Positions 1 through 64,000 of a stretch of DNA of 64,000 nucleotides are shown piece by piece; within the stretch, counting starts at the first letter, position 1, and every line of letters starts with the position of its first letter. This DNA is from Pseudomonas cavernicola (GTDB lineage: Bacteria; Pseudomonadota; Gammaproteobacteria; Pseudomonadales; Pseudomonadaceae): assembly GCF_003596405.1 (NCBI RefSeq), contig NZ_QYUR01000002.1, forward strand, positions 1,752,501-1,816,500, read 5' to 3'. The position numbers and the translations under genes are program-made. Below the pieces are notes generated by a model. It did no database searches, was not told where the DNA came from, and saw nothing but the letters and a program-made list of their open reading frames with translations.

Positions 1-562
1 TGATTTGCGCCGCCAGTGCGCAGACGAACAAGCCCATCAGCCGGCTGACAATCTGCAGCCCTTGCTCGCCGAGCAGGCGCTCAAAGCGGTCGGAGAGGTA
101 GAGCACGACACCGACCGTCAGGCTGGCCAGCACGATGCCCAGCACCGCCACCAGCTTATCGTCCCAATGCGGTTGGCCGGCACCCATCACCAGCATCGCA
201 CCGATGGTGCCGGGGCCCACTGTCAGCGGGATGGTCAGTGGCACTATGGTGACGTCCTGCTGCACGTTTTCGCTTTGCACCGCAGGGCTGCCCTGAGCCA
301 TGCCCAGCGCGGAAATGAATAGCACGCTGCCGGCGCCAATGCGGAACGCATCGATGGTGATGCCGAATACGGTGAAGATATTCTGGCCGAACAGGTACAG
401 CAGCACGCTGGCGATCACCACGCCGCCGGCGACTTTCCAGGCCAGCTTCTTGCGTTCCTTCACCGTGTAGCCGCGGGTCAGGCTGATAAAGCAGGAGAGT
501 ACGAAGAAGGGGCTGTAGAGCACCAGCATCTTCAAGTACAGGCTGAATAGCTCGGACAGCAT
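1..562 (-). CDS. MarC/YhgN-family inner membrane protein (3' end outside window)
   Basis: The reverse-strand frame from the ATG at 562 reads through to the window edge without a stop, giving about 187 residues of a hydrophobic protein. It opens MLSELFSLYLKMLVLYSPFF, followed by several membrane helices and a TIPLTVGPGTIGAMLVMGAG stretch typical of the MarC (UPF0056/NAAT) family. Family members are six-helix inner-membrane proteins whose transport function is poorly established, so no substrate is assigned. The C-terminus is missing because the window begins inside the gene. It lies just downstream of retS on the same strand, separated by about 54 bases. Confidence 0.85.
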   Translation of the reverse strand, partial: MLSELFSLYLKMLVLYSPFFVLSCFISLTRGYTVKERKKLAWKVAGGVVIASVLLYLFGQNIFTVFGITIDAFRIGAGSVLFISALGMAQGSPAVQSENVQQDVTIVPLTIPLTVGPGTIGAMLVMGAGQPHWDDKLVAVLGIVLASLTVGVVLYLSDRFERLLGEQGLQIVSRLMGLFVCALAAQI

Positions 563-616
563 GGGCTTGGCTCGTAGTTGGAGGTGGGGCCCGCGCCGAG
601 CTCGGGCCTTGTAACG

Positions 617-3430
617 TCAACCGACGCCATTCGCAGAGGGCTCAGATGACCGGGCGTTGTTAGCTTCGCGCTGGCGGCGCAGTTCGCGTTCAGAGACCCA
701 GTGTTCGATCAGTTCACGCAGTTGCGAAAGCTCCACCGGCTTGGCCATATGCCCGTCCATGCCGACCAGGCGTGCGCGCTCTTTATGTTCGGCGAGGATA
801 TGCGCGGTGAGCGCCACCACCGGGGTGCGGCTGCGCTTCTCTGCGGCTTCCCAGGCGCGTAGTTGCTGGGTGGCGGAGAAGCCATCGAGTACCGGCATCT
901 CGCAGTCCATCAGCACCAGGTCGTACTGCTGGGCTTTCATCGCGATCAATGCTTCCTCGCCATTGCTGGCGGTGTCCGGTTGCAGGTTGAGTTTGCCGAG
1001 CATGCCGCGGATCACCTTGGTGGAGATGCTGTTGTCTTCGGCGACCAGGATGCGGAAGTCGCTAGGCACATTCAGCGGCGCACTCGCCAGGGTTGGTGCC
1101 CAGTGTATGGCGCCGCCATGTTTGCGCTGCGCCAGCTCGTCGGCGAGGGTGGTTTTTAGCGTATAGCCGGCTACCGGCTTGGCCAGGATGCGTTTGATCC
1201 CGGCGTTGCGGGCGATGATTTTGCTCGGAGCGTTGCTGATGCCAGTGAGCATGACCAACAGGATGTCGTGGTTGAGGCTGGGGTCTTCCTTGATCTTCGC
1301 CGCCAGCTGCATGCCACTCATGCCGGGCATGTCCTGATCGAGCAGCACCGCATCGAAGTATTCGCGGATGTGCGCCTTGGTTCGTAGCAGGGCCAGGGCC
1401 TCTTTGCCGGAAGGCACCGCACTGACCGTCAGGCCCCAGGCACTGCACTGCTGCACCAGGACTTTGCGGCAGGTGTCATTGTCATCGACCACCAGCAAAC
1501 GAGCGCCTTGCAGTGTGCCGTCGAGGTCGGCGGTGGGGTGTTCCAAGCGTTCGGCATCCAGTGGCAGGGTGAGCCACAGGGTGTTGCCCTGGTTGCTACC
1601 GCTCTGGATGCCGAATGCGCCGTTCATCAGGCGCACCAGTTGGCGGGCGATGATCAGGCCGAGACGGCCGCCGAGCTTGGTGGCGGCGAGGAAGTCTTTG
1701 CTGTGCAGTTCGGTGTTGAGCAAGGCGTCGCGCTCGCTGCTCTCCAGCGGGCGGCCGCTGTCCTGTACGGCAATCCGGAGGCGTGGGGCATCGGCGCTGG
1801 TGTCCAATGCGACCACCAATAGAATCTCGCCTTCGTCGGTTTGCTTGAAGGCGTTGTCCAGCAGGCTGAGCAAGGTCTGGCGCAGGCGTGTCGGGTCACC
1901 GCTGATCACCCGTGGCACTTGCGGCTGCATAAAGCTGATCAGCTCGACTTTCTGCTGTTCGGCTTTGGCGCGGAAGATGTCCAGGCAATCATCGATCAGC
2001 GCATTCAGGTCGAACTGCACGTCATCCAGCTCGATCTGTCCGGACTCCAGCTTGGAAATGTCGAGGATCTCGTTGATCAGCGTCAGCAGCTCGTTACCTG
2101 CGCTGTGAATGGTCTGCACATAGTCGCGTTGCTTGGCCGAGAGCGGAGTCCCAAGCAGCAATTCGGTCATGCCCAGCACACCGTTCATTGGTGTGCGGAT
2201 TTCGTGGCTGATCTTGGCGAGGAATTCGGCTTTTGCCTTCAGTTCGGCGGAGCTGGCGGCGAGCTCCCGGCTGATGCTGAAGTCGTCCTGAATGATTCGT
2301 CGCTGGCGCTCGCTGAGTGCGATGCTAAGCATGAAACCGCTGAGGGCGGCCACGCTCAGCAGACCGAAAGCCAGCCATTCGGACTGCACCGCCCAGTAGC
2401 CGAACAGCGCCGGCAGGGCTCCGATGAAGGCTAGGTTAAACACCAGCAGGGCCAGGGTGAATAGTCGTGCTGGCTGATAGCCGTGCTGCCAGTGAAAGGC
2501 GGCAACGACCAAGATGCTCAGGCTGCTCACAGCGGCAATCACGTACACCAGTTGGTTGAACTGCAGGTTGCTGGCGATCAACAGCACGATGCAGGTCAGG
2601 CCGATCAGCACGCTTTCGCCGATCAGTACGCGCCGTAACGAAGTGCTTGGGCAGACCTTGTGGAAAAAGCTGCCGGTGAAGGACAAGCCACAGAGCATCG
2701 CCAGTAGCATCGACAGATTGGCAATCTGTGGCTGAGCGGTCTGCCAGTCAGCCAACCACGGAGTGCTGATCCCCAGCACGCTCAGGCTGGTTCCCAGAAA
2801 GCAGACTTGGGTGGCTGCTAGCCACAGGCTGCTGCGTATGCGGGCGTAGGCAAAGCGCACGAGGTTGTAGAGCAGCAACATGCCAAAAGCGCCGAGCAGC
2901 AGGCCATAGAGCAATGGGCGAGTGTCGTCGGCGGCCATCGCCGCGGCCGACTCGAGGCTGATGCTTGGGCGCAGAGCATGGGTTGAGGCCAGGCGCAGGT
3001 AGATATCCAGCGGCTCCTTGGCCGCCGGTAGCGGCAGCAGGAAATCGCGGCTGGGCAGCGGGCGGCTGGCAAAGGGTAGGCGGCTGCCGGTGCGGGTGTT
3101 GGCGAGTAGTTCATCGCCTTGCAGCGCATACAGATCGAGGAAGTCCACATACGGGGCGAAGACCCGCAGCAGGTGTTCCCGGTCACTGGCAGGCAGACGG
3201 TAGTGCAGCCACAGCGCAGTGTTCCCACCGGGGGTGTAGAGCTGCTTGAGATCGACCGGGCCGAACTGCGGGAGATAGCGCGGGGAGCGGACTTCATCCA
3301 GTTGCAATGAGGCTTCGCTATCGATCAGGGCGAACCATTGCCCTTGCTCGGTTGCCTGCGCCGGGGATAGATTGAGCGCAGTCAACAGCAGGCTGACAAT
3401 GAGTCCTATGGCGATCCTAAGCCCGCGCAC
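617..3430 (-). CDS. retS: RetS-type hybrid sensor kinase (7TMR-DISM, HisKA, HATPase, two receivers)
   Basis: Orphan hybrid sensor, about 937 residues. Order: signal peptide, periplasmic 7TMR-DISMED2 domain (about 35-165), seven-helix 7TMR-DISM membrane block (about 175-370), HisKA with HEIRTPMNG near residue 410, an HATPase domain, and two receivers (LLVVDDND..., ILVAEDNS...) with Asp acceptors in LLDQDMPG and LMDCEMP. In P. aeruginosa RetS damps GacS and so RsmY/RsmZ, switching between acute and chronic lifestyles. The HATPase G1 box reads DSGRP instead of DxGxG, which suits a regulator working by contact with GacS rather than strong autophosphorylation. I chose the GTG at 3430: it has AAGGGA about 8 bases upstream and begins a clean signal peptide. 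A longer open frame runs to 3523 but lacks such a start. purD upstream on the same strand matches the P. aeruginosa order. Confidence 0.9.
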   Translation of the reverse strand: MRGLRIAIGLIVSLLLTALNLSPAQATEQGQWFALIDSEASLQLDEVRSPRYLPQFGPVDLKQLYTPGGNTALWLHYRLPASDREHLLRVFAPYVDFLDLYALQGDELLANTRTGSRLPFASRPLPSRDFLLPLPAAKEPLDIYLRLASTHALRPSISLESAAAMAADDTRPLLYGLLLGAFGMLLLYNLVRFAYARIRSSLWLAATQVCFLGTSLSVLGISTPWLADWQTAQPQIANLSMLLAMLCGLSFTGSFFHKVCPSTSLRRVLIGESVLIGLTCIVLLIASNLQFNQLVYVIAAVSSLSILVVAAFHWQHGYQPARLFTLALLVFNLAFIGALPALFGYWAVQSEWLAFGLLSVAALSGFMLSIALSERQRRIIQDDFSISRELAASSAELKAKAEFLAKISHEIRTPMNGVLGMTELLLGTPLSAKQRDYVQTIHSAGNELLTLINEILDISKLESGQIELDDVQFDLNALIDDCLDIFRAKAEQQKVELISFMQPQVPRVISGDPTRLRQTLLSLLDNAFKQTDEGEILLVVALDTSADAPRLRIAVQDSGRPLESSERDALLNTELHSKDFLAATKLGGRLGLIIARQLVRLMNGAFGIQSGSNQGNTLWLTLPLDAERLEHPTADLDGTLQGARLLVVDDNDTCRKVLVQQCSAWGLTVSAVPSGKEALALLRTKAHIREYFDAVLLDQDMPGMSGMQLAAKIKEDPSLNHDILLVMLTGISNAPSKIIARNAGIKRILAKPVAGYTLKTTLADELAQRKHGGAIHWAPTLASAPLNVPSDFRILVAEDNSISTKVIRGMLGKLNLQPDTASNGEEALIAMKAQQYDLVLMDCEMPVLDGFSATQQLRAWEAAEKRSRTPVVALTAHILAEHKERARLVGMDGHMAKPVELSQLRELIEHWVSERELRRQREANNARSSEPSANGVG

Positions 3431-3495
3431 GGTGAAATCCCTTCGAATGTGAATCGACCGATTATAGCCAAGCGCCTGCTTGGCGGTAATACGCA

Positions 3496-3525
3496 AAAGG
3501 CAGCCAAATGGCTGCCTTTGCACGC
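3496..3525 (-). terminator. Rho-independent terminator after purD
   Basis: A ten-base stem (AAAGGCAGCC / GGCTGCCTTT) around a four-base loop lies about 35 bases beyond the purD stop, with T-rich sequence following on the reverse strand. It separates purD transcription from retS, whose start lies downstream. Confidence 0.75.
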
Positions 3526-3554
3526 TTTACAGCTTGTTCTACGAATTCAGGCGC

Positions 3555-4844
3555 TTAATCCTCGCCGCGTTCGCGGGCGATGGCCCGATAACCGATGTCG
3601 TGACGGTAGAAACAGCCATCCCAGTCGATCTTCGCCGCCAGCGCATAGGCGTTGTGCTGGGCCTCTGAGACGGTCTCGCCAAGGGCAGTGGCGCAGAGTA
3701 CGCGGCCGCCTGAGGTGACTACCTGGCCGTCCTTGAGCGCTGTGCCGGCGTGGAACACTTTGCCCTGGTCGCTGACGGCAGCGTCCAGCCCCCTGATCGC
3801 CGCGCCTTTGGCGTAGTCGCCGGGATACCCACCGGCAGCCAGCACCACCCCCAGGCTGGGGCGCGGGTCCCACTGTGCTTCGATTTTATCGAGGGCTTCG
3901 GCCAAGGCGCCTTCGACCAGCAGCAGCAGGCTCGATTGCAGCCGCAGCATGATCGGCTGGGTTTCCGGATCGCCAAAACGGCAGTTGAACTCGATGACTT
4001 TCGGTTTGCCGGCCTTGTCGATCATCAGCCCGGCATACAGGAAGCCGGTGTAAACATTGCCCTCGCTGGCCATGCCACGCACGGTCGGCCAGATCACTTC
4101 GTCCATGGCCCGTTGGTGTACCTCGGCGGTAACCACCGGTGCCGGCGAATAGGCGCCCATGCCGCCGGTGTTCGGGCCGCTATCGCCGTCGCCAACGCGT
4201 TTGTGATCCTGGCTGGTGGCCATCGGCAGCACGTTGTGGCCATCGACCATGACGATAAAGCTGGCTTCTTCGCCGTCGAGGAACTCTTCGATCACTACGC
4301 GCGAACCAGCGTCACCGAAGGCATTGCCGGCGAGCATGTCGCGCACGGCATCTTCGGCCTCGCCCAGGGTCATGGCGACGATCACGCCTTTGCCGGCGGC
4401 CAGGCCGTCAGCCTTGATCACGATCGGTGCGCCTTTCTCGCGCAGGTAAGCCAGCGCCGGCTCGACTTCGGTGAAGTTCTGGTAGTCGGCGGTGGGGATA
4501 TTGTGCCGTGCGAGGAAGTCTTTGGTGAAAGCCTTGGAGCCTTCCAGCTGTGCGGCGCCAGCCGTTGGGCCGAAGCACTTGAGGTTGCGGCTGCGGAACA
4601 GATCGACCACGCCCGCTACCAGTGGTGCTTCGGGGCCAACGATGGTCAGACCGACGTTCTGCTCGGCGAAGTCGGCCAGCTGCTCCAGCGCGAGTACGTC
4701 GATGGCGACGTTCTCGCACTTGGCTTCGGTGGCGGTTCCGGCGTTGCCCGGGGCGACGAAGACTTTCTCAACGCGCGGGTCTTGCGCAACTTTCCAGGCC
4801 AGTGCGTGTTCGCGGCCACCGCTGCCGATGATCAAAACATTCAT
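3555..4844 (-). CDS. purD: Phosphoribosylamine--glycine ligase (GAR synthetase)
   Basis: Cytoplasmic enzyme of de novo purine synthesis, joining glycine to 5-phosphoribosylamine with ATP to give GAR. It has 429 residues, the usual length. The N-terminus MNVLIIGSGGREHALAWK is the hallmark PurD start. The ATP-grasp core is visible as VIKADGLAAGKGV and later EFNCRFGDPETQ, and the central GDGDSGPNTGGMGAYSPAP motif is intact. The ATG at 4844 has a GAGG upstream. It lies downstream of purH on the same strand with a 198-base gap, so the two may be co-transcribed although that gap could hold its own promoter. A terminator follows the stop. Confidence 0.97.
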   Translation of the reverse strand: MNVLIIGSGGREHALAWKVAQDPRVEKVFVAPGNAGTATEAKCENVAIDVLALEQLADFAEQNVGLTIVGPEAPLVAGVVDLFRSRNLKCFGPTAGAAQLEGSKAFTKDFLARHNIPTADYQNFTEVEPALAYLREKGAPIVIKADGLAAGKGVIVAMTLGEAEDAVRDMLAGNAFGDAGSRVVIEEFLDGEEASFIVMVDGHNVLPMATSQDHKRVGDGDSGPNTGGMGAYSPAPVVTAEVHQRAMDEVIWPTVRGMASEGNVYTGFLYAGLMIDKAGKPKVIEFNCRFGDPETQPIMLRLQSSLLLLVEGALAEALDKIEAQWDPRPSLGVVLAAGGYPGDYAKGAAIRGLDAAVSDQGKVFHAGTALKDGQVVTSGGRVLCATALGETVSEAQHNAYALAAKIDWDGCFYRHDIGYRAIARERGED

Positions 4845-5042
4845 TTCGAAACCTCGATGACGCTAATTCTTCGACCAGGAGGCTAAACCCCCAGCTCTTC
4901 TAAAATCTACACATTACGAGGTCGCAATGAAGTAGGTGGATGCAAGGCGTGGATGGCTACGACAAGCGCAGTTGCCTATTGGCAATGAGCATTGGCGAAG
5001 TCGTCCGCAACGCAGCAGACGCCTGCTTCAGTGCGGCCGTCT

Positions 5043-6650
5043 TCAATGACGGAAGTGGCGCATGCCGGTGAATACCATGGCAATACCGGCTTCGTCGGCG
5101 GCAGCGATCACTTCGTTATCGCGCATCGAGCCACCTGGCTGGATCACCGCGGTGATGCCAACCTTGGCGGCATTGTCGATGCCGTCGCGGAACGGGAAGA
5201 AGGCGTCCGACGCCATCACCGCCCCCTGCACCTGCAAGCCGGCATGTTCGGCCTTGATCGCGGCGATGCGGGCGGAGTTGACCCGGCTCATCTGCCCGGC
5301 GCCGACACCAATGGTCTGGCGGTTCTTGGCGTAGACGATGGCGTTGGATTTGACATATTTGGCGACTTTCCAGGCGAAGATCAGGTCGTGGATTTCCTGT
5401 TCGCTTGGCGCGCGCTGGGTCACCACCTTCAGATCATCTGCGCTGATCATACCGATATCGCGGCTCTGTACCAGTAGGCCACCGTTGACCCGTTTGTAGT
5501 CCCAGGCGGAAGTACGTTCGGCGGCCCATTCTCCGCATTCGAGCAGACGCACGTTGGCTTTGGCGGCGACCACTGCGCGGGCGGCAGCGCTGACTTTCGG
5601 CGCGATGATGACTTCGACGAACTGACGCTCGACGATGGCTTTGGCGGTTTCTGCATCGAGTTCGCGGTTGAAGGCGATGATGCCGCCGAACGCCGATTCG
5701 GTGTCGGTGGCGTAGGCCAGTTCGTAGGCCTGGCGGATGCCGCCTTCGCTGTCGAGGGCCACAGCCACGCCGCATGGGTTGGCGTGCTTGACGATCACGC
5801 AGGCCGGCTTGACGAAGCTCTTCACGCATTCCAGGGCGGCGTCGGTGTCGGCTACGTTGTTGAACGACAGCTCCTTGCCTTGCAACTGGATCGCGGTGGC
5901 GATGCTGGCTTCCACCGGCTTGGCTTCCACGTAGAACGCCGCGCTCTGGTGCGGGTTCTCGCCGTAGCGCATCTCCTGGGCCTTGATGAACTGGCTGTTG
6001 AAGGTCCGCGGGAAAGCGCCACGGTCTTCGGTGCTGAGCGTCTCGGCGGCCTGGTTCACGGTGCCGAAGTAGTTGGCGATCATGCCGTCGTAGGAGCTGG
6101 TGTGCTCGAAGGCCTTGAGCATCAGGTCGAAACGCTGGGCGTAAGTCAGGCCGCCGGCTTTCAGGCTTTCCAGCACGGCGCTGTAATCGCTGGCGTTGAC
6201 CACGATGGCCACGTCTTTGTGGTTCTTGGCCGCCGAGCGGACCATGGTCGGGCCGCCGATGTCGATGTTTTCGATGGCGGTCGGCAGGTCGCAACCCGGT
6301 TTGGCAACGGTCGCTTCGAAGGGGTAGAGGTTGACTGCGACCAGGTCTATCGGCTTGATCCCGTGCTCGGCCATGATGGCGTCGTCGATGCCACGGCGAC
6401 CCAGGATGCCTCCGTGAATTTTCGGGTGCAGGGTCTTCACCCGGCCATCCATCATTTCCGCGAAACCGGTGTAGTCGGCGACTTCCACGGCGGCCACGCC
6501 ATTGTCCTTGAGCAGCTTGAAGGTGCCGCCGGTGGAGAGGATTTCAACCCCAAGGGCTGACAGCTCACGGGCGAACTCAAGGATTCCGGTCTTGTCGGAA
6601 ACGCTGATCAGGGCGCGGCGGATAGGCAGACGGGTGGTTTGGTCGGTCAT
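5043..6650 (-). CDS. purH: Bifunctional AICAR formyltransferase / IMP cyclohydrolase
   Basis: Catalyses the last two steps of IMP synthesis: formylation of AICAR with 10-formyl-THF, then ring closure. The N-terminal MGS-like cyclohydrolase domain is seen in [20 protein letters not shown] and STGGTFKLL. The C-terminal formyltransferase domain is seen in [14 protein letters not shown] with its Lys-His, and the protein ends with [18 protein letters not shown]. The start is placed at 6650 ([12 protein letters not shown], 535 residues, the usual Pseudomonas length) because GGAAATTGAG precedes it. An ATG four codons upstream at 6662 has no ribosome binding site. A terminator lies between fis and this gene. 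Confidence 0.97.
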
Positions 6651-6682
6651 CTCAATTTCCATCTAAAGCAGAGAAATCAGCA

Positions 6683-6722
6683 AAAAAGGGCGGCCATTTC
6701 ATCAACAGGGGCCGCCCTTTTT
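6683..6722 (-). terminator. Strong terminator between fis and purH
   Basis: Inverted repeat AAAAAGGGCGGCC / GGCCGCCCTTTTT with a short AT-rich loop, beginning about 15 bases after the fis stop. A and T runs on both sides could allow it to act in both directions, but only reverse-strand genes are present here. Confidence 0.85.
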
Positions 6723-6737
6723 CGTTTGAGTGCATGC

Positions 6738-7058
6738 TTACAGCAGATCGTATTGCTTGAGCTTCTTGCGCAGCGTGCCGCGGTTCAGCCCGAGCAGTTC
6801 GGAGGCCTTGGTCTGGTTGCCCTTGACGTAGTTCATCACGGTCTCCAGCAGCGGTGCCTCGACTTCGGAGAGCACCAGGTTGTAGACGTCAGAGACATCC
6901 TGCCCATCCAGATGGGCAAAGTAGTTGTGCAGCGCCTTTTCCACATTGCCGCGCAGGGTCTGGCCCTCTTCGCTCGGCGTGCTCAGGTGCTGTTTCAAAT
7001 TGACGTTATCGGTCACGGGTGCAATTCCACTCACTAGTGTCTCAGTCATCATCGTCAT
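6738..7058 (-). CDS. fis: Nucleoid protein / global regulator Fis
   Basis: Small DNA-bending homodimer that shapes the nucleoid and activates stable-RNA promoters. It has 106 residues, close to the roughly 100 of the family. The C-terminal helix-turn-helix is clear: [20 protein letters not shown] followed by [15 protein letters not shown]. The start overlaps the end of dusB by four bases (ATGA), so the two are translationally coupled in the classic dusB-fis operon, where most fis control acts at the dusB promoter. The N-terminal region is variable, as usual in Pseudomonas. Confidence 0.97.
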
Positions 7059-8053
7059 GCAGCCACCCCTTCTCCGTCGTTATGACGTTCGGCGAAATAC
7101 TGCCGAACGTTGGCGCATTGCACGTCCGTGTTCTCCAGACGATTGAATTGGGCGCGAAACTCCCTGGCGCCCGGCAGGGTGGCTAGATACCAGCCGACAT
7201 GTTTGCGGGCGATACGCACGCCCATCACATCGCCATAGAAACTATGTAGTTCGGCCAGATGCTCTAGCAGAATGCGTTCCACTTCGTGCAGCGTTGGCGC
7301 CGGCAATTTTACGCCGGTGCGCAGGTAATGCTCGATCTCACGAAAAATCCATGGCCGCCCTTGCGCGGCACGCCCAATCAGCAGGGCATCGGCGCCGGTG
7401 GCCGCGAGCACGTGCTGGGCTTTCTCTGGTGAGTCGATATCGCCATTGGCAAACACCGGAATCGACACCGCCTGCTTGATCGCGGCGATGGTCTCGTACT
7501 CGGCCTCGCCGGTGTACAGGTCCGCACGCGTGCGGCCATGCACGGCGAGCGCTTGAATGCCCGATTGTTCGGCGATCTTCGCTACAACAATGCCGTTTTT
7601 GTTCTCGCGATCCCAGCCGGTGCGGATTTTCAGGGTCACCGGCACGTTCACCGCGGCCACCACGGCCTGCAGAATCGCGCTGACCAGTGCTTCATCCTTC
7701 AACAGCGCAGAACCGGCGGCCTTGTTGCAGACCTTCTTGGCCGGGCAGCCCATGTTGATGTCGATGATTTGCGCACCCAGTTCGACATTCGCGCGCGCGG
7801 CATCCGCCAGCATCTGCGGATCGCCGCCGGCAATCTGCACCGAACGGGGTTCCGGGTCGCCGGCATGAATCAGCCGTAGGCTCGATTTGCGGGTGTTCCA
7901 CAGGCTCATATCGCTGGTGACCATCTCCGATACCACCAGGCCCGCGCCAAGGCGGCGACAGAGTTGACGGAACGGGCGATCAGTGACTCCCGCCATGGGC
8001 GCGAGTATCAACTGATTGGGCAATGTGTATGGACCGATGCGTACCGCCGACAT
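7055..8053 (-). CDS. dusB: tRNA-dihydrouridine synthase B
   Basis: FMN-dependent enzyme that reduces specific uridines in tRNA to dihydrouridine. It has 332 residues. The TIM-barrel begins [20 protein letters not shown]. The active-site [20 protein letters not shown] carries the catalytic Cys, and the FMN phosphate-binding [12 protein letters not shown] and [17 protein letters not shown] segments follow. It is the first gene of the dusB-fis operon, overlapping fis by four bases. The closest upstream coding sequence on this strand ends at 8221, leaving about 170 bases in which the operon promoter should lie. Confidence 0.96.
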
Positions 8054-8220
8054 GGGGCTTCCCTGCTGAAAAGGCGGATATGGGAGTGCGAAAAAGGGTT
8101 GGCATGATACCCGCTCTCGATAACTGGATAAAGGCTGTTCTGGATAAATTATGAACAGTTATTGGCGGCTCACGGTGCCTGCGGATGGCCGTGAAAATGC
8201 CAAAAGCCAGTGCGCGGCGG

Positions 8221-9546
8221 TTACTCGGGCGAGTGGAAACTCAGGCTGTAATTCACGGCCTTGGTGCCTGGGTCGAGGATGTCGAGGGAAATGTGGATCG
8301 GCGTTTGCGGTGGCATTTCGGCCTGACCGGCAAGCTCACCCGCCAGATATTCGCTGGGCTTGAAACGACGACTGGCAAGTAATTGGCCGTTGATATCGGC
8401 GAAGCGTATTTCCAGCAAGGGGAAGGGTTGGGCGAAAGATGCGCGGTTGTAGAGAATCGCGTCTACCACCAGGGCGCCAGTGAACTCCGGGTGGCTGCGC
8501 ACCACCAGGTTGCTGCTCTTGATCAGGCTGATCTCGACCTTGGACGGCAGGCTGCAGCCGAGGCTTGGGCAGAACTGCTCGAACCAGGGGCGGTACTGAT
8601 CCTGACGCGCCAGTTCGTCGAAATGGTAGGCGATATATTGGCTGGCCAGGGCGACCGCGCCGATCAGGTTCAGCAGACCCCAGCCCAGCCAGCGGCCCCA
8701 GGGTTTGCGCCGTTCTTGCCAGTCGAGTTGCAGGGGCTCTTCAGCCAGATTGAATAGCCCGTCGTCACGCAGCCCAGGTTCGCTGCGTCCGGGGTTTTGC
8801 AAGGTTCTGACGGAGGCAAAGCTGTTGTCCTGATCGTCATGGTCGTCAGTGGCGGACAAGCTGACATCCGGCTTGTCGCGCTCGGCGCTGAGCTTGAAGT
8901 CGTGCTCCAGTTCCTCATCATCGCCCTCATTCGTGGCGTCTGCGTTGTCGCGGGCCAGTGCTGGCTCATCGCTCACCAGGCTGGAAGGTGGTACTTCGGC
9001 TGGCGGCGCGGCCACGGGCGGCGGCGCTACTGTCGATGCAAGAGGTGCGGTGGGGGCAGCACTAACCCTGGCCGGGCGTGACGCGGGCTCGTCCTTGAGG
9101 AGTGCCTCGGTCCAACTTTCGTCGTGCTGCTCGCGCGCTTTTTCCGGCGCTTTGAGGAGGTTCTCGGCCGATTTCGGGTTGGGCTCCAGGGCGAGAAACT
9201 CTTGCGAGAGTTGCAGTTCCTGCTGCTCAAGCTTGGCCAGCTCTTCATCGAGGCTGTCGAGGTCGAGGTCGTCATGAATCCACAGCGTGTCGCTGGCAGC
9301 TTTGCCGGGCGGCGTGGCGGGTTGGCTGGCAGGGGTTGCCGGGCGGGGCGGCTGCGCGGTGGTCGGCGGCGGGCTAGCGGCTGCTTTAGCGACGGCCGGT
9401 TGTGCGCCGAGAAGCTGTTGCGCGGCATTGAATACATGTAAGCAGGCTCCGCAACGCACTGCGCCATGGGCTGCGCCCAGCTGTGCGCGGCTCACGCGGA
9501 AGCTGGTGCGGCAATGGGGGCATTGGGTGACGAAGCTGGCGGTCAT
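8221..9546 (-). CDS. Zinc-ribbon (MJ0042) and DUF3426 membrane protein
   Basis: A 441-residue protein of unknown function, conserved beside prmA in pseudomonads. The N-terminus has an MJ0042-type zinc ribbon: CPHC near residue 9 and CGAC near residue 32. A long low-complexity linker rich in Ala, Pro, Glu and Asp follows (about 45-270). One membrane helix is seen near residue 290 (WLGWGLLNLIGAVALASQYI), then a C-terminal DUF3426 domain of beta-rich character, probably periplasmic. The layout resembles a single-pass anchor with a cytoplasmic metal-binding head, but no biochemical role can be read from it. Confidence 0.85.
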   Translation of the reverse strand: MTASFVTQCPHCRTSFRVSRAQLGAAHGAVRCGACLHVFNAAQQLLGAQPAVAKAAASPPPTTAQPPRPATPASQPATPPGKAASDTLWIHDDLDLDSLDEELAKLEQQELQLSQEFLALEPNPKSAENLLKAPEKAREQHDESWTEALLKDEPASRPARVSAAPTAPLASTVAPPPVAAPPAEVPPSSLVSDEPALARDNADATNEGDDEELEHDFKLSAERDKPDVSLSATDDHDDQDNSFASVRTLQNPGRSEPGLRDDGLFNLAEEPLQLDWQERRKPWGRWLGWGLLNLIGAVALASQYIAYHFDELARQDQYRPWFEQFCPSLGCSLPSKVEISLIKSSNLVVRSHPEFTGALVVDAILYNRASFAQPFPLLEIRFADINGQLLASRRFKPSEYLAGELAGQAEMPPQTPIHISLDILDPGTKAVNYSLSFHSPE

Positions 9547-9620
9547 GCAGTAATCCGGCGTTCTACGCGAGTAAATCGGAGCGATTAGTCTAACTCAAGG
9601 CGGCTGCGGATGGCGCCTCA

Positions 9621-9667
9621 GAGCCTGTTCATGATCTGCTGCGCGCGCGACGATCTTGAACGGGCTC
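9621..9667. repeat. Imperfect inverted repeat between prmA and the DUF3426 gene
   Basis: GAGCCTGTTCATGATC pairs imperfectly with GATCTTGAACGGGCTC across a GC-rich loop. It directly abuts the prmA stop, so it may form a hairpin at the 3' end of that message. The left arm and loop start (25 bases) recur exactly at 61049-61073, so this is a dispersed repeat rather than a gene-specific terminator. Confidence 0.6.
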
Positions 9668-10546
9668 TCAGCGGCGGCGGCCGGTGATACGTACCCAGCC
9701 GTCTTTTTCTGCCGTGGGATCCAGCTCGAAGGCATCGCTGTAGGCCGCGCGCACTTCTTCCGCCTGTTCGGCGAGGATGCCCGATAGTGCCAGGCGCCCA
9801 TTGGTCTGAACCAGCGAGGTGATTTGCGGGGCTAATTGCACCAGCGGGCCGGCAAGAATGTTGGCGACCACCACTTCGGCAGGTTGTTGTGGCAGATCGG
9901 CCGGCAGGTAGAGCGGAAACAATGCCGGATCGATGCCATTGCGCCCGGCGTTGTCGCGTGAAGCTTCCAGTGCTTGCGGGTCGATATCGGTGCCGACCGC
10001 CTGTTTGGCGCCCAAGAGCAGTGCGGCGATGGCGAGGATGCCGGAGCCGCAACCAAAATCCAGCACAGTGCACCCTTGCAGGCTTTGGCCGTCCAGCCAC
10101 TCCAGGCAGAGTGCGGTGGTCGGGTGGGTGCCGGTGCCAAAGGCCAGGCCTGGATCGAGCAGCAGGTTGACGGCGTCCGGTTCCGGCGCGGCATGCCAGC
10201 TGGGCACGATCCACAGGCGCTGGCCAAAACGCATGGGCTGGAAGTTGTCCATCCAGCTGCGTTCCCAGTCCTGGTCTTCGATGCGTTCGAACTGGTGCGG
10301 CGGCAACGGCGTGCCGGTCAGCAGTTCGAGATGCGCGAGCAGGTTGGCTTCATCGGTGTCGGCTTCGAACAGGGCGAGCAGGTGCGTGTGCGACCAGAGT
10401 GGCGTAGTGCCGAGGTCCGGTTCGTAGATCGGCTGGTCTTCGGCGTCCATGAAGGTTACCGACACGGCGCCGACGCCGAGCAGGGCGTCTTCGTAGGTTT
10501 CCGCCTGTTCCGGGCTGATGGCGAGACGGACTTGTAACCAGGGCAT
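9668..10546 (-). CDS. prmA: Ribosomal protein L11 methyltransferase
   Basis: SAM-dependent methyltransferase that trimethylates ribosomal protein L11. The start is put at 10546 ([20 protein letters not shown]), giving 292 residues, the family length; the open frame extends upstream to 10609 without a convincing site. The N-terminal substrate-recognition domain is followed by a Rossmann domain with [15 protein letters not shown], the SAM motif [20 protein letters not shown] and the [13 protein letters not shown] motif. It lies downstream of accC on the same strand with a hairpin between them. Confidence 0.96.
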
Positions 10547-10658
10547 GACAAACCTCTTGAGCGATGACGCAGCGAGCCGATGACAGGGGCTGGCGCAATT
10601 GGCGGGCAAGCTTACTTGAGGGGCGAGCTGGCTTCCACCGCTTCAGGTTAGGCGCAAA

Positions 10659-10690
10659 CGACAAGGGCCGCCCGTGGGCAGCCCTTGTCG
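10659..10690 (-). terminator. Hairpin after accC
   Basis: Perfect ten-base stem CGACAAGGGC / GCCCTTGTCG with a GC-rich loop, about 16 bases after the accC stop. The T-run is weak (CGTTTG), so termination may be partial, allowing some read-through to prmA. Confidence 0.6.
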
Positions 10691-10706
10691 TGGTGCGGCA
10701 TGCAGC

Positions 10707-12056
10707 TTAGTGCTTATCCATACCCAGTTTCTTTTCCAGGTAATGGATGTTGACACCGCCTTTGCAGAAGCCTTTGTCACGAACCAGATCGCGATGCAGC
10801 GGGATGTTGGTTTTGATCCCGTCGACGACGATCTCGTCCAGCGCATTGCGCATGCGCGCCATGGCTTCGTCACGTGTGGCGCCGTAGGTGATCAGTTTGC
10901 CGATCAACGAGTCGTAGTTCGGCGGCACGGTGTAACCGCTGTACAGGTGCGAGTCGACGCGCACGCCATTACCGCCCGGCGCGTGGAAGTGCTTGACCTT
11001 GCCGGGGCTCGGCATAAAGGACGAAGGGTCTTCCGCGTTGATCCGGCATTCCAGCGCGTGGCCACGGATCACTACATCTTCCTGCTTGATCGACAGCTTG
11101 TTGCCAGCGGCGATGCTGAGCATTTCCTTGACGATGTCGATGCCGGTGACCATCTCCGACACCGGATGCTCCACCTGCACGCGGGTGTTCATCTCGATGA
11201 AATAGAAATGGCCGTTCTCGTAGAGGAACTCGAAGGTGCCGGCGCCGCGGTAACCGATCTCGATGCAGGCACGCACGCAACGATCCAGCACTTCGGCCCG
11301 GGCCTTCTCGTCGATGCCCGGGGCTGGCGCTTCTTCCAGAACCTTCTGATGGCGGCGTTGCAGCGAGCAGTCGCGGTCACCCAGGTGGATAGCGTTGCCC
11401 TGACCGTCAGACAGCACCTGCACTTCCACATGGCGAGGGTTGGTGAGGAACTTTTCCAGATAGACCATCGGGTTGCCGAAGTATGCGCCGGCTTCGGTGC
11501 GCGTCAGCTGGGCCGACTTGATCAGCTCTTCCTCGTCCTGCACCACGCGCATGCCACGACCACCGCCGCCGCCAGCGGCCTTGATGATCACCGGGTAGCC
11601 GACTTCACGGCCAATCGCCAGAGCGGTTTCTTCGTCTTCCGGCAGCGGGCCGTCGGAGCCCGGTACGGTCGGCACGCCGGCTTTCTTCATGGCATCTTTG
11701 GCCGAGACCTTATCGCCCATCAGGCGAATGGTCTCGGCTTTCGGGCCGATGAAGGCGAAGCCGGATTTCTCGACCTGTTCGGCAAAGTCGGCGTTTTCCG
11801 CGAGGAAGCCATAGCCCGGGTGGATCGCCGTGGCGCCGGTGACTTCCGCCGCCGCGATGATTGCCGGGATATGCAGGTAGGATTGGGCGGCGGATGCCGG
11901 GCCAATGCACACCGTTTCGTCGGCCAGGCCCAGGTGCATCAACTCGCGGTCGGCGGTGGAGTACACCGCCACGGTCTTGATGCCCAGTTCCTTGCAGGCG
12001 CGGAGGATGCGCAGGGCGATCTCGCCGCGGTTGGCGATCAGAACTTTTTCCAACAT
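10707..12056 (-). CDS. accC: Acetyl-CoA carboxylase, biotin carboxylase subunit
   Basis: Carboxylates the biotin on AccB with bicarbonate and ATP, the first half-reaction of malonyl-CoA synthesis. It has 449 residues, exactly the family size, starting [20 protein letters not shown] at 12056. The open frame extends seven codons further but this start is canonical. The ATP-grasp glycine loop [14 protein letters not shown] is present, as are [18 protein letters not shown] and the C-terminal [15 protein letters not shown]. accB lies 17 bases upstream, forming the usual accBC operon behind aroQ. Confidence 0.98.
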
Positions 12057-12073
12057 CGCAGGCTCTCCGCGGT

Positions 12074-12535
12074 TCAAACGATGGTGAACAGCGGCTGGTC
12101 GTATTCCACCGGCTGGCCGTTCTCCACCAAGATGGATTCGATAACGCCGCTGGTTTCAGCTTCGATGTGGTTCATCATCTTCATCGCTTCGACGATGCAG
12201 AGGATGTCGCCTTTCTTCACGCTCTGGCCGATCTCGACGAAGGCCGGCGCGGTCGGCGCGGGGGTACGGTAGAAGGTGCCGACCATCGGCGAGCGCACCA
12301 CGTTGCCGTTCAGCTTGGCGGCGGCCGGAGCGGCTGCTTCGGCGGCTGGCGCTGCAGCGACGGCAGCAGCAATTGGTGCCGGGACCGGGGCGGCATACAT
12401 TTGCGGCGCGGCAAACTGTGGTTGTTTGCCATGGCGGCTGATCCGTACGGACTCTTCGCCCTCGCGGATCTCAAGTTCGTCGATACCGGACTCTTCCAGC
12501 AGCTCGATCAGTTTCTTAACTTTACGAATATCCAT
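12074..12535 (-). CDS. accB: Acetyl-CoA carboxylase biotin carboxyl carrier protein
   Basis: Carrier subunit whose biotinylated lysine shuttles carboxyl groups between AccC and the AccAD transferase. It has 153 residues, starting [20 protein letters not shown] at 12535. An Ala/Pro-rich flexible linker (about 45-75) is followed by the biotinyl domain with the invariant [12 protein letters not shown], whose second Lys of AMKM is the biotin site. The thumb segment [15 protein letters not shown] is intact. It is second in the aroQ-accB-accC run, 25 bases after aroQ. Confidence 0.98.
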
Positions 12536-12560
12536 TAAGCGGCAACTCCCAAGGGTAAGG

Positions 12561-13004
12561 TCAGGGGCGTTCAAGTTGTTCCAGGGCAGCCTCCAGGGCC
12601 AGCCGGTAACCGCTGGCGCCAAGGCCGCAGATCACTCCCACGGCAACGTCGGAAAAGTAGGAGTGATGGCGGAAAGGTTCGCGTTTGTGCACGTTGGACA
12701 GGTGCACTTCGATGAATGGGATGCTCACCGCCAGCAACGCGTCACGTAATGCGACGCTGGTATGTGTAAATGCCGCCGGATTGATCAGGATGAAGTCCAC
12801 CCCTTCGCCCGGTGCGGCGTGGATGCGGTCGATCAGTTCGTACTCGGCATTGCTTTGCAGATAGAGCAGGTGGTGGCCGGCTTCACGGGCGCGGCGCTCC
12901 AGATCAAGGTTGATCTGCTCGAGAGTGACGGCACCATAGACGCCGGGTTCGCGAGTGCCCAGCAAGTTCAGATTGGGACCGTGCAGCACCAGTAATGTGG
13001 CCAT
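12561..13004 (-). CDS. aroQ: Type II 3-dehydroquinate dehydratase
   Basis: Dehydrates 3-dehydroquinate to 3-dehydroshikimate in the aromatic amino acid pathway. It has 147 residues and forms dodecamers in the family. Hallmarks are [20 protein letters not shown], the catalytic-loop Arg and Tyr in that segment, [17 protein letters not shown] with the substrate-binding Asn and catalytic His, and [20 protein letters not shown]. It leads the aroQ-accBC operon; about 175 bases upstream of it hold no gene and should contain the promoter. Confidence 0.97.
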
Positions 13005-13181
13005 GTGGTTGTCTTCCTTCTTTTCACGCTGCGCAGGACTATGCCGCAGAGTGGTAAAGGCTGTCTAGTTGTCAGCAGTAGCCGACACGATGCCCGCTGT
13101 TTGCGGCAAATGTATGACACTCTGCGTTAAAGCCTGTTTTCAACGCAGCTTGGCCAGGTGCAGCAGATATTGAACAGATTC

Positions 13182-14954
13182 TTAGCGGGTGCTGGCTTTG
13201 CGCAGCCGTTCGGCAAAGTTGCCCGCATCGATCTCACCTACGACACGTAAATCCGCCCATTCGTCACCTTGGGGCGAAAAAAACAGAATCGCTGGTGGGC
13301 CGAACAGTTGGTAGCGATCGAGCAGGGCTCGTTGTTCGGGGGTGCTCGCGGTCATGTCGAAGCGAATCAGCCGGTAGCCGGCAAGTTGGCGGACGACTTC
13401 CGGCGCGGTCAGCACCTCGCGTTCGATCACTTTGCAGCTGATGCACCAGTCGGCGTACCAGTCGAGCAGCAGCGGTTGGTTGGCGGCTTTGGCGGCGGCG
13501 AGGGCAGTGTCCAGTTCGCTTTGGGTGTTCAGGGTTTGCCAGCTGCCGCTGACTACCGAACTGCTCGTGCTGGCTGTGCTGTCGGTCAGCGATGGGCGGC
13601 CGAGCGGGCGTAGCGGGTCGGATTCGCCTCGCAGAGCGCCGACCCAGGCGCTTAGGGCGTAAGCCAGCAGAGCCAGGCCAGCCAATTGGGCTAAGCGCTG
13701 ACGGGGCGACTTATAGCTGAACTCCAAGGCCCCGAGGAACAAGGCTACGCCGCCGGCCAGCAGCCCCCAGAGCGCCAGCCCCCAGGCGCCGGGTAGCACG
13801 CGTTCAAGCAGCCAGACCGCCACCGCCAGCAACAACACACCGAAGGCGTTGCGCACGATGATCATCCAGGTGCCGCTCTTCGGTAGCAGGGCGGCACCGC
13901 CAGTAGCGAATAGCAGCAGCGGTGCACCCATGCCGAGGCCTAGGGCGAACAGCTTGAGCCCGCCGCCGAGGGCATCGCCGCTGGCGCTGATATACAGCAG
14001 CGCGCCGGCCAATGGCGCGGAAACACAGGGTGAAACCAGCAGGCTGGAAACCACCCCGAGCAGCGCCGCACCCCACAGCGAACCGCCGCGGGCGTTGCCG
14101 GCCAGGCGGTCCAGAGGCTCGCTGAGTAAACGCGGCAGGCGCAGCTCGAAGACCCCGAACATGGCCAGGGCGAACACGCCGAAGAACAACGCGAAGGGCA
14201 CCAGTACCCAGGCCGATTGCAGGCGCGCCTGCAGATTCAGTTCGGCGCCGAATACGCCCATCAGTGCGCCGAGCAGGGCGAAGCAGGCGGCCATCGGCAG
14301 CACGTAGGCGAGTGACAGACTCAAGCCGCGCAGGCCGCCGATCTGCCCACGCAGCACGACCCCGGAAAGGATCGGCAGCATCGGCAGCACGCAGGGGGTG
14401 AAGGTCAGGCCGAGTCCGGCGAGGAAGAACAGCGCCAGTTCGTGCCACCTCCAGCCGCTCTGGCCTAGAGGTGGCGTGGTGGTGGCAGCCGCTACCTCGC
14501 CGACGTCCAGGCGTTCGGTTTCCGGTGGGTAGCACAGACCCTTATCCGCGCAGCCTTGATAAGTCACCTGCAGGCTAAAGGGCAGTTGGTTTGGATTTTT
14601 TAGCGGCAGTTCGACATCGAGTACGCCGTAATACACCTCGACATCGCCAAAGTAGGCGTCGGTCTTCTGTTGGCCGGTGGGCAGCTGAGCCACGCCGTTG
14701 GCGATATCCGTGGGCTCGAGCCGAAATTGGAAGCGGTGGCGGTAGAGGTAATAGCCCTCGGCGGCGACAAAGCGCAGCTTGACCGATTGCGCGCTGCTTT
14801 CCACCAGGCTCAAGCGGAAGGCTTCGCGCACCGGCAGGAAGTCCGCACTGTTATTCAGCGGCGCACCGAGCACCGGGCTTGGGCGGTTGTCGAAAAAGCC
14901 CGCGCTGGCAGGCAGGGCGAGCAACAGCAGGATCAGGCTGAGCAGGCGGCGCAT
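13182..14954 (-). CDS. dsbD: Thiol:disulfide interchange protein DsbD (DipZ)
   Basis: Moves reducing equivalents from cytoplasmic thioredoxin across the inner membrane to periplasmic DsbC, DsbG and cytochrome c maturation. It has 590 residues from the ATG at 14954, which begins signal peptide MRRLLSLILLLLALPASAGF; in-frame sequence upstream is not signal-like. The N-terminal DsbD-alpha domain has its cysteines in QGCADKGLCYPP. The eight-helix core has GLTFTPCVLPMLPILSG and VSPCVSAPLAGALL with one redox Cys each. The C-terminal thioredoxin domain has WYADWCISCK (CxxC). All six catalytic cysteines appear present. Confidence 0.96.
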   Translation of the reverse strand: MRRLLSLILLLLALPASAGFFDNRPSPVLGAPLNNSADFLPVREAFRLSLVESSAQSVKLRFVAAEGYYLYRHRFQFRLEPTDIANGVAQLPTGQQKTDAYFGDVEVYYGVLDVELPLKNPNQLPFSLQVTYQGCADKGLCYPPETERLDVGEVAAATTTPPLGQSGWRWHELALFFLAGLGLTFTPCVLPMLPILSGVVLRGQIGGLRGLSLSLAYVLPMAACFALLGALMGVFGAELNLQARLQSAWVLVPFALFFGVFALAMFGVFELRLPRLLSEPLDRLAGNARGGSLWGAALLGVVSSLLVSPCVSAPLAGALLYISASGDALGGGLKLFALGLGMGAPLLLFATGGAALLPKSGTWMIIVRNAFGVLLLAVAVWLLERVLPGAWGLALWGLLAGGVALFLGALEFSYKSPRQRLAQLAGLALLAYALSAWVGALRGESDPLRPLGRPSLTDSTASTSSSVVSGSWQTLNTQSELDTALAAAKAANQPLLLDWYADWCISCKVIEREVLTAPEVVRQLAGYRLIRFDMTASTPEQRALLDRYQLFGPPAILFFSPQGDEWADLRVVGEIDAGNFAERLRKASTR

Positions 14955-15270
14955 GGAGGTCTCGCAAGTCGAAGATGGCGCAATGATAACGGAAAGCCGG
15001 CTGCTGCGACCGAGACACCGGGACGCTGGCGCGAGCACCGATGAGAGCGGCATCGCTGCGTGCGGGTTCCGGCTGCTGGGCGTGACATGGGGTCGCAGTC
15101 TTGGGTTTGCGCAAGAGGCTTGGGGGGTATCCCCGCTCGACCGGATGCTTTTCACCAGGCAGCAGAGACTTTGCTGAGTGTAGGAGCGAATTTATTCGCG
15201 ATGGGGCAGCACCGAGTCGCTCTTGTTCGCGGATCAATCCGCTCCTACAGTCGGGCAGTCATTTCGGGGG
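14955..15270. other. Intergenic region between dsbD and the CtpL-like gene
   Basis: About 316 bases without a convincing gene. It contains the dsbD promoter region next to 14954 and, at 15180-15249, one copy of the GTAGGAGCG palindromic repeat described separately. The rest shows no recognisable RNA or coding signal. Confidence 0.7.
15180..15249. repeat. REP-like palindrome, GTAGGAGCG family (copy 1)
   Basis: Seventy bases bounded by GTAGGAGCGAATTTATTCGC and GCGGATCAATCCGCTCCTAC. Each arm is itself a small palindrome, as in paired REP (BIME-like) elements. Very similar copies occur at 25780-25849 and 59279-59348; the internal GATGGGGCAGCACCGAGTCG is shared with the 59 kb copy and is seen inverted at 25 kb. 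Confidence 0.85.
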
Positions 15271-17247
15271 TTACAGGCGAAACGCCTGCACGGCCGTATG
15301 CAACTGGCCGCCCAGCTCCAGCAACTGTTCGCCCTGGCTGCGCCCGTGGCCGATGCGCAGGAGGTTATCGCCGCCGAGTTGGTGGATGCGCTCGCTATGA
15401 CCGCGGATTTCGCTGACGGCACCGCTTTGCTGGGCGGTGGCATCGGCAATACGTTCGGCCATGCTGGCGATGGTGCGGATCGCCGCGACGATTTCGTCCA
15501 GCGCACCGTCGGCGGCCTGGGCCTGACTGGCGGTGGCTTCGGCATGCTCGACCTGGCTGCGCATGGCTTCTAGCGACTGCCTTGCCGCCTGTTGCAGGCG
15601 GGCGATCAACTGCTGGATCTCACCGGTGGCACCGGCGGTGCGTTGAGCCAGGGAGCGCACTTCCTCGGCCACCACGGCAAAGCCGCGGCCGGTTTCGCCG
15701 GCGCGGGCCGCCTCAATGGCGGCGTTCAGGGCGAGTAGATTGGTTTGCTCGGCGATGGCGCGGATCACCGTCAGCACGCTGCCGATGGTCGCCGACTCCT
15801 CCGCCAGGCGCTCGATCGCCTGGGCATTGCCCTGCACCTCGCCAACCAACGCGTGTAGCCCGGTCAAACTTTGGCCGATCACGCTTTGCCCGTGTTCCAG
15901 TGCCCGGCCCGCTTCGCGGCTGGCGTCGGCGGCGTGGCTGGCATCGCCGGCGACCTGTTGGATGGTCGACTCCAGATCGCCCAGCGCGTCGCGGATTTGT
16001 TCGGTGTCGCCGGCTTGACGCTCGGCGCCGCTGTGCAGGCCGCTGCTCAGTTCGGCCAGGGTACGACTGCTGCCGGCGACCTGTTCGGCATGTAAGCGGA
16101 TGGTGCCGACCAGGTCGACCAGATAGGCGCGCAGACGGTTGAGTGATTCTTCGATGTCGCGCAGTTCGCGGGTGCGCGCGTCCAGGCGGATGTCTGCGCC
16201 GAAGTCGCCCTCGGCCCAGGCTGAGAGTGCCGGTGCCAGGCGGCTGAGCACTTGGCTGAGGCGGCGCTGGATGGTGTCGATGGTCAGCGCGATCAGCAGA
16301 ATCAGGCCGATCATCAGGCCCTGAAGCAGCCGAACCTCGCCTTGAATGCGCCCGTGTTCGGCACGCACGGCCGGGGCCAAGGCGGCCAGGGCTTGCTGCG
16401 CGGCGCTGACTTTGGCACGGGTGGTGTTGGCCAGTTCGGCGCGGCGCTGGATCAGTTCGCGGGTGCGCGCGAGTTCCGCCGGGTAGCGCTTCAGCAGGCT
16501 GGCGAAGTCGCGTTTGAGGGCAATGCCGCGATCTTCCGCCTGCCGACTGTTGTTAGGACTGAGGCTGTCACTGGCCAGGCCCATCAGCGCGGCAAAGTCA
16601 TCGGCGCCCGAGTTGGTGCTTTCGGCAACGCCTAGCAGCGGCAGCGTTTCCAGGCTTTCGGCTTGGCGATTTAGGGCGCCGAGTTCGCGTTCGATATCCG
16701 CGGCCAGTTCGTCGCGGCCGCTGCTGATTAGCTTGCCGCGGGCATGGCTGAGGCGGGTAAGGTGCTGGGCCGCGCGCAGCAGCGGGGCGTGGTAGTCGGC
16801 GGCGGCGCTGTTGGCGCTGGCCTCGACATACTCTGCCAGTTGCTCAAGGGCGCCGCTCATCTCGCGTTCGGCTTGCAGTAAGAGGCCCTGGGGGTCGCCG
16901 GCTAGTTTGCCGGCGGCGAGCAGCTCGTTGGCGCTAAAGGCACGCAGCTCGCCGAGGCTCGGGCGCAGGTTGTCGGCGAGCTGCGCCGGCAGTTCGTCGA
17001 GTGCCTGTTGCAGGCTGTCGATGGCTTGGCTGGCACGGCTATGCCGTAGCGCGTCGCCGCTGGCGAGGTAGTCCTGGATATTGCCCGCGACGTCGGTCTG
17101 GAACTGTTGCGACAGGCTCAGGTAGCGCTCCATCAGTAGATAGGGGCGTTCCAGGGCGCGCTGCGACCACCAGAGGGTCGCGCCCAGGGCCAGGCAAACG
17201 GCAACCAGTAGCAGGGTATTGAGGTTGGTAAGTAGCTTCAGGCGCAT
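15271..17247 (-). CDS. ctpL: Methyl-accepting chemotaxis protein, CtpL-like
   Basis: Transmembrane chemoreceptor, 658 residues. TM1 near residues 7-28, a long all-helical periplasmic sensor (about 30-295) of the helical-bimodular type, TM2 near 300-320 ([20 protein letters not shown]), HAMP, then the signalling tip with [19 protein letters not shown] and [18 protein letters not shown]. No C-terminal CheR-docking pentapeptide is seen; it ends in HTAVQAFRL. Position between dipZ/dsbD and gcbA, and length, match P. aeruginosa PA4844 (CtpL), known for phosphate-related and chloroaniline taxis. The symbol rests on that synteny, so the ligand is inferred. Confidence 0.85.
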
Positions 17248-17368
17248 GCGAGGCTCGACCGGCGGTGGGACGGTAAGTCTCGGAATTTATTGCGCTTTCA
17301 TTGCAAGGTGATGACAGCGTGAGGGGCGTCACGGTTTGCCCGGGACGCCACTGCTGAGTCGGCGCGGC

Positions 17369-18976
17369 CTAATCGGCGAAGATTTCCACGCGGTTGCGGC
17401 CGCCATGCTTGGCAACATACAAGGCCTCATCGGCCTGTTTCGACAGGGTATTGATATCCATGCCTTCGTGCAGTTGGGCGATGCCACAGCTAAAAGTGCA
17501 CGACAGATCCTTTGGCTGTGCCGGGTAGTGGATTTCGGCGAAGCGTCGGCGAATTTCGTCGAGCACCTTGCGCGCGGTGCTGGCATCGGTGTCCGGCAAC
17601 ACCACGGCGAACTCTTCGCCGCCGTAACGGCCGATATGGTCGGTTTTGCGCAGGCGCTGCTTGAGAAACAGCGCCAGGCTCTTGATTACCCGATCGCCCA
17701 TCGGGTGACCGTAGGTGTCGTTGACCTTTTTGAAGTGGTCGATATCGAGCATGGCGAAGGTCAGCGGCTGGCTTTCGCGGCGTGCGCGAAAGCTCGTGTC
17801 TTCCAGCAGTTGGAGGATATGGGTGTGGTTGTACAAGCCGGTCAGGCTGTCGCGCACCATCCGTGCTTTCAGGTTGCGCGCACGGCCTGCGCGGTTGCGC
17901 ACGGTAGCGATCAGATGGCGCGGTTTGATCGGCTTGGTGAGGAAGTCGTCGCCGCCTTCGCTCATCGCGTCGAGTTGCTTGTCCAGATCGTCTTCGGCCG
18001 ACAGGTAGATGATCGGCACGCTGACGTAGCGGTCGTTATGGCGGATCACCTTGGCCAGTTCGGTGCCGTTGCACTCCGGCATATACATATCGAGGATGAT
18101 CAGGTCCGGCTGGAACTCGGCCAGTGCGGCCATCGCCTGGATCGGATCGACCAGCGTGTGGGTGACGATGCCGGCGCTGTTGAGTACGCGCTCGGTATGC
18201 GTGGCCTGGGCGCGGGAGTCGTCGATGATCAGCACGCGGTAGGGTTCGTACTGGGCTACATGGGTGAGGACTTCGATCCGTTCCAGCAGGCTGGAGGCGT
18301 CCAGGCTGCCGGTGAAGAGTTCTTGGCCTCCGGCGCGCACGGCCGCCAGCCGGGTCGGGGTATCGGTGTCTTCGTGGCTAAAGAACAGCAGCGGCAACTT
18401 CTGCTCCAGGCCTTGCTGGATTTCGGCCGCTAGTTGCAGGCCAAGCCCTGTGCCTGCGAAGTCGATTTCCATGAGGATGGCGGCCGGATGACGCTCGAGC
18501 ATGGCGGCGCGAAAGGCATTGGTATTGTCGAACGGCTGGGCGATCAGGCCGAAGAACTCCATCTGCTGGGCCAGACGCCCGGCACGCTCACGATCCTGCA
18601 AGGCCAGGTAGACCGGCTTGCGCAGCGGCGGCAGGAAGGTTTGTTCGAACTGGTCGCCATGCCGCAGGCCGGTACGCGACAGGCGCTGCATCAGTTGGTT
18701 GAGTTCGGTGATCAGGCTGCTGGTCAGGCGCCCGCGGTTGGCGGTGCTGGCCTCCAGGCAATTGGCGATGCCTTGTGCCAGTTGCGCGTGTTCGGCTTGC
18801 TCGAAGCGTTCGGCATACCGCAGCAGCCGCAGATTGGCTTCGGCCAGCTCCGCATCGCTCCATTCGCTTTGCTGTAGCCGTTGCCAGACTTCCAGCACTT
18901 GCCGCGCCTGGTGGATAACCCGTTGGGCAAAGTGGTGTTTGAGGCGGTCGCGATTGGGGTCTTCTTGCTCGGTCAT
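17369..18976 (-). CDS. gcbA: Diguanylate cyclase GcbA (two receiver-like domains plus GGDEF)
   Basis: Makes cyclic di-GMP from GTP. In P. aeruginosa and P. fluorescens GcbA promotes early surface attachment. It has 535 residues: an N-terminal helical part, a degenerate receiver (about 135-245), a canonical receiver (PYRVLIIDDSRAQ, phospho-acceptor in LIILDMYMPECNG, KPIKPRH), and a GGDEF domain with DSLTGLYNH and the active motif GGEEF. An RxxD inhibitory site (RKTD) lies five residues before it, so product feedback is likely. It is cytoplasmic. Gene order (chemoreceptor, gcbA, divergent DUF2333) matches PA4842-PA4844. Confidence 0.9.
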   Translation of the reverse strand: MTEQEDPNRDRLKHHFAQRVIHQARQVLEVWQRLQQSEWSDAELAEANLRLLRYAERFEQAEHAQLAQGIANCLEASTANRGRLTSSLITELNQLMQRLSRTGLRHGDQFEQTFLPPLRKPVYLALQDRERAGRLAQQMEFFGLIAQPFDNTNAFRAAMLERHPAAILMEIDFAGTGLGLQLAAEIQQGLEQKLPLLFFSHEDTDTPTRLAAVRAGGQELFTGSLDASSLLERIEVLTHVAQYEPYRVLIIDDSRAQATHTERVLNSAGIVTHTLVDPIQAMAALAEFQPDLIILDMYMPECNGTELAKVIRHNDRYVSVPIIYLSAEDDLDKQLDAMSEGGDDFLTKPIKPRHLIATVRNRAGRARNLKARMVRDSLTGLYNHTHILQLLEDTSFRARRESQPLTFAMLDIDHFKKVNDTYGHPMGDRVIKSLALFLKQRLRKTDHIGRYGGEEFAVVLPDTDASTARKVLDEIRRRFAEIHYPAQPKDLSCTFSCGIAQLHEGMDINTLSKQADEALYVAKHGGRNRVEIFAD

Positions 18977-19306
18977 GGACTGACTTCTTCTTATTTTGTA
19001 GCGCCGCAGGGTAGCCTGAATGATGGCTCTATGCTACCACTGGTCTTTAGGTACGCCAGTACCGCCGATCATTTGTGGCCAACCTTCGATCTGCTGCTGG
19101 GCGGTTAGTTCGTTTACCTGCCGCGGTATCCGTAGGCTGCGCAGAGCCGTTTTTGGCGAAACCCAGCCTACGTCCTGCGCCGACTATAAGTTTGCGCTGT
19201 CGGCGCTGCGCATCGACTAGCGCTTCCCTTATAGTGCGTGGCAGGACGGCAACCCTAGTGGGGGTTGTGGTCGAACACCTGAATTCGATGATTGAAGGAC
19301 ATGGCC
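18977..19306. other. Divergent intergenic region gcbA / DUF2333 gene
   Basis: About 330 bases between divergent genes, expected to hold both promoters. It contains a 42-base palindromic repeat at 19131-19172 bounded by CGTAGGCTG and CAGCCTACG around TTTTTGGCGAAACC, related to the repeats at 52327-52410 and 56148-56190. AAGGA at 19295-19299 is the ribosome binding site that fixes the start at 19307. Confidence 0.7.
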
Positions 19307-20380
19307 ATGCTGAACTGGAAGAACCGCGCGGGCAGCTTGCGCGACAGTGTCGACGACTCGGTGGATGACGTGCGCAGCTACCTTGGTGGCCTCTGGCTCA
19401 GCCGGGCGCTGGGTTCGCTGGTGGGCCTCTATCTGCTCGTGGCGCTGGTGGTCGGCTGGTATTGGAGCCAGGAGCCTGAGCTGTTCCCGGTGCAACAGAA
19501 TGCTCAAGCGGCCGCCGAGAAGGCGCACCGCCAGTTGGTCAACGGTTACACCACGGTGGAAACCTTGAAACAGGTCGTCGGCACCCTGCTCGACAAGCCG
19601 GGCGGCTACCTGTCCAACGACATCGCCCCGCCGGGCTTGTGGCTGGACAATATGCCGAGCTGGGAATACGGCGTGCTGGTGCAGGTGCGTGACCTATCGC
19701 GGGCGCTACGCAAAGACTTCGCCCGCTCGCAAACGCAATCCACCGAAGACCCGGATCTGGCCAAGGCCGAGCCGCGTTTCAACTTCGATAATAAAAGCTG
19801 GGCACTGCCGGAGAGCGAGGCGGAATACCGCGAAGGGATCAAGTCGCTGGATCGTTACCTGGCGCGTCTGGCTGACCCGAGCCAGCCGAATGCGCAGTTC
19901 TATACCCGTGCCGACAACCTGAATAATTGGCTGGGCGATACCGCCACGCGTTTGGGCTCTTTGTCCCAGCGCTTGTCCGCCAGCGTCGGCCAGGTCCGCC
20001 TGAGTGCTGGGCTGAAGGACAACGCCGCGCTGGTCGCCGCCGGTGAGGGGGCGACAGCCGGTGAAACCACCTATGAAACGCCATGGCTGCAGATCGACAA
20101 CGTGTTCTATGAGGCGCGCGGCCAGGCCTGGGCGTTGTCACACTTGCTGCGGGCGATAGAGGTGGACTTCGCCGACGTGTTGGCGAAAAAGAACGCCGCC
20201 GTCAGCGTGCAGCAGATCATCCGCGAGCTGGAGGCCTCGCAGGAGCCGCTGTGGAGCCCGATGATCCTCAATGGCAGCGGTTATGGGGTGCTGGCGAACC
20301 ACTCGCTGGTGATGGCCAACTACATCTCGCGGGCCAACGCCGCGATCATCGACCTGCGTCAGTTGCTGAGCCAGGGCTGA
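19307..20380 (+). CDS. DUF2333 family inner-membrane-anchored protein
   Basis: Conserved protein of unknown function, 357 residues from the ATG at 19307, chosen because AAGGA lies seven bases before it; in-frame TTG and ATG codons upstream (19292, 19301) lack this spacing. One hydrophobic segment near residues 35-55 (LGSLVGLYLLVALVVGWYWS) anchors it, with the rest probably periplasmic and mostly helical. Motifs such as YLSNDIAPPGLWLDNMPSWE are characteristic of the family. A NUDIX gene follows after three bases, suggesting one transcript. I do not know a function. Confidence 0.85.
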   Translation: MLNWKNRAGSLRDSVDDSVDDVRSYLGGLWLSRALGSLVGLYLLVALVVGWYWSQEPELFPVQQNAQAAAEKAHRQLVNGYTTVETLKQVVGTLLDKPGGYLSNDIAPPGLWLDNMPSWEYGVLVQVRDLSRALRKDFARSQTQSTEDPDLAKAEPRFNFDNKSWALPESEAEYREGIKSLDRYLARLADPSQPNAQFYTRADNLNNWLGDTATRLGSLSQRLSASVGQVRLSAGLKDNAALVAAGEGATAGETTYETPWLQIDNVFYEARGQAWALSHLLRAIEVDFADVLAKKNAAVSVQQIIRELEASQEPLWSPMILNGSGYGVLANHSLVMANYISRANAAIIDLRQLLSQG

Positions 20381-20383
20381 TCG

Positions 20384-20911
20384 ATGGCTTTTTCACCCAG
20401 AGAGGCGGCCCACCGGGCAGCCTCCGACGCAGAACGGATCGCCTGGGTCGATGAGGTCGATCAACTCCTTGGTGGCATGCCGCGGTTAGCCCTGCGCGAG
20501 CGCGGGCTGATCGGCCGCGGCACCTTTATCCTGTTGTTCAACTCGGCCGGTGAGCTCTGCGTGCATCGGCGCACGCTGAGCAAGGCGCTGTACCCCGGTT
20601 ATTGGGATGTGGCCGCTGGCGGTATGGTGCTGGAGGGCGAGAGTTACGCCGAGTCCGCGGCCCGTGAGCTGGAAGAAGAGCTGGGGATTGCTGGAGTGCC
20701 CTTGCGCGAGCACGAGCATTTCTTCTTCGATCAGCCGGACAACCGTCTCTGGTGCGCGGTGTTTTCCGCCGTCTCCGATGCGCCGTTACGGCTGCAACCG
20801 GAAGAGGTACTGGAAGCCCGCTTCATGCCGATCGAGGCCGCGCTGGCCGAGGCGCAAGACAAACCTTTCTGCCCCGACTCCCTGGCTGCTCTGAAGCGCT
20901 ATCTGGCATAG
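20384..20911 (+). CDS. NUDIX hydrolase, YfcD-like
   Basis: 175 residues with a complete NUDIX box: Gly at the start of GMVLEGESYAESAARELEEE followed by LGI fits Gx5Ex7REUxEExGU exactly, so metal binding and pyrophosphohydrolase activity are expected. The N-terminal part (VDEVDQLLGGMPRLALRERG, then HRRTLSKALYPGYWD) resembles the YfcD/isopentenyl-diphosphate isomerase-like branch. Substrate unknown. It starts three bases after the DUF2333 stop, so it is probably translated from the same message. Confidence 0.9.
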   Translation: MAFSPREAAHRAASDAERIAWVDEVDQLLGGMPRLALRERGLIGRGTFILLFNSAGELCVHRRTLSKALYPGYWDVAAGGMVLEGESYAESAARELEEELGIAGVPLREHEHFFFDQPDNRLWCAVFSAVSDAPLRLQPEEVLEARFMPIEAALAEAQDKPFCPDSLAALKRYLA

Positions 20912-21234
20912 GCTGGAATACGGCGAAGCCTTTCCCAGCGTATACCGAGGTGTTTGCTCATCAGGCGGATGGAAGAGTGTCATCCACCCTACGTCGTTAG
21001 GTGAAAACCGGTCAGGTCGCTAATCCGCCGAATAATGGCGCAATTTCGCTATTAGCATTGGTGGTTTTTGCCGTTACACTGCGCGGCCTTTTCAAGCCAG
21101 AGCCTCCCGGCTCAGGTGCGCTGCCCCTGCCAGAGTGGGGCTTCGCGGCTGACAACCGTCAGCCAGTCGCTTTCAGGTCTATTTCAATGATCAACTGCTG
21201 AGATAGCCCTTCTGACCCCTATGAGGATAGCCCG

Positions 21235-21606
21235 GTGGTCAAGAAAGCTTCGTCCTTTGCCGCCCTTGGCGGTTTGGTGTTTTCCACCGATGCAGGCCGG
21301 CATTGCCCGGACTGCAGCCAGCCGGTGGATGCCTGTATCTGCAAGCAGAGTGTCATCCCCGCCGGGGATGGGATCGCCCGTGTGCGTCGCGAAACCAAAG
21401 GTCGCGGCGGCAAAACGGTGACCACCGTGAGCGGTGTGCCGCTGGCCGAAGAACCGCTCAAGGAGCTGGCCAGCCAGCTCAAGCGGCGCTGCGGCTGCGG
21501 TGGTTCGCTGAAGGACGGGGTCATCGAGATTCAGGGCGACCACGTGCAACTGCTGCTGGATGAACTGATCAAACACGGCTTCAAAGCGAAGAAATCTGGC
21601 GGCTAG
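21235..21606 (+). CDS. yciH: SUI1/eIF1-like translation initiation factor family protein
   Basis: 123-residue bacterial homologue of eukaryotic eIF1 (SUI1 fold), thought to influence start-codon fidelity or stress translation. GTG start at 21235 with GAGGA eight bases upstream. The N-terminal half has two CxxC-like pairs (HCPDC and CICKQ), possibly metal-binding. The SUI1 domain follows: VRRETKGRGGKTVTTVSGVP, then LKRRCGCGGSLKDGVIEIQG and the C-terminal LIKHGFKAKKSGG. Gene order before speA matches P. aeruginosa. Confidence 0.92.
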   Translation: MVKKASSFAALGGLVFSTDAGRHCPDCSQPVDACICKQSVIPAGDGIARVRRETKGRGGKTVTTVSGVPLAEEPLKELASQLKRRCGCGGSLKDGVIEIQGDHVQLLLDELIKHGFKAKKSGG

Positions 21607-21733
21607 CCCGGCACTTTCTAAACTTCTGCTTTGGGGCGTCGGTCAATACCTCAGCAATCGTCATTTCCAATGCTTATTCTGCTTCGATCCGCCGTGGTCG
21701 GAGCTTTTGATTTCTTGATAGAAGGGGACCTCG

Positions 21734-23647
21734 ATGTCCGTACGACGCACACGTAAAGATGACGGCAGCCAGTGGACCGTAGCGGACAGCCGTAGCGTCT
21801 ATGGCATTCGCCATTGGGGCGCCGGCTATTTCGCGATTAACGACGCAGGTCGAGTTGAATCGCGCCCGAGTGGCCCGCACAGCGCGCCGATTGACCTGTT
21901 CGCCCAGATCGAAGAGCTGCGTAGCAGTGGCTTGTCGCTGCCGTTGCTGGTGCGCTTCCCGGACATTCTGCAAGACCGCGTGCGTCAGCTGACCGGTGCC
22001 TTCGACGCCAATATCGCCCGTCTCGAGTACCAGAGCCGCTACACCGCGCTGTACCCGATCAAGGTCAACCAGCAAGAAGCGGTGGTGGAAAACATCATCG
22101 CCACGCAGGACGTTTCCATCGGCCTGGAGGCCGGCTCCAAGCCCGAACTGCTGGCCGTGCTGGCGCTGGCGCCGAAGGGCGGCACCATCGTCTGCAATGG
22201 CTACAAGGACCGTGAGTTCATCCGCCTGGCGCTGATGGGGCAGAAGCTCGGCCACAACGTCTTTATCGTCATCGAGAAAGAATCCGAGGTGCAGTTGGTG
22301 ATCGAGGAGGCGGCCGAGTTGAAGGTCGCTCCACAAGTCGGCCTGCGCGTGCGCTTGTCTTCCCTGGCCTCGAGCAAGTGGGCCGATACCGGTGGCGAGA
22401 AGTCCAAGTTCGGCCTGTCGGCGGCGCAGCTGTTGTCGGTGGTCGAGCGTTTTCGCAAGGCGGGCCTGGATCAAGGCATCCGTCTGCTGCACTTCCACAT
22501 GGGGTCGCAGATCGCCAACCTCGCCGATTACCAGCACGGTTTCAAAGAAGCCATCCGTTACTACGGCGAGCTGCGTGGTCTGGGCCTGCCGGTCGACCAT
22601 ATCGACGTTGGCGGTGGCCTGGGCGTCGACTACGACGGCACCCACTCGCGTAATGCCAGCTCGATCAACTACGACATGGACGACTACGCCGGCGTGGTGG
22701 TGGGCATGTTGAAGGAGTTCTGCGACGCCCAGGAGCTGCCGCACCCGCATATCTTCTCCGAGAGTGGCCGTTCGCTGACCGCGCACCACGCGATGCTGGT
22801 GGTGCAGGTGACCGACGTCGAGAAGCACAACGACGATGTGCCGGTCATCGACGACAAGGAAAGCCTGCCGGAAACCGTGCAATGGCTGGTCGACCTGCTC
22901 GGCCCGACCGATCTCGAGATGGTCACCGAAACCTACTGGCGCGCCACCCACTACATGAGTGACGTCGCCAGTCAGTACGCCGACGGCAAGATCAGCCTGA
23001 CCCAGAAGGCGCTGGCCGAGCAGTGCTATTTCGCCGTCTGCCGCCGTCTGCACAACTCGCTGAAGGCCCGCCAGCGTTCCCATCGTCAGGTGCTGGATGA
23101 GCTGAACGACAAGCTCGCCGACAAATACATCTGCAACTTCTCGGTGTTCCAGAGCCTGCCCGATACCTGGGCCATCGGCCAGGTGCTGCCGATCCTGCCG
23201 CTGCACCGTCTCGACGAAGAACCGCTACGCCGCGCGGTGCTGCAAGACCTGACCTGCGATTCCGACGGCAAGATCAAGCAGTACGTCGACGAGCAGAGCA
23301 TCGAAACCAGCCTGCCGGTCCACGAAGTACGCGAGGGCGAAGACTATCTGCTGGGCATCTTCCTGGTCGGCGCCTACCAGGAAATCCTCGGCGACATGCA
23401 CAATCTGTTCGGTGACACCGATTCGGTGAACATCTACCAGAACCCGGACGGCAGCGTGTACCACGCCGGGATCGAAACCCACGACACCATCGAGGACATG
23501 CTGCGTTACGTGCATTTATCGCCGGAAGAATTGATGACCCATTACCGCGACAAGGTCGCCAGCGCCAAGATCAGCGCCCGCGAACGCACGCAGTTTCTCG
23601 ACGCTTTGCGTCTGGGCCTGACCCGTTCGTCGTACCTGTCGTCCTGA
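21734..23647 (+). CDS. speA: Biosynthetic arginine decarboxylase
   Basis: PLP enzyme that decarboxylates arginine to agmatine, the first step of the putrescine/spermidine route. It has 637 residues, the family size. The PLP lysine sits in YPIKVNQQ near residue 110. The alanine-racemase-like barrel shows [14 protein letters not shown] and [14 protein letters not shown], and the C-terminal sheet domain ends in [11 protein letters not shown]. The ATG at 21734 is preceded by AGAAGGGGACC. A terminator follows the stop directly, so it is transcribed alone or with yciH. Confidence 0.97.
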
Positions 23648-23663
23648 GGTTGTCTGCGTCTAG

Positions 23664-23690
23664 AAGCCCGGCCCAGGTCGGGCTTTTTTA
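23664..23690 (+). terminator. Rho-independent terminator of speA
   Basis: AAGCCCG / CGGGCTT stem followed by a run of six T, starting 17 bases after the speA stop. Confidence 0.9.
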
Positions 23691-23718
23691 TGCGCAAGAC
23701 GGGTAGGGCTGCCTCGCA

Positions 23719-23774
23719 GGTTGGTGCTGAGGGCAGTGATACCCAACAAGGAGTCGCCTAGCGATTCCCTATGT
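23719..23774. repeat. Half copy of the CCAACAAGGAGTCGC repeat
   Basis: GGTTGGTGCTGAGGGCAGTG with the following ACCCAACAAGGAGTCGC matches the left half of the repeats at 37628-37757 and 41566-41698. The right half is missing, so this looks like a truncated copy. It sits in the convergent gap between speA and the DUF2214 gene. Confidence 0.75.
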
Positions 23775-23775
23775 A

Positions 23776-24231
23776 TCAGCCGATCACCCCATAACCGCGC
23801 GCCATCAGCGCCGCCAGCAGCGGCATGATCAACAGCAACAGCAGTTCCAGGCGAATGCTCATGATCGTCAACTTGGCTTGCCGTGGGCTGATTTGCGGAA
23901 CTTGGCCGGCCTTCAGCGCATTGCGCCAGTTGAGGAAGGTGAAAGTTGGCAGGACCGAGACCAGCGCAATTAACAGAAACAACCCCAGCTTGGCGTGGAA
24001 CAGGCTGTTATGCAGGTAATAGGTTGCGCCTTTGCCGTACCAGATGACTCGCGCCGCGCCGGTGGCCAGCACCAGGCCGGCCGTCAGGCCGTAGGCGATA
24101 TCCACACGGGTCAGACTGCGCGCCCGCTCCAGATCCAGCGGCAGCTTGAACAGCCGATGCTCCAGCACCAGCAGGGCGAACAGCAGAAAGATCGACAGGT
24201 AATGCAGGTATGCGGCGATGGCTTCGGCCAT
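23776..24231 (-). CDS. DUF2214 family membrane protein
   Basis: 151-residue hydrophobic protein with four predicted membrane helices. Conserved features include the N-terminal YLHYLSIFLLFALLVLEHRL with His residues, and RVIWYGKGATYYLHNSLFHA. The histidine pattern resembles small heme- or copper-associated membrane families, but this is only suggestive and no function is assigned. The position after speA, convergent with it, agrees with P. aeruginosa PA4838. Confidence 0.8.
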   Translation of the reverse strand: MAEAIAAYLHYLSIFLLFALLVLEHRLFKLPLDLERARSLTRVDIAYGLTAGLVLATGAARVIWYGKGATYYLHNSLFHAKLGLFLLIALVSVLPTFTFLNWRNALKAGQVPQISPRQAKLTIMSIRLELLLLLIMPLLAALMARGYGVIG

Positions 24232-24319
24232 GGGGATTCCTTTCAGGTCGTCACGGGGCTGGTGTTATTTATCAGGTGTAAGCGCTGTTAGCGGCGTACT
24301 CGACGGCTTGCTAACTCCT

Positions 24320-25663
24320 TCAAGCGTGGGCCGCTCTAAGCCAAGCATCGTTATAGCTCAGGCGCCAGGCGATCGCGCCGAGGCACAGCCCGCGCAGCAG
24401 CATAAAGCACAGAAACGCCAGCCACAGGCCGTGATTGCCCAGGCTTTGCAGGCTCCAGGCGAGTGGTATGGCCAGCAGTACGCTGAGCAGCATGGCGTTG
24501 CGCATTTCCCGCGCACGGGTGGCGCCAATGAACAGGCCGTCGAGCACATAGCTCCACACCGCAATCAGCGGCAACAGCGCGAGGTAGGGCAGGTAGATCT
24601 GGGCGATGGCGCGCACCGCGGGAATGTCGCTTTGTAGCTGGACAAACAATGGGCCGGCGAGCAGGAAGAACAGCGCAAAACCCAGGCTGGCCAACAGCGA
24701 CCAGCCGCCGGCCACCACCAGGGAACGACGCAGAGCGGTGCGGTCACGGGCGCCAATCGCATGGCCGCACAGCGCTTCTACGGCATGCGCCAGGCCATCG
24801 AGGGCGTGCGCGGTGAGCAGCAAACCGTTGAGCAGCAGGGCATTGGCCGCGACAGTTGCGTCCCCCAGGCGAGTGCCCTGTACGGTGACCAGAAAGAACA
24901 CCAGCTCCAGCGCCAGGGTGCGGATAAAGATGTCGCGGTTCACCGCCAGCAACGGTCGCCAGTTCAGCCAGCGGCGCAGCGCGGCCCAGTCGACTTGGCC
25001 CGGATACTTGAGCAGCGCCTTGCGCGTCAGCGCCAAGCCGAGCAGGGCGCCGCTCCATTCGGCCAGCACCGAGGCGCGCGCGGCACCGACCACGCCCCAG
25101 TCCAGGCCAAGGACGAACCACAGAGCCAGCAGCACATTGATCAGGTTGGTGGTCAGCAAAATCGCCAGCGGCGCACGGGCGTTCTGCGTGCCGAGAAACC
25201 AGCCGACCAGCGCGTAGTTGGCCAACGCGGCAGGCAGGCCGAACAGGCGGGTGGCGAGAAAGTCGCGGGTCAGTTGATTCAGCTCCGCCGACGGCTGCAT
25301 CAGGCCCAAGGCGACGCCGCTCAAGGGCACGGCGAGTAACCCCAGCAGCAGCGCCAGGCCCAGCGCCAGCAGCAGGCCTTGGCAAAGGATCTGCCGCAGC
25401 GCGCCGCCATCCCCACGCCCGGCGGCCTGGGCGGCGAAGCCGGTGCTGCCCATGCGCAGGAACCCCATGGCCCAGACCAGCAAGGTGTACAGGCTACCGC
25501 CGACCGCCACCGCCGCCAGTTGATAGGCATGCGGCAGATGGCCGACCACGGCGCTGTCGACCAACGCCACCAGCGGCACCGAGAGGTTGGATAGAATCAT
25601 CGGCGCGGCCAGCGCCCAGACTCGTCGGTGGGTCGGTGAGTGTTGCCAGGCGTCGCGCAGCAT
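24320..25663 (-). CDS. MATE family efflux transporter (DinF-like)
   Basis: Twelve-helix multidrug/toxin exporter, 447 residues, of the MATE superfamily, which couples export to Na+ or H+. It begins with HRRVWALAAPMILSNLSVPL and VALVDSAVVGHL, the typical MATE N-terminal signature, and the second half repeats the fold. The large loop regions and AMGFLRMGSTGFAAQAAGRG motif fit the DinF/eukaryotic-like branch. It stands alone, with about 90 bases to the downstream DUF2214 gene. Substrate cannot be told from sequence. Confidence 0.92.
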   Translation of the reverse strand: MLRDAWQHSPTHRRVWALAAPMILSNLSVPLVALVDSAVVGHLPHAYQLAAVAVGGSLYTLLVWAMGFLRMGSTGFAAQAAGRGDGGALRQILCQGLLLALGLALLLGLLAVPLSGVALGLMQPSAELNQLTRDFLATRLFGLPAALANYALVGWFLGTQNARAPLAILLTTNLINVLLALWFVLGLDWGVVGAARASVLAEWSGALLGLALTRKALLKYPGQVDWAALRRWLNWRPLLAVNRDIFIRTLALELVFFLVTVQGTRLGDATVAANALLLNGLLLTAHALDGLAHAVEALCGHAIGARDRTALRRSLVVAGGWSLLASLGFALFFLLAGPLFVQLQSDIPAVRAIAQIYLPYLALLPLIAVWSYVLDGLFIGATRAREMRNAMLLSVLLAIPLAWSLQSLGNHGLWLAFLCFMLLRGLCLGAIAWRLSYNDAWLRAAHA

Positions 25664-25975
25664 AAGGTCGCTCCAGAGGACGCAGCATTATAGGGGCCGC
25701 AGGTTGCCGTGTGCGTGGCGATGCGGGGCCTGTGGGCCGTTTCGTTGGTGGATAGAAGAGCGTTATCCACCCTCCGTCTGTAGGAGCGGATTTATCCGCG
25801 AACGAAAACGACTCGGTGTTGCCCCATCGCGAATAAATTCGCTCCTACAATCAGGGCGAAACCAGTGGCGTATGGATAACGCTTTTCTTATCCACCTGTG
25901 CTCTTTCCCCGGCATCAGCAGTGCCGCTCGGCTATAGTTCTCGGCTTCTGTTTCCCCGAAATGTCGGAGCACTAA
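25664..25975. other. Divergent intergenic region MATE gene / alpha-2-macroglobulin gene
   Basis: About 312 bases containing a palindrome around 25748-25773 (GGTGGATAGAAGAGCGTTAT then CCACC), the GTAGGAGCG repeat at 25780-25849, and a second GTGGCGTATGGATAACGC / TTATCCACC stretch near 25865-25896. The promoter of the alpha-2-macroglobulin gene is expected in the last 80 bases. Confidence 0.6.
25780..25849. repeat. REP-like palindrome, GTAGGAGCG family (copy 2)
   Basis: Bounded by GTAGGAGCGGATTTATCCGC and GCGAATAAATTCGCTCCTAC. The same two arms as the 15 kb and 59 kb copies are present but in the opposite order, so this copy is inverted relative to them. Confidence 0.85.
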
Positions 25976-28900
25976 ATGCCGAAGAAAGGATTGCTTCTGG
26001 CGCTTGTCCTGAGCCTGCTCAGTGCTTGTGATTCCTCCACCCCCGAGCAGCCCGCCGCGACCTCGGCGCCGCCCGAAAGCCAACAGGCTAAGCCAAGGCC
26101 GGAGGTGGATCTACCTACCTTGGCCAAGCGCTACGCCGGTCGCGAGCTAACGGTGGTGGACGTCTCCGAAGTCCAGTTGGACGGCGCCAGCGCGCTGTCG
26201 GTGAGCTTCGGCGTGCCGCTCGATCCCGAGCAGAAGTTCGCCGACAAACTGCACCTGGTCGACAGCAAAAACGGCAAGGTCGACGGCGCCTGGGAGCTTT
26301 CCGACAACCTCATGGAGCTGCGCCTGCGCCATCTGGAACCGAGGCGCAAACTGGTGCTGACGGTGGACGCCGGCCTGCGCGCGGTGAACGATGCCACGCT
26401 GGCCGAGGACTTCATCAGCCAGCTGGAAACCCGCGACCTGGAGGCCAGCATCGGCTTCGCCAGCCGTGGTTCGCTGTTGCCGACCCGCCTGGCCGAAGGC
26501 CTGCCGGTGATCACCCTGAACGTCGACAAGGTCAACGTCGAGTTCTTCCGCATCAAACCGCAAGCCCTGCCGGCCTTTCTCAGCCAGTGGGGGCGCGGCA
26601 CCAGCCTGGGCACCTGGGAGGCTCGCGAGTTATTGCCGATGGCGGATCTGGTCTATGGCGGCCGCTTCGATCTGAACCCCGCGCGCAACACCCGCGAAAC
26701 GCTACTGCTGCCGATTGCCGGGCTGCAGCCGTTCAAGCAACCCGGCGTCTACCTGGCGGTGATGCGCGGCGCCGGCACCTACACCTATTCGCAGCCCGCC
26801 ACGCTGTTCACCCTCAGCGATATCGGCCTGTCGGCGCACCGCTATCAGGATCGTCTGGACGTCTTCACCCAGGCCCTGGAAGGCGGCAAAGCGCTGGACA
26901 GCGTCGAGCTGGAACTGCTCGATGGCTCCGGCCGCGTGCTCGCCACGGGCAAGACCGATGGCGCCGGCCATGCCGAGCTGCCGCTGGCGCCCAAGGCCGA
27001 AGTACTGCTGGCCCGCCAGGGTGAGCAGACCAGCCTGCTCCGGCTAAACGCTGCGGCGCTGGACCTGGCCGAGTTCGATATCGCCGGGCCGCAAGCACAC
27101 CCGCTGCAATTTTTCGTGTTCGGCCCGCGGGATCTCTACCGCCCCGGTGAAACCGTGCTGCTCAATGCCTTGCTCCGAGATGCCGATGGCCGCGCGGTGA
27201 AAACCCAGCCGGTGAGCGTCGAGGTGCGCCGCCCGGACGAACAAGTCAGTCGCAAATTCGTCTGGGAGGCGGACGCTTCCGGCCTCTATCGATACCAGCT
27301 GCAACTCGCTGGTGAAGCACCGACCGGGCGCTGGCAACTGCTGTTCGACCTCGGCGACGGCAAGCCGCAGCTGTATGAATTCCTGGTCGAAGACTTCTTG
27401 CCAGAGCGCCTGGCCCTGGAACTGAAGGGCAGTGATACGCCGTTCGCGCCAGCGGACAACGCCCAGTTCAGCGTTAATGGCCGTTACCTCTACGGCGCGC
27501 CAGCGGCGGGTAATCGCTTGAGCGGGCAACTGTATGTGCGCCCGCTGCGCGAAGCGGTTGCGGCGCTGCCGGGTTACCAGTTCGGTTCGGTGACTGAAGA
27601 GGAGCTGAGCCAGGATATCGAGTTGGACGAAACCGTCCTGGACGCCGATGGCGAAACCACCCTGGATATCCAAAGCAAGTGGGCCGATGCCAAGTCGCCG
27701 CTGAAGTTGATCCTCCAGGCCAGCCTGCAAGAATCCGGTGGGCGGCCGATCACCCGGCGCATCGTTCAGCCGGTCTGGCCGGCCGAACGCCTGCCGGGAC
27801 TGCGGGGGTTGTTCGAGGGTGAAGAGATCGACGCCGATGGGCTGGCCGAATTCGAATTGTTGGTGGCCGACCCGGCCGGTAACAAGCTGGCTGCCGATAG
27901 CCTCAAGGTGCGCTTGATTCGCGAGCGTCGCGACTATTACTGGAACTACTCCGAGAACGACGGCTGGAGCTACCACTACAACGAGAAGTACCTGAACCTC
28001 AGTGAAGAAACACTCAGCGTGCGGGCCGGCGGCACCGCCAAGGTCAGCTTCCCGGTCGAGTGGGGCCCCTATCGCGTCGAGGTGGAAGATCCGCAAACCG
28101 GTATCGTCAGCAGCCTGCGCTTCTGGGCCGGCTACCGCTGGCAAGACAACACCGAAGGCGGCGCGGTGCGCCCCGACCAGGTCAAGCTGGCGCTGGACAA
28201 GCCCGCCTATGTCGACGGCGACACGGCCAAAGTCACGGTCACGCCGCCGTCGGCCGGCAAGGGGTATTTGCTGGTCGAGTCGAGCAATGGGCCGCTCTGG
28301 TGGCAGGAAATCGAAGTGCCGGCCGAAGGTAAAAGCTTCGACATCCCCATCGCCAAAGACTGGGCGCGGCATGATCTGTATGTCAGCGCCCTGATCATTC
28401 GCCCCGGCGAGCGCAAAGCCAATGTCACACCCAAACGTGCGGTCGGCCTGCTGCATCTACCGCTGGAGCGTGCACCGCGCAAGCTGGCGCTGACGTTGAC
28501 GGCGCCGGAGAAAATGCGGCCCAAGCAGCCGTTGACGGTCAAAGTGCAGGCGAAGAATGCCGATGGCAGCGTGCCGAAACAGGTGCAAGTGCTGGTCGCG
28601 GCGGTGGATGTCGGCATCCTCAACATCACCGAATACCCGACACCGGACCCGTACTCCAGCTTGTTCGGGCGCAAGGCTTACGGCGTTGACCAGCTGGATA
28701 TCTATGGTCAGCTGATCGAGGCCGGCCAGGGCCGTTTGGCCAGCCTGGCCTTCGGCGGTGACGCGGCATTGGCCAAGGGCGGCAAACGCCCGGACACCAG
28801 CATCACCATCGTCGCCTTGCAAAGCCAGCCGCTGAACTTGAACGAACAGGGCGAAGGTGAAGTCAGCCTGGATATCCCCGAGTTCAACGGCGAGCTGCGG

Positions 28901-30883
28901 CTAATGGCGCAAGCCTGGACGGATGAACGCTACGGCATGGCCGAGGGCAAAACGGTGGTGGCGGCGCCGCTGATCGCCGAGCTGTCGGCGCCGCGCTTCC
29001 TCGCCGGTGGCGATGAAACCACGCTGGCACTGGACCTGAGCAACCTCACCGATAAAACCCAGCAACTGGACGTGCAACTGAGCGCCGCAGGTCAACTGGA
29101 CTTGGCGCAAAGCGCCGGCGGGCAAGTGGCGCCTGTGCAATTGGGCAAAGGCCAACGCATCACCCTACGCATTCCGGTGCGGGCCCTGGGTGGTTACGGA
29201 CAGGGTCGTTTCAAGGTAACGGTGCAGGGTTTGGACCTACCGGGTGAAAACCTGCCGCCGTTTACCCGCGAGTGGACGCTGGGCATTCGTCCGGCTTACC
29301 CGGCGTTGCTCAAACACTTCCGTGCGGTGCTCAAAGGCGAAACCTGGAGCCTGCCGGACGGTGCGCTCGATGCCTACGAGCCGGCCAGTCGTGAGGGGCT
29401 GTTGGCGCTCTCGAGTCGCCCGCCGCTGAACCTCGGCGAGCAGATTCGCGCGCTCAAGGCCTATCCCTATGGTTGCCTGGAACAAACTACCAGTGGCCTG
29501 TACCCGTCGTTGTACGCCGACGCCGCCAGCCTCAAACGCCTCGGCCTGATTGGCGAGCCGGATGAACAGCGGCGCAAATCGATCGAACTGGGCATCGAAC
29601 GCCTGCTCGGGATGCAGCGCTATAACGGCAGCTTCGGTCTGTGGGGGGCCGACGGCGATGAGGAATATTGGCTGACCGCTTACGTCACCGACTTCCTCCT
29701 GCGGGCCCGCGAGCAAGGTTTCGCCGTGCCGCCAGAGGCGCTGAAAAAGGCCAGCGAGCGGCTGTTGCGTTACTTGCAGGAGCGTAGCCTGATCGAGGTC
29801 AGCTATAGCGAAAACGCCGATCACACCCGCTTCGCCGTGCAAGCTTACGCCGGTTATGTGCTGGCGCGCAGCCAACAGGCGCCGCTGGGGGCTTTGCGCA
29901 CGCTGTTTGAACGACGCGCCGACGCCTTGTCCGGCCTGCCGTTGGTACAGCTGGCGGTAGCCCTCAAGCAGATGGGCGACCAGCCGCGCGCCGACGACGC
30001 CCTGGCGGCGGGCTTGATGCGTGCGCGGAAAGCCGATGACTGGCTGGCGGACTACGGCAGCCCGCTGCGTGATCAGGCGCTGATCCTGGCCCTGCTGGAG
30101 GAGAACGACCTGGCGGCGAACAGCCGCGAGGAAAGGCTGTTCGCCCTAGCGGATGAGCTGGCGGCAAATCAGTACCTCTCGACCCAGGAACGCAACTCGC
30201 TCTACCTGGCGGGCCGCGGCTTGCTGAGCAAGCCTGAACGCGACTGGACGGCAGAGTTGAGCACGGCTGGGGTGGTGCGCGAGTTGAGCACCGCCCAACC
30301 GGCGCTGAAGCTGGAGGGTGCGGGGCTGGCCGCGCCGCTGACGTTGCGCAACGGTGGCAGCGAGCCGCTCTACCAGCGACTTACACTCTCCGGTTATCCG
30401 TTGGCCGCACCGGCTGCCGGTGGCGAGAATCTCAGCATCCGCCGCGAGTACTTAGGCATGGATGGCGAGCCGCTGGATCTGGCGGCGCTGGAGAGTGGCG
30501 AACTGGTGTTGGTGCATCTCGCCGTGGAAGCCAAGCAGCGCGTGCCGGATGCCCTGGTGGTAGACCTGCTGCCAGCCGGCCTGGAGCTGGAAAACCAGAA
30601 CCTTGCCCAGAGCGCCGCCAGCCTGGCCGACGCCAGCAGTGCGGTGAAGGAATGGCAGCAGTCCATGCAGAACGCCAACCTGAAACACCAGGAGTTCCGT
30701 GACGACCGTTATGTCGCCGCGCTGGATGTGGGCGAATATGGCACTACCCACCTGCTCTACCTGGCCCGCGCCGTGACCCCCGGCCGCTACCGCGTGCCGC
30801 CGCCGCAAGTGGAGTCGATGTACCGTCCGAACTGGCAGGCACTCGGTGAAACCCCGGCAACTCTGGTGATAAAGGGCCGATAA
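25976..30883 (+). CDS. yfhM: Bacterial alpha-2-macroglobulin lipoprotein (YfhM-like)
   Basis: Very large periplasmic protease trap, 1635 residues, close to E. coli YfhM (about 1650). The signal peptide ends in lipobox LLSAC, Cys about residue 19, so it is a lipoprotein. MG-type beta domains fill the N-terminal two thirds. The reactive thioester motif is intact as CLEQ with Cys about residue 1167 (YGCLEQTTSG), followed by the alpha-alpha toroid thioester domain and a C-terminal receptor-binding-like region. In the family, cleavage of the bait region exposes the thioester and traps the attacking protease. pbpC lies downstream, the usual partner: the pair is thought to defend and repair the cell wall. 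Confidence 0.95.
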   Translation: MPKKGLLLALVLSLLSACDSSTPEQPAATSAPPESQQAKPRPEVDLPTLAKRYAGRELTVVDVSEVQLDGASALSVSFGVPLDPEQKFADKLHLVDSKNGKVDGAWELSDNLMELRLRHLEPRRKLVLTVDAGLRAVNDATLAEDFISQLETRDLEASIGFASRGSLLPTRLAEGLPVITLNVDKVNVEFFRIKPQALPAFLSQWGRGTSLGTWEARELLPMADLVYGGRFDLNPARNTRETLLLPIAGLQPFKQPGVYLAVMRGAGTYTYSQPATLFTLSDIGLSAHRYQDRLDVFTQALEGGKALDSVELELLDGSGRVLATGKTDGAGHAELPLAPKAEVLLARQGEQTSLLRLNAAALDLAEFDIAGPQAHPLQFFVFGPRDLYRPGETVLLNALLRDADGRAVKTQPVSVEVRRPDEQVSRKFVWEADASGLYRYQLQLAGEAPTGRWQLLFDLGDGKPQLYEFLVEDFLPERLALELKGSDTPFAPADNAQFSVNGRYLYGAPAAGNRLSGQLYVRPLREAVAALPGYQFGSVTEEELSQDIELDETVLDADGETTLDIQSKWADAKSPLKLILQASLQESGGRPITRRIVQPVWPAERLPGLRGLFEGEEIDADGLAEFELLVADPAGNKLAADSLKVRLIRERRDYYWNYSENDGWSYHYNEKYLNLSEETLSVRAGGTAKVSFPVEWGPYRVEVEDPQTGIVSSLRFWAGYRWQDNTEGGAVRPDQVKLALDKPAYVDGDTAKVTVTPPSAGKGYLLVESSNGPLWWQEIEVPAEGKSFDIPIAKDWARHDLYVSALIIRPGERKANVTPKRAVGLLHLPLERAPRKLALTLTAPEKMRPKQPLTVKVQAKNADGSVPKQVQVLVAAVDVGILNITEYPTPDPYSSLFGRKAYGVDQLDIYGQLIEAGQGRLASLAFGGDAALAKGGKRPDTSITIVALQSQPLNLNEQGEGEVSLDIPEFNGELRLMAQAWTDERYGMAEGKTVVAAPLIAELSAPRFLAGGDETTLALDLSNLTDKTQQLDVQLSAAGQLDLAQSAGGQVAPVQLGKGQRITLRIPVRALGGYGQGRFKVTVQGLDLPGENLPPFTREWTLGIRPAYPALLKHFRAVLKGETWSLPDGALDAYEPASREGLLALSSRPPLNLGEQIRALKAYPYGCLEQTTSGLYPSLYADAASLKRLGLIGEPDEQRRKSIELGIERLLGMQRYNGSFGLWGADGDEEYWLTAYVTDFLLRAREQGFAVPPEALKKASERLLRYLQERSLIEVSYSENADHTRFAVQAYAGYVLARSQQAPLGALRTLFERRADALSGLPLVQLAVALKQMGDQPRADDALAAGLMRARKADDWLADYGSPLRDQALILALLEENDLAANSREERLFALADELAANQYLSTQERNSLYLAGRGLLSKPERDWTAELSTAGVVRELSTAQPALKLEGAGLAAPLTLRNGGSEPLYQRLTLSGYPLAAPAAGGENLSIRREYLGMDGEPLDLAALESGELVLVHLAVEAKQRVPDALVVDLLPAGLELENQNLAQSAASLADASSAVKEWQQSMQNANLKHQEFRDDRYVAALDVGEYGTTHLLYLARAVTPGRYRVPPPQVESMYRPNWQALGETPATLVIKGR

Positions 30884-30898
30884 GCCTGGTTGATTATT

Positions 30899-31140
30899 GA
30901 TGGTTCCCACGCTCCCGCGTGGGAACCCCGCCTCGGACGCTCTGCGTCCGCTGTTGGCAGACGCGGAGCGTCTTGGGCTGCATTCCCACGCGGAGCGTGG
31001 GAACGATCAAAGGACAGTCAGCTAATTGATGGTTCCCACGCTCCCGCGTGGGAACCCCGCCTCGGACGCTCTGCGTCCGCTGTTGGCAGATGCGGAGCGT
31101 CTTGGGCTGCATTCCCACGCGGAGCGTGGGAACGATCCAA
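30899..31140. repeat. Tandem pair of a 129-base palindromic repeat
   Basis: Two copies start at 30899 and 31028. Each contains GGTTCCCACGCTCCCGCGTG with the following GGAACC, then GGACGCTCTGCGTCC, GGAGCGTCTTGGGC and CCCACGCGGAGCGTGGGAAC, so each is a chain of nested hairpins. They differ at only a few positions, pointing to a recent duplication. The second copy reaches almost to the stop of the small membrane protein gene at 31147 on the other strand, so it may act as its 3' hairpin. Confidence 0.9.
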
Positions 31141-31146
31141 GGGCGA

Positions 31147-31440
31147 TCAGCTGATGATCAAGCTCAGCAACCACAGCCCGAGCAGCAACATAAGCGTGCC
31201 CACGAGGAACGAGCGGCGGATGAAGGCGCGCCCGGCGTTGAACACCAGGAGGAGTCCGAGCACCAACGCGACAATGCTGAGCAGCGATGGTGTGATGCCC
31301 AGTGCGCGCGATAGGCCATTGATAAACTGGCTGCCGGCGTTGCCAATCAGGTGCAGAAAGCCACTCAGTCCTTCGACGATAAAACGGATCACGGCGCCAA
31401 GTGCTTGGCCGAGCCAATCGAAAAAGCCTTCTACCTGCAT
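31147..31440 (-). CDS. Small two-helix inner membrane protein, unknown function
   Basis: 97 residues: amphipathic N-terminal half (FFDWLGQALGAVIRFIVEGL) and two strongly hydrophobic helices (SLLSIVALVLGLLLVFNAGR, then FLVGTLMLLLGLWLLSLIIS) separated by a short basic loop. Codon use matches the neighbours. It lies between the alpha-2-macroglobulin gene and pbpC on the opposite strand, convergent with the former. I do not recognise a named family and infer no function. Confidence 0.65.
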   Translation of the reverse strand: MQVEGFFDWLGQALGAVIRFIVEGLSGFLHLIGNAGSQFINGLSRALGITPSLLSIVALVLGLLLVFNAGRAFIRRSFLVGTLMLLLGLWLLSLIIS

Positions 31441-31949
31441 GCTGAATTCCTGGGTGGTGAGTGTTGTGGGCGTGCTGCGGATCGGTGCCGGCGCTGCAGT
31501 TTAGGCAGGGCTCTGGTGTCATAAATTCTGCCGCCCGTGGCGCTGCTCGAAGGCATTGCGCGCTAGCCGATCAGGCGGACGGAGCTCGCGACGCCGTAAG
31601 GTAACCGAACAGTGTGCGGCGCACTCGTTGTTCCAGGTGCGTGGCAGCGTTTTCCTCACGCTCGCCTGCCGCAGCGACCAGACCTTTGCTCATGACCAGC
31701 AGGTCGCCGGCGATGCCGCCCTAGGCGGCCAAGGCACCGTGCATCTGTGCATCTGTGCATCGGCGCGGTCGCGCAGGGCGACCCGTTCAAGTCGAATCGG
31801 GTCGGCGCCGCGCGCGTTACGGGTGCCAATGGGCAGGCGGCCTTCTGCAACATCCAGCCCCCGCGCCAGGGCCGGGCGGCGCATTGGGTGTTCGGCCGCG
31901 GCGCGCTCCCTTATGCTGTCCGCCGTGCTCCGTCGGACAGCAACCTTTG
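31441..31949 (-). pseudogene. Non-coding stretch with apparent remnants of a reverse-strand gene
   Basis: About 500 bases without an intact gene. On the reverse strand, 31707 down to about 31570 reads GDLLVMSKGLVAAAGERE and then ATHLEQRVRRTLFGYLTASR before a stop, which looks like a real protein end. It is cut off by an in-frame stop just upstream. Another frame, about 31750-31884, gives LDVAEGRLPIGTRNARGADP, also protein-like. A short CATCTGTG tandem repeat lies near 31742-31760. This fits a frameshifted, decayed gene, but I cannot name the family. The pbpC promoter probably lies in the last 100 bases. Confidence 0.3.
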
Positions 31950-34328
31950 ATGCCGGTTATCCCGCCTTTTCTCCACGTTTTCCATGCACGCTTGGCCAGG
32001 CTTTGGTCCTGGCTGCGGCGGCCCTGGATTGCTACGCCTTTGCTTCTGGTGGTGCTGCTTTGGTCGGCAGATAGGCTGTTCCCGCTGCAGTTGCCCGGCG
32101 ATGACCTGGCCCGTGTGGTGTTGGCCGAAGACGGCACGCCCCTCTGGCGTTTTGCCGATGCCGAGGGTGTTTGGCGTTACCCGATCACACCCGAGGAAGT
32201 TTCGCCTTATTACCTGGAGGCGCTGCTGACCTACGAGGACCGCTGGTTCTATCAGCACCCGGGGGTTAATCCGCTGGCGTTGTTGCGTGCGGCTTGGCAG
32301 AACCTCAGCGGTGGGCGCGTGTTGTCGGGCGGCAGTACGTTGTCGATGCAGGTCGCGCGGCTGCTCGATCCGCATTCGCGAACCTTTGCCGGCAAACTGC
32401 GTCAGCTGTGGCGCACCGCGCAGTTGGAATGGCACCTGTCGAAAACGCAAATCCTCACCCTCTACCTCAATCGCGCGCCCTTCGGTGGCACGCTTCAAGG
32501 TGTTGCGGCAGCCAGTTGGGCTTACCTCGGCAAGCCGCCGTCGCAGCTGAGCCGTGGTGAAGCGGCCTTGCTCGCGGTGTTGCCACAGGCGCCCAGCCGC
32601 CTGCGCCCGGATCGGCACCCCGAGCGTGCGCAGGCGGCGCGCGATAAAGTGCTCAAGCGTGTCGCCGAGTTCGAGGTGTGGCCAAAGCTGGCGGTCAGGG
32701 AGGCCCTGGAAGAGCCGGTGCTGCTGGCTCCTCGCCAGGAACCACGCCTGGCGCCGTTGCTGGCGCGGCGGCTGAATAAAGCGGATAGCCCACCCTTGAT
32801 TCGCACCACCCTCGATGCCGCCTTGCAGCGGCGCTTGGAAGATTTGTTGCTTGGCTGGCGCGCGCGCCTGCCGGAGCACACCTCGGCGGCGATTCTGGTG
32901 GTCGAGCACGAGAGCATGGCGGTGCGCGCCTATTTGGGGTCGGTGGATATCGGCGATCAGCGCCGCTTCGGTCATGTCGATATGGTCAGCGCCCAACGCT
33001 CGCCCGGTTCGACGCTGAAACCCTTTCTCTACGGCATGGCCCTGGACGCCGGGTTGATCCACTCCGAATCGCTGTTACAGGACGTACCGCGGCGTTACGG
33101 CGACTACCGCCCTGGCAACTTCTCCAGCGGCTTTACCGGCGCGGTGTCGGCCAGCGAGGCGTTGGCCACTTCGCTCAACTTGCCAGCAGTACAGTTGCTC
33201 GAAGCCTACGGGCCGAAGCGCTTTGCCGGCGAATTGCGCGGCGCCGGCGTGCCTCTGGCGCTGCCGCCGTTGGCCGAGCCGAATCTGGCGTTGATCCTGG
33301 GGGGCGCCGGTAGTCGTCTGGATGAGTTGGTCACGGGCTACAGCGCCTTCGCCCGCGCCGGCAAAACCGCGCGGCTGCGCTTTCAACCCGAGGACGGCTT
33401 GAGCGAGCGGCGCCTGCTGTCACCTGGTGCAGCCTGGATCGTCCGACGGATTCTCAGTGGCCAGGCCCGCCCGGATCGCGACCCGCGCGCGCAACTGGTA
33501 CAGCGGCCGGTGCTGGCCTGGAAGACCGGCACCAGTTACGGCTTTCGCGATGCCTGGGCGATTGGCGTCGGTCCGCGCTATTTGATCGGTATCTGGATCG
33601 GTCGTCCGGACGGCACCCCAGTGCCCGGTCAATTCGGCCTGGCCTCGGCAGCTCCATTGCTGCTGCAGGTGCACGATCTACTGGTCAACCGCGACAGCCA
33701 GCGCGGCATCGCGGCGCCCGTGGACGTGGTGCCGCAGAGCATCGGTGTGGCGGCGATCTGTTGGCCACTCGGCCAGCCGCTGCTCAAGGGCGATCCGAAT
33801 TGCCGATGCCAGCGTTTCGCCTGGACGCTCGACGGCACTACGCCGCCGACCTTGCAGGCCGAGGATCAGCCGCTGGGCTTGGGCCTGCTGCAAAAAGTCT
33901 GGCTCAACCCGAAAGGCCTGCGCGTGGACGCCAGTTGCCCCGCTGCCACGCCTCATGAGCTGGCGTTCTGGCCGGCGCCGCTGGAACCCTGGCTGCCGCG
34001 TCGCGAACGGCGTGCCGCTCGTCTGCCGGCGCTGGACCCAAGCTGCCCGGCGCAACTGCCGCCGGCAGTGGCACCGCTGTCCATCGTCGGCGTACGCGAA
34101 GGCGATAGCCTGCGCCGGCCGGCCGCCAGCGCCGAACCTCTGCGGCTGAAACTCACTGCCTTGGGTGGTGGCGGCCACCGCTGGTGGTTCCTGAACGGCG
34201 CACCGCTGGCCGATAGCGCGGCGGAAACTGCAATCAACCAACCCCTCGAGCGCAGCGGCCGTTATCAACTCAGCGTGCTCGACGAGTCCGGGCAAACTGC
34301 ACGGATCGAGTTCAATGTGCTTGACTGA
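31950..34328 (+). CDS. pbpC: Penicillin-binding protein 1C
   Basis: Bifunctional inner-membrane peptidoglycan synthase, 792 residues. The start at 31950 (MPVIPPFLHVFHARLARLWS) is chosen because it precedes one membrane anchor (about 25-45) at the expected distance; the open frame extends to 31755 with low-quality sequence, and the ribosome binding site is weak. GT51 domain: YEDRWFYQHPGVNP and GGSTLSMQVARLLDP. Transpeptidase domain: SxxK as STLK (Ser about 354) and KTGTSYGFRDAW (Lys about 525). A C-terminal BiPBP_C domain ends the protein. Its pairing with the alpha-2-macroglobulin gene matches E. coli yfhM-pbpC. The 3' end of this gene is partly duplicated at 37770-37931. Confidence 0.94.
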   Translation: MPVIPPFLHVFHARLARLWSWLRRPWIATPLLLVVLLWSADRLFPLQLPGDDLARVVLAEDGTPLWRFADAEGVWRYPITPEEVSPYYLEALLTYEDRWFYQHPGVNPLALLRAAWQNLSGGRVLSGGSTLSMQVARLLDPHSRTFAGKLRQLWRTAQLEWHLSKTQILTLYLNRAPFGGTLQGVAAASWAYLGKPPSQLSRGEAALLAVLPQAPSRLRPDRHPERAQAARDKVLKRVAEFEVWPKLAVREALEEPVLLAPRQEPRLAPLLARRLNKADSPPLIRTTLDAALQRRLEDLLLGWRARLPEHTSAAILVVEHESMAVRAYLGSVDIGDQRRFGHVDMVSAQRSPGSTLKPFLYGMALDAGLIHSESLLQDVPRRYGDYRPGNFSSGFTGAVSASEALATSLNLPAVQLLEAYGPKRFAGELRGAGVPLALPPLAEPNLALILGGAGSRLDELVTGYSAFARAGKTARLRFQPEDGLSERRLLSPGAAWIVRRILSGQARPDRDPRAQLVQRPVLAWKTGTSYGFRDAWAIGVGPRYLIGIWIGRPDGTPVPGQFGLASAAPLLLQVHDLLVNRDSQRGIAAPVDVVPQSIGVAAICWPLGQPLLKGDPNCRCQRFAWTLDGTTPPTLQAEDQPLGLGLLQKVWLNPKGLRVDASCPAATPHELAFWPAPLEPWLPRRERRAARLPALDPSCPAQLPPAVAPLSIVGVREGDSLRRPAASAEPLRLKLTALGGGGHRWWFLNGAPLADSAAETAINQPLERSGRYQLSVLDESGQTARIEFNVLD

Positions 34329-34525
34329 ACCTTATGGCCCCGCTTCGCGCTGGGTTCAACGTGCAGCAAACACCGTCAGCGGCCCGCGTTTGCTTGCACA
34401 CACCGCCGCTGCGCCCCGCGGCTATATCCCTGGCCGAGAAAGAATAGTTTCGTAGGATGGACAACGGGCTCCCCGGAATTCGCTGAGCAACCTAAGGTTT
34501 TCGACCTCGAGCAATAGGGGGTTTG

Positions 34526-34624
34526 ATGATTTCTCTGGCGGTAGATAGTGGTGGTACGCATACCCGTCTGTTGTTGGTGGCGCAATTGTGCCGACCGTCA
34601 GCCGCCGCGCGGGGGACCGAGTAA
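34526..34624 (+). pseudogene. N-terminal stub of a BadF/BcrA-type (glucosamine kinase-like) ATPase
   Basis: A 32-codon frame, too short to be a full enzyme, begins MISLAVDSGGTHTRLLLVAQ. The DxGGTxTRLLL pattern is the phosphate-1 loop that opens ASKHA sugar kinases of the BadF/BadG family. AGGGG stands upstream at good spacing, so it still looks translatable. After residue about 20 the family match ends and the frame stops at a TAA directly before the ABC transporter ATG. I read it as a truncated kinase gene that now acts at most as a leader for the next gene. Confidence 0.55.
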
Positions 34625-36391
34625 ATGGCTGGGCCGGCTGAGCTGCGGCAACCGCCGAGGCCGCGCTGGCTGTTCCTGCGACTGGTCGTGCCGTATTGGA
34701 ACTCTGCCGGGAAGTGGAAGGTGCGCGGTTTCATCCTGGCACTGCTGCTGCTCACCCTGGCCCAGGTCAGCCTGGTGATCTGGATGAATTACTGGAGTCG
34801 CGCGCTCTTCGATGCCCTGGAAGATAGGTCGTTAAGCCGCTTTCTGTTGCAGCTCGGCACCTTCGCGGTGATCCTCCTGCTGACCATTGGCGTTACGGCG
34901 CTGCATATGCAGGCCAAGCGCTGGCTACAGCTGGACTGGCGCAGGTGGCTGACGGCAAAGGTCCTCGACCGATGGATGGCGCACGGGCATCACTACCAGT
35001 TGCAGCTGACCGAAGGTGAGCATGACAACCCCGATGGACGTATCGCTGAAGATATCCGCGTCGTCACCGAAAGCGCGATCGCCCTGACTCACTCACTGGT
35101 CTATTCGCTGCTGATTTTCGGTAGTTTTGTCGACATTCTGCTGGCAGTTACCGGCAGTGCCCACTTACCCGGGACCTCCCTGTTGGTGCCGGGTTACATG
35201 GTGATCCTGGCGTTTGCTTACGCCGGCGCCGGCACGTTGTTCGGCATGCTGCTCGGGCGTCCGTTGATCAATGCGACCAACAAGCTACAAACCGCGGAGG
35301 CGAATTTCCGCTTTGGGCTGGCGCATTCACGGGAGTGTTCCGAGTCGATTGCGCTGATGCGTGGCGAAGGGGTCGAGCGGCAGAACTCTACGGCTTATTT
35401 CGCCGAGTTGGGCCGCCGCTGGTATCGCCAGACCCTCGGCTACCTGGGGATTGTGTCGTTTTCTTCGGGCTACGGTGTGCTGTTGCCGGTATTCCCGATC
35501 CTGGTCGTGGCACCCCAGTACATTGCCGGCAGCATGACCCTGGGGGTGTTGATGCAGTCCGCGCAAGCCTTCCAGCAGGTGACCTCGGCACTCTCCTGGC
35601 CGATCGATAACCTCGCCGAGCTGGCACGCTGCCGGGCTTCCGCGGATCGGGTGATGAGCCTCTACAACGACCTGCTGCGACTCGAAGAGCAGGTAGCCAA
35701 GCCGCAAGAGCATCGCATCAACCTGGTGCAGTCGAACCGGGCCGAGCTGGTGCTGCGCGATCTGTGCATCGCCAACCCAGACGGGCAGATTCTGATCGAG
35801 GGTCTCAACACGGTCATCCAGCGTGGCGAGCGGGTGCTGATTGCCGGCGATCCGGCGGTCACCACCAGCCTGTTCAAAGTGCTGGCAGGCTTGTGGCCGT
35901 GGGGGCATGGCAAGGTCTGGCTGCCGGCGGGGCAGGCGATCAGTTTTCTGCCGCAGCGGCCATTTCTGCCGTTCAGCAGCTTGCAGTCGGTGCTGAGTTA
36001 TCCGCTGCCGGCGGATACCTTCGCTGCCAGTGCCATGCAGCAAGCCCTGGAATGCGCTGGGATTGCCTGGCTGGCGTCGCGCCTGGGCGAGGTCGATAAC
36101 TGGGATCGCGTGTTGCCGCTGCGTGTGCAGCAACGCCTCGGCATTGCCCGGCTGTTCCTGCAGCAGCCGGCCTGGGTGTTCATCGAAGAGGCGACCAATG
36201 CCTTTGACCCCAAGGGCGAGGAAAGCATGATGGACATGCTGCACCGCGAACTGCCCAGCGCGACGCTGCTGGCTATCAGTTTTCATACCGGCCTTGAGCC
36301 TTACTACCAGCGCAAACTGCTGCTCAATCGCCTGCCGCAAGAGAAGTTCCTCAGCAGCAGCGCGCCGGTCTACGCGCTAAGAGAAACTTGA
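34625..36391 (+). CDS. SbmA/BacA-like ABC membrane protein with degenerate nucleotide-binding domain
   Basis: 588 residues in the ABC_membrane_2 (SbmA/BacA, YddA, Rv1819c-like) family, which move peptides or lipid-like substrates. N-terminal membrane block of about six helices with family motifs IWMNYWSRALFDALEDRSLS, then YQLQLTEGEHDNPDGRIAED and EANFRFGLAHSRECSESIAL. The C-terminal half has the fold of an ABC ATPase but key motifs are broken: the Walker A position reads AGDPAVTTSLF with the invariant Gly-Lys replaced by Thr-Thr; the signature LSGGEQQR position reads LPLRVQQRLGIAR; Walker B is WVFIEEATNAFD. ATP hydrolysis looks unlikely, so it may work like SbmA, which lacks an ATPase and uses the proton gradient. 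It starts immediately after the kinase stub and converges with the GH5 gene, overlapping it by 15 bases. Confidence 0.88.
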   Translation: MAGPAELRQPPRPRWLFLRLVVPYWNSAGKWKVRGFILALLLLTLAQVSLVIWMNYWSRALFDALEDRSLSRFLLQLGTFAVILLLTIGVTALHMQAKRWLQLDWRRWLTAKVLDRWMAHGHHYQLQLTEGEHDNPDGRIAEDIRVVTESAIALTHSLVYSLLIFGSFVDILLAVTGSAHLPGTSLLVPGYMVILAFAYAGAGTLFGMLLGRPLINATNKLQTAEANFRFGLAHSRECSESIALMRGEGVERQNSTAYFAELGRRWYRQTLGYLGIVSFSSGYGVLLPVFPILVVAPQYIAGSMTLGVLMQSAQAFQQVTSALSWPIDNLAELARCRASADRVMSLYNDLLRLEEQVAKPQEHRINLVQSNRAELVLRDLCIANPDGQILIEGLNTVIQRGERVLIAGDPAVTTSLFKVLAGLWPWGHGKVWLPAGQAISFLPQRPFLPFSSLQSVLSYPLPADTFAASAMQQALECAGIAWLASRLGEVDNWDRVLPLRVQQRLGIARLFLQQPAWVFIEEATNAFDPKGEESMMDMLHRELPSATLLAISFHTGLEPYYQRKLLLNRLPQEKFLSSSAPVYALRET

Positions 36392-37504
36392 GGGCAACCA
36401 GCCGCGCTGGACGCATTCGCGAAAACACCAGGCCGGCGTGGTTTCGGTTTTATAACTCCAGAAGAACCAGCCCAGGTATTTCTCGAAGGTCAGCAACTGG
36501 GCGGCGGCATAGCCACGATACGCGGTGTCTTGCTGGAAGCTGTCCATGCTCTCCAGGGCGTGGTTGAACGGCCCTTCTGCCCAGAGCGAGACCACTTTCA
36601 GGTCGAGGCCCAGGCTCCACTCGGCGCAATACGCCGGTATCCCCAGTTGCTCGATGAGCGCATCGGCTTCGGCTTTCCACTGGCCGCTGGCTTTATGCAG
36701 GTGCGTGTAGATATCGCTGTCAATGTCACCGCGCTCAAAGCACTGGTAGCGATGGATATCAAACACCACGTTGGCGAATTCCGGCGGCTGCATAAAACCC
36801 AGGTACTCCTCGAAGGAGCGGAAGCCGTCATGGAAGACCACGCTGACCCGGTCGGCCTTGCAGTACCGGCGGATGCGCTGGTAGGCGTCGAGGTTGTAGC
36901 TCTTCAGGTACTCGGTCGGCACGTCCCAGCGCGGTTCGTTGAGGACCTCGATGGCATGCAGGCTGGGCTGGCCGTGGTAGCGCTCGGCCAGGCGCTCCAG
37001 CACCTTCAGCGAGTGCTCGCGGTATTGCGCCTGGGTGTGCCATTCGCAGACATCCTTGATTCCGCCGTTATCGAAGCCGTTCTGGCAGCCGGGGGCGGCA
37101 TGCAGATCCAGGACAATCTTCAGCTGGAGTTCTTCCGCCCAGGCGAACGCCCGGTCGAGTACCTCGAGCCCGCCTTCGACAAAGGGGTAGCGGCTCTCGC
37201 CATAGCTGCGGTGATAGGGGTAATCCGGGCCGAATATCCAGTGGCCGACTGGAATGCGCACGGCATTGATGCCGCGCTCGTGCAGCCAGACAAAGTCCTC
37301 GCGGCTGATAAAGCTGTTCCAGTGCTGCTGTAGTTTTGCCGTGGCCTGTGCGCCCATCTCGGCACACCAAGTGGTTTCATCGACGGCCTGCAACCCTTCG
37401 AACAGGCTGGGGGTCATCCATTTCTCCAGAACCAGCCAGCCGCCCAGATTCACCCCACGCAATTTCATGCCGGGGTTGGCGTGGACAGGGATTTTTTGCT
37501 CCAT
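36377..37504 (-). CDS. GH5 exo-beta-1,3-glucanase-like glycoside hydrolase
   Basis: 375 residues without a signal peptide, so probably cytoplasmic. It begins like yeast Exg1-type enzymes: LRGVNLGGWLVLEKWMTPSL, and has HERGINAVRIPVGHWIFGP and VLDLHAAPGCQNGFDNGG. The acid/base Glu is in EVLNEPRWD and the nucleophile Glu in YCAEWSLGLD, so it should be active. GH5 members with this pattern (subfamily 9) are mainly fungal beta-1,3-glucanases. Start at 37504 has GGAGCG upstream. The gene lies in the inserted segment between pbpC and the Mla operon, with the ABC protein. Substrate is inferred, not shown. Confidence 0.88.
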   Translation of the reverse strand: MEQKIPVHANPGMKLRGVNLGGWLVLEKWMTPSLFEGLQAVDETTWCAEMGAQATAKLQQHWNSFISREDFVWLHERGINAVRIPVGHWIFGPDYPYHRSYGESRYPFVEGGLEVLDRAFAWAEELQLKIVLDLHAAPGCQNGFDNGGIKDVCEWHTQAQYREHSLKVLERLAERYHGQPSLHAIEVLNEPRWDVPTEYLKSYNLDAYQRIRRYCKADRVSVVFHDGFRSFEEYLGFMQPPEFANVVFDIHRYQCFERGDIDSDIYTHLHKASGQWKAEADALIEQLGIPAYCAEWSLGLDLKVVSLWAEGPFNHALESMDSFQQDTAYRGYAAAQLLTFEKYLGWFFWSYKTETTPAWCFRECVQRGWLPSSFS

Positions 37505-37627
37505 GACGGCGCTCCTTTAACCAGAAAGGACTGCGGCGAGAGACCGCGACGGCTTAAGCATAGATGGGCCGCCCATGCTGACAACCAACCCTTGAGCGCA
37601 GAGGCCGCTATCGGCTAGGCAACACAA

Positions 37628-37757
37628 GGTTGGCGCTGAACGCAGTGATGCCCAACAAGGAGTCGCTCCGCGACTCCCTTTGCCCGATCTCGCGCTTGGA
37701 AGCCCGGCCTTGCAGGCCGGTTGTTGGGCATCGCCTTTGGCTCAGCACCAACCTACG
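37628..37757. repeat. 130-base palindromic repeat, CCAACAAGGAGTCGC family (copy 1)
   Basis: Outer arms AGGTTGGCGCTGAACGCAGT and GGCTCAGCACCAACCTACG are inverted repeats, with ATGCCCAACAAGGAGTCGC and GTTGTTGGGCATCG inside, and a central GCCCGGCCTTGCAGGCCGG hairpin. Near-identical to 41566-41698 and half-present at 23719-23774. Confidence 0.9.
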
Positions 37758-37769
37758 CGCCAACCCACC

Positions 37770-37931
37770 TCCGCGTGCTCGACAAGTCCGGGCAAACGGT
37801 GCGGGTCGAGTTCAGTGTGCTTGACTGAAACGTGTCTGGTGCAGCATCGCGCTAGGCTCCAAATGCAGCGAACACCGCCACCCCAAGCGTTTGCTGAAAC
37901 ACCGTCGTATTTCCTGGCCGAGAAAGAATAG
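37770..37931 (+). pseudogene. Divergent second copy of the pbpC 3' end and its trailer
   Basis: Bases 37770-37828 encode VLDKSGQTVRVEFSVLD and a TGA, matching the true pbpC C-terminus VLDESGQTARIEFNVLD at 34274-34328. The similarity continues past the stop into the trailer and ends in both places at CCTGGCCGAGAAAGAATAG (34447 and 37931). The copies differ at many sites, so this is not a fresh tandem duplication. No start or upstream pbpC sequence is left; a palindromic repeat lies directly before it. Confidence 0.8.
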
Positions 37932-37945
37932 TAAGCTGCCTACCT

Positions 37946-39091
37946 ATGACTACAGTGCCGCAAGCAGGAAGCGCCCGCCTGGAAGCCTCAGCTACCCCGC
38001 CGAGTTTGTTTATCTCCGGGGACTGGACCCTGCCGTATTACACCGACCTTGCCCGCGAAGTCGCCGAAATTCGCTCGGGTCTCGACGCTGGTACTCAGGT
38101 GGTTCTCGATGGCCTCGGTGCGCTGGATACCGCTGGCGCGGCGCTGTTGGCTGAGCTGCTCGGGGCTGAGCGTTTGCAGAGCCTGGCGAGCAGTGCGCCG
38201 GGGCTGGCCGCTGCACGGCGCGCTTTGCTGCATACGGTTGGCAGCGCACTGACGGAATATTGCAAACCGGAAAAGCCCAAACACGGTTCGGTTTTGATCG
38301 AATTGCTGGCCCACATTGGCAGTGCGGTCGAAGCCATCTGGCGGCAGATCATTGCGCTGCTGGCCTTTATCGGCCTGACCTTGGAAACCCTGGCGCTCAG
38401 TCTGTTCCGGCCGCGTAGCTGGCGGGTTACCTCGCTGGTCGCGAACATTGAGCAGACCGGGCTGGATGCCGTGCCCATCGTTGTGCTGCTGACCTTTCTG
38501 GTCGGTGCGGTGGTGGCGTTTCTCGGCGCCACGGTGCTGGCTGAGTTCGGTGCCAGCATTTATACCGTCGATCTGGTGGCCTTCGCCTTTCTCCGTGAAT
38601 TTGGCGTGCTGCTCACGGCGATCCTGATGGCCGGGCGCACCGCCAGCGCCTTTACCGCGCAGATCGGTTCGATGAAGGCCAACGAGGAAATCGACGCGAT
38701 CCGCACTCTGGGCCTTAATCCAATCGAGCTGCTGGTACTGCCGCGGGTGCTGGCGATGCTGGTGACGCTGCCGATCCTGACGTTTCTGGCCATGTTCGCG
38801 GGGATCATCGGTGGCGCCGTGGTTTGCGTTCTGGCGCTGGATATTTCGCCGGCGATGTTCATGTCGATCCTGCAACGCGATATCGATGTCCGGCATTTCA
38901 TCGTCGGCTTGGCCAAGGCGCCGGTATTTGCCTTCCTGATTGCGGTAATCGGTTGCCTGGAGGGCTTCAAAGTCAGTGGCAGCGCTAAATCGGTCGGCGA
39001 CCACACCACCTCCAGCGTGGTGCAGTCGATCTTCGTGGTGATCCTGCTGGACGCCGTCGCTGCGTTGTTCTTCATGGAGATGGGCTGGTGA
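37946..39091 (+). CDS. MlaE-type ABC permease with N-terminal STAS domain
   Basis: 381 residues. An N-terminal STAS-like domain (about 10-95; FISGDWTLPYYTDLAREVAE) precedes the MlaE/YrbE permease domain with about five helices (EQTGLDAVPIVVLLTFLVGA, then GRTASAFTAQIGSMKANEEI). In MCE systems this subunit sits in the inner membrane and passes phospholipids to or from the MCE protein. The fusion of STAS to permease puts on one chain what E. coli splits between MlaB and MlaE. It opens a four-gene operon; the ATPase gene overlaps its stop. Confidence 0.93.
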   Translation: MTTVPQAGSARLEASATPPSLFISGDWTLPYYTDLAREVAEIRSGLDAGTQVVLDGLGALDTAGAALLAELLGAERLQSLASSAPGLAAARRALLHTVGSALTEYCKPEKPKHGSVLIELLAHIGSAVEAIWRQIIALLAFIGLTLETLALSLFRPRSWRVTSLVANIEQTGLDAVPIVVLLTFLVGAVVAFLGATVLAEFGASIYTVDLVAFAFLREFGVLLTAILMAGRTASAFTAQIGSMKANEEIDAIRTLGLNPIELLVLPRVLAMLVTLPILTFLAMFAGIIGGAVVCVLALDISPAMFMSILQRDIDVRHFIVGLAKAPVFAFLIAVIGCLEGFKVSGSAKSVGDHTTSSVVQSIFVVILLDAVAALFFMEMGW

Positions 39092-39894
39092 GCACGAGTC
39101 CCGCAGTTGCCCGCGAGGCGATTATCCAAGTGCGCGACCTGAGCAACCGCTTTGGCGCGCAGGCGGTGCATGAGCACCTCGATCTGGATGTCCAGCGCGG
39201 CGAGATACTCGGCGTGGTCGGTGGCTCGGGTACCGGCAAGTCGGTGCTGCTGCGCACCATCGTCGGTCTGCGGCGCCCGACTTTCGGCAGCGTGCAGGTG
39301 TTCGGTGAGGATTTGTTGAGCCTGTCAATCGGGCGCCGCTCGCAACTGGAGCGCCGCTTCGGCGTGCTGTTCCAGGCCGGCGCGTTGTTTTCCTCGCTGA
39401 CCGTGACGGAGAACATCGCCCTGCCGCTGATCGAGCATGCCGGGCTCAGCCGCGCCGACGCCGAGCACTTGGCCGGGGTGAAGTTGGCGCTGGTCGGTTT
39501 GCCTGCCAGTGCCGCGAATAAATATCCCGACTCGTTGTCCGGTGGCATGGTCAAGCGCGCTGCGCTGGCCCGCGCGTTGGCCCTGGACCCGGAAATTCTG
39601 TTTCTCGATGAGCCGACCGCCGGCCTCGATCCGATCAGCGCGGCGGCTTTCGATCAGTTGCTTTTGACCCTGCGCGATGCACTCGGCCTTACGGTTTTTC
39701 TCGTGACCCACGACCTCGATACGCTCTACACCATTTGCGACCGGGTCGCGGTGCTCTCACAAAAACGCGTGCTGGTAGTCGGTAGCCTTGAGACGGTGGC
39801 GGCCGCTGACGATGCCTGGGTGCACGCCTATTTCCACGGTCCGCGCGGCCGTGCGGCCCAGCAGGCGGGCGAACGTCTGCCGGAGACTCTTTGA
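39088..39894 (+). CDS. MlaF-type ABC ATPase
   Basis: 268 residues. All ATPase motifs are intact: Walker A GGSGTGKSVLLRT, signature LSGGMVKRAALARALALDPE, Walker B ILFLDEPTAGLDP and the switch His in LVTHDLDTLY. It drives the lipid transporter formed with the permease before it. The GTG start overlaps the permease stop (GTGA), so translation is coupled. It ends two bases before the MCE gene's ATG. Confidence 0.95.
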   Translation: MSTSPAVAREAIIQVRDLSNRFGAQAVHEHLDLDVQRGEILGVVGGSGTGKSVLLRTIVGLRRPTFGSVQVFGEDLLSLSIGRRSQLERRFGVLFQAGALFSSLTVTENIALPLIEHAGLSRADAEHLAGVKLALVGLPASAANKYPDSLSGGMVKRAALARALALDPEILFLDEPTAGLDPISAAAFDQLLLTLRDALGLTVFLVTHDLDTLYTICDRVAVLSQKRVLVVGSLETVAAADDAWVHAYFHGPRGRAAQQAGERLPETL

Positions 39895-39895
39895 T

Positions 39896-40834
39896 ATGGA
39901 AACCCGTGCCCATCATGTATTGATCGGCCTGTTCACCGTGCTGGTGGTGGCCGCTGCGTTGTTGTTCGGCTTATGGCTGACCAAGTCCAGCGCGGACAGC
40001 GAGTTCACCCTCTACGACATCGTCTTCAACGAGGCGGTGACTGGTCTGTCGAAAGGCAGTGCGGTGCAGTACAGCGGGATCAAGGTCGGCGATGTCGTCC
40101 AGCTCAAGCTCGACCCGAAGGACCCGCGTAAGGTGCGGGCGCGCGTGCGGCTGGCTGGCGATACGCCGGTCAAGCAGAACACGCGGGCCAAACTGGCGCT
40201 GACCGGCATCACCGGTGGCGCATTTATCCAGCTGCACAGCGGTTCGCCAGATAGCCCAAAGCTGGAGAGCGAAAATGGCGAGGTGGCGGTGATCGTCGCC
40301 GACCCGTCGCCGATCAGCACGCTGCTGGCCAATGGCGAAGACCTGCTGACCAACATCAATAAATTCGTCGATAGCGCTAACCAGATGCTCTCCCCGGAGA
40401 ATGCCGCGCGTATCAGCCGAACCCTGGAGCATCTGGATCTGGCGACCGGGGTGCTCGCCGAGCAGCGCAACGATATTCGCGAGATGGTGCAGCAGTTGGC
40501 CAGCGCCAGTAAACAAGCCAGTCTGACCCTCGAGCAGAGTGCGCAATTGATGCGCACAGCCAATGGCTTGCTGGACAAGCAGGGCAAGGGGGCGTTCGAC
40601 GGCGCGCAGCAGGCGATGGCCGCACTGGAACGGGCCAGCCGCAACATTGCCCACTTGCTGAACGACAACCATGACTCGCTCAACGCGGGTGTTCAGGGCT
40701 TGAGTGAAATCGGCCCGGCGGTCAGTGAGCTGCGGGAAACCCTCAGTGGGCTGCGCTCGATTACGCGTCGGCTCGAAGAAGACCCGGCGAGTTACCTGCT
40801 CGGCGGCGACAAGACCAAGGAGTTTGAGCCATGA
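39896..40834 (+). CDS. MCE-domain (MlaD-like) periplasmic lipid-binding protein
   Basis: 312 residues, start at 39896 (METRAHHVLIGLFTVLVVAA), an N-terminal anchor helix. One MCE domain follows at about 40-118 (GLSKGSAVQYSGIKVGDVVQ; AKLALTGITGGAFIQLHSGS). A long, mostly helical C-terminal tail (about 150-300) is rich in heptad-like patterns, as in tunnel-forming MCE proteins. It should form a hexamer above the permease. The frame is open further upstream inside the ATPase gene, but that start would give a protein without an anchor. Confidence 0.92.
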   Translation: METRAHHVLIGLFTVLVVAAALLFGLWLTKSSADSEFTLYDIVFNEAVTGLSKGSAVQYSGIKVGDVVQLKLDPKDPRKVRARVRLAGDTPVKQNTRAKLALTGITGGAFIQLHSGSPDSPKLESENGEVAVIVADPSPISTLLANGEDLLTNINKFVDSANQMLSPENAARISRTLEHLDLATGVLAEQRNDIREMVQQLASASKQASLTLEQSAQLMRTANGLLDKQGKGAFDGAQQAMAALERASRNIAHLLNDNHDSLNAGVQGLSEIGPAVSELRETLSGLRSITRRLEEDPASYLLGGDKTKEFEP

Positions 40835-41484
40835 GGCCATCCCTGCAGCCGCTTCGTTTGTGCTGCCGTTTGCGTTTGCTCTGCGCGAGTGCGCTGTTGG
40901 GCCTGCTGTCGGGTTGCTCGCTGCTGCCACATGCCGAGCCGAACGATGTGTACCTGTTGCCTGGTAGTGTTAGCCGCCAGACCAACAGCGGCACTGCTGT
41001 CGATTGGTCTTTGCGCGTCGCCAAACCGCAGGCTAACCAGGTGCTGGATAACTCGCGCATCGCGGTGCTACCCGAAGGCAGCCTGATCAGCAGCTACAAG
41101 GGCGCCCGCTGGAGCGATGCCGGCCCGGTGCTGCTGCGCGACCGTCTGATCGAAGCCTTCCAGGCCGATGGCCGGATCACCTCGCTCAGCAGTGACGACA
41201 CGCAACTTCAGGCCGATCTGGAACTGCTCAGCGACCTGCGGGCGTTTCAGAGCGAATACCGCACCGGGCAGCCCGAGGTGGTGATCCGTCTGGATGTGCG
41301 GCTGGTGCAAAGCGCTACCCGCAAGATCGTCGCGATGCAGCGCTTTGAGACGCGTCAGGCGTCCAGCAGCGCGCAAGTCGCGGATGTGGTCACGGCGTTC
41401 GGCCTGGCCAGCAATGCGCTCGCCGGGCAACTGCTGACCTGGACCCTGCAACAAGGGCAGCTGCAGGCCCGGAACCTGCGCTGA
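40831..41484 (+). CDS. ABC-type transport auxiliary lipoprotein (PqiC-like)
   Basis: 217 residues; signal peptide with lipobox LLSGC (Cys about residue 29), so an outer-membrane or periplasmic lipoprotein. The body matches the ABC_trans_aux (DUF330, PqiC/YmbA) family: VYLLPGSVS near the N-terminus, SRIAVLPEGSLISSYKGARW, and VVIRLDVRLVQSATRKIVAM. It overlaps the MCE gene by four bases and closes the operon. It probably gives the outer-membrane end of the lipid transport bridge. Confidence 0.9.
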   Translation: MRPSLQPLRLCCRLRLLCASALLGLLSGCSLLPHAEPNDVYLLPGSVSRQTNSGTAVDWSLRVAKPQANQVLDNSRIAVLPEGSLISSYKGARWSDAGPVLLRDRLIEAFQADGRITSLSSDDTQLQADLELLSDLRAFQSEYRTGQPEVVIRLDVRLVQSATRKIVAMQRFETRQASSSAQVADVVTAFGLASNALAGQLLTWTLQQGQLQARNLR

Positions 41485-41565
41485 CACGCGGCCTCAATAC
41501 ATACAGTCCGCGTCAAGGGGCCCGTTGTCGTTCAATTAGGGACAACTCGCAGACAGGAGGCAGCC

Positions 41566-41698
41566 GTAGGTTGGCGCTGAGCGCAGTGATGCCCAACAAG
41601 GAGTCGCCCGCGACTCCCTATGCTCGGTCCCGCGTTTGGCAGCCCGGCCTTGCAGGCCGGTTGTTGGGCATCGCCTTTGGCTCAGCGCCAACCTTGTA
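41566..41698. repeat. 133-base palindromic repeat, CCAACAAGGAGTCGC family (copy 2)
   Basis: Arms GTAGGTTGGCGCTGAGCGCA and TTTGGCTCAGCGCCAACC; inside are ATGCCCAACAAGGAGTCGCC and the GCCCGGCCTTGCAGGCCGG hairpin identical to the copy at 37628-37757. The IS110-family element begins at or just after its right edge. Confidence 0.9.
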
Positions 41699-41704
41699 TG
41701 TTGT

Positions 41705-41960
41705 TTTCCGTCAACCGGGTTAGCCTTTCAGGCCCTGCGCTTGACGCAGAGAAGCAGTTACTGGGGAGGCCGTTCCAACCTGGAGGTGAGTTCACACTCA
41801 ACCTCGTCCGTAGATTGGCCCCCCGCCTCATTGCCCACCGCGTGGAGTATCTGGAAGCCAGCTCATTGAGGTGGACTTCGCATCACAAGGTTGCAGCGGC
41901 AAGAAGTGCGAGGTCGGGGAACCGGTAGCTATTGTTGCTCAAATGCCGGGCGAGATGAAA
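41705..41960 (+). ncRNA. Candidate IS110 bridge-RNA region (left-end non-coding)
   Basis: IS110-group elements carry a structured guide (bridge) RNA in the long non-coding left end before the transposase. Here about 250 bases precede the transposase ATG without coding potential and with local hairpins, for example CTGCG/CGCAG near 41738-41752. Position and size fit; the loops pairing with target and donor were not worked out, so this is inference from the family. Confidence 0.35.
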
Positions 41961-41963
41961 TCA

Positions 41964-42959
41964 ATGAGCGTATTTGTCGGTGTGGATGTGGGTGCCAAGA
42001 CAGTTGTCTTGGCATGGCGAAAGGGTGGTCGCACGCGGGGCAAGCTGGACATCCAGCAAACGCCCGAGGGGCACGCCCAGGCGGTGGAGCGGATTAAAGC
42101 GCTAGAAGCCGTCCAAGTCGTGATGGAGGCCACCGGCGTTTACTACTTGGACTTGGCCGTTGCCTTGAGCAAGGCCGGGATCGTCGTGTCTGTCATCAAC
42201 CCCAAAAGCTTCCACCACTTTGCCCAACTCAAGTTGGCGCAAAGCAAGACCGACCCGCTAGACGCGGCCCTCCTGGCCGAGTACGCCGAGCGGATGACGC
42301 CAGCCCCTTGGACTGCGCCGGATACCCTCCGTATGGCGCTGCGTGACATCGGCCGACAAATCAATCGGCTGACCGCGACCCGTACACAAGCCAAGAACCG
42401 CCTGCACGCCTTGCGCTCCAAACGTGACACGCTGGCGCTGCTGATTGAAGACGAAGTTGAAGCGGTCGAGAGGCTGGATCAGCGCATCGAGCGACTCAGC
42501 AACGCTGCACAGCGCCTGATTGCCGAGGACGCCGTGTTGAACAGTCAGTTTCAGCATCTGCTGGCAGCCAAAGGTGTTGGCGTTGCCAGTGCTATTGCGT
42601 TACTGGCTGAACTCAGTGTCCTGCCCCAGCATCTGAAGGCGCCGCAAGTCAGTCGCTATGCCGGGCTAGATATCCGCCTGTGCCAATCGGGCAGTAGCGT
42701 CAATAAGGCTTCACGGCTGAGCAAGGCGGGTAATGCCTATCTACGAAGCGCCCTCTACATGCCGGCACTGAGCGCGGTACGACATGACCCAAACGCCAAG
42801 GCCTTCTACCTGTCCCTACAACGCCGTGGCAAAAAGAAAATACAGGCCGTATGCGCCGTCATGCGCAAGTACCTGACCGGGCTTTGGGCTTGCATCCAAC
42901 TGGGCGAACCCTTCGACTCCAGCAAGCTATTCAGCAAAATCCATCTGGCTGAAGCTTGA
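41964..42959 (+). CDS. IS110-family transposase (DEDD)
   Basis: 331 residues. The N-terminal DEDD/RuvC-like domain has its acidic residues in FVGVDVGAK, VVMEATGVYY and SKTDPLDAALLAEYA. The C-terminal transposase_20 domain has the serine region CQSGSSVNKASRLSKAGNAY. Both domains are complete, so it looks functional. I chose the ATG at 41964 (MSVFVGVDVGAK), where GAGA stands about eight bases upstream; in-frame ATGs at 41943 and 41955 are possible. Confidence 0.93.
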   Translation: MSVFVGVDVGAKTVVLAWRKGGRTRGKLDIQQTPEGHAQAVERIKALEAVQVVMEATGVYYLDLAVALSKAGIVVSVINPKSFHHFAQLKLAQSKTDPLDAALLAEYAERMTPAPWTAPDTLRMALRDIGRQINRLTATRTQAKNRLHALRSKRDTLALLIEDEVEAVERLDQRIERLSNAAQRLIAEDAVLNSQFQHLLAAKGVGVASAIALLAELSVLPQHLKAPQVSRYAGLDIRLCQSGSSVNKASRLSKAGNAYLRSALYMPALSAVRHDPNAKAFYLSLQRRGKKKIQAVCAVMRKYLTGLWACIQLGEPFDSSKLFSKIHLAEA

Positions 42960-43273
42960 CGTCCAACAGAGTATCTACGGATTTACAGAGTGCCGGCACA
43001 GTTGTCCGACGCTTAACTGAACAGCATTAGCCCCTTGTCGCACTTTTTCGGCTCGCTTCAGGGCCTGCGTTTGTCGCTTCTTCTAAGCGAGGAGGCTAAT
43101 GGTGCTTTGGCTTTTCCGGTACGCTCGTACAGCTATTGTGCACAATGTAAAACATCTCTCAAGCCCCTATAGCCTCTGGTCGATAACTCGGAGCGGCGGT
43201 CACAAAACAGCAGTATTTATGGTTGTTTTGTATACAATCAGCCGCGACTTTTTCCGGATAAAGGTAACTCTCC
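42960..43273. other. Region between IS110 transposase and chemoreceptor gene
   Basis: About 314 bases: the right end of the IS element followed by the chemoreceptor promoter. The last 140 bases are AT-richer (AATGTAAAACATCTC; TGTTTTGTATACAATCAG). A short open frame at 43099-43443 overlaps the receptor start and has no protein-like features. No gene is called. Confidence 0.6.
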
Positions 43274-45205
43274 ATGCGCCTCTGGCAACGCAGTATTCAG
43301 TGGCAGCTGATCCTCAGCATGGGGGCGGCACTGCTCGCCAGCATCCTGATCGTGGTCGGCATTTATACGGTGGTGGTCAACCGCCTGGCCGAGCGGGCAC
43401 TGGTCGAACAGGCTTTGCCAGCCAGTGTGGCGGTAATCGGTAATGATCTTGAGCGGATCCTCACCGAGCCGTTGACCGCCGCCCGCGGCATCGCCGAGAA
43501 CAGCATGGTGCAGGAGTGGCTGGCCGGCGGCGAAGATCCGGCGCAGCAGGAGGCTTTTCTGCGTTACCTGAAAAGTGTGCAGAGCCAGCAGCAGGCCTTG
43601 ACGACGTTTATCGTCGGCCTGGACAGCGGCCATTACTTCACCGACAAAAAGCTGGACCGCACTTTGACCCGCGGGCCGACGGAAAATGCGTGGTTCTATA
43701 GTTTTGTCGATGGCGGCGAAAACCGTGCGGTGGTTATCGACACGGACAAGTCTACTCACCTGCCAACCCTGTTTATCAACCAGCGCATCAGCCTGGGCGG
43801 CAAGACCCTGGGGATCGCAGGCTTGGGTTTTGACCTGGACGCCATGTCGGAATTGGTACGCAACTTTCGCTTCGGTGAAAGCGGGCGGATCTTCCTGATC
43901 AGCGCCGATGGCCGGGTCAAGGTGCATGCGCAATCCGAGTTCAACGACAGTCGTGAGTTGCGTGATTTGCTCGGCGCAGACGCCGCCCGCGAACTGCTCG
44001 CCAGCAAGGGCAAAGCGGTGCATTTCGAGCGTGATGGCGAGGCCTACCTAGCCCTGGCTAAACCCTTGAAGAGCCTCGGTTGGCTGTTGGTGAGCGAGGT
44101 GCCAGAGGCGGAAATTTACGCCGAAGCACGCCAGGCGCTGCTGACCAGCAGCCTGATTGGCCTGGTGGTGGCGTTGTTCTCGCTCGGCTTGGTGGTGTTG
44201 CTGGCCCGTGGTTTGGTGCGGCCGATTCGCCAGGTCACCGCGGCGTTGGTAGAGATTGGCGGCGGCGGTGGCGATCTGACGCGGCGTTTGGATGAGTCGC
44301 GCGCGGATGAACTGGGCGATCTGGCGCGCGGTTTCAACCGTTTTATCGGCAGCCAGCGGGAGCTGATCGGTGCCGTGCTGGCCACCAGCGAGCGGCTGGG
44401 CACGGCCGTCGGCCAAGTGGCTCAGGTGGTGGAGAACACCGCCGGGCGTGCCGGCCAGCAACAGGAAATGACCGATATGGTGGCCACCGCGGTGCACGAG
44501 ATGGGCCTGACCGTACAGGAAATCGCGCGCAACGCCAGCAGTGCGGCGAGTACCTCGCAGAGTGCGCGTGACGAGGCGGTGCAGGCGCGTCAGGTGGTGG
44601 GCAGCTCTATCGCGCAGATCAAGAAGATGTCCGGCGATATCGGCCACGCGGCTGGGGCGGTTAGCGAACTGGCTGACGAGGTCGCATCGATTGATCAGGT
44701 GCTCTCGGTGATCCGGGGGATTTCCGAGCAGACCAACTTGCTTGCCCTGAACGCAGCGATCGAGGCGGCACGGGCCGGCGAGATGGGCCGTGGTTTTGCC
44801 GTGGTCGCCGATGAGGTGCGCACCCTGGCCAGCCGTACTCAGGCTTCCACCGGTGAGATTCAGCAGATGATCCAGCGGCTAAAAACCGGGGCGCAAACCG
44901 CAGTTAGTTCCATGCACGCGGGGCAAGCGGCGACCGGCACGGGCGTTGAGTCCAGCCAGCGCACTGGCGAGGCGCTGGGCTCGATCACCGAGCAGATCGA
45001 AAAAATCAGCGATATGAATACGCAAGTGGCGGCGGCGACTGAAGAGCAGTCCTCGGTGACCGAGGAGATCAACCGCAACGTGCAGGGCATTGCCGACCTG
45101 GCTCACGCGACCTCTGGCGAGGTGCAGGTTTGCCGCGAGGATTGCCAGACGCTGCGCCGTCTGGCGAATGACCTGGCGCAGCAGATGGGCAGTTTCCGCC
45201 TCTGA
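43274..45205 (+). CDS. Methyl-accepting chemotaxis protein with dCache-type sensor
   Basis: 643 residues. TM1 near 10-32, periplasmic sensor (about 35-285) with dCache features ([35 protein letters not shown]), TM2 near 290-315, HAMP ([20 protein letters not shown]), and a full signalling domain with [20 protein letters not shown] and [20 protein letters not shown]. No C-terminal pentapeptide. The ligand is unknown; dCache sensors in Pseudomonas bind amino acids, amines or organic acids. AAAGG stands upstream of the ATG. It stands alone between an IS110 element and a repeat. Confidence 0.93.
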
Positions 45206-45237
45206 GCCGCCGGGGTGCGGCCCAGTGGCCTGTGTGG

Positions 45238-45372
45238 CTAGTTCAATTAGTCAATTTCGGCGCCTGAAGCTCCGATGCTGCGTTGCCGCTCCTCGCCATA
45301 GCCCAGCTATGACTCGTCGCGGCGCCTTGTCTCAGAACTCCAGGCATCCGAACTTGAGTTAACCAACTAGCC
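45238..45372. repeat. Palindromic intergenic element (about 135 bases)
   Basis: Bounded by GGCTAGTTCAATTAG and AACCAACTAGCC, partly inverted copies, with the internal GTTGCCGCTCCTCGCCATAG and ATGACTCGTCGCGGCGCC. It lies in the convergent gap between the chemoreceptor and diguanylate cyclase genes. It looks like a small mobile repeat; no second copy occurs in this window. Confidence 0.45.
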
Positions 45373-45382
45373 GTACTGGCCA

Positions 45383-46540
45383 CTAGCCTTCTGGCTGAGC
45401 CAGCACCAGGCGGTCGCGGCCGGCTTCCTTGGCCCGGTAGAGGGCGTCGTCGACCCGCTTGTAGAGGGCTTCGGCGCTGCCGCCGCGCAGTGGGTCGTAG
45501 GTGCCGACGCCGAGGCTGGCGGTCAGCGGCATCCACTGCTGCTGGCAACTGAAGCCGCTGGCGGCGAGCTCGGCGCGGAAGCTTTCCGCCAGTTGCCGGG
45601 CCTGTTCCAGGGGGGTGTCCGGCATCAGCACGCCGAACTCCTCGCCGCCCAGACGCAGCAGGGCATCGCTGTCGCGGCGGAACGCCCGGCACATGCGCTC
45701 GGCGAAGGCGCGCAGGCATTCGTCGCCCACCGCGTGACCGTACTCGTCGTTGACCTTCTTGAAGAAGTCGATATCCAGCAGCACCAGCGACAGCGGGCTG
45801 CCGTGGCGCAGGGCGTTGGCCAGCAAGGCCGGGAACAGGCTGTTGAACCGATGGCGGTTGCCCAGCTGGGTCAGGCCGTCGGTGTGGCCCAGCGCTTCCA
45901 TCCGCTCGCGCTGCTCCAGCAGTTGCAGTTCCAGGTCCAGGGTGTTGCAGTATTCGCGGTGGCTGCGGCTCTGGGCCAGCAGCAGGTAGCTGAGGTAGAG
46001 GGCCAGGGTCGCCAGCTCGCCGAGGTGCGCCGCGGCATCCGGCAGGAGCACCGCGAGCCCTGGCAGATAGAGCAGCAGGATGGCCAGGGCACCGCGGCTG
46101 CGATCCATCGAGAAGGTGAAGGCCATCGCCGCACTGATGGCGATGGTGCTGATGGCGGCGATCGACTGCGAGGGGGCGAAGTCAATGGTCTGCAGGGTCC
46201 AGGCCTGAACTAAGCCCCAGCCCAGGGCGTTGCCGCAGACCAGCCAGGCTTGCAGGTCCAGCCAGCGGCGCAGATCGCTTTCTGCATGCCCGGCGGGCAG
46301 CCGGTGCAGCCAGCGCAGGATCAGAATCAGGCTGAAGAAGGCCGTGGTGCCCAGGCCCAGCAACAAGTGCGCGCCCGGCGCGGCGCTGAAGCCCCAGACC
46401 AGCAGCCAGGCCAGCAGGTAATAGATGCCGCCTAGGCGCGTCCGTGATTGGGTGTGCTGGGCCTCGCGCCAGAGGCGGAAGGCGTTCGGTGCGCGGGGGA
46501 GGTCGGCGTCGGTCATGCGTTGTGACCAAAAGTACGGCAT
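45383..46540 (-). CDS. Membrane-bound diguanylate cyclase
   Basis: 385 residues: about six membrane helices (about 40-195; IYYLLAWLLVWGFSAAPGAH; LGELATLALYLSYLLLA), a short coiled coil, then GGDEF. Active-site GGEEF is intact, with DSDALLRLGGEEF giving an RxxD inhibitory site five residues before. HTDGLTQLGNRHRFN opens the domain. It makes c-di-GMP at the inner membrane in response to an unknown cue. The start could also be the ATG at 46516 (MTDADLPRAP); neither has a clear ribosome binding site. Confidence 0.9.
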   Translation of the reverse strand: MPYFWSQRMTDADLPRAPNAFRLWREAQHTQSRTRLGGIYYLLAWLLVWGFSAAPGAHLLLGLGTTAFFSLILILRWLHRLPAGHAESDLRRWLDLQAWLVCGNALGWGLVQAWTLQTIDFAPSQSIAAISTIAISAAMAFTFSMDRSRGALAILLLYLPGLAVLLPDAAAHLGELATLALYLSYLLLAQSRSHREYCNTLDLELQLLEQRERMEALGHTDGLTQLGNRHRFNSLFPALLANALRHGSPLSLVLLDIDFFKKVNDEYGHAVGDECLRAFAERMCRAFRRDSDALLRLGGEEFGVLMPDTPLEQARQLAESFRAELAASGFSCQQQWMPLTASLGVGTYDPLRGGSAEALYKRVDDALYRAKEAGRDRLVLAQPEG

Positions 46541-46587
46541 GAATTGAGCTTAGGTCGGCGCTGTCAAAGCGCCATCTTTTGTTGCGG

Positions 46588-47037
46588 TCAGCCGCGACGA
46601 ATCAACCAGATGCCGACGACGATCAGTAGCAGCCCGGCGATCTTGCCTAAGCCCACTGGCGTCTCGCGAAAGCCTGCCCAGCCGAAGTGATCGAGTAGCA
46701 GCGCCATGCCGAGCTGCCCGGCCAGCACCAGCGTCATAAACAGCAAGGCGCCGATCCGTGGGCCGGTGAAGGCGGCGGTGGTGATAAAGAACGCTCCGAG
46801 CAGGCCACCGCTCCAATGCCACCAGGTCAGCCCTTTGAGGGCCGCCAGGGTTGGCACCTCGCGTTGCATCAGTACTAGCAACAGCAGCGCCAACGAGCCA
46901 ATCAGAAAGGAAATCAGCGCTGCGGCCAGCACACTGGATACCTGTTTGGCTAACTGGCCATTGATACCGGCTTGCAGCGGCAGAAAGGCGCCAGCGATGA
47001 GTGGCAGGGTTAGCAGCCACCAGGCGGGAGCAGGCAT
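46588..47037 (-). CDS. DMT-superfamily small membrane protein (DUF606/YdcZ-like)
   Basis: 149 residues, five predicted helices. LPLIAGAFLPLQAGINGQLA is the signature start of the DUF606 half-size drug/metabolite transporters, followed by GGLLGAFFITTAAFTGPRIG and a C-terminal IAGLLLIVVGIWLI helix. Such half-size proteins act as dimers; substrate unknown. AAGGAATTTGCC precedes the ATG. Next to it lies the AT-rich region 47.1-47.46 kb. Confidence 0.9.
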   Translation of the reverse strand: MPAPAWWLLTLPLIAGAFLPLQAGINGQLAKQVSSVLAAALISFLIGSLALLLLVLMQREVPTLAALKGLTWWHWSGGLLGAFFITTAAFTGPRIGALLFMTLVLAGQLGMALLLDHFGWAGFRETPVGLGKIAGLLLIVVGIWLIRRG

Positions 47038-47726
47038 GGCAAATTCCTTGAGGGGAAAGGCCGCCTAGTATGCCGTAAGCATGCCTGACGAATTTTCTGC
47101 GGTGCATAACTGTGGGTTGCGACTATGTACGCAAAAGAAAATCTATGTTTGAAATTTTAATTCAGTGTTTACAGAGATTGAGGTTTTTTTGTTGTGCGTA
47201 TTCTAACTGCTTGAATGGCTGCTGTTGTTAGGTGGTCAACTAGCTGAGGTGATTTTTATAAAGCTTTGGCTGTTTTTATGAGACTGATTTTATTGGATTT
47301 TTGGTTATATCCTTTGGATTGCTTAGTTTGGGGTGGAGTGGCTGTTATATAAGTTGTTAATACCAAGTTCAGGGTTGTTGTGTTGGTCCGGATGCTCTGT
47401 TATCTCGCCAACGGATGAAAAGTCTTCTTGGAACTTAAGATATTTTCGGTGTGGTGGAGTTGAGCAGAAGGGATCGCCGTTCCTGGGAACGCTTGCTACA
47501 ACTCTATGTCGTGATTAATGCCGCGCGTACCTGGTTCAACCAGCAGCCGATAGTGGATTCACGGTTGTCCTCCGCCGCGCTGGACCCGCGTTTTGGTGAT
47601 GCGCATGACTACAACTTTGCCTTGGGGTTGCCAAGCCGATGTCCGACGAGGCATTGGACAGCCACAACCGCCGGTCGCGTGTCCGCTCAGCTCCAGTTAT
47701 CAACTCTAAATGAACGCGTGCAAATG
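47038..47726. other. AT-rich intergenic region with a possible gene remnant
   Basis: About 690 bases without an intact gene. From roughly 47105 to 47460 the sequence is strikingly AT-rich (for example TTTGAAATTTTAATTCAG, ATTTTTATAAAGC) against a GC-rich genome. From 47480 to 47640 composition returns to normal and the forward frame reads LQLYVVINAARTWFNQQPIV then SRLSSAALDPRFGDAHDYNF, which looks like a real protein segment but has no start and soon loses sense. I take it as a 3' remnant of a lost gene; the family is not recognised. Confidence 0.5.
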
Positions 47727-47767
47727 AATACGCCCAAGCGCTGGATCATGGTGCTTGGGCGTATTCA
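47727..47767. terminator. Long perfect hairpin between gene remnant and receiver gene
   Basis: GAATACGCCCAAGC and GCTTGGGCGTATTC are perfect 14-base inverted repeats with a 13-base loop, 16 bases beyond the stop of the receiver gene. It could end transcription from that gene although no T-run follows. Confidence 0.65.
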
Positions 47768-47782
47768 CTAAACAGGAGCGAT

Positions 47783-48196
47783 TCAGCATTTGACGGCCTG
47801 CACCCGCGGTAACGGAAACAGGCAGTTGAGGGTCTCGAACAAGCGTTCGTGGTAAATCGGCTTGCGGAAGAAATCGAGTACCTGCAAACGCAGGACGCCA
47901 ATCACATCGTCCATCTCCGCGTGCCCGGAGGTGACGATTACCGGCAGGTGCTGCCGTGAAGTGTGTTCCCGGAGTCGCTGAATCAAACGCAGGCCGCTTT
48001 CCTCAGGCATGCGCAGGTCGGTGATGACCAACGCGATATCCGGGTGACGGCTGAGTTGAGCCAGGGCAAGTTTGACCGAGGTGGCGGTATGGCAACAGAA
48101 GCCTTCACCTTCGAGCAGTTCCGTCAGCTCGAGGAGAATGGCTTCGTCGTCATCCATCAAGAGCAGTTCCTGACGTATTGGGACGTGGAGGTTCAT
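47783..48196 (-). CDS. Stand-alone response-regulator receiver protein
   Basis: 137 residues made of a receiver domain and a short tail. The acidic pocket is in LLLMDDDEAILLEL, the phospho-acceptor Asp in ALVITDLRMPEESG, the Thr/Ser switch in VIVTSGHAEMDD and the Lys in FFRKPIYH, so it should be phosphorylated. No output domain. The start at 48196 (MNLHVPIRQ) has AGGAG eight bases upstream; an upstream extension to 48235 lacks one. Before the IS3 insertion it lay about 120 bases downstream of the flp pilin on the same strand, so it may have belonged to the Tad locus. Confidence 0.9.
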   Translation of the reverse strand: MNLHVPIRQELLLMDDDEAILLELTELLEGEGFCCHTATSVKLALAQLSRHPDIALVITDLRMPEESGLRLIQRLREHTSRQHLPVIVTSGHAEMDDVIGVLRLQVLDFFRKPIYHERLFETLNCLFPLPRVQAVKC

Positions 48197-48365
48197 GGGA
48201 TGGGCTCCTGCCGAGGTGTGTCCATTGCTTGGCATTAAACATTTTCGTGGGCCCTCAATGAGCCATGCACCTGAGAGCCCCTTAAAAGCTTAGTGGCGCC
48301 CCTACAACGTGGGGCTGAATCGCCCCGGGTTTCGTGGAGGCCTCAACTCTTGAGAAGATGAGGCC

Positions 48366-48689
48366 ATGAGAAAGACCACGACCTACTCCCCCGAAGTCCG
48401 TGAACGTGCTGTACGCATGGTTCTGGAGCACCTGAACGACTATCCGTCCGAGTGGGCGGCCATCGAGTCCATCGCCCCCAAGATTGGCTGTGCAGCGCAA
48501 ACCCTACATGGCTGGGTGCGTCGTTATCAGACCAACACCGGGCAGCGGCCCGGTCAAACCACGGAAGAGCATGAGCGCATCAAGACGCTGGAGCGAGAAG
48601 TGCGAGAGCTGCGCAAGGCCAACGAGATCCTGCGCCTGGCCAGTGCGTATTTTGCCCAGGCGGAGCTCGACCGCCGCACCAAGTCCTGA
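48366..48689 (+). CDS. IS3-family OrfA (DNA-binding)
   Basis: 107 residues: an N-terminal helix-turn-helix ([36 protein letters not shown]) and a C-terminal leucine zipper ([20 protein letters not shown]). It recognises the element's ends and, on its own, acts as a regulator of transposition. The end [15 protein letters not shown] is typical of the IS51 group. It is followed by orfB in the -1 frame. Confidence 0.95.
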
Positions 48690-49588
48690 GGGCGTTTGTT
48701 GACCAGCATCGTGACCGTCTTGGGGTCGAGTCGATCTGCCGCGTCTTGCGGATCGCCCCATCCGGTTACCGGAAGCATGCAGCCCGGCTTCGTAACCCCG
48801 CACTGCGCTCCTGTCGTGCTCGGCGTGACGAGGTGTTGATCGCGGAAATCCAGCGAGTGTGGAATGCCAACATGCAGTGCTATGGCGCGATGAAGGTCTG
48901 GAAGCAACTCAGGCGAGAGCGCGTCGATGTGGCCAGGTGCACCGTGGAGCGTTTGATGCGTCAGGTCGGATTACAGGGCATACGGCGTGGTCAGGTCGTG
49001 CGGACAACGGTATCGGGCGACCAAACCGTATGCCCGCTGGATCGTGTCCAGCGTCAGTTCCATGCCGACCGGCCTAACCAGCTGTGGGTGTCGGACTTCA
49101 CCTACATTTCGACCTGGCAGGGATGGTTGTATGTGGCCTTCGTGATCGACGTATTTGCACGCCGTATCGTCGGCTGGCGAGTCAGTACCAGCATGAAGAC
49201 CGACTTCGTACTGGATGCCTTGGACCAGGCCCTGTATGACCGCCAGTCCAGTCGTACGGGCGGCCTGATCCATCACAGCGACCGCGGCAGCCAGTACGTC
49301 TCGATTCGCTACACCGAACGCCTGGCCGAGGCCGGCATCGAGCCCTCGGTCGGCAGCAAAGGCGATAGCTATGACAATGCCCTGGCCGAAACCATCAACG
49401 GGCTGTACAAGGCAGAGCTGATTCACCGGCAATCATGGAAGAGCCGCGAGGCTGTCGAGCTGGCCACCCTGAAGTGGGTGCACTGGTACAACCACCAGCG
49501 TCTGCTGGGCTCAATCGGCTATATCCCGCCGGCGGAGGCTGAGACAAACTTCTACCGGCAACAAGCCAGTCAGGCCATTGCGGCCTGA
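48653..49588 (+). CDS. IS3-family OrfB (DDE transposase), made by -1 frameshift
   Basis: The frame opens near the GTATTTTGCCC stretch at 48647-48657, where ribosomes probably slip back from orfA to give the OrfAB fusion; no good start of its own is seen. The catalytic core is complete: first Asp in [15 protein letters not shown], second Asp in [13 protein letters not shown], Glu in [18 protein letters not shown], and the [15 protein letters not shown] tail. The listed start marks the beginning of the -1 frame, not an initiation codon. Confidence 0.93.
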
Positions 49589-49589
49589 C

Positions 49590-49781
49590 TTAAACGAAAC
49601 GGCCTCCACAATAGCCGGGGCGATTCAGGCTGATGGCCGTGAAGATGGCACTCACGCGTGTGCTGATTGGGCCGCTGAACGTTACCAAAACCACCGCCAC
49701 ATTGGCGTACTCGATACCGGAGGCACTCTCTTCTTCTTTTGCGAATACTTTGCATCTCTGCAGCAGAGACTTCATGGGCAT
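49590..49781 (-). pseudogene. flp: Flp-type pilin with mutated core, 3' end replaced by IS3
   Basis: Reads MPMKSLLQRCKVFAKEEESA then SGIEYANVAVVLVTFSGPIS and TRVSAIFTAIS: a Flp prepilin. AAGGAG stands seven bases before the ATG at 49781. Three defects are visible. The residue before the cleavage point (usually Gly, in DGASGIEY) is Ser, from AGT. The hydrophobic core is about four residues short (EYANVAVVLV in place of an EYA-IVAAM-VAVVLV-like stretch). The IS3 element joins after TAIS, adding LNRPGYCGGRFV from its own end. Removing the IS restores TAISPTL and a stop. The product is unlikely to be processed or assembled. Confidence 0.82.
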
Positions 49782-50220
49782 GATGTCGCTCCTTGCGGGT
49801 GGTTAAGGGCAGTCTGAATAAGTCGTCATGCCCGCGCTGGCGGGCATCCAGCTACACCGTAACTCCTACGTTCCCGCCTACTCGGGAACGACGTAAAAAA
49901 ACTTGGTCAGAGCTTCCTTAAATTGCGTGCAACGAGCTGAGCGATGTCGATGCTGCTGTGCTTTGTAAATGTAAGAAGTTATAGGACTAAAGTCGAGTCG
50001 ATAGCTATAAATGCTGACGATAATCAGTGCTGATTCGGCGTCATGGCAGTGCGCAAGCGGTTTTAACGCCTTGCGTTAGCCGCTGACTAAAGTATTACTA
50101 AATTACTGTTCGTTCTTTGCATCTGTATCTATGCTTCAAAAAAGCTTGAGATGGGGTGATGGCCATGTGCCGTCATGGCAGCAAGCGTAATAAGTCTCAA
50201 GGGTAAAGGGGGGCGACCGA
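49782..50220. promoter_or_regulatory. Divergent region between flp and tadZ
   Basis: About 440 bases. It starts with the flp leader, then a palindromic repeat at 49826-49896 (ATGCCCGCGCTGGCGGGCAT; GTTCCCGCCTACTCGGGAAC), then 300 bases of AT-richer non-coding sequence with an unusually long leader before tadZ. In Tad loci rcpC and rcpA normally lie between flp and tadZ; neither is present here and no fragment was recognised. Confidence 0.6.
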
Positions 50221-51042
50221 ATGGATAGTCGGGTGAACGAACGCTTACCCAACCGCCAGTTGGGCAAGCTTACGGCCTTGTTTTGCCGCCAGCAGGATGC
50301 CGACGCGACGTTGCTGGCCACCCATCTGGCCTTGGCCGTGCAGCAGACAGGGCAGCAGACGCTATTGCTCGATCTGGGCCTGCCGCATGGCGACAGCCTG
50401 GACCTGTTGAGTCTGGAGGCTTCGTTCCAGTTCGCTGACGCACTGCGCAACCTGCGCCGCTTGGATAATGCCCTGATCGACAGCGCCTTCTGCACCCATG
50501 CTTCGGGCCTGCGTTTGCTGGTGCTGTCGGCCGCGGGCGAGACGCTTGAGCATGCCAGTGCAGCAGAGCTTTACCTGCTGCTGGGTGCATTACGTCAACA
50601 CTTCCAGCACATCGTCGTGAACCTTGCGGGGCAGCCGGATAGTGAGGCTTTGCGCTTGCTGGTCAGCAACTCCGACCAACTGCTTTGGTGTGCCGACCAG
50701 AGCGTGCCGAGCTGCCGGCGCAACCTCTCGCTGCTCAGCCAATGGCGCGAGCATGGGGTAAAGCTGGGGCACGCCAGTTTGCTGATCGATCGTTACTTGC
50801 GCGGGGTGGTACCGGATGATCAAGCCCTGAGTAAATCGTTCGCTCTTCCGGTTATTGAGGTGCTGCCATTTAGCGTTGAGGTGCGGATGAATGCCAAGAA
50901 CCAAGGCCGTAGTCTGTTCGAGGTCGCGCCGCGGGAGCGTTTGAGCCAGCGTCTGAAATTGCTTGGTGAACAGCTGGCCGAGATCGACAAACCTGCGCCG
51001 CCGCCGCGTGGCTGGCTACGCCGGTGGGGAGGCTCGAAATGA
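50221..51042 (+). CDS. tadZ: TadZ/CpaE-like pilus assembly protein
   Basis: 273 residues of the MinD/ParA-like TadZ family, which marks the pole and recruits the Tad machinery. ALFCRQQDADATLLATHLAL stands where the Walker A loop should be and has no Gly-Lys-Thr, so nucleotide hydrolysis is doubtful, as in many TadZ proteins. LLLDLGLPHGDSLDLLSLEA and LPVIEVLPFSVEVRMNAKNQ are family-like. The frame is intact, but its partners RcpA, RcpC and TadA-TadG are missing or broken here. It overlaps the tadA remnant by four bases (ATGA). Confidence 0.82.
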   Translation: MDSRVNERLPNRQLGKLTALFCRQQDADATLLATHLALAVQQTGQQTLLLDLGLPHGDSLDLLSLEASFQFADALRNLRRLDNALIDSAFCTHASGLRLLVLSAAGETLEHASAAELYLLLGALRQHFQHIVVNLAGQPDSEALRLLVSNSDQLLWCADQSVPSCRRNLSLLSQWREHGVKLGHASLLIDRYLRGVVPDDQALSKSFALPVIEVLPFSVEVRMNAKNQGRSLFEVAPRERLSQRLKLLGEQLAEIDKPAPPPRGWLRRWGGSK

Positions 51043-51311
51043 GCGTCGACGCACTCTTTGGCGCTACCGTGCGGGGCATGCCCAGGCCGGGCAATACGAC
51101 GCCCAGGGCCTCAAGCTGGTGCTGCACCGCTACATCATCGATGCCATCGACGATGACGGGGTGAATATTCTCGAAGGCGTGCGCTCGGCGGTTGCCCAGT
51201 ACGTCATCGACAAGGTGGTCGAGTATGCCGGCCGCCATCAACTGGCTGTCTCGCGTTATGAAATGGAGCAGATGGCCGAGGAGCTGGTCGATGGGTTGAC
51301 CGGTTTTGGCG
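51039..51311 (+). pseudogene. tadA: tadA 5' fragment (Tad secretion ATPase), frameshifted and truncated
   Basis: Starts MSVDALFGATV at the ATG overlapping tadZ. A one-base frameshift near 51070 moves the rest to another frame, which reads GQYDAQGLKLVLHRYIIDAI then ILEGVRSAVAQYVIDKVVEY and [16 protein letters not shown], the N-terminal helical domain of TadA. After about 90 residues, before any ATPase motif, the homology ends at a junction near 51310. The product cannot be active. Confidence 0.8.
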
Positions 51312-51606
51312 CGAAACCAACCCCGATTTCGACCCCTGGATTGCCTTACGCGCAGAGAAAACCGAGGCCGTGGTGCGACTGCTGGTCGAGGACAACGGTG
51401 GCGGTATCGATCCACGGCTGTTGGAGCGCATCTTCGAGCCCTTCTTTACCACCAAGCCGGTGGGCAAGGGCACGGGCCTCGGGCTGTCGGTCAGCTACGG
51501 TATCGTCGAGCAGATGGGTGGGCTGCTGAGTGCCGAGAATTCGGCTGAAGGCGCACGCTTTATTATCAGCCTGCCGTTGGCAGAGGCCGCCATCCCCGCG
51601 CCATGA
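51312..51606 (+). pseudogene. 3' fragment of a sensor histidine kinase (PprA-like) fused to tadA
   Basis: From the junction the third frame reads [20 protein letters not shown] then [40 protein letters not shown] and [20 protein letters not shown] with a stop at 51606. This is the end of an HATPase domain with its G1 (DNGGGI), F and G2 (GTGLGLS) boxes. No dimerisation domain or sensor is left. In P. aeruginosa the kinase gene pprA lies at the far end of the tad locus, so a deletion between tadA and pprA would create this join. Confidence 0.78.
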
Positions 51607-51677
51607 TGCCGAGCGGCAGCCTATTGGAGTGCACAAATCCATCCGCACGGCTTAGCGAGACGGTACCAGCGCAGGGG

Positions 51678-52238
51678 TCAGTGCGGTGGATATTGCGAGA
51701 GCACCTTGCCGACTGTCTCGCGGATTGCCGCTTCGCGCTCGGTGGGGCTCGGCGGGACGCTACGCATGATCTGCTCGGCACTGCCGCGCCAGACCAGCTT
51801 GCCGTCCTTGCCGTCGAACAGGTCGACCTGGATGGTGGCGACTTTGTAGTCGTAGTTGCGTGTCTCGGTGTAAGCCGGACCACCCCAGTAGCCGTTCCAG
51901 TAACCGCCCCACATACCTCCGTAGCTGGTGCTGACCTGGTTCTGGCGATTTTCGACGATCAGCCATGTCTGGGCCTTGAGGTCTGACTTGGCACCGACCG
52001 GCGCCGGGTGTAGGCCGCGTTGGTCGAGCTGCTGGCTGACCGCTTCACGGATGCGTTGTTCGGTGAGATCGCTTTTGATCCGCGGGTCGTCCGGTCGGTA
52101 CTGCAACGCCGGTTCTTGCCAGCTCCAGCTGCGATATGCGCCGAAGTCGCGAGTAGCGTCGAAATCACGGCTGAGTTGGTCGGTCTGGCAAGCGGCCAGC
52201 AACAACAGGATGGGGACTAAGAAAAAACGGGGGGACAT
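51678..52238 (-). CDS. DUF4136 lipoprotein (first of two)
   Basis: 186 residues from the ATG at 52238 (MSPRFFLVPILLLLAACQTD); lipobox LLAAC, Cys about residue 16. The DUF4136 body shows RDFDATRDFGAYRSWSWQEP, a SDLTEQRIREAVSQQLDQRG helix, a Gly/Tyr/Trp-rich loop near 105-120 and IQVDLFDGKDGKLVWRGSAE. Function unknown; likely outer-membrane attached. An open frame continues upstream to 52307 without a signal. A related gene lies upstream, separated by a palindromic repeat. Confidence 0.88.
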   Translation of the reverse strand: MSPRFFLVPILLLLAACQTDQLSRDFDATRDFGAYRSWSWQEPALQYRPDDPRIKSDLTEQRIREAVSQQLDQRGLHPAPVGAKSDLKAQTWLIVENRQNQVSTSYGGMWGGYWNGYWGGPAYTETRNYDYKVATIQVDLFDGKDGKLVWRGSAEQIMRSVPPSPTEREAAIRETVGKVLSQYPPH

Positions 52239-52326
52239 GATTGCATCTCCGGAGCTAGAGCCTCTATCCAAGCGCAAGCGGAGAGCCGCCGCAAGCGCAT
52301 ATTGCAACGGCGCGTGAACCCCTATC

Positions 52327-52410
52327 CGTAGGCTGGGTAGAGCCTTTTTTTGGCGAAACCCAGCTTGCGGTCTTGATTGCTGGGTTTCGCTTCGCTCTAC
52401 CCAGCCTACG
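52327..52410. repeat. GTAGGCTGGGTAGAGC palindromic repeat
   Basis: CGTAGGCTGGGTAGAGCC and GCTCTACCCAGCCTACG form the outer arms, with GGCGAAACCCAGC and GCTGGGTTTCGC as inner arms. Related partial copies lie at 19131-19172 and 56148-56190. It sits between the two DUF4136 genes. Confidence 0.85.
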
Positions 52411-52423
52411 CAAACGGTATGAC

Positions 52424-53026
52424 CTAGTTCGGCGGGTAGTCGCTCAGGGCTTGCTGTACCGCGGAACGCAGAGCAGTGGCGCGTTCCGACTGGCTGCCGC
52501 GGCTATCCGTTTCGGCGCTGCCACTCCACACCGCCTGGCCATTGCCGGCGTCGAACAAGTCAATGCGCACCACCATGACTTCCTCCTCGTAGGTGCGCAC
52601 CAGCGGCACGCTGCCATACAGGCCATAGTTGTTGCCGTAGGGGCCGTAGCCGTAATAGCTGCCGTAGTTATCCTGCACTTGGCGCAAGCGGCGCTCCACA
52701 TGCATATTCGCGGCGACGCGCAGGTCGGCCTTGGCGCCTTGTTGAGCCGGGCGCAGGCCGCGTTGATCGAGGCTGGTGCTCAGGGTTTCCTGCACGAGTT
52801 CCGGGCTGGCCCAGGAGGTGCCGGCCGGTAGGTGGCCATCCAGCCAAGCCCAGGTACGGTAGCGCCCGTAATCGCGCGGCGCGGCGGGGTAAGAGCTGAG
52901 ATCGAGGGTATTAGCCGCCTGAGCTGGAGCCGGTGGTAAGGGGTTGGAGCTGGCGGTATAGGGGTTGCTGCCCTGACAGGCAACAAGGCTCAAACAGCAC
53001 GCCAACATACAAATACGGCGATTCAT
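52424..53026 (-). CDS. DUF4136 lipoprotein (second of two)
   Basis: 200 residues from the ATG at 53026 ([20 protein letters not shown]); GGAGGA lies five bases upstream. Lipobox SLVAC. After a Pro/Ala-rich linker the DUF4136 fold shows [40 protein letters not shown], a Tyr/Gly-rich loop ([18 protein letters not shown]) and [20 protein letters not shown]. It is a diverged paralogue of the next gene downstream; the pair probably arose by duplication. Function unknown. Confidence 0.88.
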
Positions 53027-53047
53027 CACGTCCTCCGGGGCGACTCG

Positions 53048-53797
53048 TTAGAGCGGGCGGCAGATCCAGTGCAGATAGCGTCCAAGGCCCATGAAGCTCG
53101 GGTGGCGGCGGTGCGCTAGCTCCATTTCCAGCAGGTCGATCAGCTCGGCCTTGGCTTGGAATTCCACCGGCATATAGTCGTGAAATACTCGCACACCGCT
53201 TTGAGTTTCGACCTTCCAGTGGCCGGCTAGTTGCGCTGCCAGCTCACGTGGGTCAAGCGGCCGCTGCGGTGTCAGGCTTTGTTTTTCACCGGCAAACTCT
53301 TGTTTGCGCAGCTTGCGGAAGTGGCCCTTGAGCAGGTTGCGGTAGATCAGCGCATCGCGGTTGTAGAAGGCCAGCGACAGCCAGCCGCCAGCCGCCGTCA
53401 GTTGGTGCAGTACCGGCAGGATCGCGTGAGGTTCGGCCAGCCACTCCAGCACCGCGTGGCAGATCACCAGGTCATAGGGTTCGGTCAGTTGGCCGAGCAA
53501 CTCCTGCCAGGGCGCCTGAATGAAGGTCGCGCTCTGCCCGGCCGCGGCGAAGCGCTCGCGGGCGCCCAGCAGCATGGGCTCGGCGGGTTCGCTGACGGTG
53601 ACCTGATGGCCGCGCTCGGTCAACCACAACGACATATGCCCCAAGCCGGCGCCGATATCCAGCACCCGCATTGGGCGGTCCGGCAGGCTTTCGGCGAGGT
53701 CGGCCTGGAGCACCGCCAAGCGAATCGCGCCCTTGGCGCCGCCGTAGATCTTCTCGGCGAAACGCGTCGCCAGTTCATCGAAGTGTCGGTCGCTCAT
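53048..53797 (-). CDS. cmoM: tRNA 5-carboxymethoxyuridine methyltransferase
   Basis: SAM-dependent enzyme that methylates cmo5U34 to mcmo5U34 in tRNAs reading four-fold codon boxes. It has 249 residues. The start SDRHFDELATRFAEKIYGGA-KGAIR is the family hallmark. The SAM motif is VLDIGAGLGHMSLWLTERGH, then ICHAVLEWLAEPHAILPVLH, LSLAFYNRDALIYRNLLKGH, and the C-terminal GVRVFHDYM with LGRYLHWICRPL. The downstream pyrophosphohydrolase gene on this map lies just upstream in transcription and overlaps it by four bases. Confidence 0.94.
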   Translation of the reverse strand: MSDRHFDELATRFAEKIYGGAKGAIRLAVLQADLAESLPDRPMRVLDIGAGLGHMSLWLTERGHQVTVSEPAEPMLLGARERFAAAGQSATFIQAPWQELLGQLTEPYDLVICHAVLEWLAEPHAILPVLHQLTAAGGWLSLAFYNRDALIYRNLLKGHFRKLRKQEFAGEKQSLTPQRPLDPRELAAQLAGHWKVETQSGVRVFHDYMPVEFQAKAELIDLLEMELAHRRHPSFMGLGRYLHWICRPL

Positions 53798-54099
53798 TTT
53801 CCGAACCGCCGTTCGCCATCGGCCAGTTTGGCGCGCACGGCCTGCTCCATATCGATGCCGAGTTCAGCGCAAAGCAGCAAGAGATACAGCACGATGTCGC
53901 CGACTTCCTGGCCGGCGTGCTCCAACTGGTCGGCCGGCAATTGCCGTGACTGGTCTTCGGTGAGCCACTGGAATATTTCCACCAGCTCAGCCATCTCTAC
54001 GCTGGCGGCCATGGCCAGGTTCTTCGGGCTGTGGAAGCCGCTCCAGTCATTGCTGTCGCGAATGGCGTGCAGGCGGGTGGTGAGTTCTTCGAGGTTCAT
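53794..54099 (-). CDS. MazG-like nucleotide pyrophosphohydrolase
   Basis: 101 residues from the ATG at 54099 (MNLEELTTRLHAIRDSNDWS). All-alpha NTP pyrophosphatase of the MazG/RS21-C6 (dCTPase-like) group: NLAMAASVEMAELVEIFQWL and HAGQEVGDIVLYLLLLCAEL supply the ExxE and ExxD metal sites. It probably removes non-canonical nucleotides. Stop and start overlap with cmoM (ATGA), so the pair is one transcript. Confidence 0.92.
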   Translation of the reverse strand: MNLEELTTRLHAIRDSNDWSGFHSPKNLAMAASVEMAELVEIFQWLTEDQSRQLPADQLEHAGQEVGDIVLYLLLLCAELGIDMEQAVRAKLADGERRFGK

Positions 54100-54142
54100 G
54101 CGGCTCTCCGGGTCAGAGCCGCATTGTTTCACGGGGCGCGCC

Positions 54143-54994
54143 CTAGATCACCCGCCAGCTACCGCTCATATGCGGGATGCCGTCTTGCCCCTGCAGTTTG
54201 AACTGCCCGCTGGGCGCCACATCGCTGGCTAGCAGGGTGGCTTCGCCGGGCAGCAGTAGCGGTTTCTGGAAGCGCACCTCAACCACATAACCGGCGGCCG
54301 GCAGCCGTTCGCCGAGGGCGGCCAGCGCGCGGGCCTTGTTCCACAGGCCATGGGCGATGGCGCGGGGGAAGCCGAACAGCTTGGCGCTGAAGGCGGACAG
54401 ATGGATCGGGTTGTAGTCGCCTGCCACCCTGGCGTAGCGCCGGCCAATATTCGCCGGCGCCTGCCACTGCGCGATTTCGCCCAGCGCCAGCGGTTCGTCC
54501 TCGGCGCGCTGGATTGGCTGGCCGTTCAGGCGCAGGGCTCGGCAGAGGATGCGGCTGTCGCCTTCCCAGAGCAGACCGAGCTGGTCTTCGAGACGGGTAA
54601 TCAGGCTGAAGACCGCGCCCTTTTCGTGTGGCTGGAGGTTTTCCACCTGCACGCTGACGCTGAACGGGCCGAGGCCGCCGAGCTGGCGCAGCACGCGGAT
54701 GCGATTTTCCAGGTGTACCAGGCCGAGCAACGGGAAGGGGAAGGTCTTGTCAGTGAGCAACTGCATTTGCAGCGCGAAGGCGAGGATATGCGGGTAGGTC
54801 GGCGGTAACCGGCCGTCATCACTAAAGCCGCAGATCTGCCGGTAACGCGTCAAATGCCCTGGGTCGACGCTGACCGAGCAGCGCAGACCGTGGCTGGGCA
54901 GGGTCTGCCCGGTTACGCCGCGGCGCAGTGCGGCACGAGCGAATAGACCGGGCAGAGCCGGCGGGGCGGGCAGGTCGAGCCAAGCGGTGGCCAT
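54143..54994 (-). CDS. MaoC-like acyl-CoA dehydratase
   Basis: 283 residues with two hot-dog halves. The C-terminal half has the hydratase-2 motif YARVAGDYNPIHLSAFSAKL then FPRAIAHGLWNKARAL, with the catalytic Asp and His. It is expected to hydrate enoyl-CoA or dehydrate 3-hydroxyacyl-CoA. The N-terminal half (HLTRYRQICGFSDDGRLPPT) is non-catalytic. It is divergent from the AraC gene and near the FabG-like and thiolase genes, which together could form a fatty-acyl-CoA elongation or beta-oxidation module. Confidence 0.9.
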   Translation of the reverse strand: MATAWLDLPAPPALPGLFARAALRRGVTGQTLPSHGLRCSVSVDPGHLTRYRQICGFSDDGRLPPTYPHILAFALQMQLLTDKTFPFPLLGLVHLENRIRVLRQLGGLGPFSVSVQVENLQPHEKGAVFSLITRLEDQLGLLWEGDSRILCRALRLNGQPIQRAEDEPLALGEIAQWQAPANIGRRYARVAGDYNPIHLSAFSAKLFGFPRAIAHGLWNKARALAALGERLPAAGYVVEVRFQKPLLLPGEATLLASDVAPSGQFKLQGQDGIPHMSGSWRVI

Positions 54995-55155
54995 GGATAA
55001 TCTCCTTGTTCAGATGCCAGCAGCTTAGTCCGCCACACTGCGGCTACATTGGCCGCGCGGCGTGCTCGCCTGGCAGGCGAGTCAATCAGCTTGAGCCGCA
55101 AGGCCAAAGCTGCATAAGATGACCACGCCTCACGGACAATAAGAACCTATAAAAA

Positions 55156-56151
55156 ATGCTGCGTGATCTGACCGACGATGTGGCGCTGATGCGCCCGGTG
55201 ATCGACGCCTTGCGGGCCAGTGGAACCGACCCCGATCGGGTGCTGGTGCGTGTCGGCTTACCACCCGGTGGCTTGCCCGCCGGGCGCTTCCCCCATTCTG
55301 CCCAGGCGCTGTTCTGGAAGGCCGCCGCCGACGAGTGCGCCCAGGAGCACATCGGCCTGTATTTGGCGCGCAATCTGCCGGCGTTCCATGGCCTGCTGCT
55401 GGAGTATCTATTCCTCTCCAGCGAAACCTTCGGCGACGGTTTACGCCATGCCCTGCGCTACGTGCGTCTGCTTTCCGACACCTTGAACGCCAAGCTGGAA
55501 GTCGAGGGCGAGCGTGCCACCCTGGTGCTCGGCATGATGGTCGGGGTGCCGCGACATTTTCCGGAAATGCTCGCCGGTGCGGTGATTCGCCTATTTGCCG
55601 CGTTGACCGAGGGCAACTTCAGGCCCTACGCCGTGCAATTGATGCACTGCGAGGGCGCGCCAGCAGAGCATTACGTCGATGTTTACGGCTGCCCCGCGCA
55701 GTTGGGGGCCGAGCGTTATGCCTTGCTGTTCGACGCCGCCGTGCTGAACCAGGCCTCTCGCCATGCCGCACCGGAATTGCTGCGGATGCACGAGTCCCTG
55801 GCGCGCCGGCAATTGGCCGAGGTGGAACGTCTGGACCTGGTGCGCAAGGTGCGCGAACTGATCGGCGAGCTGTTGGTTGAGAGCGGCGCCACCCTGGAAC
55901 AGGTTGCCGGTAGCTTGAACATGCCGCCGCGCCGGCTGCGTGAACGGTTGGCTATGGCCGGGGTGCGCTTCAACGATCTGGTCACCGACTACCGTTGCCG
56001 GCTGGCCAAAGAGTTGCTGCTCAAGACCGATGAACGCATCGAAGTGATAGTCGAACGCACCGGCTTCTCCGAGCCAAGCACGTTCTACCGGGCGTTCAAA
56101 CGCTGGGTCGGAGAGACCCCGGTGGAGTTTAGGAAACGCGGCAAATTGTAG
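55156..56151 (+). CDS. AraC-family regulator with arabinose-binding-like domain
   Basis: 331 residues. The N-terminal Arabinose_bd (PF12625-like) domain (about 10-200) starts MLRDLTDDVALMRPVIDALR; the C-terminal double helix-turn-helix (about 235-330) includes GATLEQVAGSLNMPPRRLRE, then IEVIVERTGFSEPSTFYRAF and FKRWVGETPVEFRKRG. This domain pair is that of OruR/ArgR-like regulators in Pseudomonas. It lies between the MaoC gene (divergent) and the FabG-like gene (convergent), so it may control this acyl-CoA module. The inducer is unknown. Confidence 0.9.
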   Translation: MLRDLTDDVALMRPVIDALRASGTDPDRVLVRVGLPPGGLPAGRFPHSAQALFWKAAADECAQEHIGLYLARNLPAFHGLLLEYLFLSSETFGDGLRHALRYVRLLSDTLNAKLEVEGERATLVLGMMVGVPRHFPEMLAGAVIRLFAALTEGNFRPYAVQLMHCEGAPAEHYVDVYGCPAQLGAERYALLFDAAVLNQASRHAAPELLRMHESLARRQLAEVERLDLVRKVRELIGELLVESGATLEQVAGSLNMPPRRLRERLAMAGVRFNDLVTDYRCRLAKELLLKTDERIEVIVERTGFSEPSTFYRAFKRWVGETPVEFRKRGKL

Positions 56152-56357
56152 GCTGGGTAGAGCCGTTTTTTGGCGAAACCCAGCTTTGCGACGGTGGCCT
56201 AGCTGGGTTTCATGAGGTGCATCCATGCACCTCGCTCTGCGGGTAGCTAAAGTTGTGCAAAACGGCTTTCCTGCTGTTTCGTCGCTGCGCTCTACGCCAG
56301 TGCGTAGGGTGGGTTAGCCGCGAAGCGGCGTAACCCACCGACCGGTCCGGCAGCACC
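56148..56357. repeat. Cluster of two palindromic repeats between AraC and FabG-like genes
   Basis: The first (56148-56190) is a partial GTAGGCTGGGTAGAGC copy with GGCGAAACCCAGC. The second (56303-56338) is GTAGGGTGGGTTAGCC with GGCGTAACCCACC, and CACCCTACG at 56354-56362 closes a larger palindrome that runs into the last codon of the FabG-like gene. Both genes converge here. Confidence 0.8.
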
Positions 56358-57710
56358 CTACGCCCCCAGCAAACTCTGCCCACACACCCGCAGTACCTGC
56401 CCGCTTACCGCCCCGGAACTCGGTTGAGCGAACCAGGCCACGGCTTCGGCGACATCTTGCGGCAGGCCGCCCTGGCCCATGGAGTTCATGCGCCGGCCGG
56501 CTTCACGGATGGTCAAGGGAATGGCGGCGGTCATCTGTGTCTCGATAAAGCCTGGCGCCACCGCATTGATGCTGATGCCGCGTTTGCCGAGTGCGGGAGA
56601 CCAGGCCTGGGCCAGGCCGATCAGGCCGGCTTTGCTGACCGCGTAGTTGCTCTGGCCCATGTTGCCGGCGATGCCGCTGATCGACGCGAGCAATACCACG
56701 CGAGCGTTATCGTGCAGCTTGCCAGCCTCCAGCAGGGCCTGGGTCAGCAGTTGTGGCGCGCGTAGGTTGACGTCGATCACCGAGTCCCAGAAAGCATCGC
56801 TCATCTTCGCCAGGGTCTTGTCGCGGGTGATACCGGCGTTGTGCACCAGAATATCCACCCCTTCTGGCAGCGCTTCGATTAGTTGCGCCGCCGCATCTGT
56901 CGCGCAGATATCCAGCGCTATGCTGCGCCCGCCGAGGCGAGCGGCGAGGGCGTCGAGGGCGTCTTTGACTTGCGGCACATCCAGCAGCAGCACTTGTGCA
57001 CCATCGCGCGCCAGGGTTTCCGCGATGGCGGCGCCGATACCACGGCTGGCGCCAGTCACCAGGGCTGTCTGCCCGGCCAGCGGCCGAGTCCAGTCTTTCA
57101 CTTGCTCCGCACAAGCGCTCAGGCGGATGACTTGGCCAGAGACGTAAGCGCTTTTCGGTGAGAGGAAAAAGCGCAGGGCACCTTCCAACTGATTTTCGGC
57201 ACCCTTGCCGACATACAGCAGTTGCACGCTGCCACCACGGCGGATCTCCTTGCCGAGCGAGCGGGTGAAACCTTCCAGCGAACGTTGCGCGCTGGCGGCG
57301 AACGGGTCTTTGAGCGACTCCGGCGGCCGTCCGAGTACCACCACCCGAGGGCATTGAGCCAAGCCTTTGAGGGCCGGCTGGAAGAAGTCGCGCAGCTCAC
57401 GCAACTGCTCGGCGTTGCTGATACCGCTGGCGTCGAAGATCAAGGCCTTAAGTTTTGGGCCGTGCTCGGCGGTCCAGCGGCTCAGGCCGAACTGGCCATC
57501 CTGCTGGGCGAAGGCGGCATCGGTCAGGCGATTCAGGCAGCCACTGGCGGCTTCGGCCAGCACTCCGCCGCTGATCAGCAGGGCCCCATCGACCGGCCGA
57601 GTCCGTCCGGCCATCCAGCGCTCCAAACGCAGCGGAGCAGGCAGACCGAGGGCGCCGACCAGGCGACGGCCCAGAGCGGAGTTGGCGAAGTTCAGATAAC
57701 GGTCGGACAT
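56358..57710 (-). CDS. Two-domain 3-oxoacyl-ACP/CoA reductase (FabG4-like)
   Basis: 450 residues, about 200 longer than ordinary FabG. The C-terminal SDR domain is complete: GxxxGxG as TGASRGIGAAIAETLARD, NAG as VHNAGITRDKTL, and the Ser-Tyr-Lys set in LLASISGIAGNMGQSNYAVS-KAG. The N-terminal half is a non-catalytic Rossmann-like domain, as in mycobacterial FabG4, which prefers CoA substrates and NADH. Start at 57710 (MSDRYLNFANSALGRRL) with AGGAG ten bases upstream. Divergent from the thiolase gene. Confidence 0.92.
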   Translation of the reverse strand: MSDRYLNFANSALGRRLVGALGLPAPLRLERWMAGRTRPVDGALLISGGVLAEAASGCLNRLTDAAFAQQDGQFGLSRWTAEHGPKLKALIFDASGISNAEQLRELRDFFQPALKGLAQCPRVVVLGRPPESLKDPFAASAQRSLEGFTRSLGKEIRRGGSVQLLYVGKGAENQLEGALRFFLSPKSAYVSGQVIRLSACAEQVKDWTRPLAGQTALVTGASRGIGAAIAETLARDGAQVLLLDVPQVKDALDALAARLGGRSIALDICATDAAAQLIEALPEGVDILVHNAGITRDKTLAKMSDAFWDSVIDVNLRAPQLLTQALLEAGKLHDNARVVLLASISGIAGNMGQSNYAVSKAGLIGLAQAWSPALGKRGISINAVAPGFIETQMTAAIPLTIREAGRRMNSMGQGGLPQDVAEAVAWFAQPSSGAVSGQVLRVCGQSLLGA

Positions 57711-57869
57711 GGCAGTCGGCTCCTGCTGGCGAATCAAATGTGGGCCCACTCTACGCAGCCCGACAGACTGCGCAATTGACCGTGCCGCCTGCCGTGCTGG
57801 CAAGGCGGCCAATGCGAGGCGGGCGGGGCAAGCTAGTCTTGTGCCCACTTATCCCGCAAGGAGTCACCC

Positions 57870-59147
57870 ATGACCCAGCTGCGTCGGGTCGCCATTGTCG
57901 GCGGCAACCGTATCCCCTTCGCCCGCTCTAATACCGTGTACGCCACCGCGAGCAATCAGCAGATGTTGACGGCGGCACTTGAAGGCCTGATCGAGCGCTA
58001 CAACCTGCATGGCGAGCGCTTGGGTGAAGTGGTGGCTGGCGCGGTGCTCAAGCATTCACGCGACTTCAACCTGACCCGTGAATGCGTGCTGGGCTCGCGG
58101 CTGGCGCCGGAAACCTCGGCTTATGACCTCCAGCAAGCCTGCGGAACCGGCCTGGAAGCGGCGATTCTGGTGGCCAACAAGATTGCCCTCGGGCAGATCG
58201 ACAGCGGCATCGCCGGCGGCGTCGACACCACCTCCGATGCGCCGATCGGGGTCAACGAAGGGCTGCGGCAGATTCTGCTGGAGGCCAATCGCGGCAAGTC
58301 CACGGGCGACAAGCTGAAAACCCTGCTGAAGATTCGTCCGCGCCATCTGGCGCCGCATATCCCGCGCAATGGCGAGCCGCGTACCGGCTTGTCGATGGGT
58401 GAGCATTGCGAGCAGATGGCACAGACCTGGGCCATCCCCCGCGATGAACAGGACCAACTGGCCGTCGCCAGCCACCAGAAGCTCGCAGCCGCTTATGCCG
58501 AGAGCTGGCACGACGACCTGCTGACGCCGTTCCTCGGCTTGACCCGCGACCAGAACCTGCGCCCGGAGATCAGCCTGGAGAAGTTGGCGACCCTCAACCC
58601 GGTGTTCGACAAAGGCCCGCGCGGCACCCTGACCGCCGCCAACTCGACGCCGCTGACCGACGGCGCCTCGGTGGTGCTGCTGGCCAGTGAAGAGTGGGCC
58701 AAGGCCCGCGGCCTACCGATTCTGGCCTACTTCAAGGATGGCGAAGCGGCGGCGGTGGACTTCGTAAAAGGTAAGGAAGGCCTGCTGATGGCGCCGGTGT
58801 ACGCCGTGCCACGTCTACTGGCGCGCAACAAGCTGAGTTTGCAGGACTTCGACTATTACGAAATTCACGAGGCCTTCGCCGCCCAAGTGCTTTGTACGCT
58901 GAAGGCCTGGGAAGATCCTGAGTACTGCAAGACCCGGCTCGGCCTGGACCAGGCGCTAGGTTCGATTGACCGTAGCAAGATGAACGTCAAAGGCAGCTCG
59001 CTGGCCGCCGGCCATCCGTTCGCGGCCACCGGCGGGCGCATCGTCGCCAACCTGGCCAAGCTGCTGTCGGTGGCGGAGCAGGGCCGTGGCCTGATCTCAA
59101 TTTGCGCCGCCGGCGGTCAAGGTGTGACTGCGATCATCGAAAAGTAA
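57870..59147 (+). CDS. Acetyl-CoA C-acyltransferase (thiolase, FadI-like)
   Basis: 425 residues. Nucleophile Cys about residue 91 in LQQACGTGLEAAIL, His about 333 in YEIHEAFAAQVL, GHPFAATGGRIVANLAKLL, and the second Cys about 412 in CAAGGQGVTAIIE, so the active site is complete. It would cleave 3-ketoacyl-CoA or condense acyl-CoA with acetyl-CoA. With MaoC and the FabG-like reductase it supplies three of the four steps of a cycle. AAGGAG lies upstream of the ATG, and a terminator follows. Confidence 0.95.
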   Translation: MTQLRRVAIVGGNRIPFARSNTVYATASNQQMLTAALEGLIERYNLHGERLGEVVAGAVLKHSRDFNLTRECVLGSRLAPETSAYDLQQACGTGLEAAILVANKIALGQIDSGIAGGVDTTSDAPIGVNEGLRQILLEANRGKSTGDKLKTLLKIRPRHLAPHIPRNGEPRTGLSMGEHCEQMAQTWAIPRDEQDQLAVASHQKLAAAYAESWHDDLLTPFLGLTRDQNLRPEISLEKLATLNPVFDKGPRGTLTAANSTPLTDGASVVLLASEEWAKARGLPILAYFKDGEAAAVDFVKGKEGLLMAPVYAVPRLLARNKLSLQDFDYYEIHEAFAAQVLCTLKAWEDPEYCKTRLGLDQALGSIDRSKMNVKGSSLAAGHPFAATGGRIVANLAKLLSVAEQGRGLISICAAGGQGVTAIIEK

Positions 59148-59221
59148 TCCAACCGCTGTGACCGCAATTCAGCGCGGCCACAGGATGTAAGCAACTCCGT
59201 GATTCTCTTCGTTTTGAGAGC

Positions 59222-59253
59222 GGCGGCCCGTTTCGGCGGTGCCGCCTTTTTTT
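59222..59253 (+). terminator. Terminator of the thiolase gene
   Basis: GGCGGC / GCCGCC stem (59222-59227, 59241-59246) followed by seven T, about 75 bases past the stop. Confidence 0.85.
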
Positions 59254-59278
59254 GTTCTGTATGGAGCGGACACAGGGT

Positions 59279-59348
59279 GTAGGAGCGAATTTATTCGCGA
59301 TGGGGCAGCACCGAGTCGCTCTTGTTCGCGGATGAATCCGCTCCTACA
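59279..59348. repeat. REP-like palindrome, GTAGGAGCG family (copy 3)
   Basis: Almost identical to the copy at 15180-15249 over its whole 70 bases; they differ in the right arm (GGATGAATCC here, GGATCAATCC there). It lies just past the Lrp-type gene, in the convergent gap with the thiolase gene. Confidence 0.9.
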
Positions 59349-59360
59349 AAACCCAAGCCC

Positions 59361-59819
59361 TCAGTGCTGGCCATTCCCCGGCTGCAACAGCGAAGTCGGC
59401 ACCCGGCCATTGAAGGGGGTGGAGAGGATGATCGAGGTCTTGCTCGCGCCGTACTCCGAGAGCCGGTCGATCAGCGATTGCAGCTCGTTCATCGAGGCGA
59501 CGGCGGCGTGCATGATCACGCAGGCATCGCCGGTCACACGGTAGCAACTGGTCAGCTCTGGGAAGCGTTCGAGTGCCGCCAGGCTTGAGTGCGATTGGTG
59601 AGTGGCGATGCGCAGCTCGATCATGCACTCGATCGGCAGGCCGAGTTTGCTGACGTCGACATTGGCCTGATAGCCGCTGATCACGCCGCTGCTCTCCAGC
59701 TTGGCCACCCGTTCGGCGACGGCGGGTGGCGACAGGTTGACCCGCCGCGCCAACTCGGCAAATGACAGGCGGCCGTCTTCGATCAGGGCGGTCAGAATCA
59801 GGCGGTCGTATTTATCCAT
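59361..59819 (-). CDS. Lrp/AsnC-family transcriptional regulator
   Basis: 152 residues. The N-terminal winged helix is MDKYDRLILTALIEDGRLSF then ELARRVNLSPPAVAERVAKL; the C-terminal RAM domain (about 65-140) shows TSCYRVTGDACVIMHAAVAS and SIILSTPFNGRVP. Such proteins form octamers and sense amino acids. A divergent EamA exporter gene lies 295 bases away, a common Lrp-exporter pairing, so it may control that gene; the effector is unknown. Confidence 0.93.
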   Translation of the reverse strand: MDKYDRLILTALIEDGRLSFAELARRVNLSPPAVAERVAKLESSGVISGYQANVDVSKLGLPIECMIELRIATHQSHSSLAALERFPELTSCYRVTGDACVIMHAAVASMNELQSLIDRLSEYGASKTSIILSTPFNGRVPTSLLQPGNGQH

Positions 59820-59831
59820 GCTGAAACTCCA

Positions 59832-59967
59832 GGCCGTGTGAAAACTACTGTGCTCGGTTATACCGCGTTAAAAACAGGCTCAAAATGCTCATTTACACTA
59901 CGTAAACTGCGCTTTTTCATCTGTTTTTGCCTTGTCTAACCTTCGCTCGCTACGTTTTCACACGGCC
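59832..59967. mobile_element. 136-base MITE-like element with perfect 14-base terminal repeats
   Basis: GGCCGTGTGAAAAC at the left and GTTTTCACACGGCC at the right are perfect inverted copies. The interior is AT-rich and holds smaller inverted repeats (TTTACACTACGTAAAC). No coding capacity. It lies in the divergent gap between the Lrp-type and EamA genes. No second copy in this window. It may be moved by a transposase encoded elsewhere, or may act as a hairpin. Confidence 0.6.
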
Positions 59968-60114
59968 TAACTCGCAAATTTCGAATCGTTGGTTATTCGC
60001 TAAAAATACCATTGAGAATAAAGTTTTCACGCTAATAAACGTTTGTTCGCTATTAGCTCTCCTGGATAAGCCTCATAAACTATCCGCTCACTTCTTCGCC
60101 TTGTCGAGTCGAGC

Positions 60115-61026
60115 ATGAGCACGCGCGTCGTCCGTTTTCCCCTGTTGCTGCTCGGTGCGTTTGCCGCGCTGTATCTGATCTGGGGCTCCACCTACCTGGC
60201 TATCCGTATCGGCGTGGAGTCCTGGCCGCCGCTGTTGATGGCTGGTATCCGCTTTCTCGTCGCCGGCTGCCTGATGTATGCCTGGCTGCGTTGGCGTGGC
60301 GTGCCGGCGCCAACCGGGCGTGAATGGCGCGCGGCTGGGAAGATTGGGTTTCTGCTGCTGGCCTGCGGCAACGGCGGGGTGACGGTGGCCGAACATTGGG
60401 GCGTAGCTTCCGGCGTGGCGGCGTTGGCGGTGGCGACGGTGCCGCTGTTCACCTTGTTGTTCGGGATGTTCTGGGGCCAGCGCAATACCAAATTGGAATG
60501 GGCCGGCATTGCCCTCGGCCTGCTGGGGATCGCCTTGCTTAACCTGGGTTCGAACTTGCAGGCGAGCCCGGCGGGCGCGGCGTTGATCCTGTTCGCCGCG
60601 GCCAGTTGGGCGTTTGGTTCGATGTGGGGCAAGTCACTGCCGTTACCCAACGGACCGATGGCCAGTGCGGCGGAGATGCTCGTGGGGGGCGCGGTGCTGC
60701 TGATCGGTAGCCTGCTCAGTGGCGAGCGGCTGACGCAGATGCCCAGCGCCGCCGGTTGGGGCGCCTTGGCCTATCTGGTGCTGTTCGGCTCGATCATCGC
60801 CTTCAGTTCCTACCTCTACCTGCTCAAGCATGTGCGTCCGGCGGCGGCGACCAGTTATGCCTACGTCAATCCGGTGGTGGCAGTGCTGCTCGGCATCCTC
60901 TTCGCTGGCGAACAGATCGGCAGTGCGGAATGGCTGGCGATGGTGGTGATCGTCAGTGCGGTGCTGCTGATCGGCCTGCCGCAGTGGCGCCAGCGTCAGG
61001 ACGAACTGGCGGCTGCGGCTGATTAA
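60115..61026 (+). CDS. yedA: EamA/DMT-family exporter (YedA-like)
   Basis: 303 residues, ten membrane helices in two EamA repeats: ALYLIWGSTYLAIRIGVESW opens the first, and VLFGSIIAFSSYLYLLKHVR then AATSYAYVNPVVAVLLGILF lies in the second. These are the marks of YedA/RhtA-like inner-membrane exporters of small metabolites. Substrate unknown. The start at 60115 has GTCGAG upstream but no strong ribosome binding site. The divergent Lrp-type gene is a possible regulator. Confidence 0.9.
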   Translation: MSTRVVRFPLLLLGAFAALYLIWGSTYLAIRIGVESWPPLLMAGIRFLVAGCLMYAWLRWRGVPAPTGREWRAAGKIGFLLLACGNGGVTVAEHWGVASGVAALAVATVPLFTLLFGMFWGQRNTKLEWAGIALGLLGIALLNLGSNLQASPAGAALILFAAASWAFGSMWGKSLPLPNGPMASAAEMLVGGAVLLIGSLLSGERLTQMPSAAGWGALAYLVLFGSIIAFSSYLYLLKHVRPAAATSYAYVNPVVAVLLGILFAGEQIGSAEWLAMVVIVSAVLLIGLPQWRQRQDELAAAAD

Positions 61027-61048
61027 TGCTCGCCCGGGGCCGACCTAG

Positions 61049-61073
61049 GAGCCTGTTCATGATCTGCTGCGCG
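61049..61073. repeat. 25-base repeat shared with the prmA 3' hairpin
   Basis: GAGCCTGTTCATGATCTGCT plus five more bases is identical to 9621-9645. Here the matching right arm of the hairpin is missing. It stands at the broken end of the ChbG pseudogene. Confidence 0.8.
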
Positions 61074-61079
61074 TCGGCC

Positions 61080-61335
61080 TCCGGCCCACCCTGATCACCG
61101 GTAGTGCATATACGTGCTGGTGTCCGTCGATGAAGTCGGGAAGCCGGTTGAAGTGCCGCCCGATGGCGGTCTATGTGGCCATTGCCCTCAGGTCTTTGGC
61201 TAGCTCTGGCCAGAGCGGCGATTGGCTCATGACGCGGGTGGCAGAGATGCGCTGCTGGCCGAGCAGTTCGAAAATGGCTGCGCTGATGGACAGCGATTGG
61301 GCGAAATCGTCGGCGCACAGCGTCAGCCGTTTCAC
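61080..61335 (-). pseudogene. ChbG/YdjC-family deacetylase, decayed
   Basis: GTG at 61335 overlaps the gtrA stop and begins KRLTLCADDFAQSLSISAAI then LSATRVMSQSPLWPELAKDL: the N-terminus of a ChbG/HpnK-type carbohydrate deacetylase (metal Asp in ADD). A stop comes at codon 55. The same frame then reads IGRHFNRLPDFIDGHQHVYA LPVIR, the family's DGHQHVH metal site normally about 60-70 residues further on. So the gene has an internal deletion, an in-frame stop and no 3' half. Beyond it lies the 25-base repeat at 61049-61073. It was the last gene of the gtrA operon. Confidence 0.82.
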
Positions 61336-61715
61336 TAGGCCTTGGCCCCGTAAAACGCCCAGAGCCGGCTCAAGACGAAGGTCACCCCAGCCACCACCAG
61401 CAGCACTATGAGCAACGCTACGCGGTAGTCCAGCGGAGTGGTGCACAGCAGGATGAAATACAGCGTCTCGTTGAGCAGAAAGCCAAAGCTGGCCACGGCG
61501 AAAAAGCGCGGCAAGGTCTGGCGGTGGGGCAAGTGCCCCGCCTCGAAAGTCTTCAGGCGGTGGCCCCAGTAACTTACCTGGAAGGCCACCAGATAGGCCA
61601 GGACGTTGGCGAACAAGGGCGCCAGGCCCAGCGGCACCAGTAGGCTGACCACCAGAAAATGCACCAGCAGGGCGGTTACGCCGACGATGGCAAACCAGAA
61701 CAGTTCACGACTCAT
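61335..61715 (-). CDS. GtrA-family membrane protein
   Basis: 126 residues, four helices: FWFAIVGVTALLVHFLVVSL, then FANVLAYLVAFQVSYWGHRL with the family's WGHR-TF motif. GtrA proteins are thought to flip undecaprenyl- or polyprenyl-linked sugars across the inner membrane. It overlaps the GT2 gene by four bases upstream and the decayed ChbG gene downstream, so it is part of a lipid-linked sugar operon. Confidence 0.93.
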   Translation of the reverse strand: MSRELFWFAIVGVTALLVHFLVVSLLVPLGLAPLFANVLAYLVAFQVSYWGHRLKTFEAGHLPHRQTLPRFFAVASFGFLLNETLYFILLCTTPLDYRVALLIVLLVVAGVTFVLSRLWAFYGAKA

Positions 61716-62713
61716 GGTTTGCCGGGTTCATTGAATCGGGTGATTTTGCTGATCAGGTAGGTCGGCCGTTGTTTCACCTCGTTGAAGATCCGCCCGATGT
61801 ATTCGCCGAGAATCCCGATCGATAACAGTTGCACGCCGCAGAGGAAGGTAATGGCCACCGTCAGGGTTAGCCAGCCGGACAGCGGGTTGCCGAACAGCTG
61901 TGTGCGCAAGAACGCCCAGCCGGCGTAGGCAATCGCCAGCAGCGAGATGCAACTGCCGAGCAGGGTCCAGATGCGCAACGGCATGTTGGAGAAGGCAGTC
62001 ATCCCGGTCATGCCGAGGCTCAGCAAGCGGCGGAAGTTGAAGCTGCTGGTGCCGGCACGGCGTTCCTGGTATTCGATTTCCAGGGCCAGTTGGGAAAACC
62101 CCACCCAGTTGTAGAGCCCTTTCATAAAGCGGTTGCGTTCCGGCATCTGGCGCAGGGCGTCCAGCACGCAGCGGTCGAGCACGCGGAAGTCCTGAGTGTT
62201 CTGCGGAATCTTGTGCGCTGTGCCGCTGTTGACCAGGGCGTAGAACGTGCGAGTGAAGAGCCGCGTCGCCAGCCTCTGGTGTCCGCGGTAGGGGCGTACG
62301 CTGTAGACCATGTCATAGCCGTTGCGCCATTGCCTGAGGAACTCGGGCACCCTTTCCGGCGGATGCTGAAAGTCGCAGTCGATCAATACCGCGACATCGC
62401 CCTGGGCATGGTCGATCCCGGCGGTCAGGGCCATTTCTTTGCCGAAGTTGCGCGACAACTGAATCAGGGTCACCGGCAAACCGATGGTTTCGCTGCAGAC
62501 ACGCTTGACGGTGTCGTCCTGGCTGCCGTCGTCCACCACCAACAGCTCATGCCGGTAGCCGGCCGTGCTGAGCACACGGTGCAGGGTTTGCAGCATCGGG
62601 ACGATATTACTTTCTTCGTTGTAGGCCGGGATGATGCAGCTCACCAGCGGGTCTAGCGGGCGCTGGATCGCGCGTTGTTCGAGGGGGTAGGAGTGCACAA
62701 AGGTGTCCATCAT
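61712..62713 (-). CDS. GT2 glycosyltransferase, polyprenyl-phosphate sugar type
   Basis: 333 residues. The GT-A domain has VSCIIPAYNEESNIVPMLQT, ELLVVDDGSQDDTV, LSRNFGKEMALTAGIDHAQG and DCDFQHPPE; two C-terminal helices follow (WTLLGSCISLLAIAYAGWAF; TLTVAITFLCGVQLLSIGIL). Such DPM1/GtrB/ArnC-like enzymes make a polyprenyl-phosphate sugar on the cytoplasmic face. The gene overlaps both its neighbours, so expression is tightly coupled. The start may be either of two adjacent ATGs (62713 or 62710). Confidence 0.94.
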   Translation of the reverse strand: MMDTFVHSYPLEQRAIQRPLDPLVSCIIPAYNEESNIVPMLQTLHRVLSTAGYRHELLVVDDGSQDDTVKRVCSETIGLPVTLIQLSRNFGKEMALTAGIDHAQGDVAVLIDCDFQHPPERVPEFLRQWRNGYDMVYSVRPYRGHQRLATRLFTRTFYALVNSGTAHKIPQNTQDFRVLDRCVLDALRQMPERNRFMKGLYNWVGFSQLALEIEYQERRAGTSSFNFRRLLSLGMTGMTAFSNMPLRIWTLLGSCISLLAIAYAGWAFLRTQLFGNPLSGWLTLTVAITFLCGVQLLSIGILGEYIGRIFNEVKQRPTYLISKITRFNEPGKP

Positions 62714-64000
62714 GGCTTCACCTGACTGGTCCTGAATCCGTTGCGTTCGCGCAACAACAGTATGTGGTCTTTTCTCACCGGGATGCTGGCGACCTGTTCG
62801 AAACGCGCCAACAGCTCGGCGGGGAGTTGCGGGCGGTCGGCGGCGTTGAGCACCAGATAATCGCGACTCGGGTGGTCGGTCAGTTGCTCGAGTTGCGCGG
62901 CGTCATGGGTGGTTTTCGCGCGGCCGGCGGAATAGAACTCGGCAGAGAATTCGCGGCGGCTGTCCCAGTACACCAGAGCACTGTCCTGGGTCGGCTGCGC
63001 ATGCTGCCAGGCGGCAATCACGGCCTTCTGCGTGCGCAGGAACTGATCCGAGCTCAGGGCATTGAGCAGCAACAGCACGCCGAACAGTGCCCCGGTGCTA
63101 GCGGCGATCCAGGGCAGGCTGCTGCGCTCGGAAGGGCTGCGCGCACGGCTCCACAGCTCGGCGAACAACAGTGCGCAACCGGGCAGCATGGGCAACGAGT
63201 AGGGGAAAATGATATGGCCCGAGAGGCTGAAGAACAGCGGCGTCATCACCGTCCATAGGCACAGATAAAGCAGCCAGCCTTCCTGATCCGGCAGCAATGC
63301 ACTGAGCTGGTGGCGCTGGCGGAACAGCCAGACGAGCATGGCGATCGACCAGGGGAACAGGGCGCCGAGTGCATAGAGCCAGATCAGCCCGTGCGGGGTG
63401 TTGTGGGCGAAGCCGTACTTGTCGCCGTGCCAGCCAGGGTCGAGGAAGCGGTGGACGTTTTCGCCCATGATGAAGTAGTCGAGAAAGCCGGGGGTCCGCG
63501 CTTCGGCCAGCAGGTACCAGGGCAGCGCGATGACCAGCATCAGCAGGCTGCCGGTGATCCACGGCAGGTTATGCCAGAGGTCCTGCCACTGCTTGCGGAG
63601 CAGCACCCAGAAGAAAATCGGCAGGCCGGCGAGCACCAGAGCCAGCGGCCCCTTGGCCAGCAAGCCGAGGCCCAGCCCGACAAAGAACAGATAACGCCAC
63701 AGGCGCTCTGGCTGGCGCATAGCGTGCCAGAACGCCACTTGGCTCAATGTGACGCAAAACAGAAAGGCGGGGTCGGTCATCACGCTGCCAGCGGCGATGA
63801 AGAACAACAGACCACCGGCGAGAAACAGCGTCGCCGCGGTTGCGGCATCTCGACCGCTATGCCGCCGCGCGAGATCGAAGGTCAGCCACAGCGTGGCGAG
63901 TGAGACCAATAACGAGGGGAGTCGTGCGGCCAACGCGTTCTGCCCAAACAGGCCCATGGCCGAGGCTGACAGCCAGGTCGACAGCGGCGGCTTGGCCCAG
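62710..64000 (-). CDS. GT39/ArnT-like polyprenyl-phosphate sugar glycosyltransferase (5' end outside window)
   Basis: About 430 residues within the window, and the frame stays open to the edge: upstream of the ATG at 63957 it reads WAKPPLSTWLSASAMGLFGQ, a segment ArnT-type enzymes have near residue 80, so the true start lies outside. About ten helices: DRG-like LARRHSGRDAATAATLFLAG, PAFLFCVTLSQVAFWHAMRQ, and HNTPHGLIWLYALGALFPWS. These enzymes move a sugar from the lipid carrier made by the GT2 protein to an outer-face acceptor such as lipid A or a protein. The acceptor cannot be told here. Confidence 0.92.
   Translation of the reverse strand, partial: WAKPPLSTWLSASAMGLFGQNALAARLPSLLVSLATLWLTFDLARRHSGRDAATAATLFLAGGLLFFIAAGSVMTDPAFLFCVTLSQVAFWHAMRQPERLWRYLFFVGLGLGLLAKGPLALVLAGLPIFFWVLLRKQWQDLWHNLPWITGSLLMLVIALPWYLLAEARTPGFLDYFIMGENVHRFLDPGWHGDKYGFAHNTPHGLIWLYALGALFPWSIAMLVWLFRQRHQLSALLPDQEGWLLYLCLWTVMTPLFFSLSGHIIFPYSLPMLPGCALLFAELWSRARSPSERSSLPWIAASTGALFGVLLLLNALSSDQFLRTQKAVIAAWQHAQPTQDSALVYWDSRREFSAEFYSAGRAKTTHDAAQLEQLTDHPSRDYLVLNAADRPQLPAELLARFEQVASIPVRKDHILLLRERNGFRTSQVKP

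Follow-up and report, generated by a model that had tools for sequence, protein, structure and literature searches.

A clade of ABC half-transporters with a degenerate nucleotide-binding domain, linked to β-glucan catabolism and probably importing sugar without ATP

The transporter gene and its surroundings

The DNA analysed here, referred to as the window, is a stretch of 64,000 nucleotides of Pseudomonas cavernicola (contig NZ_QYUR01000002.1, positions 1,752,501 to 1,816,500). At 34625..36391 on its forward strand lies the gene of an ABC_membrane_2/SbmA-like half-transporter with a degenerate nucleotide-binding domain (NBD), the protein P0001. Its frame starts with ATG and runs uninterrupted for 588 amino acids, in agreement with the initial annotation, which had reported a complete frame of more than 580 residues. 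Immediately upstream is an in-frame glucokinase remnant of 32 codons (34526..34624, forward strand), which matches codons 1-17 and 311-326 of a relative's gene and whose stop codon abuts the transporter ATG. On the other side, the gene of a GH5 exo-β-1,3-glucanase-like enzyme (36377..37504, reverse strand) is convergent with the transporter gene and overlaps its end by 15 bp. The GH5 product carries the Pfam domain Cellulase, and no signal peptide was seen in it; its best PDB match is glucan 1,3-β-glucosidase A (8z2w, E 1e-61), and exo-β-1,3-glucanase (1cz1) is matched as well.

Further upstream, in the segment 25976-34328, the gene of a bacterial alpha-2-macroglobulin of 1635 aa precedes that of penicillin-binding protein 1C (pbpC). 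The two are separated by a pair of tandem copies of a 129-nt repeat (30896-31153), 95% alike and each with 37-nt imperfect inverted repeats, which have the look of a REP-like intergenic element. Beyond the GH5 gene, at 37946-41484, is a Mla-like lipid transport operon (MlaE, ATPase, MlaD and an ABC_trans_aux lipoprotein), the MlaE of which is extended N-terminally by about 130 residues.

P0001 is composed of a membrane domain (TMD; residues ~13-358, 34661..35698, forward strand, delimited by Pfam and AlphaFold2) and an NBD fold (residues ~364-567, 35714..36325, forward strand). The membrane half had been described as preserved, which is borne out by two Pfam matches above cut-off, ABC_membrane_2 (E 5e-36) and SbmA_BacA (E 3e-18), whereas ABC_tran falls below it, with 14.5 bits against 25. 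The alignment with Rv1819c (6tqe; E 3.5e-51) spans residues 69-567 in both domains and opens a gap of one residue at Walker A. The AlphaFold2 model of P0001 contains a complete NBD fold; its mean pLDDT is 88, and the NBD, taken in blocks of ten residues, scores 86-96 with one block at 76.

The nucleotide-handling motifs of this fold, all on the forward strand, are largely altered. Walker A reads GDPAVTTSLFK (residues 408-418, 35846..35878); the loss of both Gly and Lys from GDPAVTTS, already pointed out in the initial annotation, is correct, and the motif is in addition one residue shorter than normal. The signature, likewise correctly read there as LPLRV, lies in the region LPLRVQQR (residues 497-504, 36113..36136). 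Two more losses were found: Walker B is VFIEE (residues 518-522, 36176..36190), in which Glu replaces Asp (FIEE) and the next Glu is retained, and Phe553 occupies the position of the H-switch His, with His554 next to it (36281..36286). The Q-loop Gln444 is retained (35954..35956). Judged from its sequence, P0001 is a membrane transporter of the ABC type whose ATPase half has been inactivated.

Extent, descent and selection of the degenerate clade

A protein search with P0001 gave 4047 hits. In the best 120, which include the window protein itself, the 119 other proteins are 62-90% identical to it, and Thr, Ala or Ser replaces the Walker A Lys. In a genome scan, the best 80 of 240 relatives were taken as named loci (L034-L113). 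The degenerate set used for motif counts has 83 sequences, namely the named loci minus the truncated L063, plus the window protein, two Azospirillum plasmid copies (L115 and L116) and a copy from the genome G216 (L120). It comes from Pseudomonas, Azotobacter, Thauera, Parvibaculum, Magnetospirillum and metagenome-assembled genomes (MAGs) of Desulfobacterota, among other sources. For comparison, 59 canonical relatives (L002, L006-L033, L118, L119 and L121-L148) were used; these are loci given by the searches rather than every match.

Alignment with ABC_membrane_2 homologues, the check that had been proposed, shows the degenerate NBD to be the property of a clade. At the position of the Walker A Lys, the alignment has a gap in 83/83 degenerate sequences and Lys in 59/59 canonical ones. 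The signature Ser is absent in 81/83 and the signature Gly in 72/83, the Walker B Asp in 80/83 and the H-switch His in 78/83; the last is the softest of the motif alignments, because the H-loop His of clade members often stands one position later than the switch. All five residues are missing together in 63/83 sequences, 58 of which lack exactly these. Other positions have been kept, namely the Walker B Glu (74/83), the Q-loop Gln (72/83) and the Gln on the signature side (83/83), so some residual nucleotide contact is possible. An NBD sequence is retained by all inspected members, and the NBD-facing loop motifs are conserved in the clade. Inspected relatives with at least 41% identity to P0001 were degenerate and those with at most 37% were canonical; none of the close homologues among them had a canonical Walker A, so the protein is not the local pseudogene that such homologues would have pointed to. 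The motif sequences thus mark the degeneration of the nucleotide-handling motifs as a clade-wide and old state.

The Rhodospirillales, the order of G216, were sampled separately: 79 of 297 genomes had matches at E<=1e-90, and 60 loci were inspected for motifs. Forty-eight are degenerate; for 38 of these, identity to L120 is 49-100%. The other 12, with 34-41% identity to L120, carry a GKS/T Walker A. This sample overlaps with the first one: among its first 38 sequences, 13 have a 100% identical counterpart in the first set, and 14 of the 48 degenerate loci are at least 98% identical to one of its members, leaving 34 (below 98%) that are new. In three of the degenerate proteins, L185, L190 and L221, the signature still reads LSAGEQQR or LSVGEQQR, and the Walker A Lys and Walker B Asp are gone. 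Because these proteins keep LSxGEQQR, the sequences suggest that the loss of Walker A and B preceded that of the signature. L203, which belongs to the 12 canonical loci and is 34% identical to L120, has an intact Walker A with a departed signature (LTDDERRCL) and H-loop and is maybe a case of separate decay.

A maximum-likelihood tree was built from the membrane domain only (331 columns), with 47 degenerate and 27 canonical proteins, YddA and SbmA. The degenerate proteins are set apart by a branch supported at 100/100 that lies within the canonical set, and the nearest canonical group, of nine rows, joins them at 92/84. SbmA does not neighbour the clade; the root is unsure because the branches of SbmA and YddA are long.

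Selection on the two domains was compared by NG86, with domain borders that are approximate for pairs without the window protein and with low dS in some pairs. Thirteen close degenerate pairs gave dN/dS values of 0.03-0.40 for the NBD, the highest for the window protein against L034, and 0.035-0.28 for the TMD; five canonical pairs gave 0.03-0.29 and 0.01-0.11, respectively. These substitution rates are those of an NBD under purifying selection. Column entropy within the clade is 1.47 bits for the NBD versus 1.13 for the TMD (1.48 versus 1.56 in canonical proteins); the NBD is therefore the less conserved domain of the clade, and its constraint appears partly relaxed. That the protein is maintained, as originally suggested, agrees with its intact frame, with dN/dS well below 1 and with its presence throughout the clade. 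A local pseudogene is ruled out by the clade-wide motif loss together with the dN/dS values, and a loss of ATP use is likely from the motifs.

Linkage to GH5, GH1 and glucokinase genes

Gene neighbourhoods were compared in a set of 83 loci made up of all 80 named loci, the two Azospirillum loci and the window. A GH5 gene lies within 3 kb of the transporter in 48/83 loci and a GH1 gene in 12/83, numbers that hardly change within 1.5 kb (47/83 and 11/83), and a glucokinase gene (Glk) was counted in 24/83 in the 3-kb comparison and in 25/83 in the 1.5-kb one. At least one of the three stands within 1.5 kb in 70/83 degenerate loci versus 0/59 canonical loci of the YddA/BclA/Rv1819c type examined with an equal flank (Fisher p ~1e-27, relatedness ignored). 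Among the 13 loci without any of the three at this distance, four (L069, L102, L103 and L107) are cut off on one side by the end of the contig before 1.5 kb is reached, and in L060 and L115 the enzyme is slightly beyond it; L104, L105, L110 and L113, with flanks of 8 kb, have none of the three within 3 kb. The link is weaker in Rhodospirillales, where GH1 is near 20/48 degenerate loci (13/34 of the new ones) and 0/12 canonical loci. Within the genus of the window, transporter and GH5 co-occur in the same 4 of 298 genomes, the window's included. By this genomic association, the gene is linked to β-glucan catabolism.

Where Glk and GH5 are both present, Glk is followed by the transporter gene and then by GH5 in convergent orientation. 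The 29 full-length GH5 copies carry NEP in 29/29 and EWS/T in 28/29 cases, and a hydrophobic leader was not seen in 27/29. At the position of the window's glucokinase remnant, a full-length Glk is found in L034/L206, and another glucokinase is encoded elsewhere in the window's genome (L183); the remnant is possibly kept for translational coupling. The same genome encodes a GH17-domain membrane protein of 517 aa (L204:5644-7197), possibly a β-glucan-remodelling enzyme that would be a source of endogenous substrate. No glucan synthase was found in the annotated (Pfam) part of the recurrent neighbour clusters; at the A. brasilense locus, a glycosyltransferase gene lies upstream of the transporter.

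Individual loci show other neighbours. In Parazoarcus communis (L060:7825-9261), an alpha-amylase-family enzyme is encoded between the transporter and GH5. At L104, which has no GH neighbours, the transporter is followed by a gene for a 427-aa protein without Pfam match (L104:9793-11076), and ORFs of 427-428 aa occupy the same place in L105 and L113, also without GH neighbours.

Membrane domain and proposed mode of transport

SbmA has a ladder of six glutamates, E193, E203, E269, E276, E287 and E378 (PMC13316013, available part). The equivalents in P0001 are E142, I152, T218, E225, R236 and R335, so two of the six (E193 and E276) are acidic. In the clade, the E193 equivalent is acidic in 82/83 and that of E276 in 83/83, two positions that canonical relatives also retain; the E378 equivalent, Arg in the window protein, is Glu in 17/83, and those of E203, E269 and E287 are acidic in 0/83. 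A full SbmA-type ladder was thus sought in the 83 sequences and is absent. E149 and D328 were considered as acidic gains accompanying the loss of the NBD and were rejected, since the sister group carries both and they are therefore ancestral. With these gaps in the ladder, and with E149 and D328 ancestral, no known proton path is complete.

Nine other TMD residues distinguish the clade consistently from canonical members of the YddA/BclA/Rv1819c type. They are Gln47 in TM1 (34763..34765, 83/83), His94 and Lys98 (83/83 each) with Arg99 (82/83) in TM2 (34904..34921), His156 in TM3 (35090..35092, 78/83), Gln269 in TM5 (35429..35431, 83/83), Gln314 (81/83) and Gln317 (79/83) in TM6 (35564..35575), and Pro326 (35600..35602, 83/83), all on the forward strand. 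They are held in 30-34 of the 34 new Rhodospirillales sequences. Among canonical proteins, Gln314 occurs in 6/59 and 1/12 and Gln47 in 1/59, and the other seven in 0/59 and 0/12; among the best 120 of the 4047 proteins, His156 is replaced by Leu in 13 and Gln317 by His in 10. The nature of these residues would fit a new hydrophilic or sugar-binding cavity with possible proton carriers.

Pro326 adjoins Trp325, which aligns with the SbmA gate residue Tyr368, and both lie at a break of TM6 in the AlphaFold2 monomer of P0001 (residues 324-329, between helices 306-323, 325-328 and 330-358). The canonical control L002 is predicted, also as a monomer, to have a continuous helix at 308-359. The first long helix of P0001 starts at residue 30 and is preceded only by a short helix (13-25); TM0a/TM0b, looked for before TM1 in this model, are absent. 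Two more short helices of the monomer model, 119-128 and 239-244, might be coupling helices, which SLiPT proteins lack.

The clade therefore has points in common with two kinds of known system. With the half-transporters Rv1819c (mycobacterial BacA), YddA and BclA, it shares the ABC_membrane_2 domain, supported by Pfam and by structure, followed by an NBD; it differs in the Walker A, signature and Walker B motifs, all of them intact in canonical members. With SbmA/BacA (SLiPT), it shares an ABC-like TMD that is probably ATP-free here too and the predicted break of TM6 at the gate residue. SbmA, however, has no NBD, possesses TM0a/TM0b and has the complete ladder, as described in the available part of PMC13316013, whereas P0001 has an NBD fold, no TM0 and two of six ladder residues. 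SbmA is proposed to derive from a YddA-like TMD separated from its NBD (PMC13316013, available part), and the window protein had been regarded as a natural intermediate between YddA/Rv1819c and SbmA. Support for this comes neither from the tree, in which the clade is nested among canonical transporters and away from SbmA, nor from the ladder positions that are never acidic. Going by these comparisons, a parallel departure from ATP, distinct from that of SbmA, describes the clade better.

Because the gene so often stands beside β-glucan-digesting enzymes, the clade is probably one of sugar importers no longer running on ATP. The more specific reading, that the protein is a homodimeric, ATP-independent importer of β-gluco-oligosaccharides with a structural pseudo-NBD, is given a little under an even chance. 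The ancestor would have been an ABC half-transporter like YddA, BclA or Rv1819c. β-Gluco-oligosaccharides, probably β-1,3-linked and derived either from outside or from recycled periplasmic glucans, would be taken up into the cytoplasm, where GH5 or GH1 would release glucose and glucokinase would trap it as glucose 6-phosphate. The pseudo-NBD may be a scaffold for the coupling loops that promotes dimerisation and adds stability, and alternating access would be achieved by the membrane domain, in which Pro326 would act as a hinge of TM6, comparable to the broken TM6a/b of SbmA. The drive could be a substrate gradient maintained by metabolism, ion (proton) symport, or both; symport would use residues other than the SbmA glutamate ladder, foremost among the candidates being His94 and His156. 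It is the catabolic neighbours alone that suggest the direction of import, and the type IV fold is compatible with export too.

The alternatives differ in what they leave to ATP. ATP could still be bound without hydrolysis and gate an ion- or gradient-driven transporter, as CFTR is gated by ATP binding. The retained Walker B Glu, Q-loop Gln and signature-side Gln speak for such gating, as does the LSxGEQQR of some Rhodospirillales members, and ATP binding persists in LmrA after deletion of its Walker A Lys (PMC6155054, available part); it is nevertheless unlikely, given that the short Walker A loop and the losses of the Walker B Asp and signature Ser hit both halves of the composite site. A working ATP site might instead be provided by a partner. 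Many ABC exporters are heterodimers with a single degenerate site, and the window's genome, like G798, has both kinds of protein, its canonical paralogue being 36% identical. In 20 of 20 Rhodospirillales genomes, however, all inspected for the degenerate motifs, a search with a canonical member found only the degenerate protein at E<=1e-30. With no second family member in these genomes, both ATP sites of the dimer are expected to be dead, which speaks against a heterodimer with a canonical partner; moreover, a single NBD lacking Walker A, signature and H-switch would disable both composite sites, and dependence on a partner is very improbable. Decay toward loss is still less credible. The NBD is somewhat less constrained than the TMD, glk has already been shortened to a remnant by internal deletion in the window, and in-frame stops occur in two of the 48 degenerate Rhodospirillales loci (L154 and L177), but the open frame and dN/dS well below 1 extend across proteobacterial classes and Desulfobacterota MAGs, and the Walker A deletion is identical throughout the clade.

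Two further readings concern the substrate, and each is slightly more doubtful than ATP gating. The transporter could export a periplasmic or extracellular β-glucan, with GH5 for trimming or quality control. The cyclic β-glucan exporters CGT, NdvA and ChvA are active ABC exporters; unlike them, the window gene has no synthase directly beside it. Export is compatible with the fold, but the recurrent neighbours are glucokinase and a glycosidase without signal peptide, with no synthase among their annotated clusters, and it is not obvious what would power an exporter that does not use ATP. The initial annotation had suggested that the protein could be a proton-driven importer, with Bac7 and bleomycin as test substrates; in this reading it would be promiscuous for peptides or hydrophilic solutes like SbmA/BacA. 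The incomplete ladder, the distance from SbmA in the TMD tree and the linkage to glycosidases are against it, and the peptide reading in particular is weakened by the recurrence of GH5/GH1 glycosidase and glucokinase genes as neighbours.

A precedent for the preferred reading, ATP-independent import of β-gluco-oligosaccharides, comes from LmrA. According to the available part of PMC6155054, LmrA shows ion-coupled transport without nucleotide, and its Lys-deleted form has 4% ATPase activity, is inhibited by ATP binding and gives no ethidium efflux in cells. The likeness lies in an ATPase-free ABC membrane domain (LmrA-MD) able to act in an ion-coupled way; the difference is that LmrA-MD and Lys-deleted LmrA are a laboratory truncation and mutation of a multidrug exporter and not a natural clade. 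The additional signature and Walker B losses of the clade could prevent an ATP trapping like that of the LmrA mutant. A clade with a retained dead NBD is not mentioned in the available part of PMC13316013, the main text of PMC12003926 contains neither "Pseudomonas" nor "degenerate", and a keyword search of open-access papers found no paper on such a clade.

SbmA is the known link from ABC to secondary transporters, and it is an open question how a pump of the ABC type can give up ATP. A natural series leads from canonical proteins through the Rhodospirillales members L185, L190 and L221 (Lys and Asp lost, LSxGEQQR kept) to those of Pseudomonas and Thauera, in which most motifs are gone. Tentatively, and with less confidence than the importer itself, the clade may represent a second, independent route from primary to secondary transport in ABC_membrane_2, in which the NBD is kept ATP-free, the Walker A Lys was lost before the signature, and His94, Lys98, Arg99, His156, four Gln and Pro326 replace the ladder in a proton- or gradient-driven importer of β-glucan oligosaccharides. 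The clade makes it testable what an NBD does without ATP use and what substitutes for ATP. In databases, the family bears names such as "ABC transporter ATP-binding protein/permease" and "vitamin B12/bleomycin/antimicrobial peptide transport"; if the proposal is true, this large family would gain a different and checkable function in β-glucan use.
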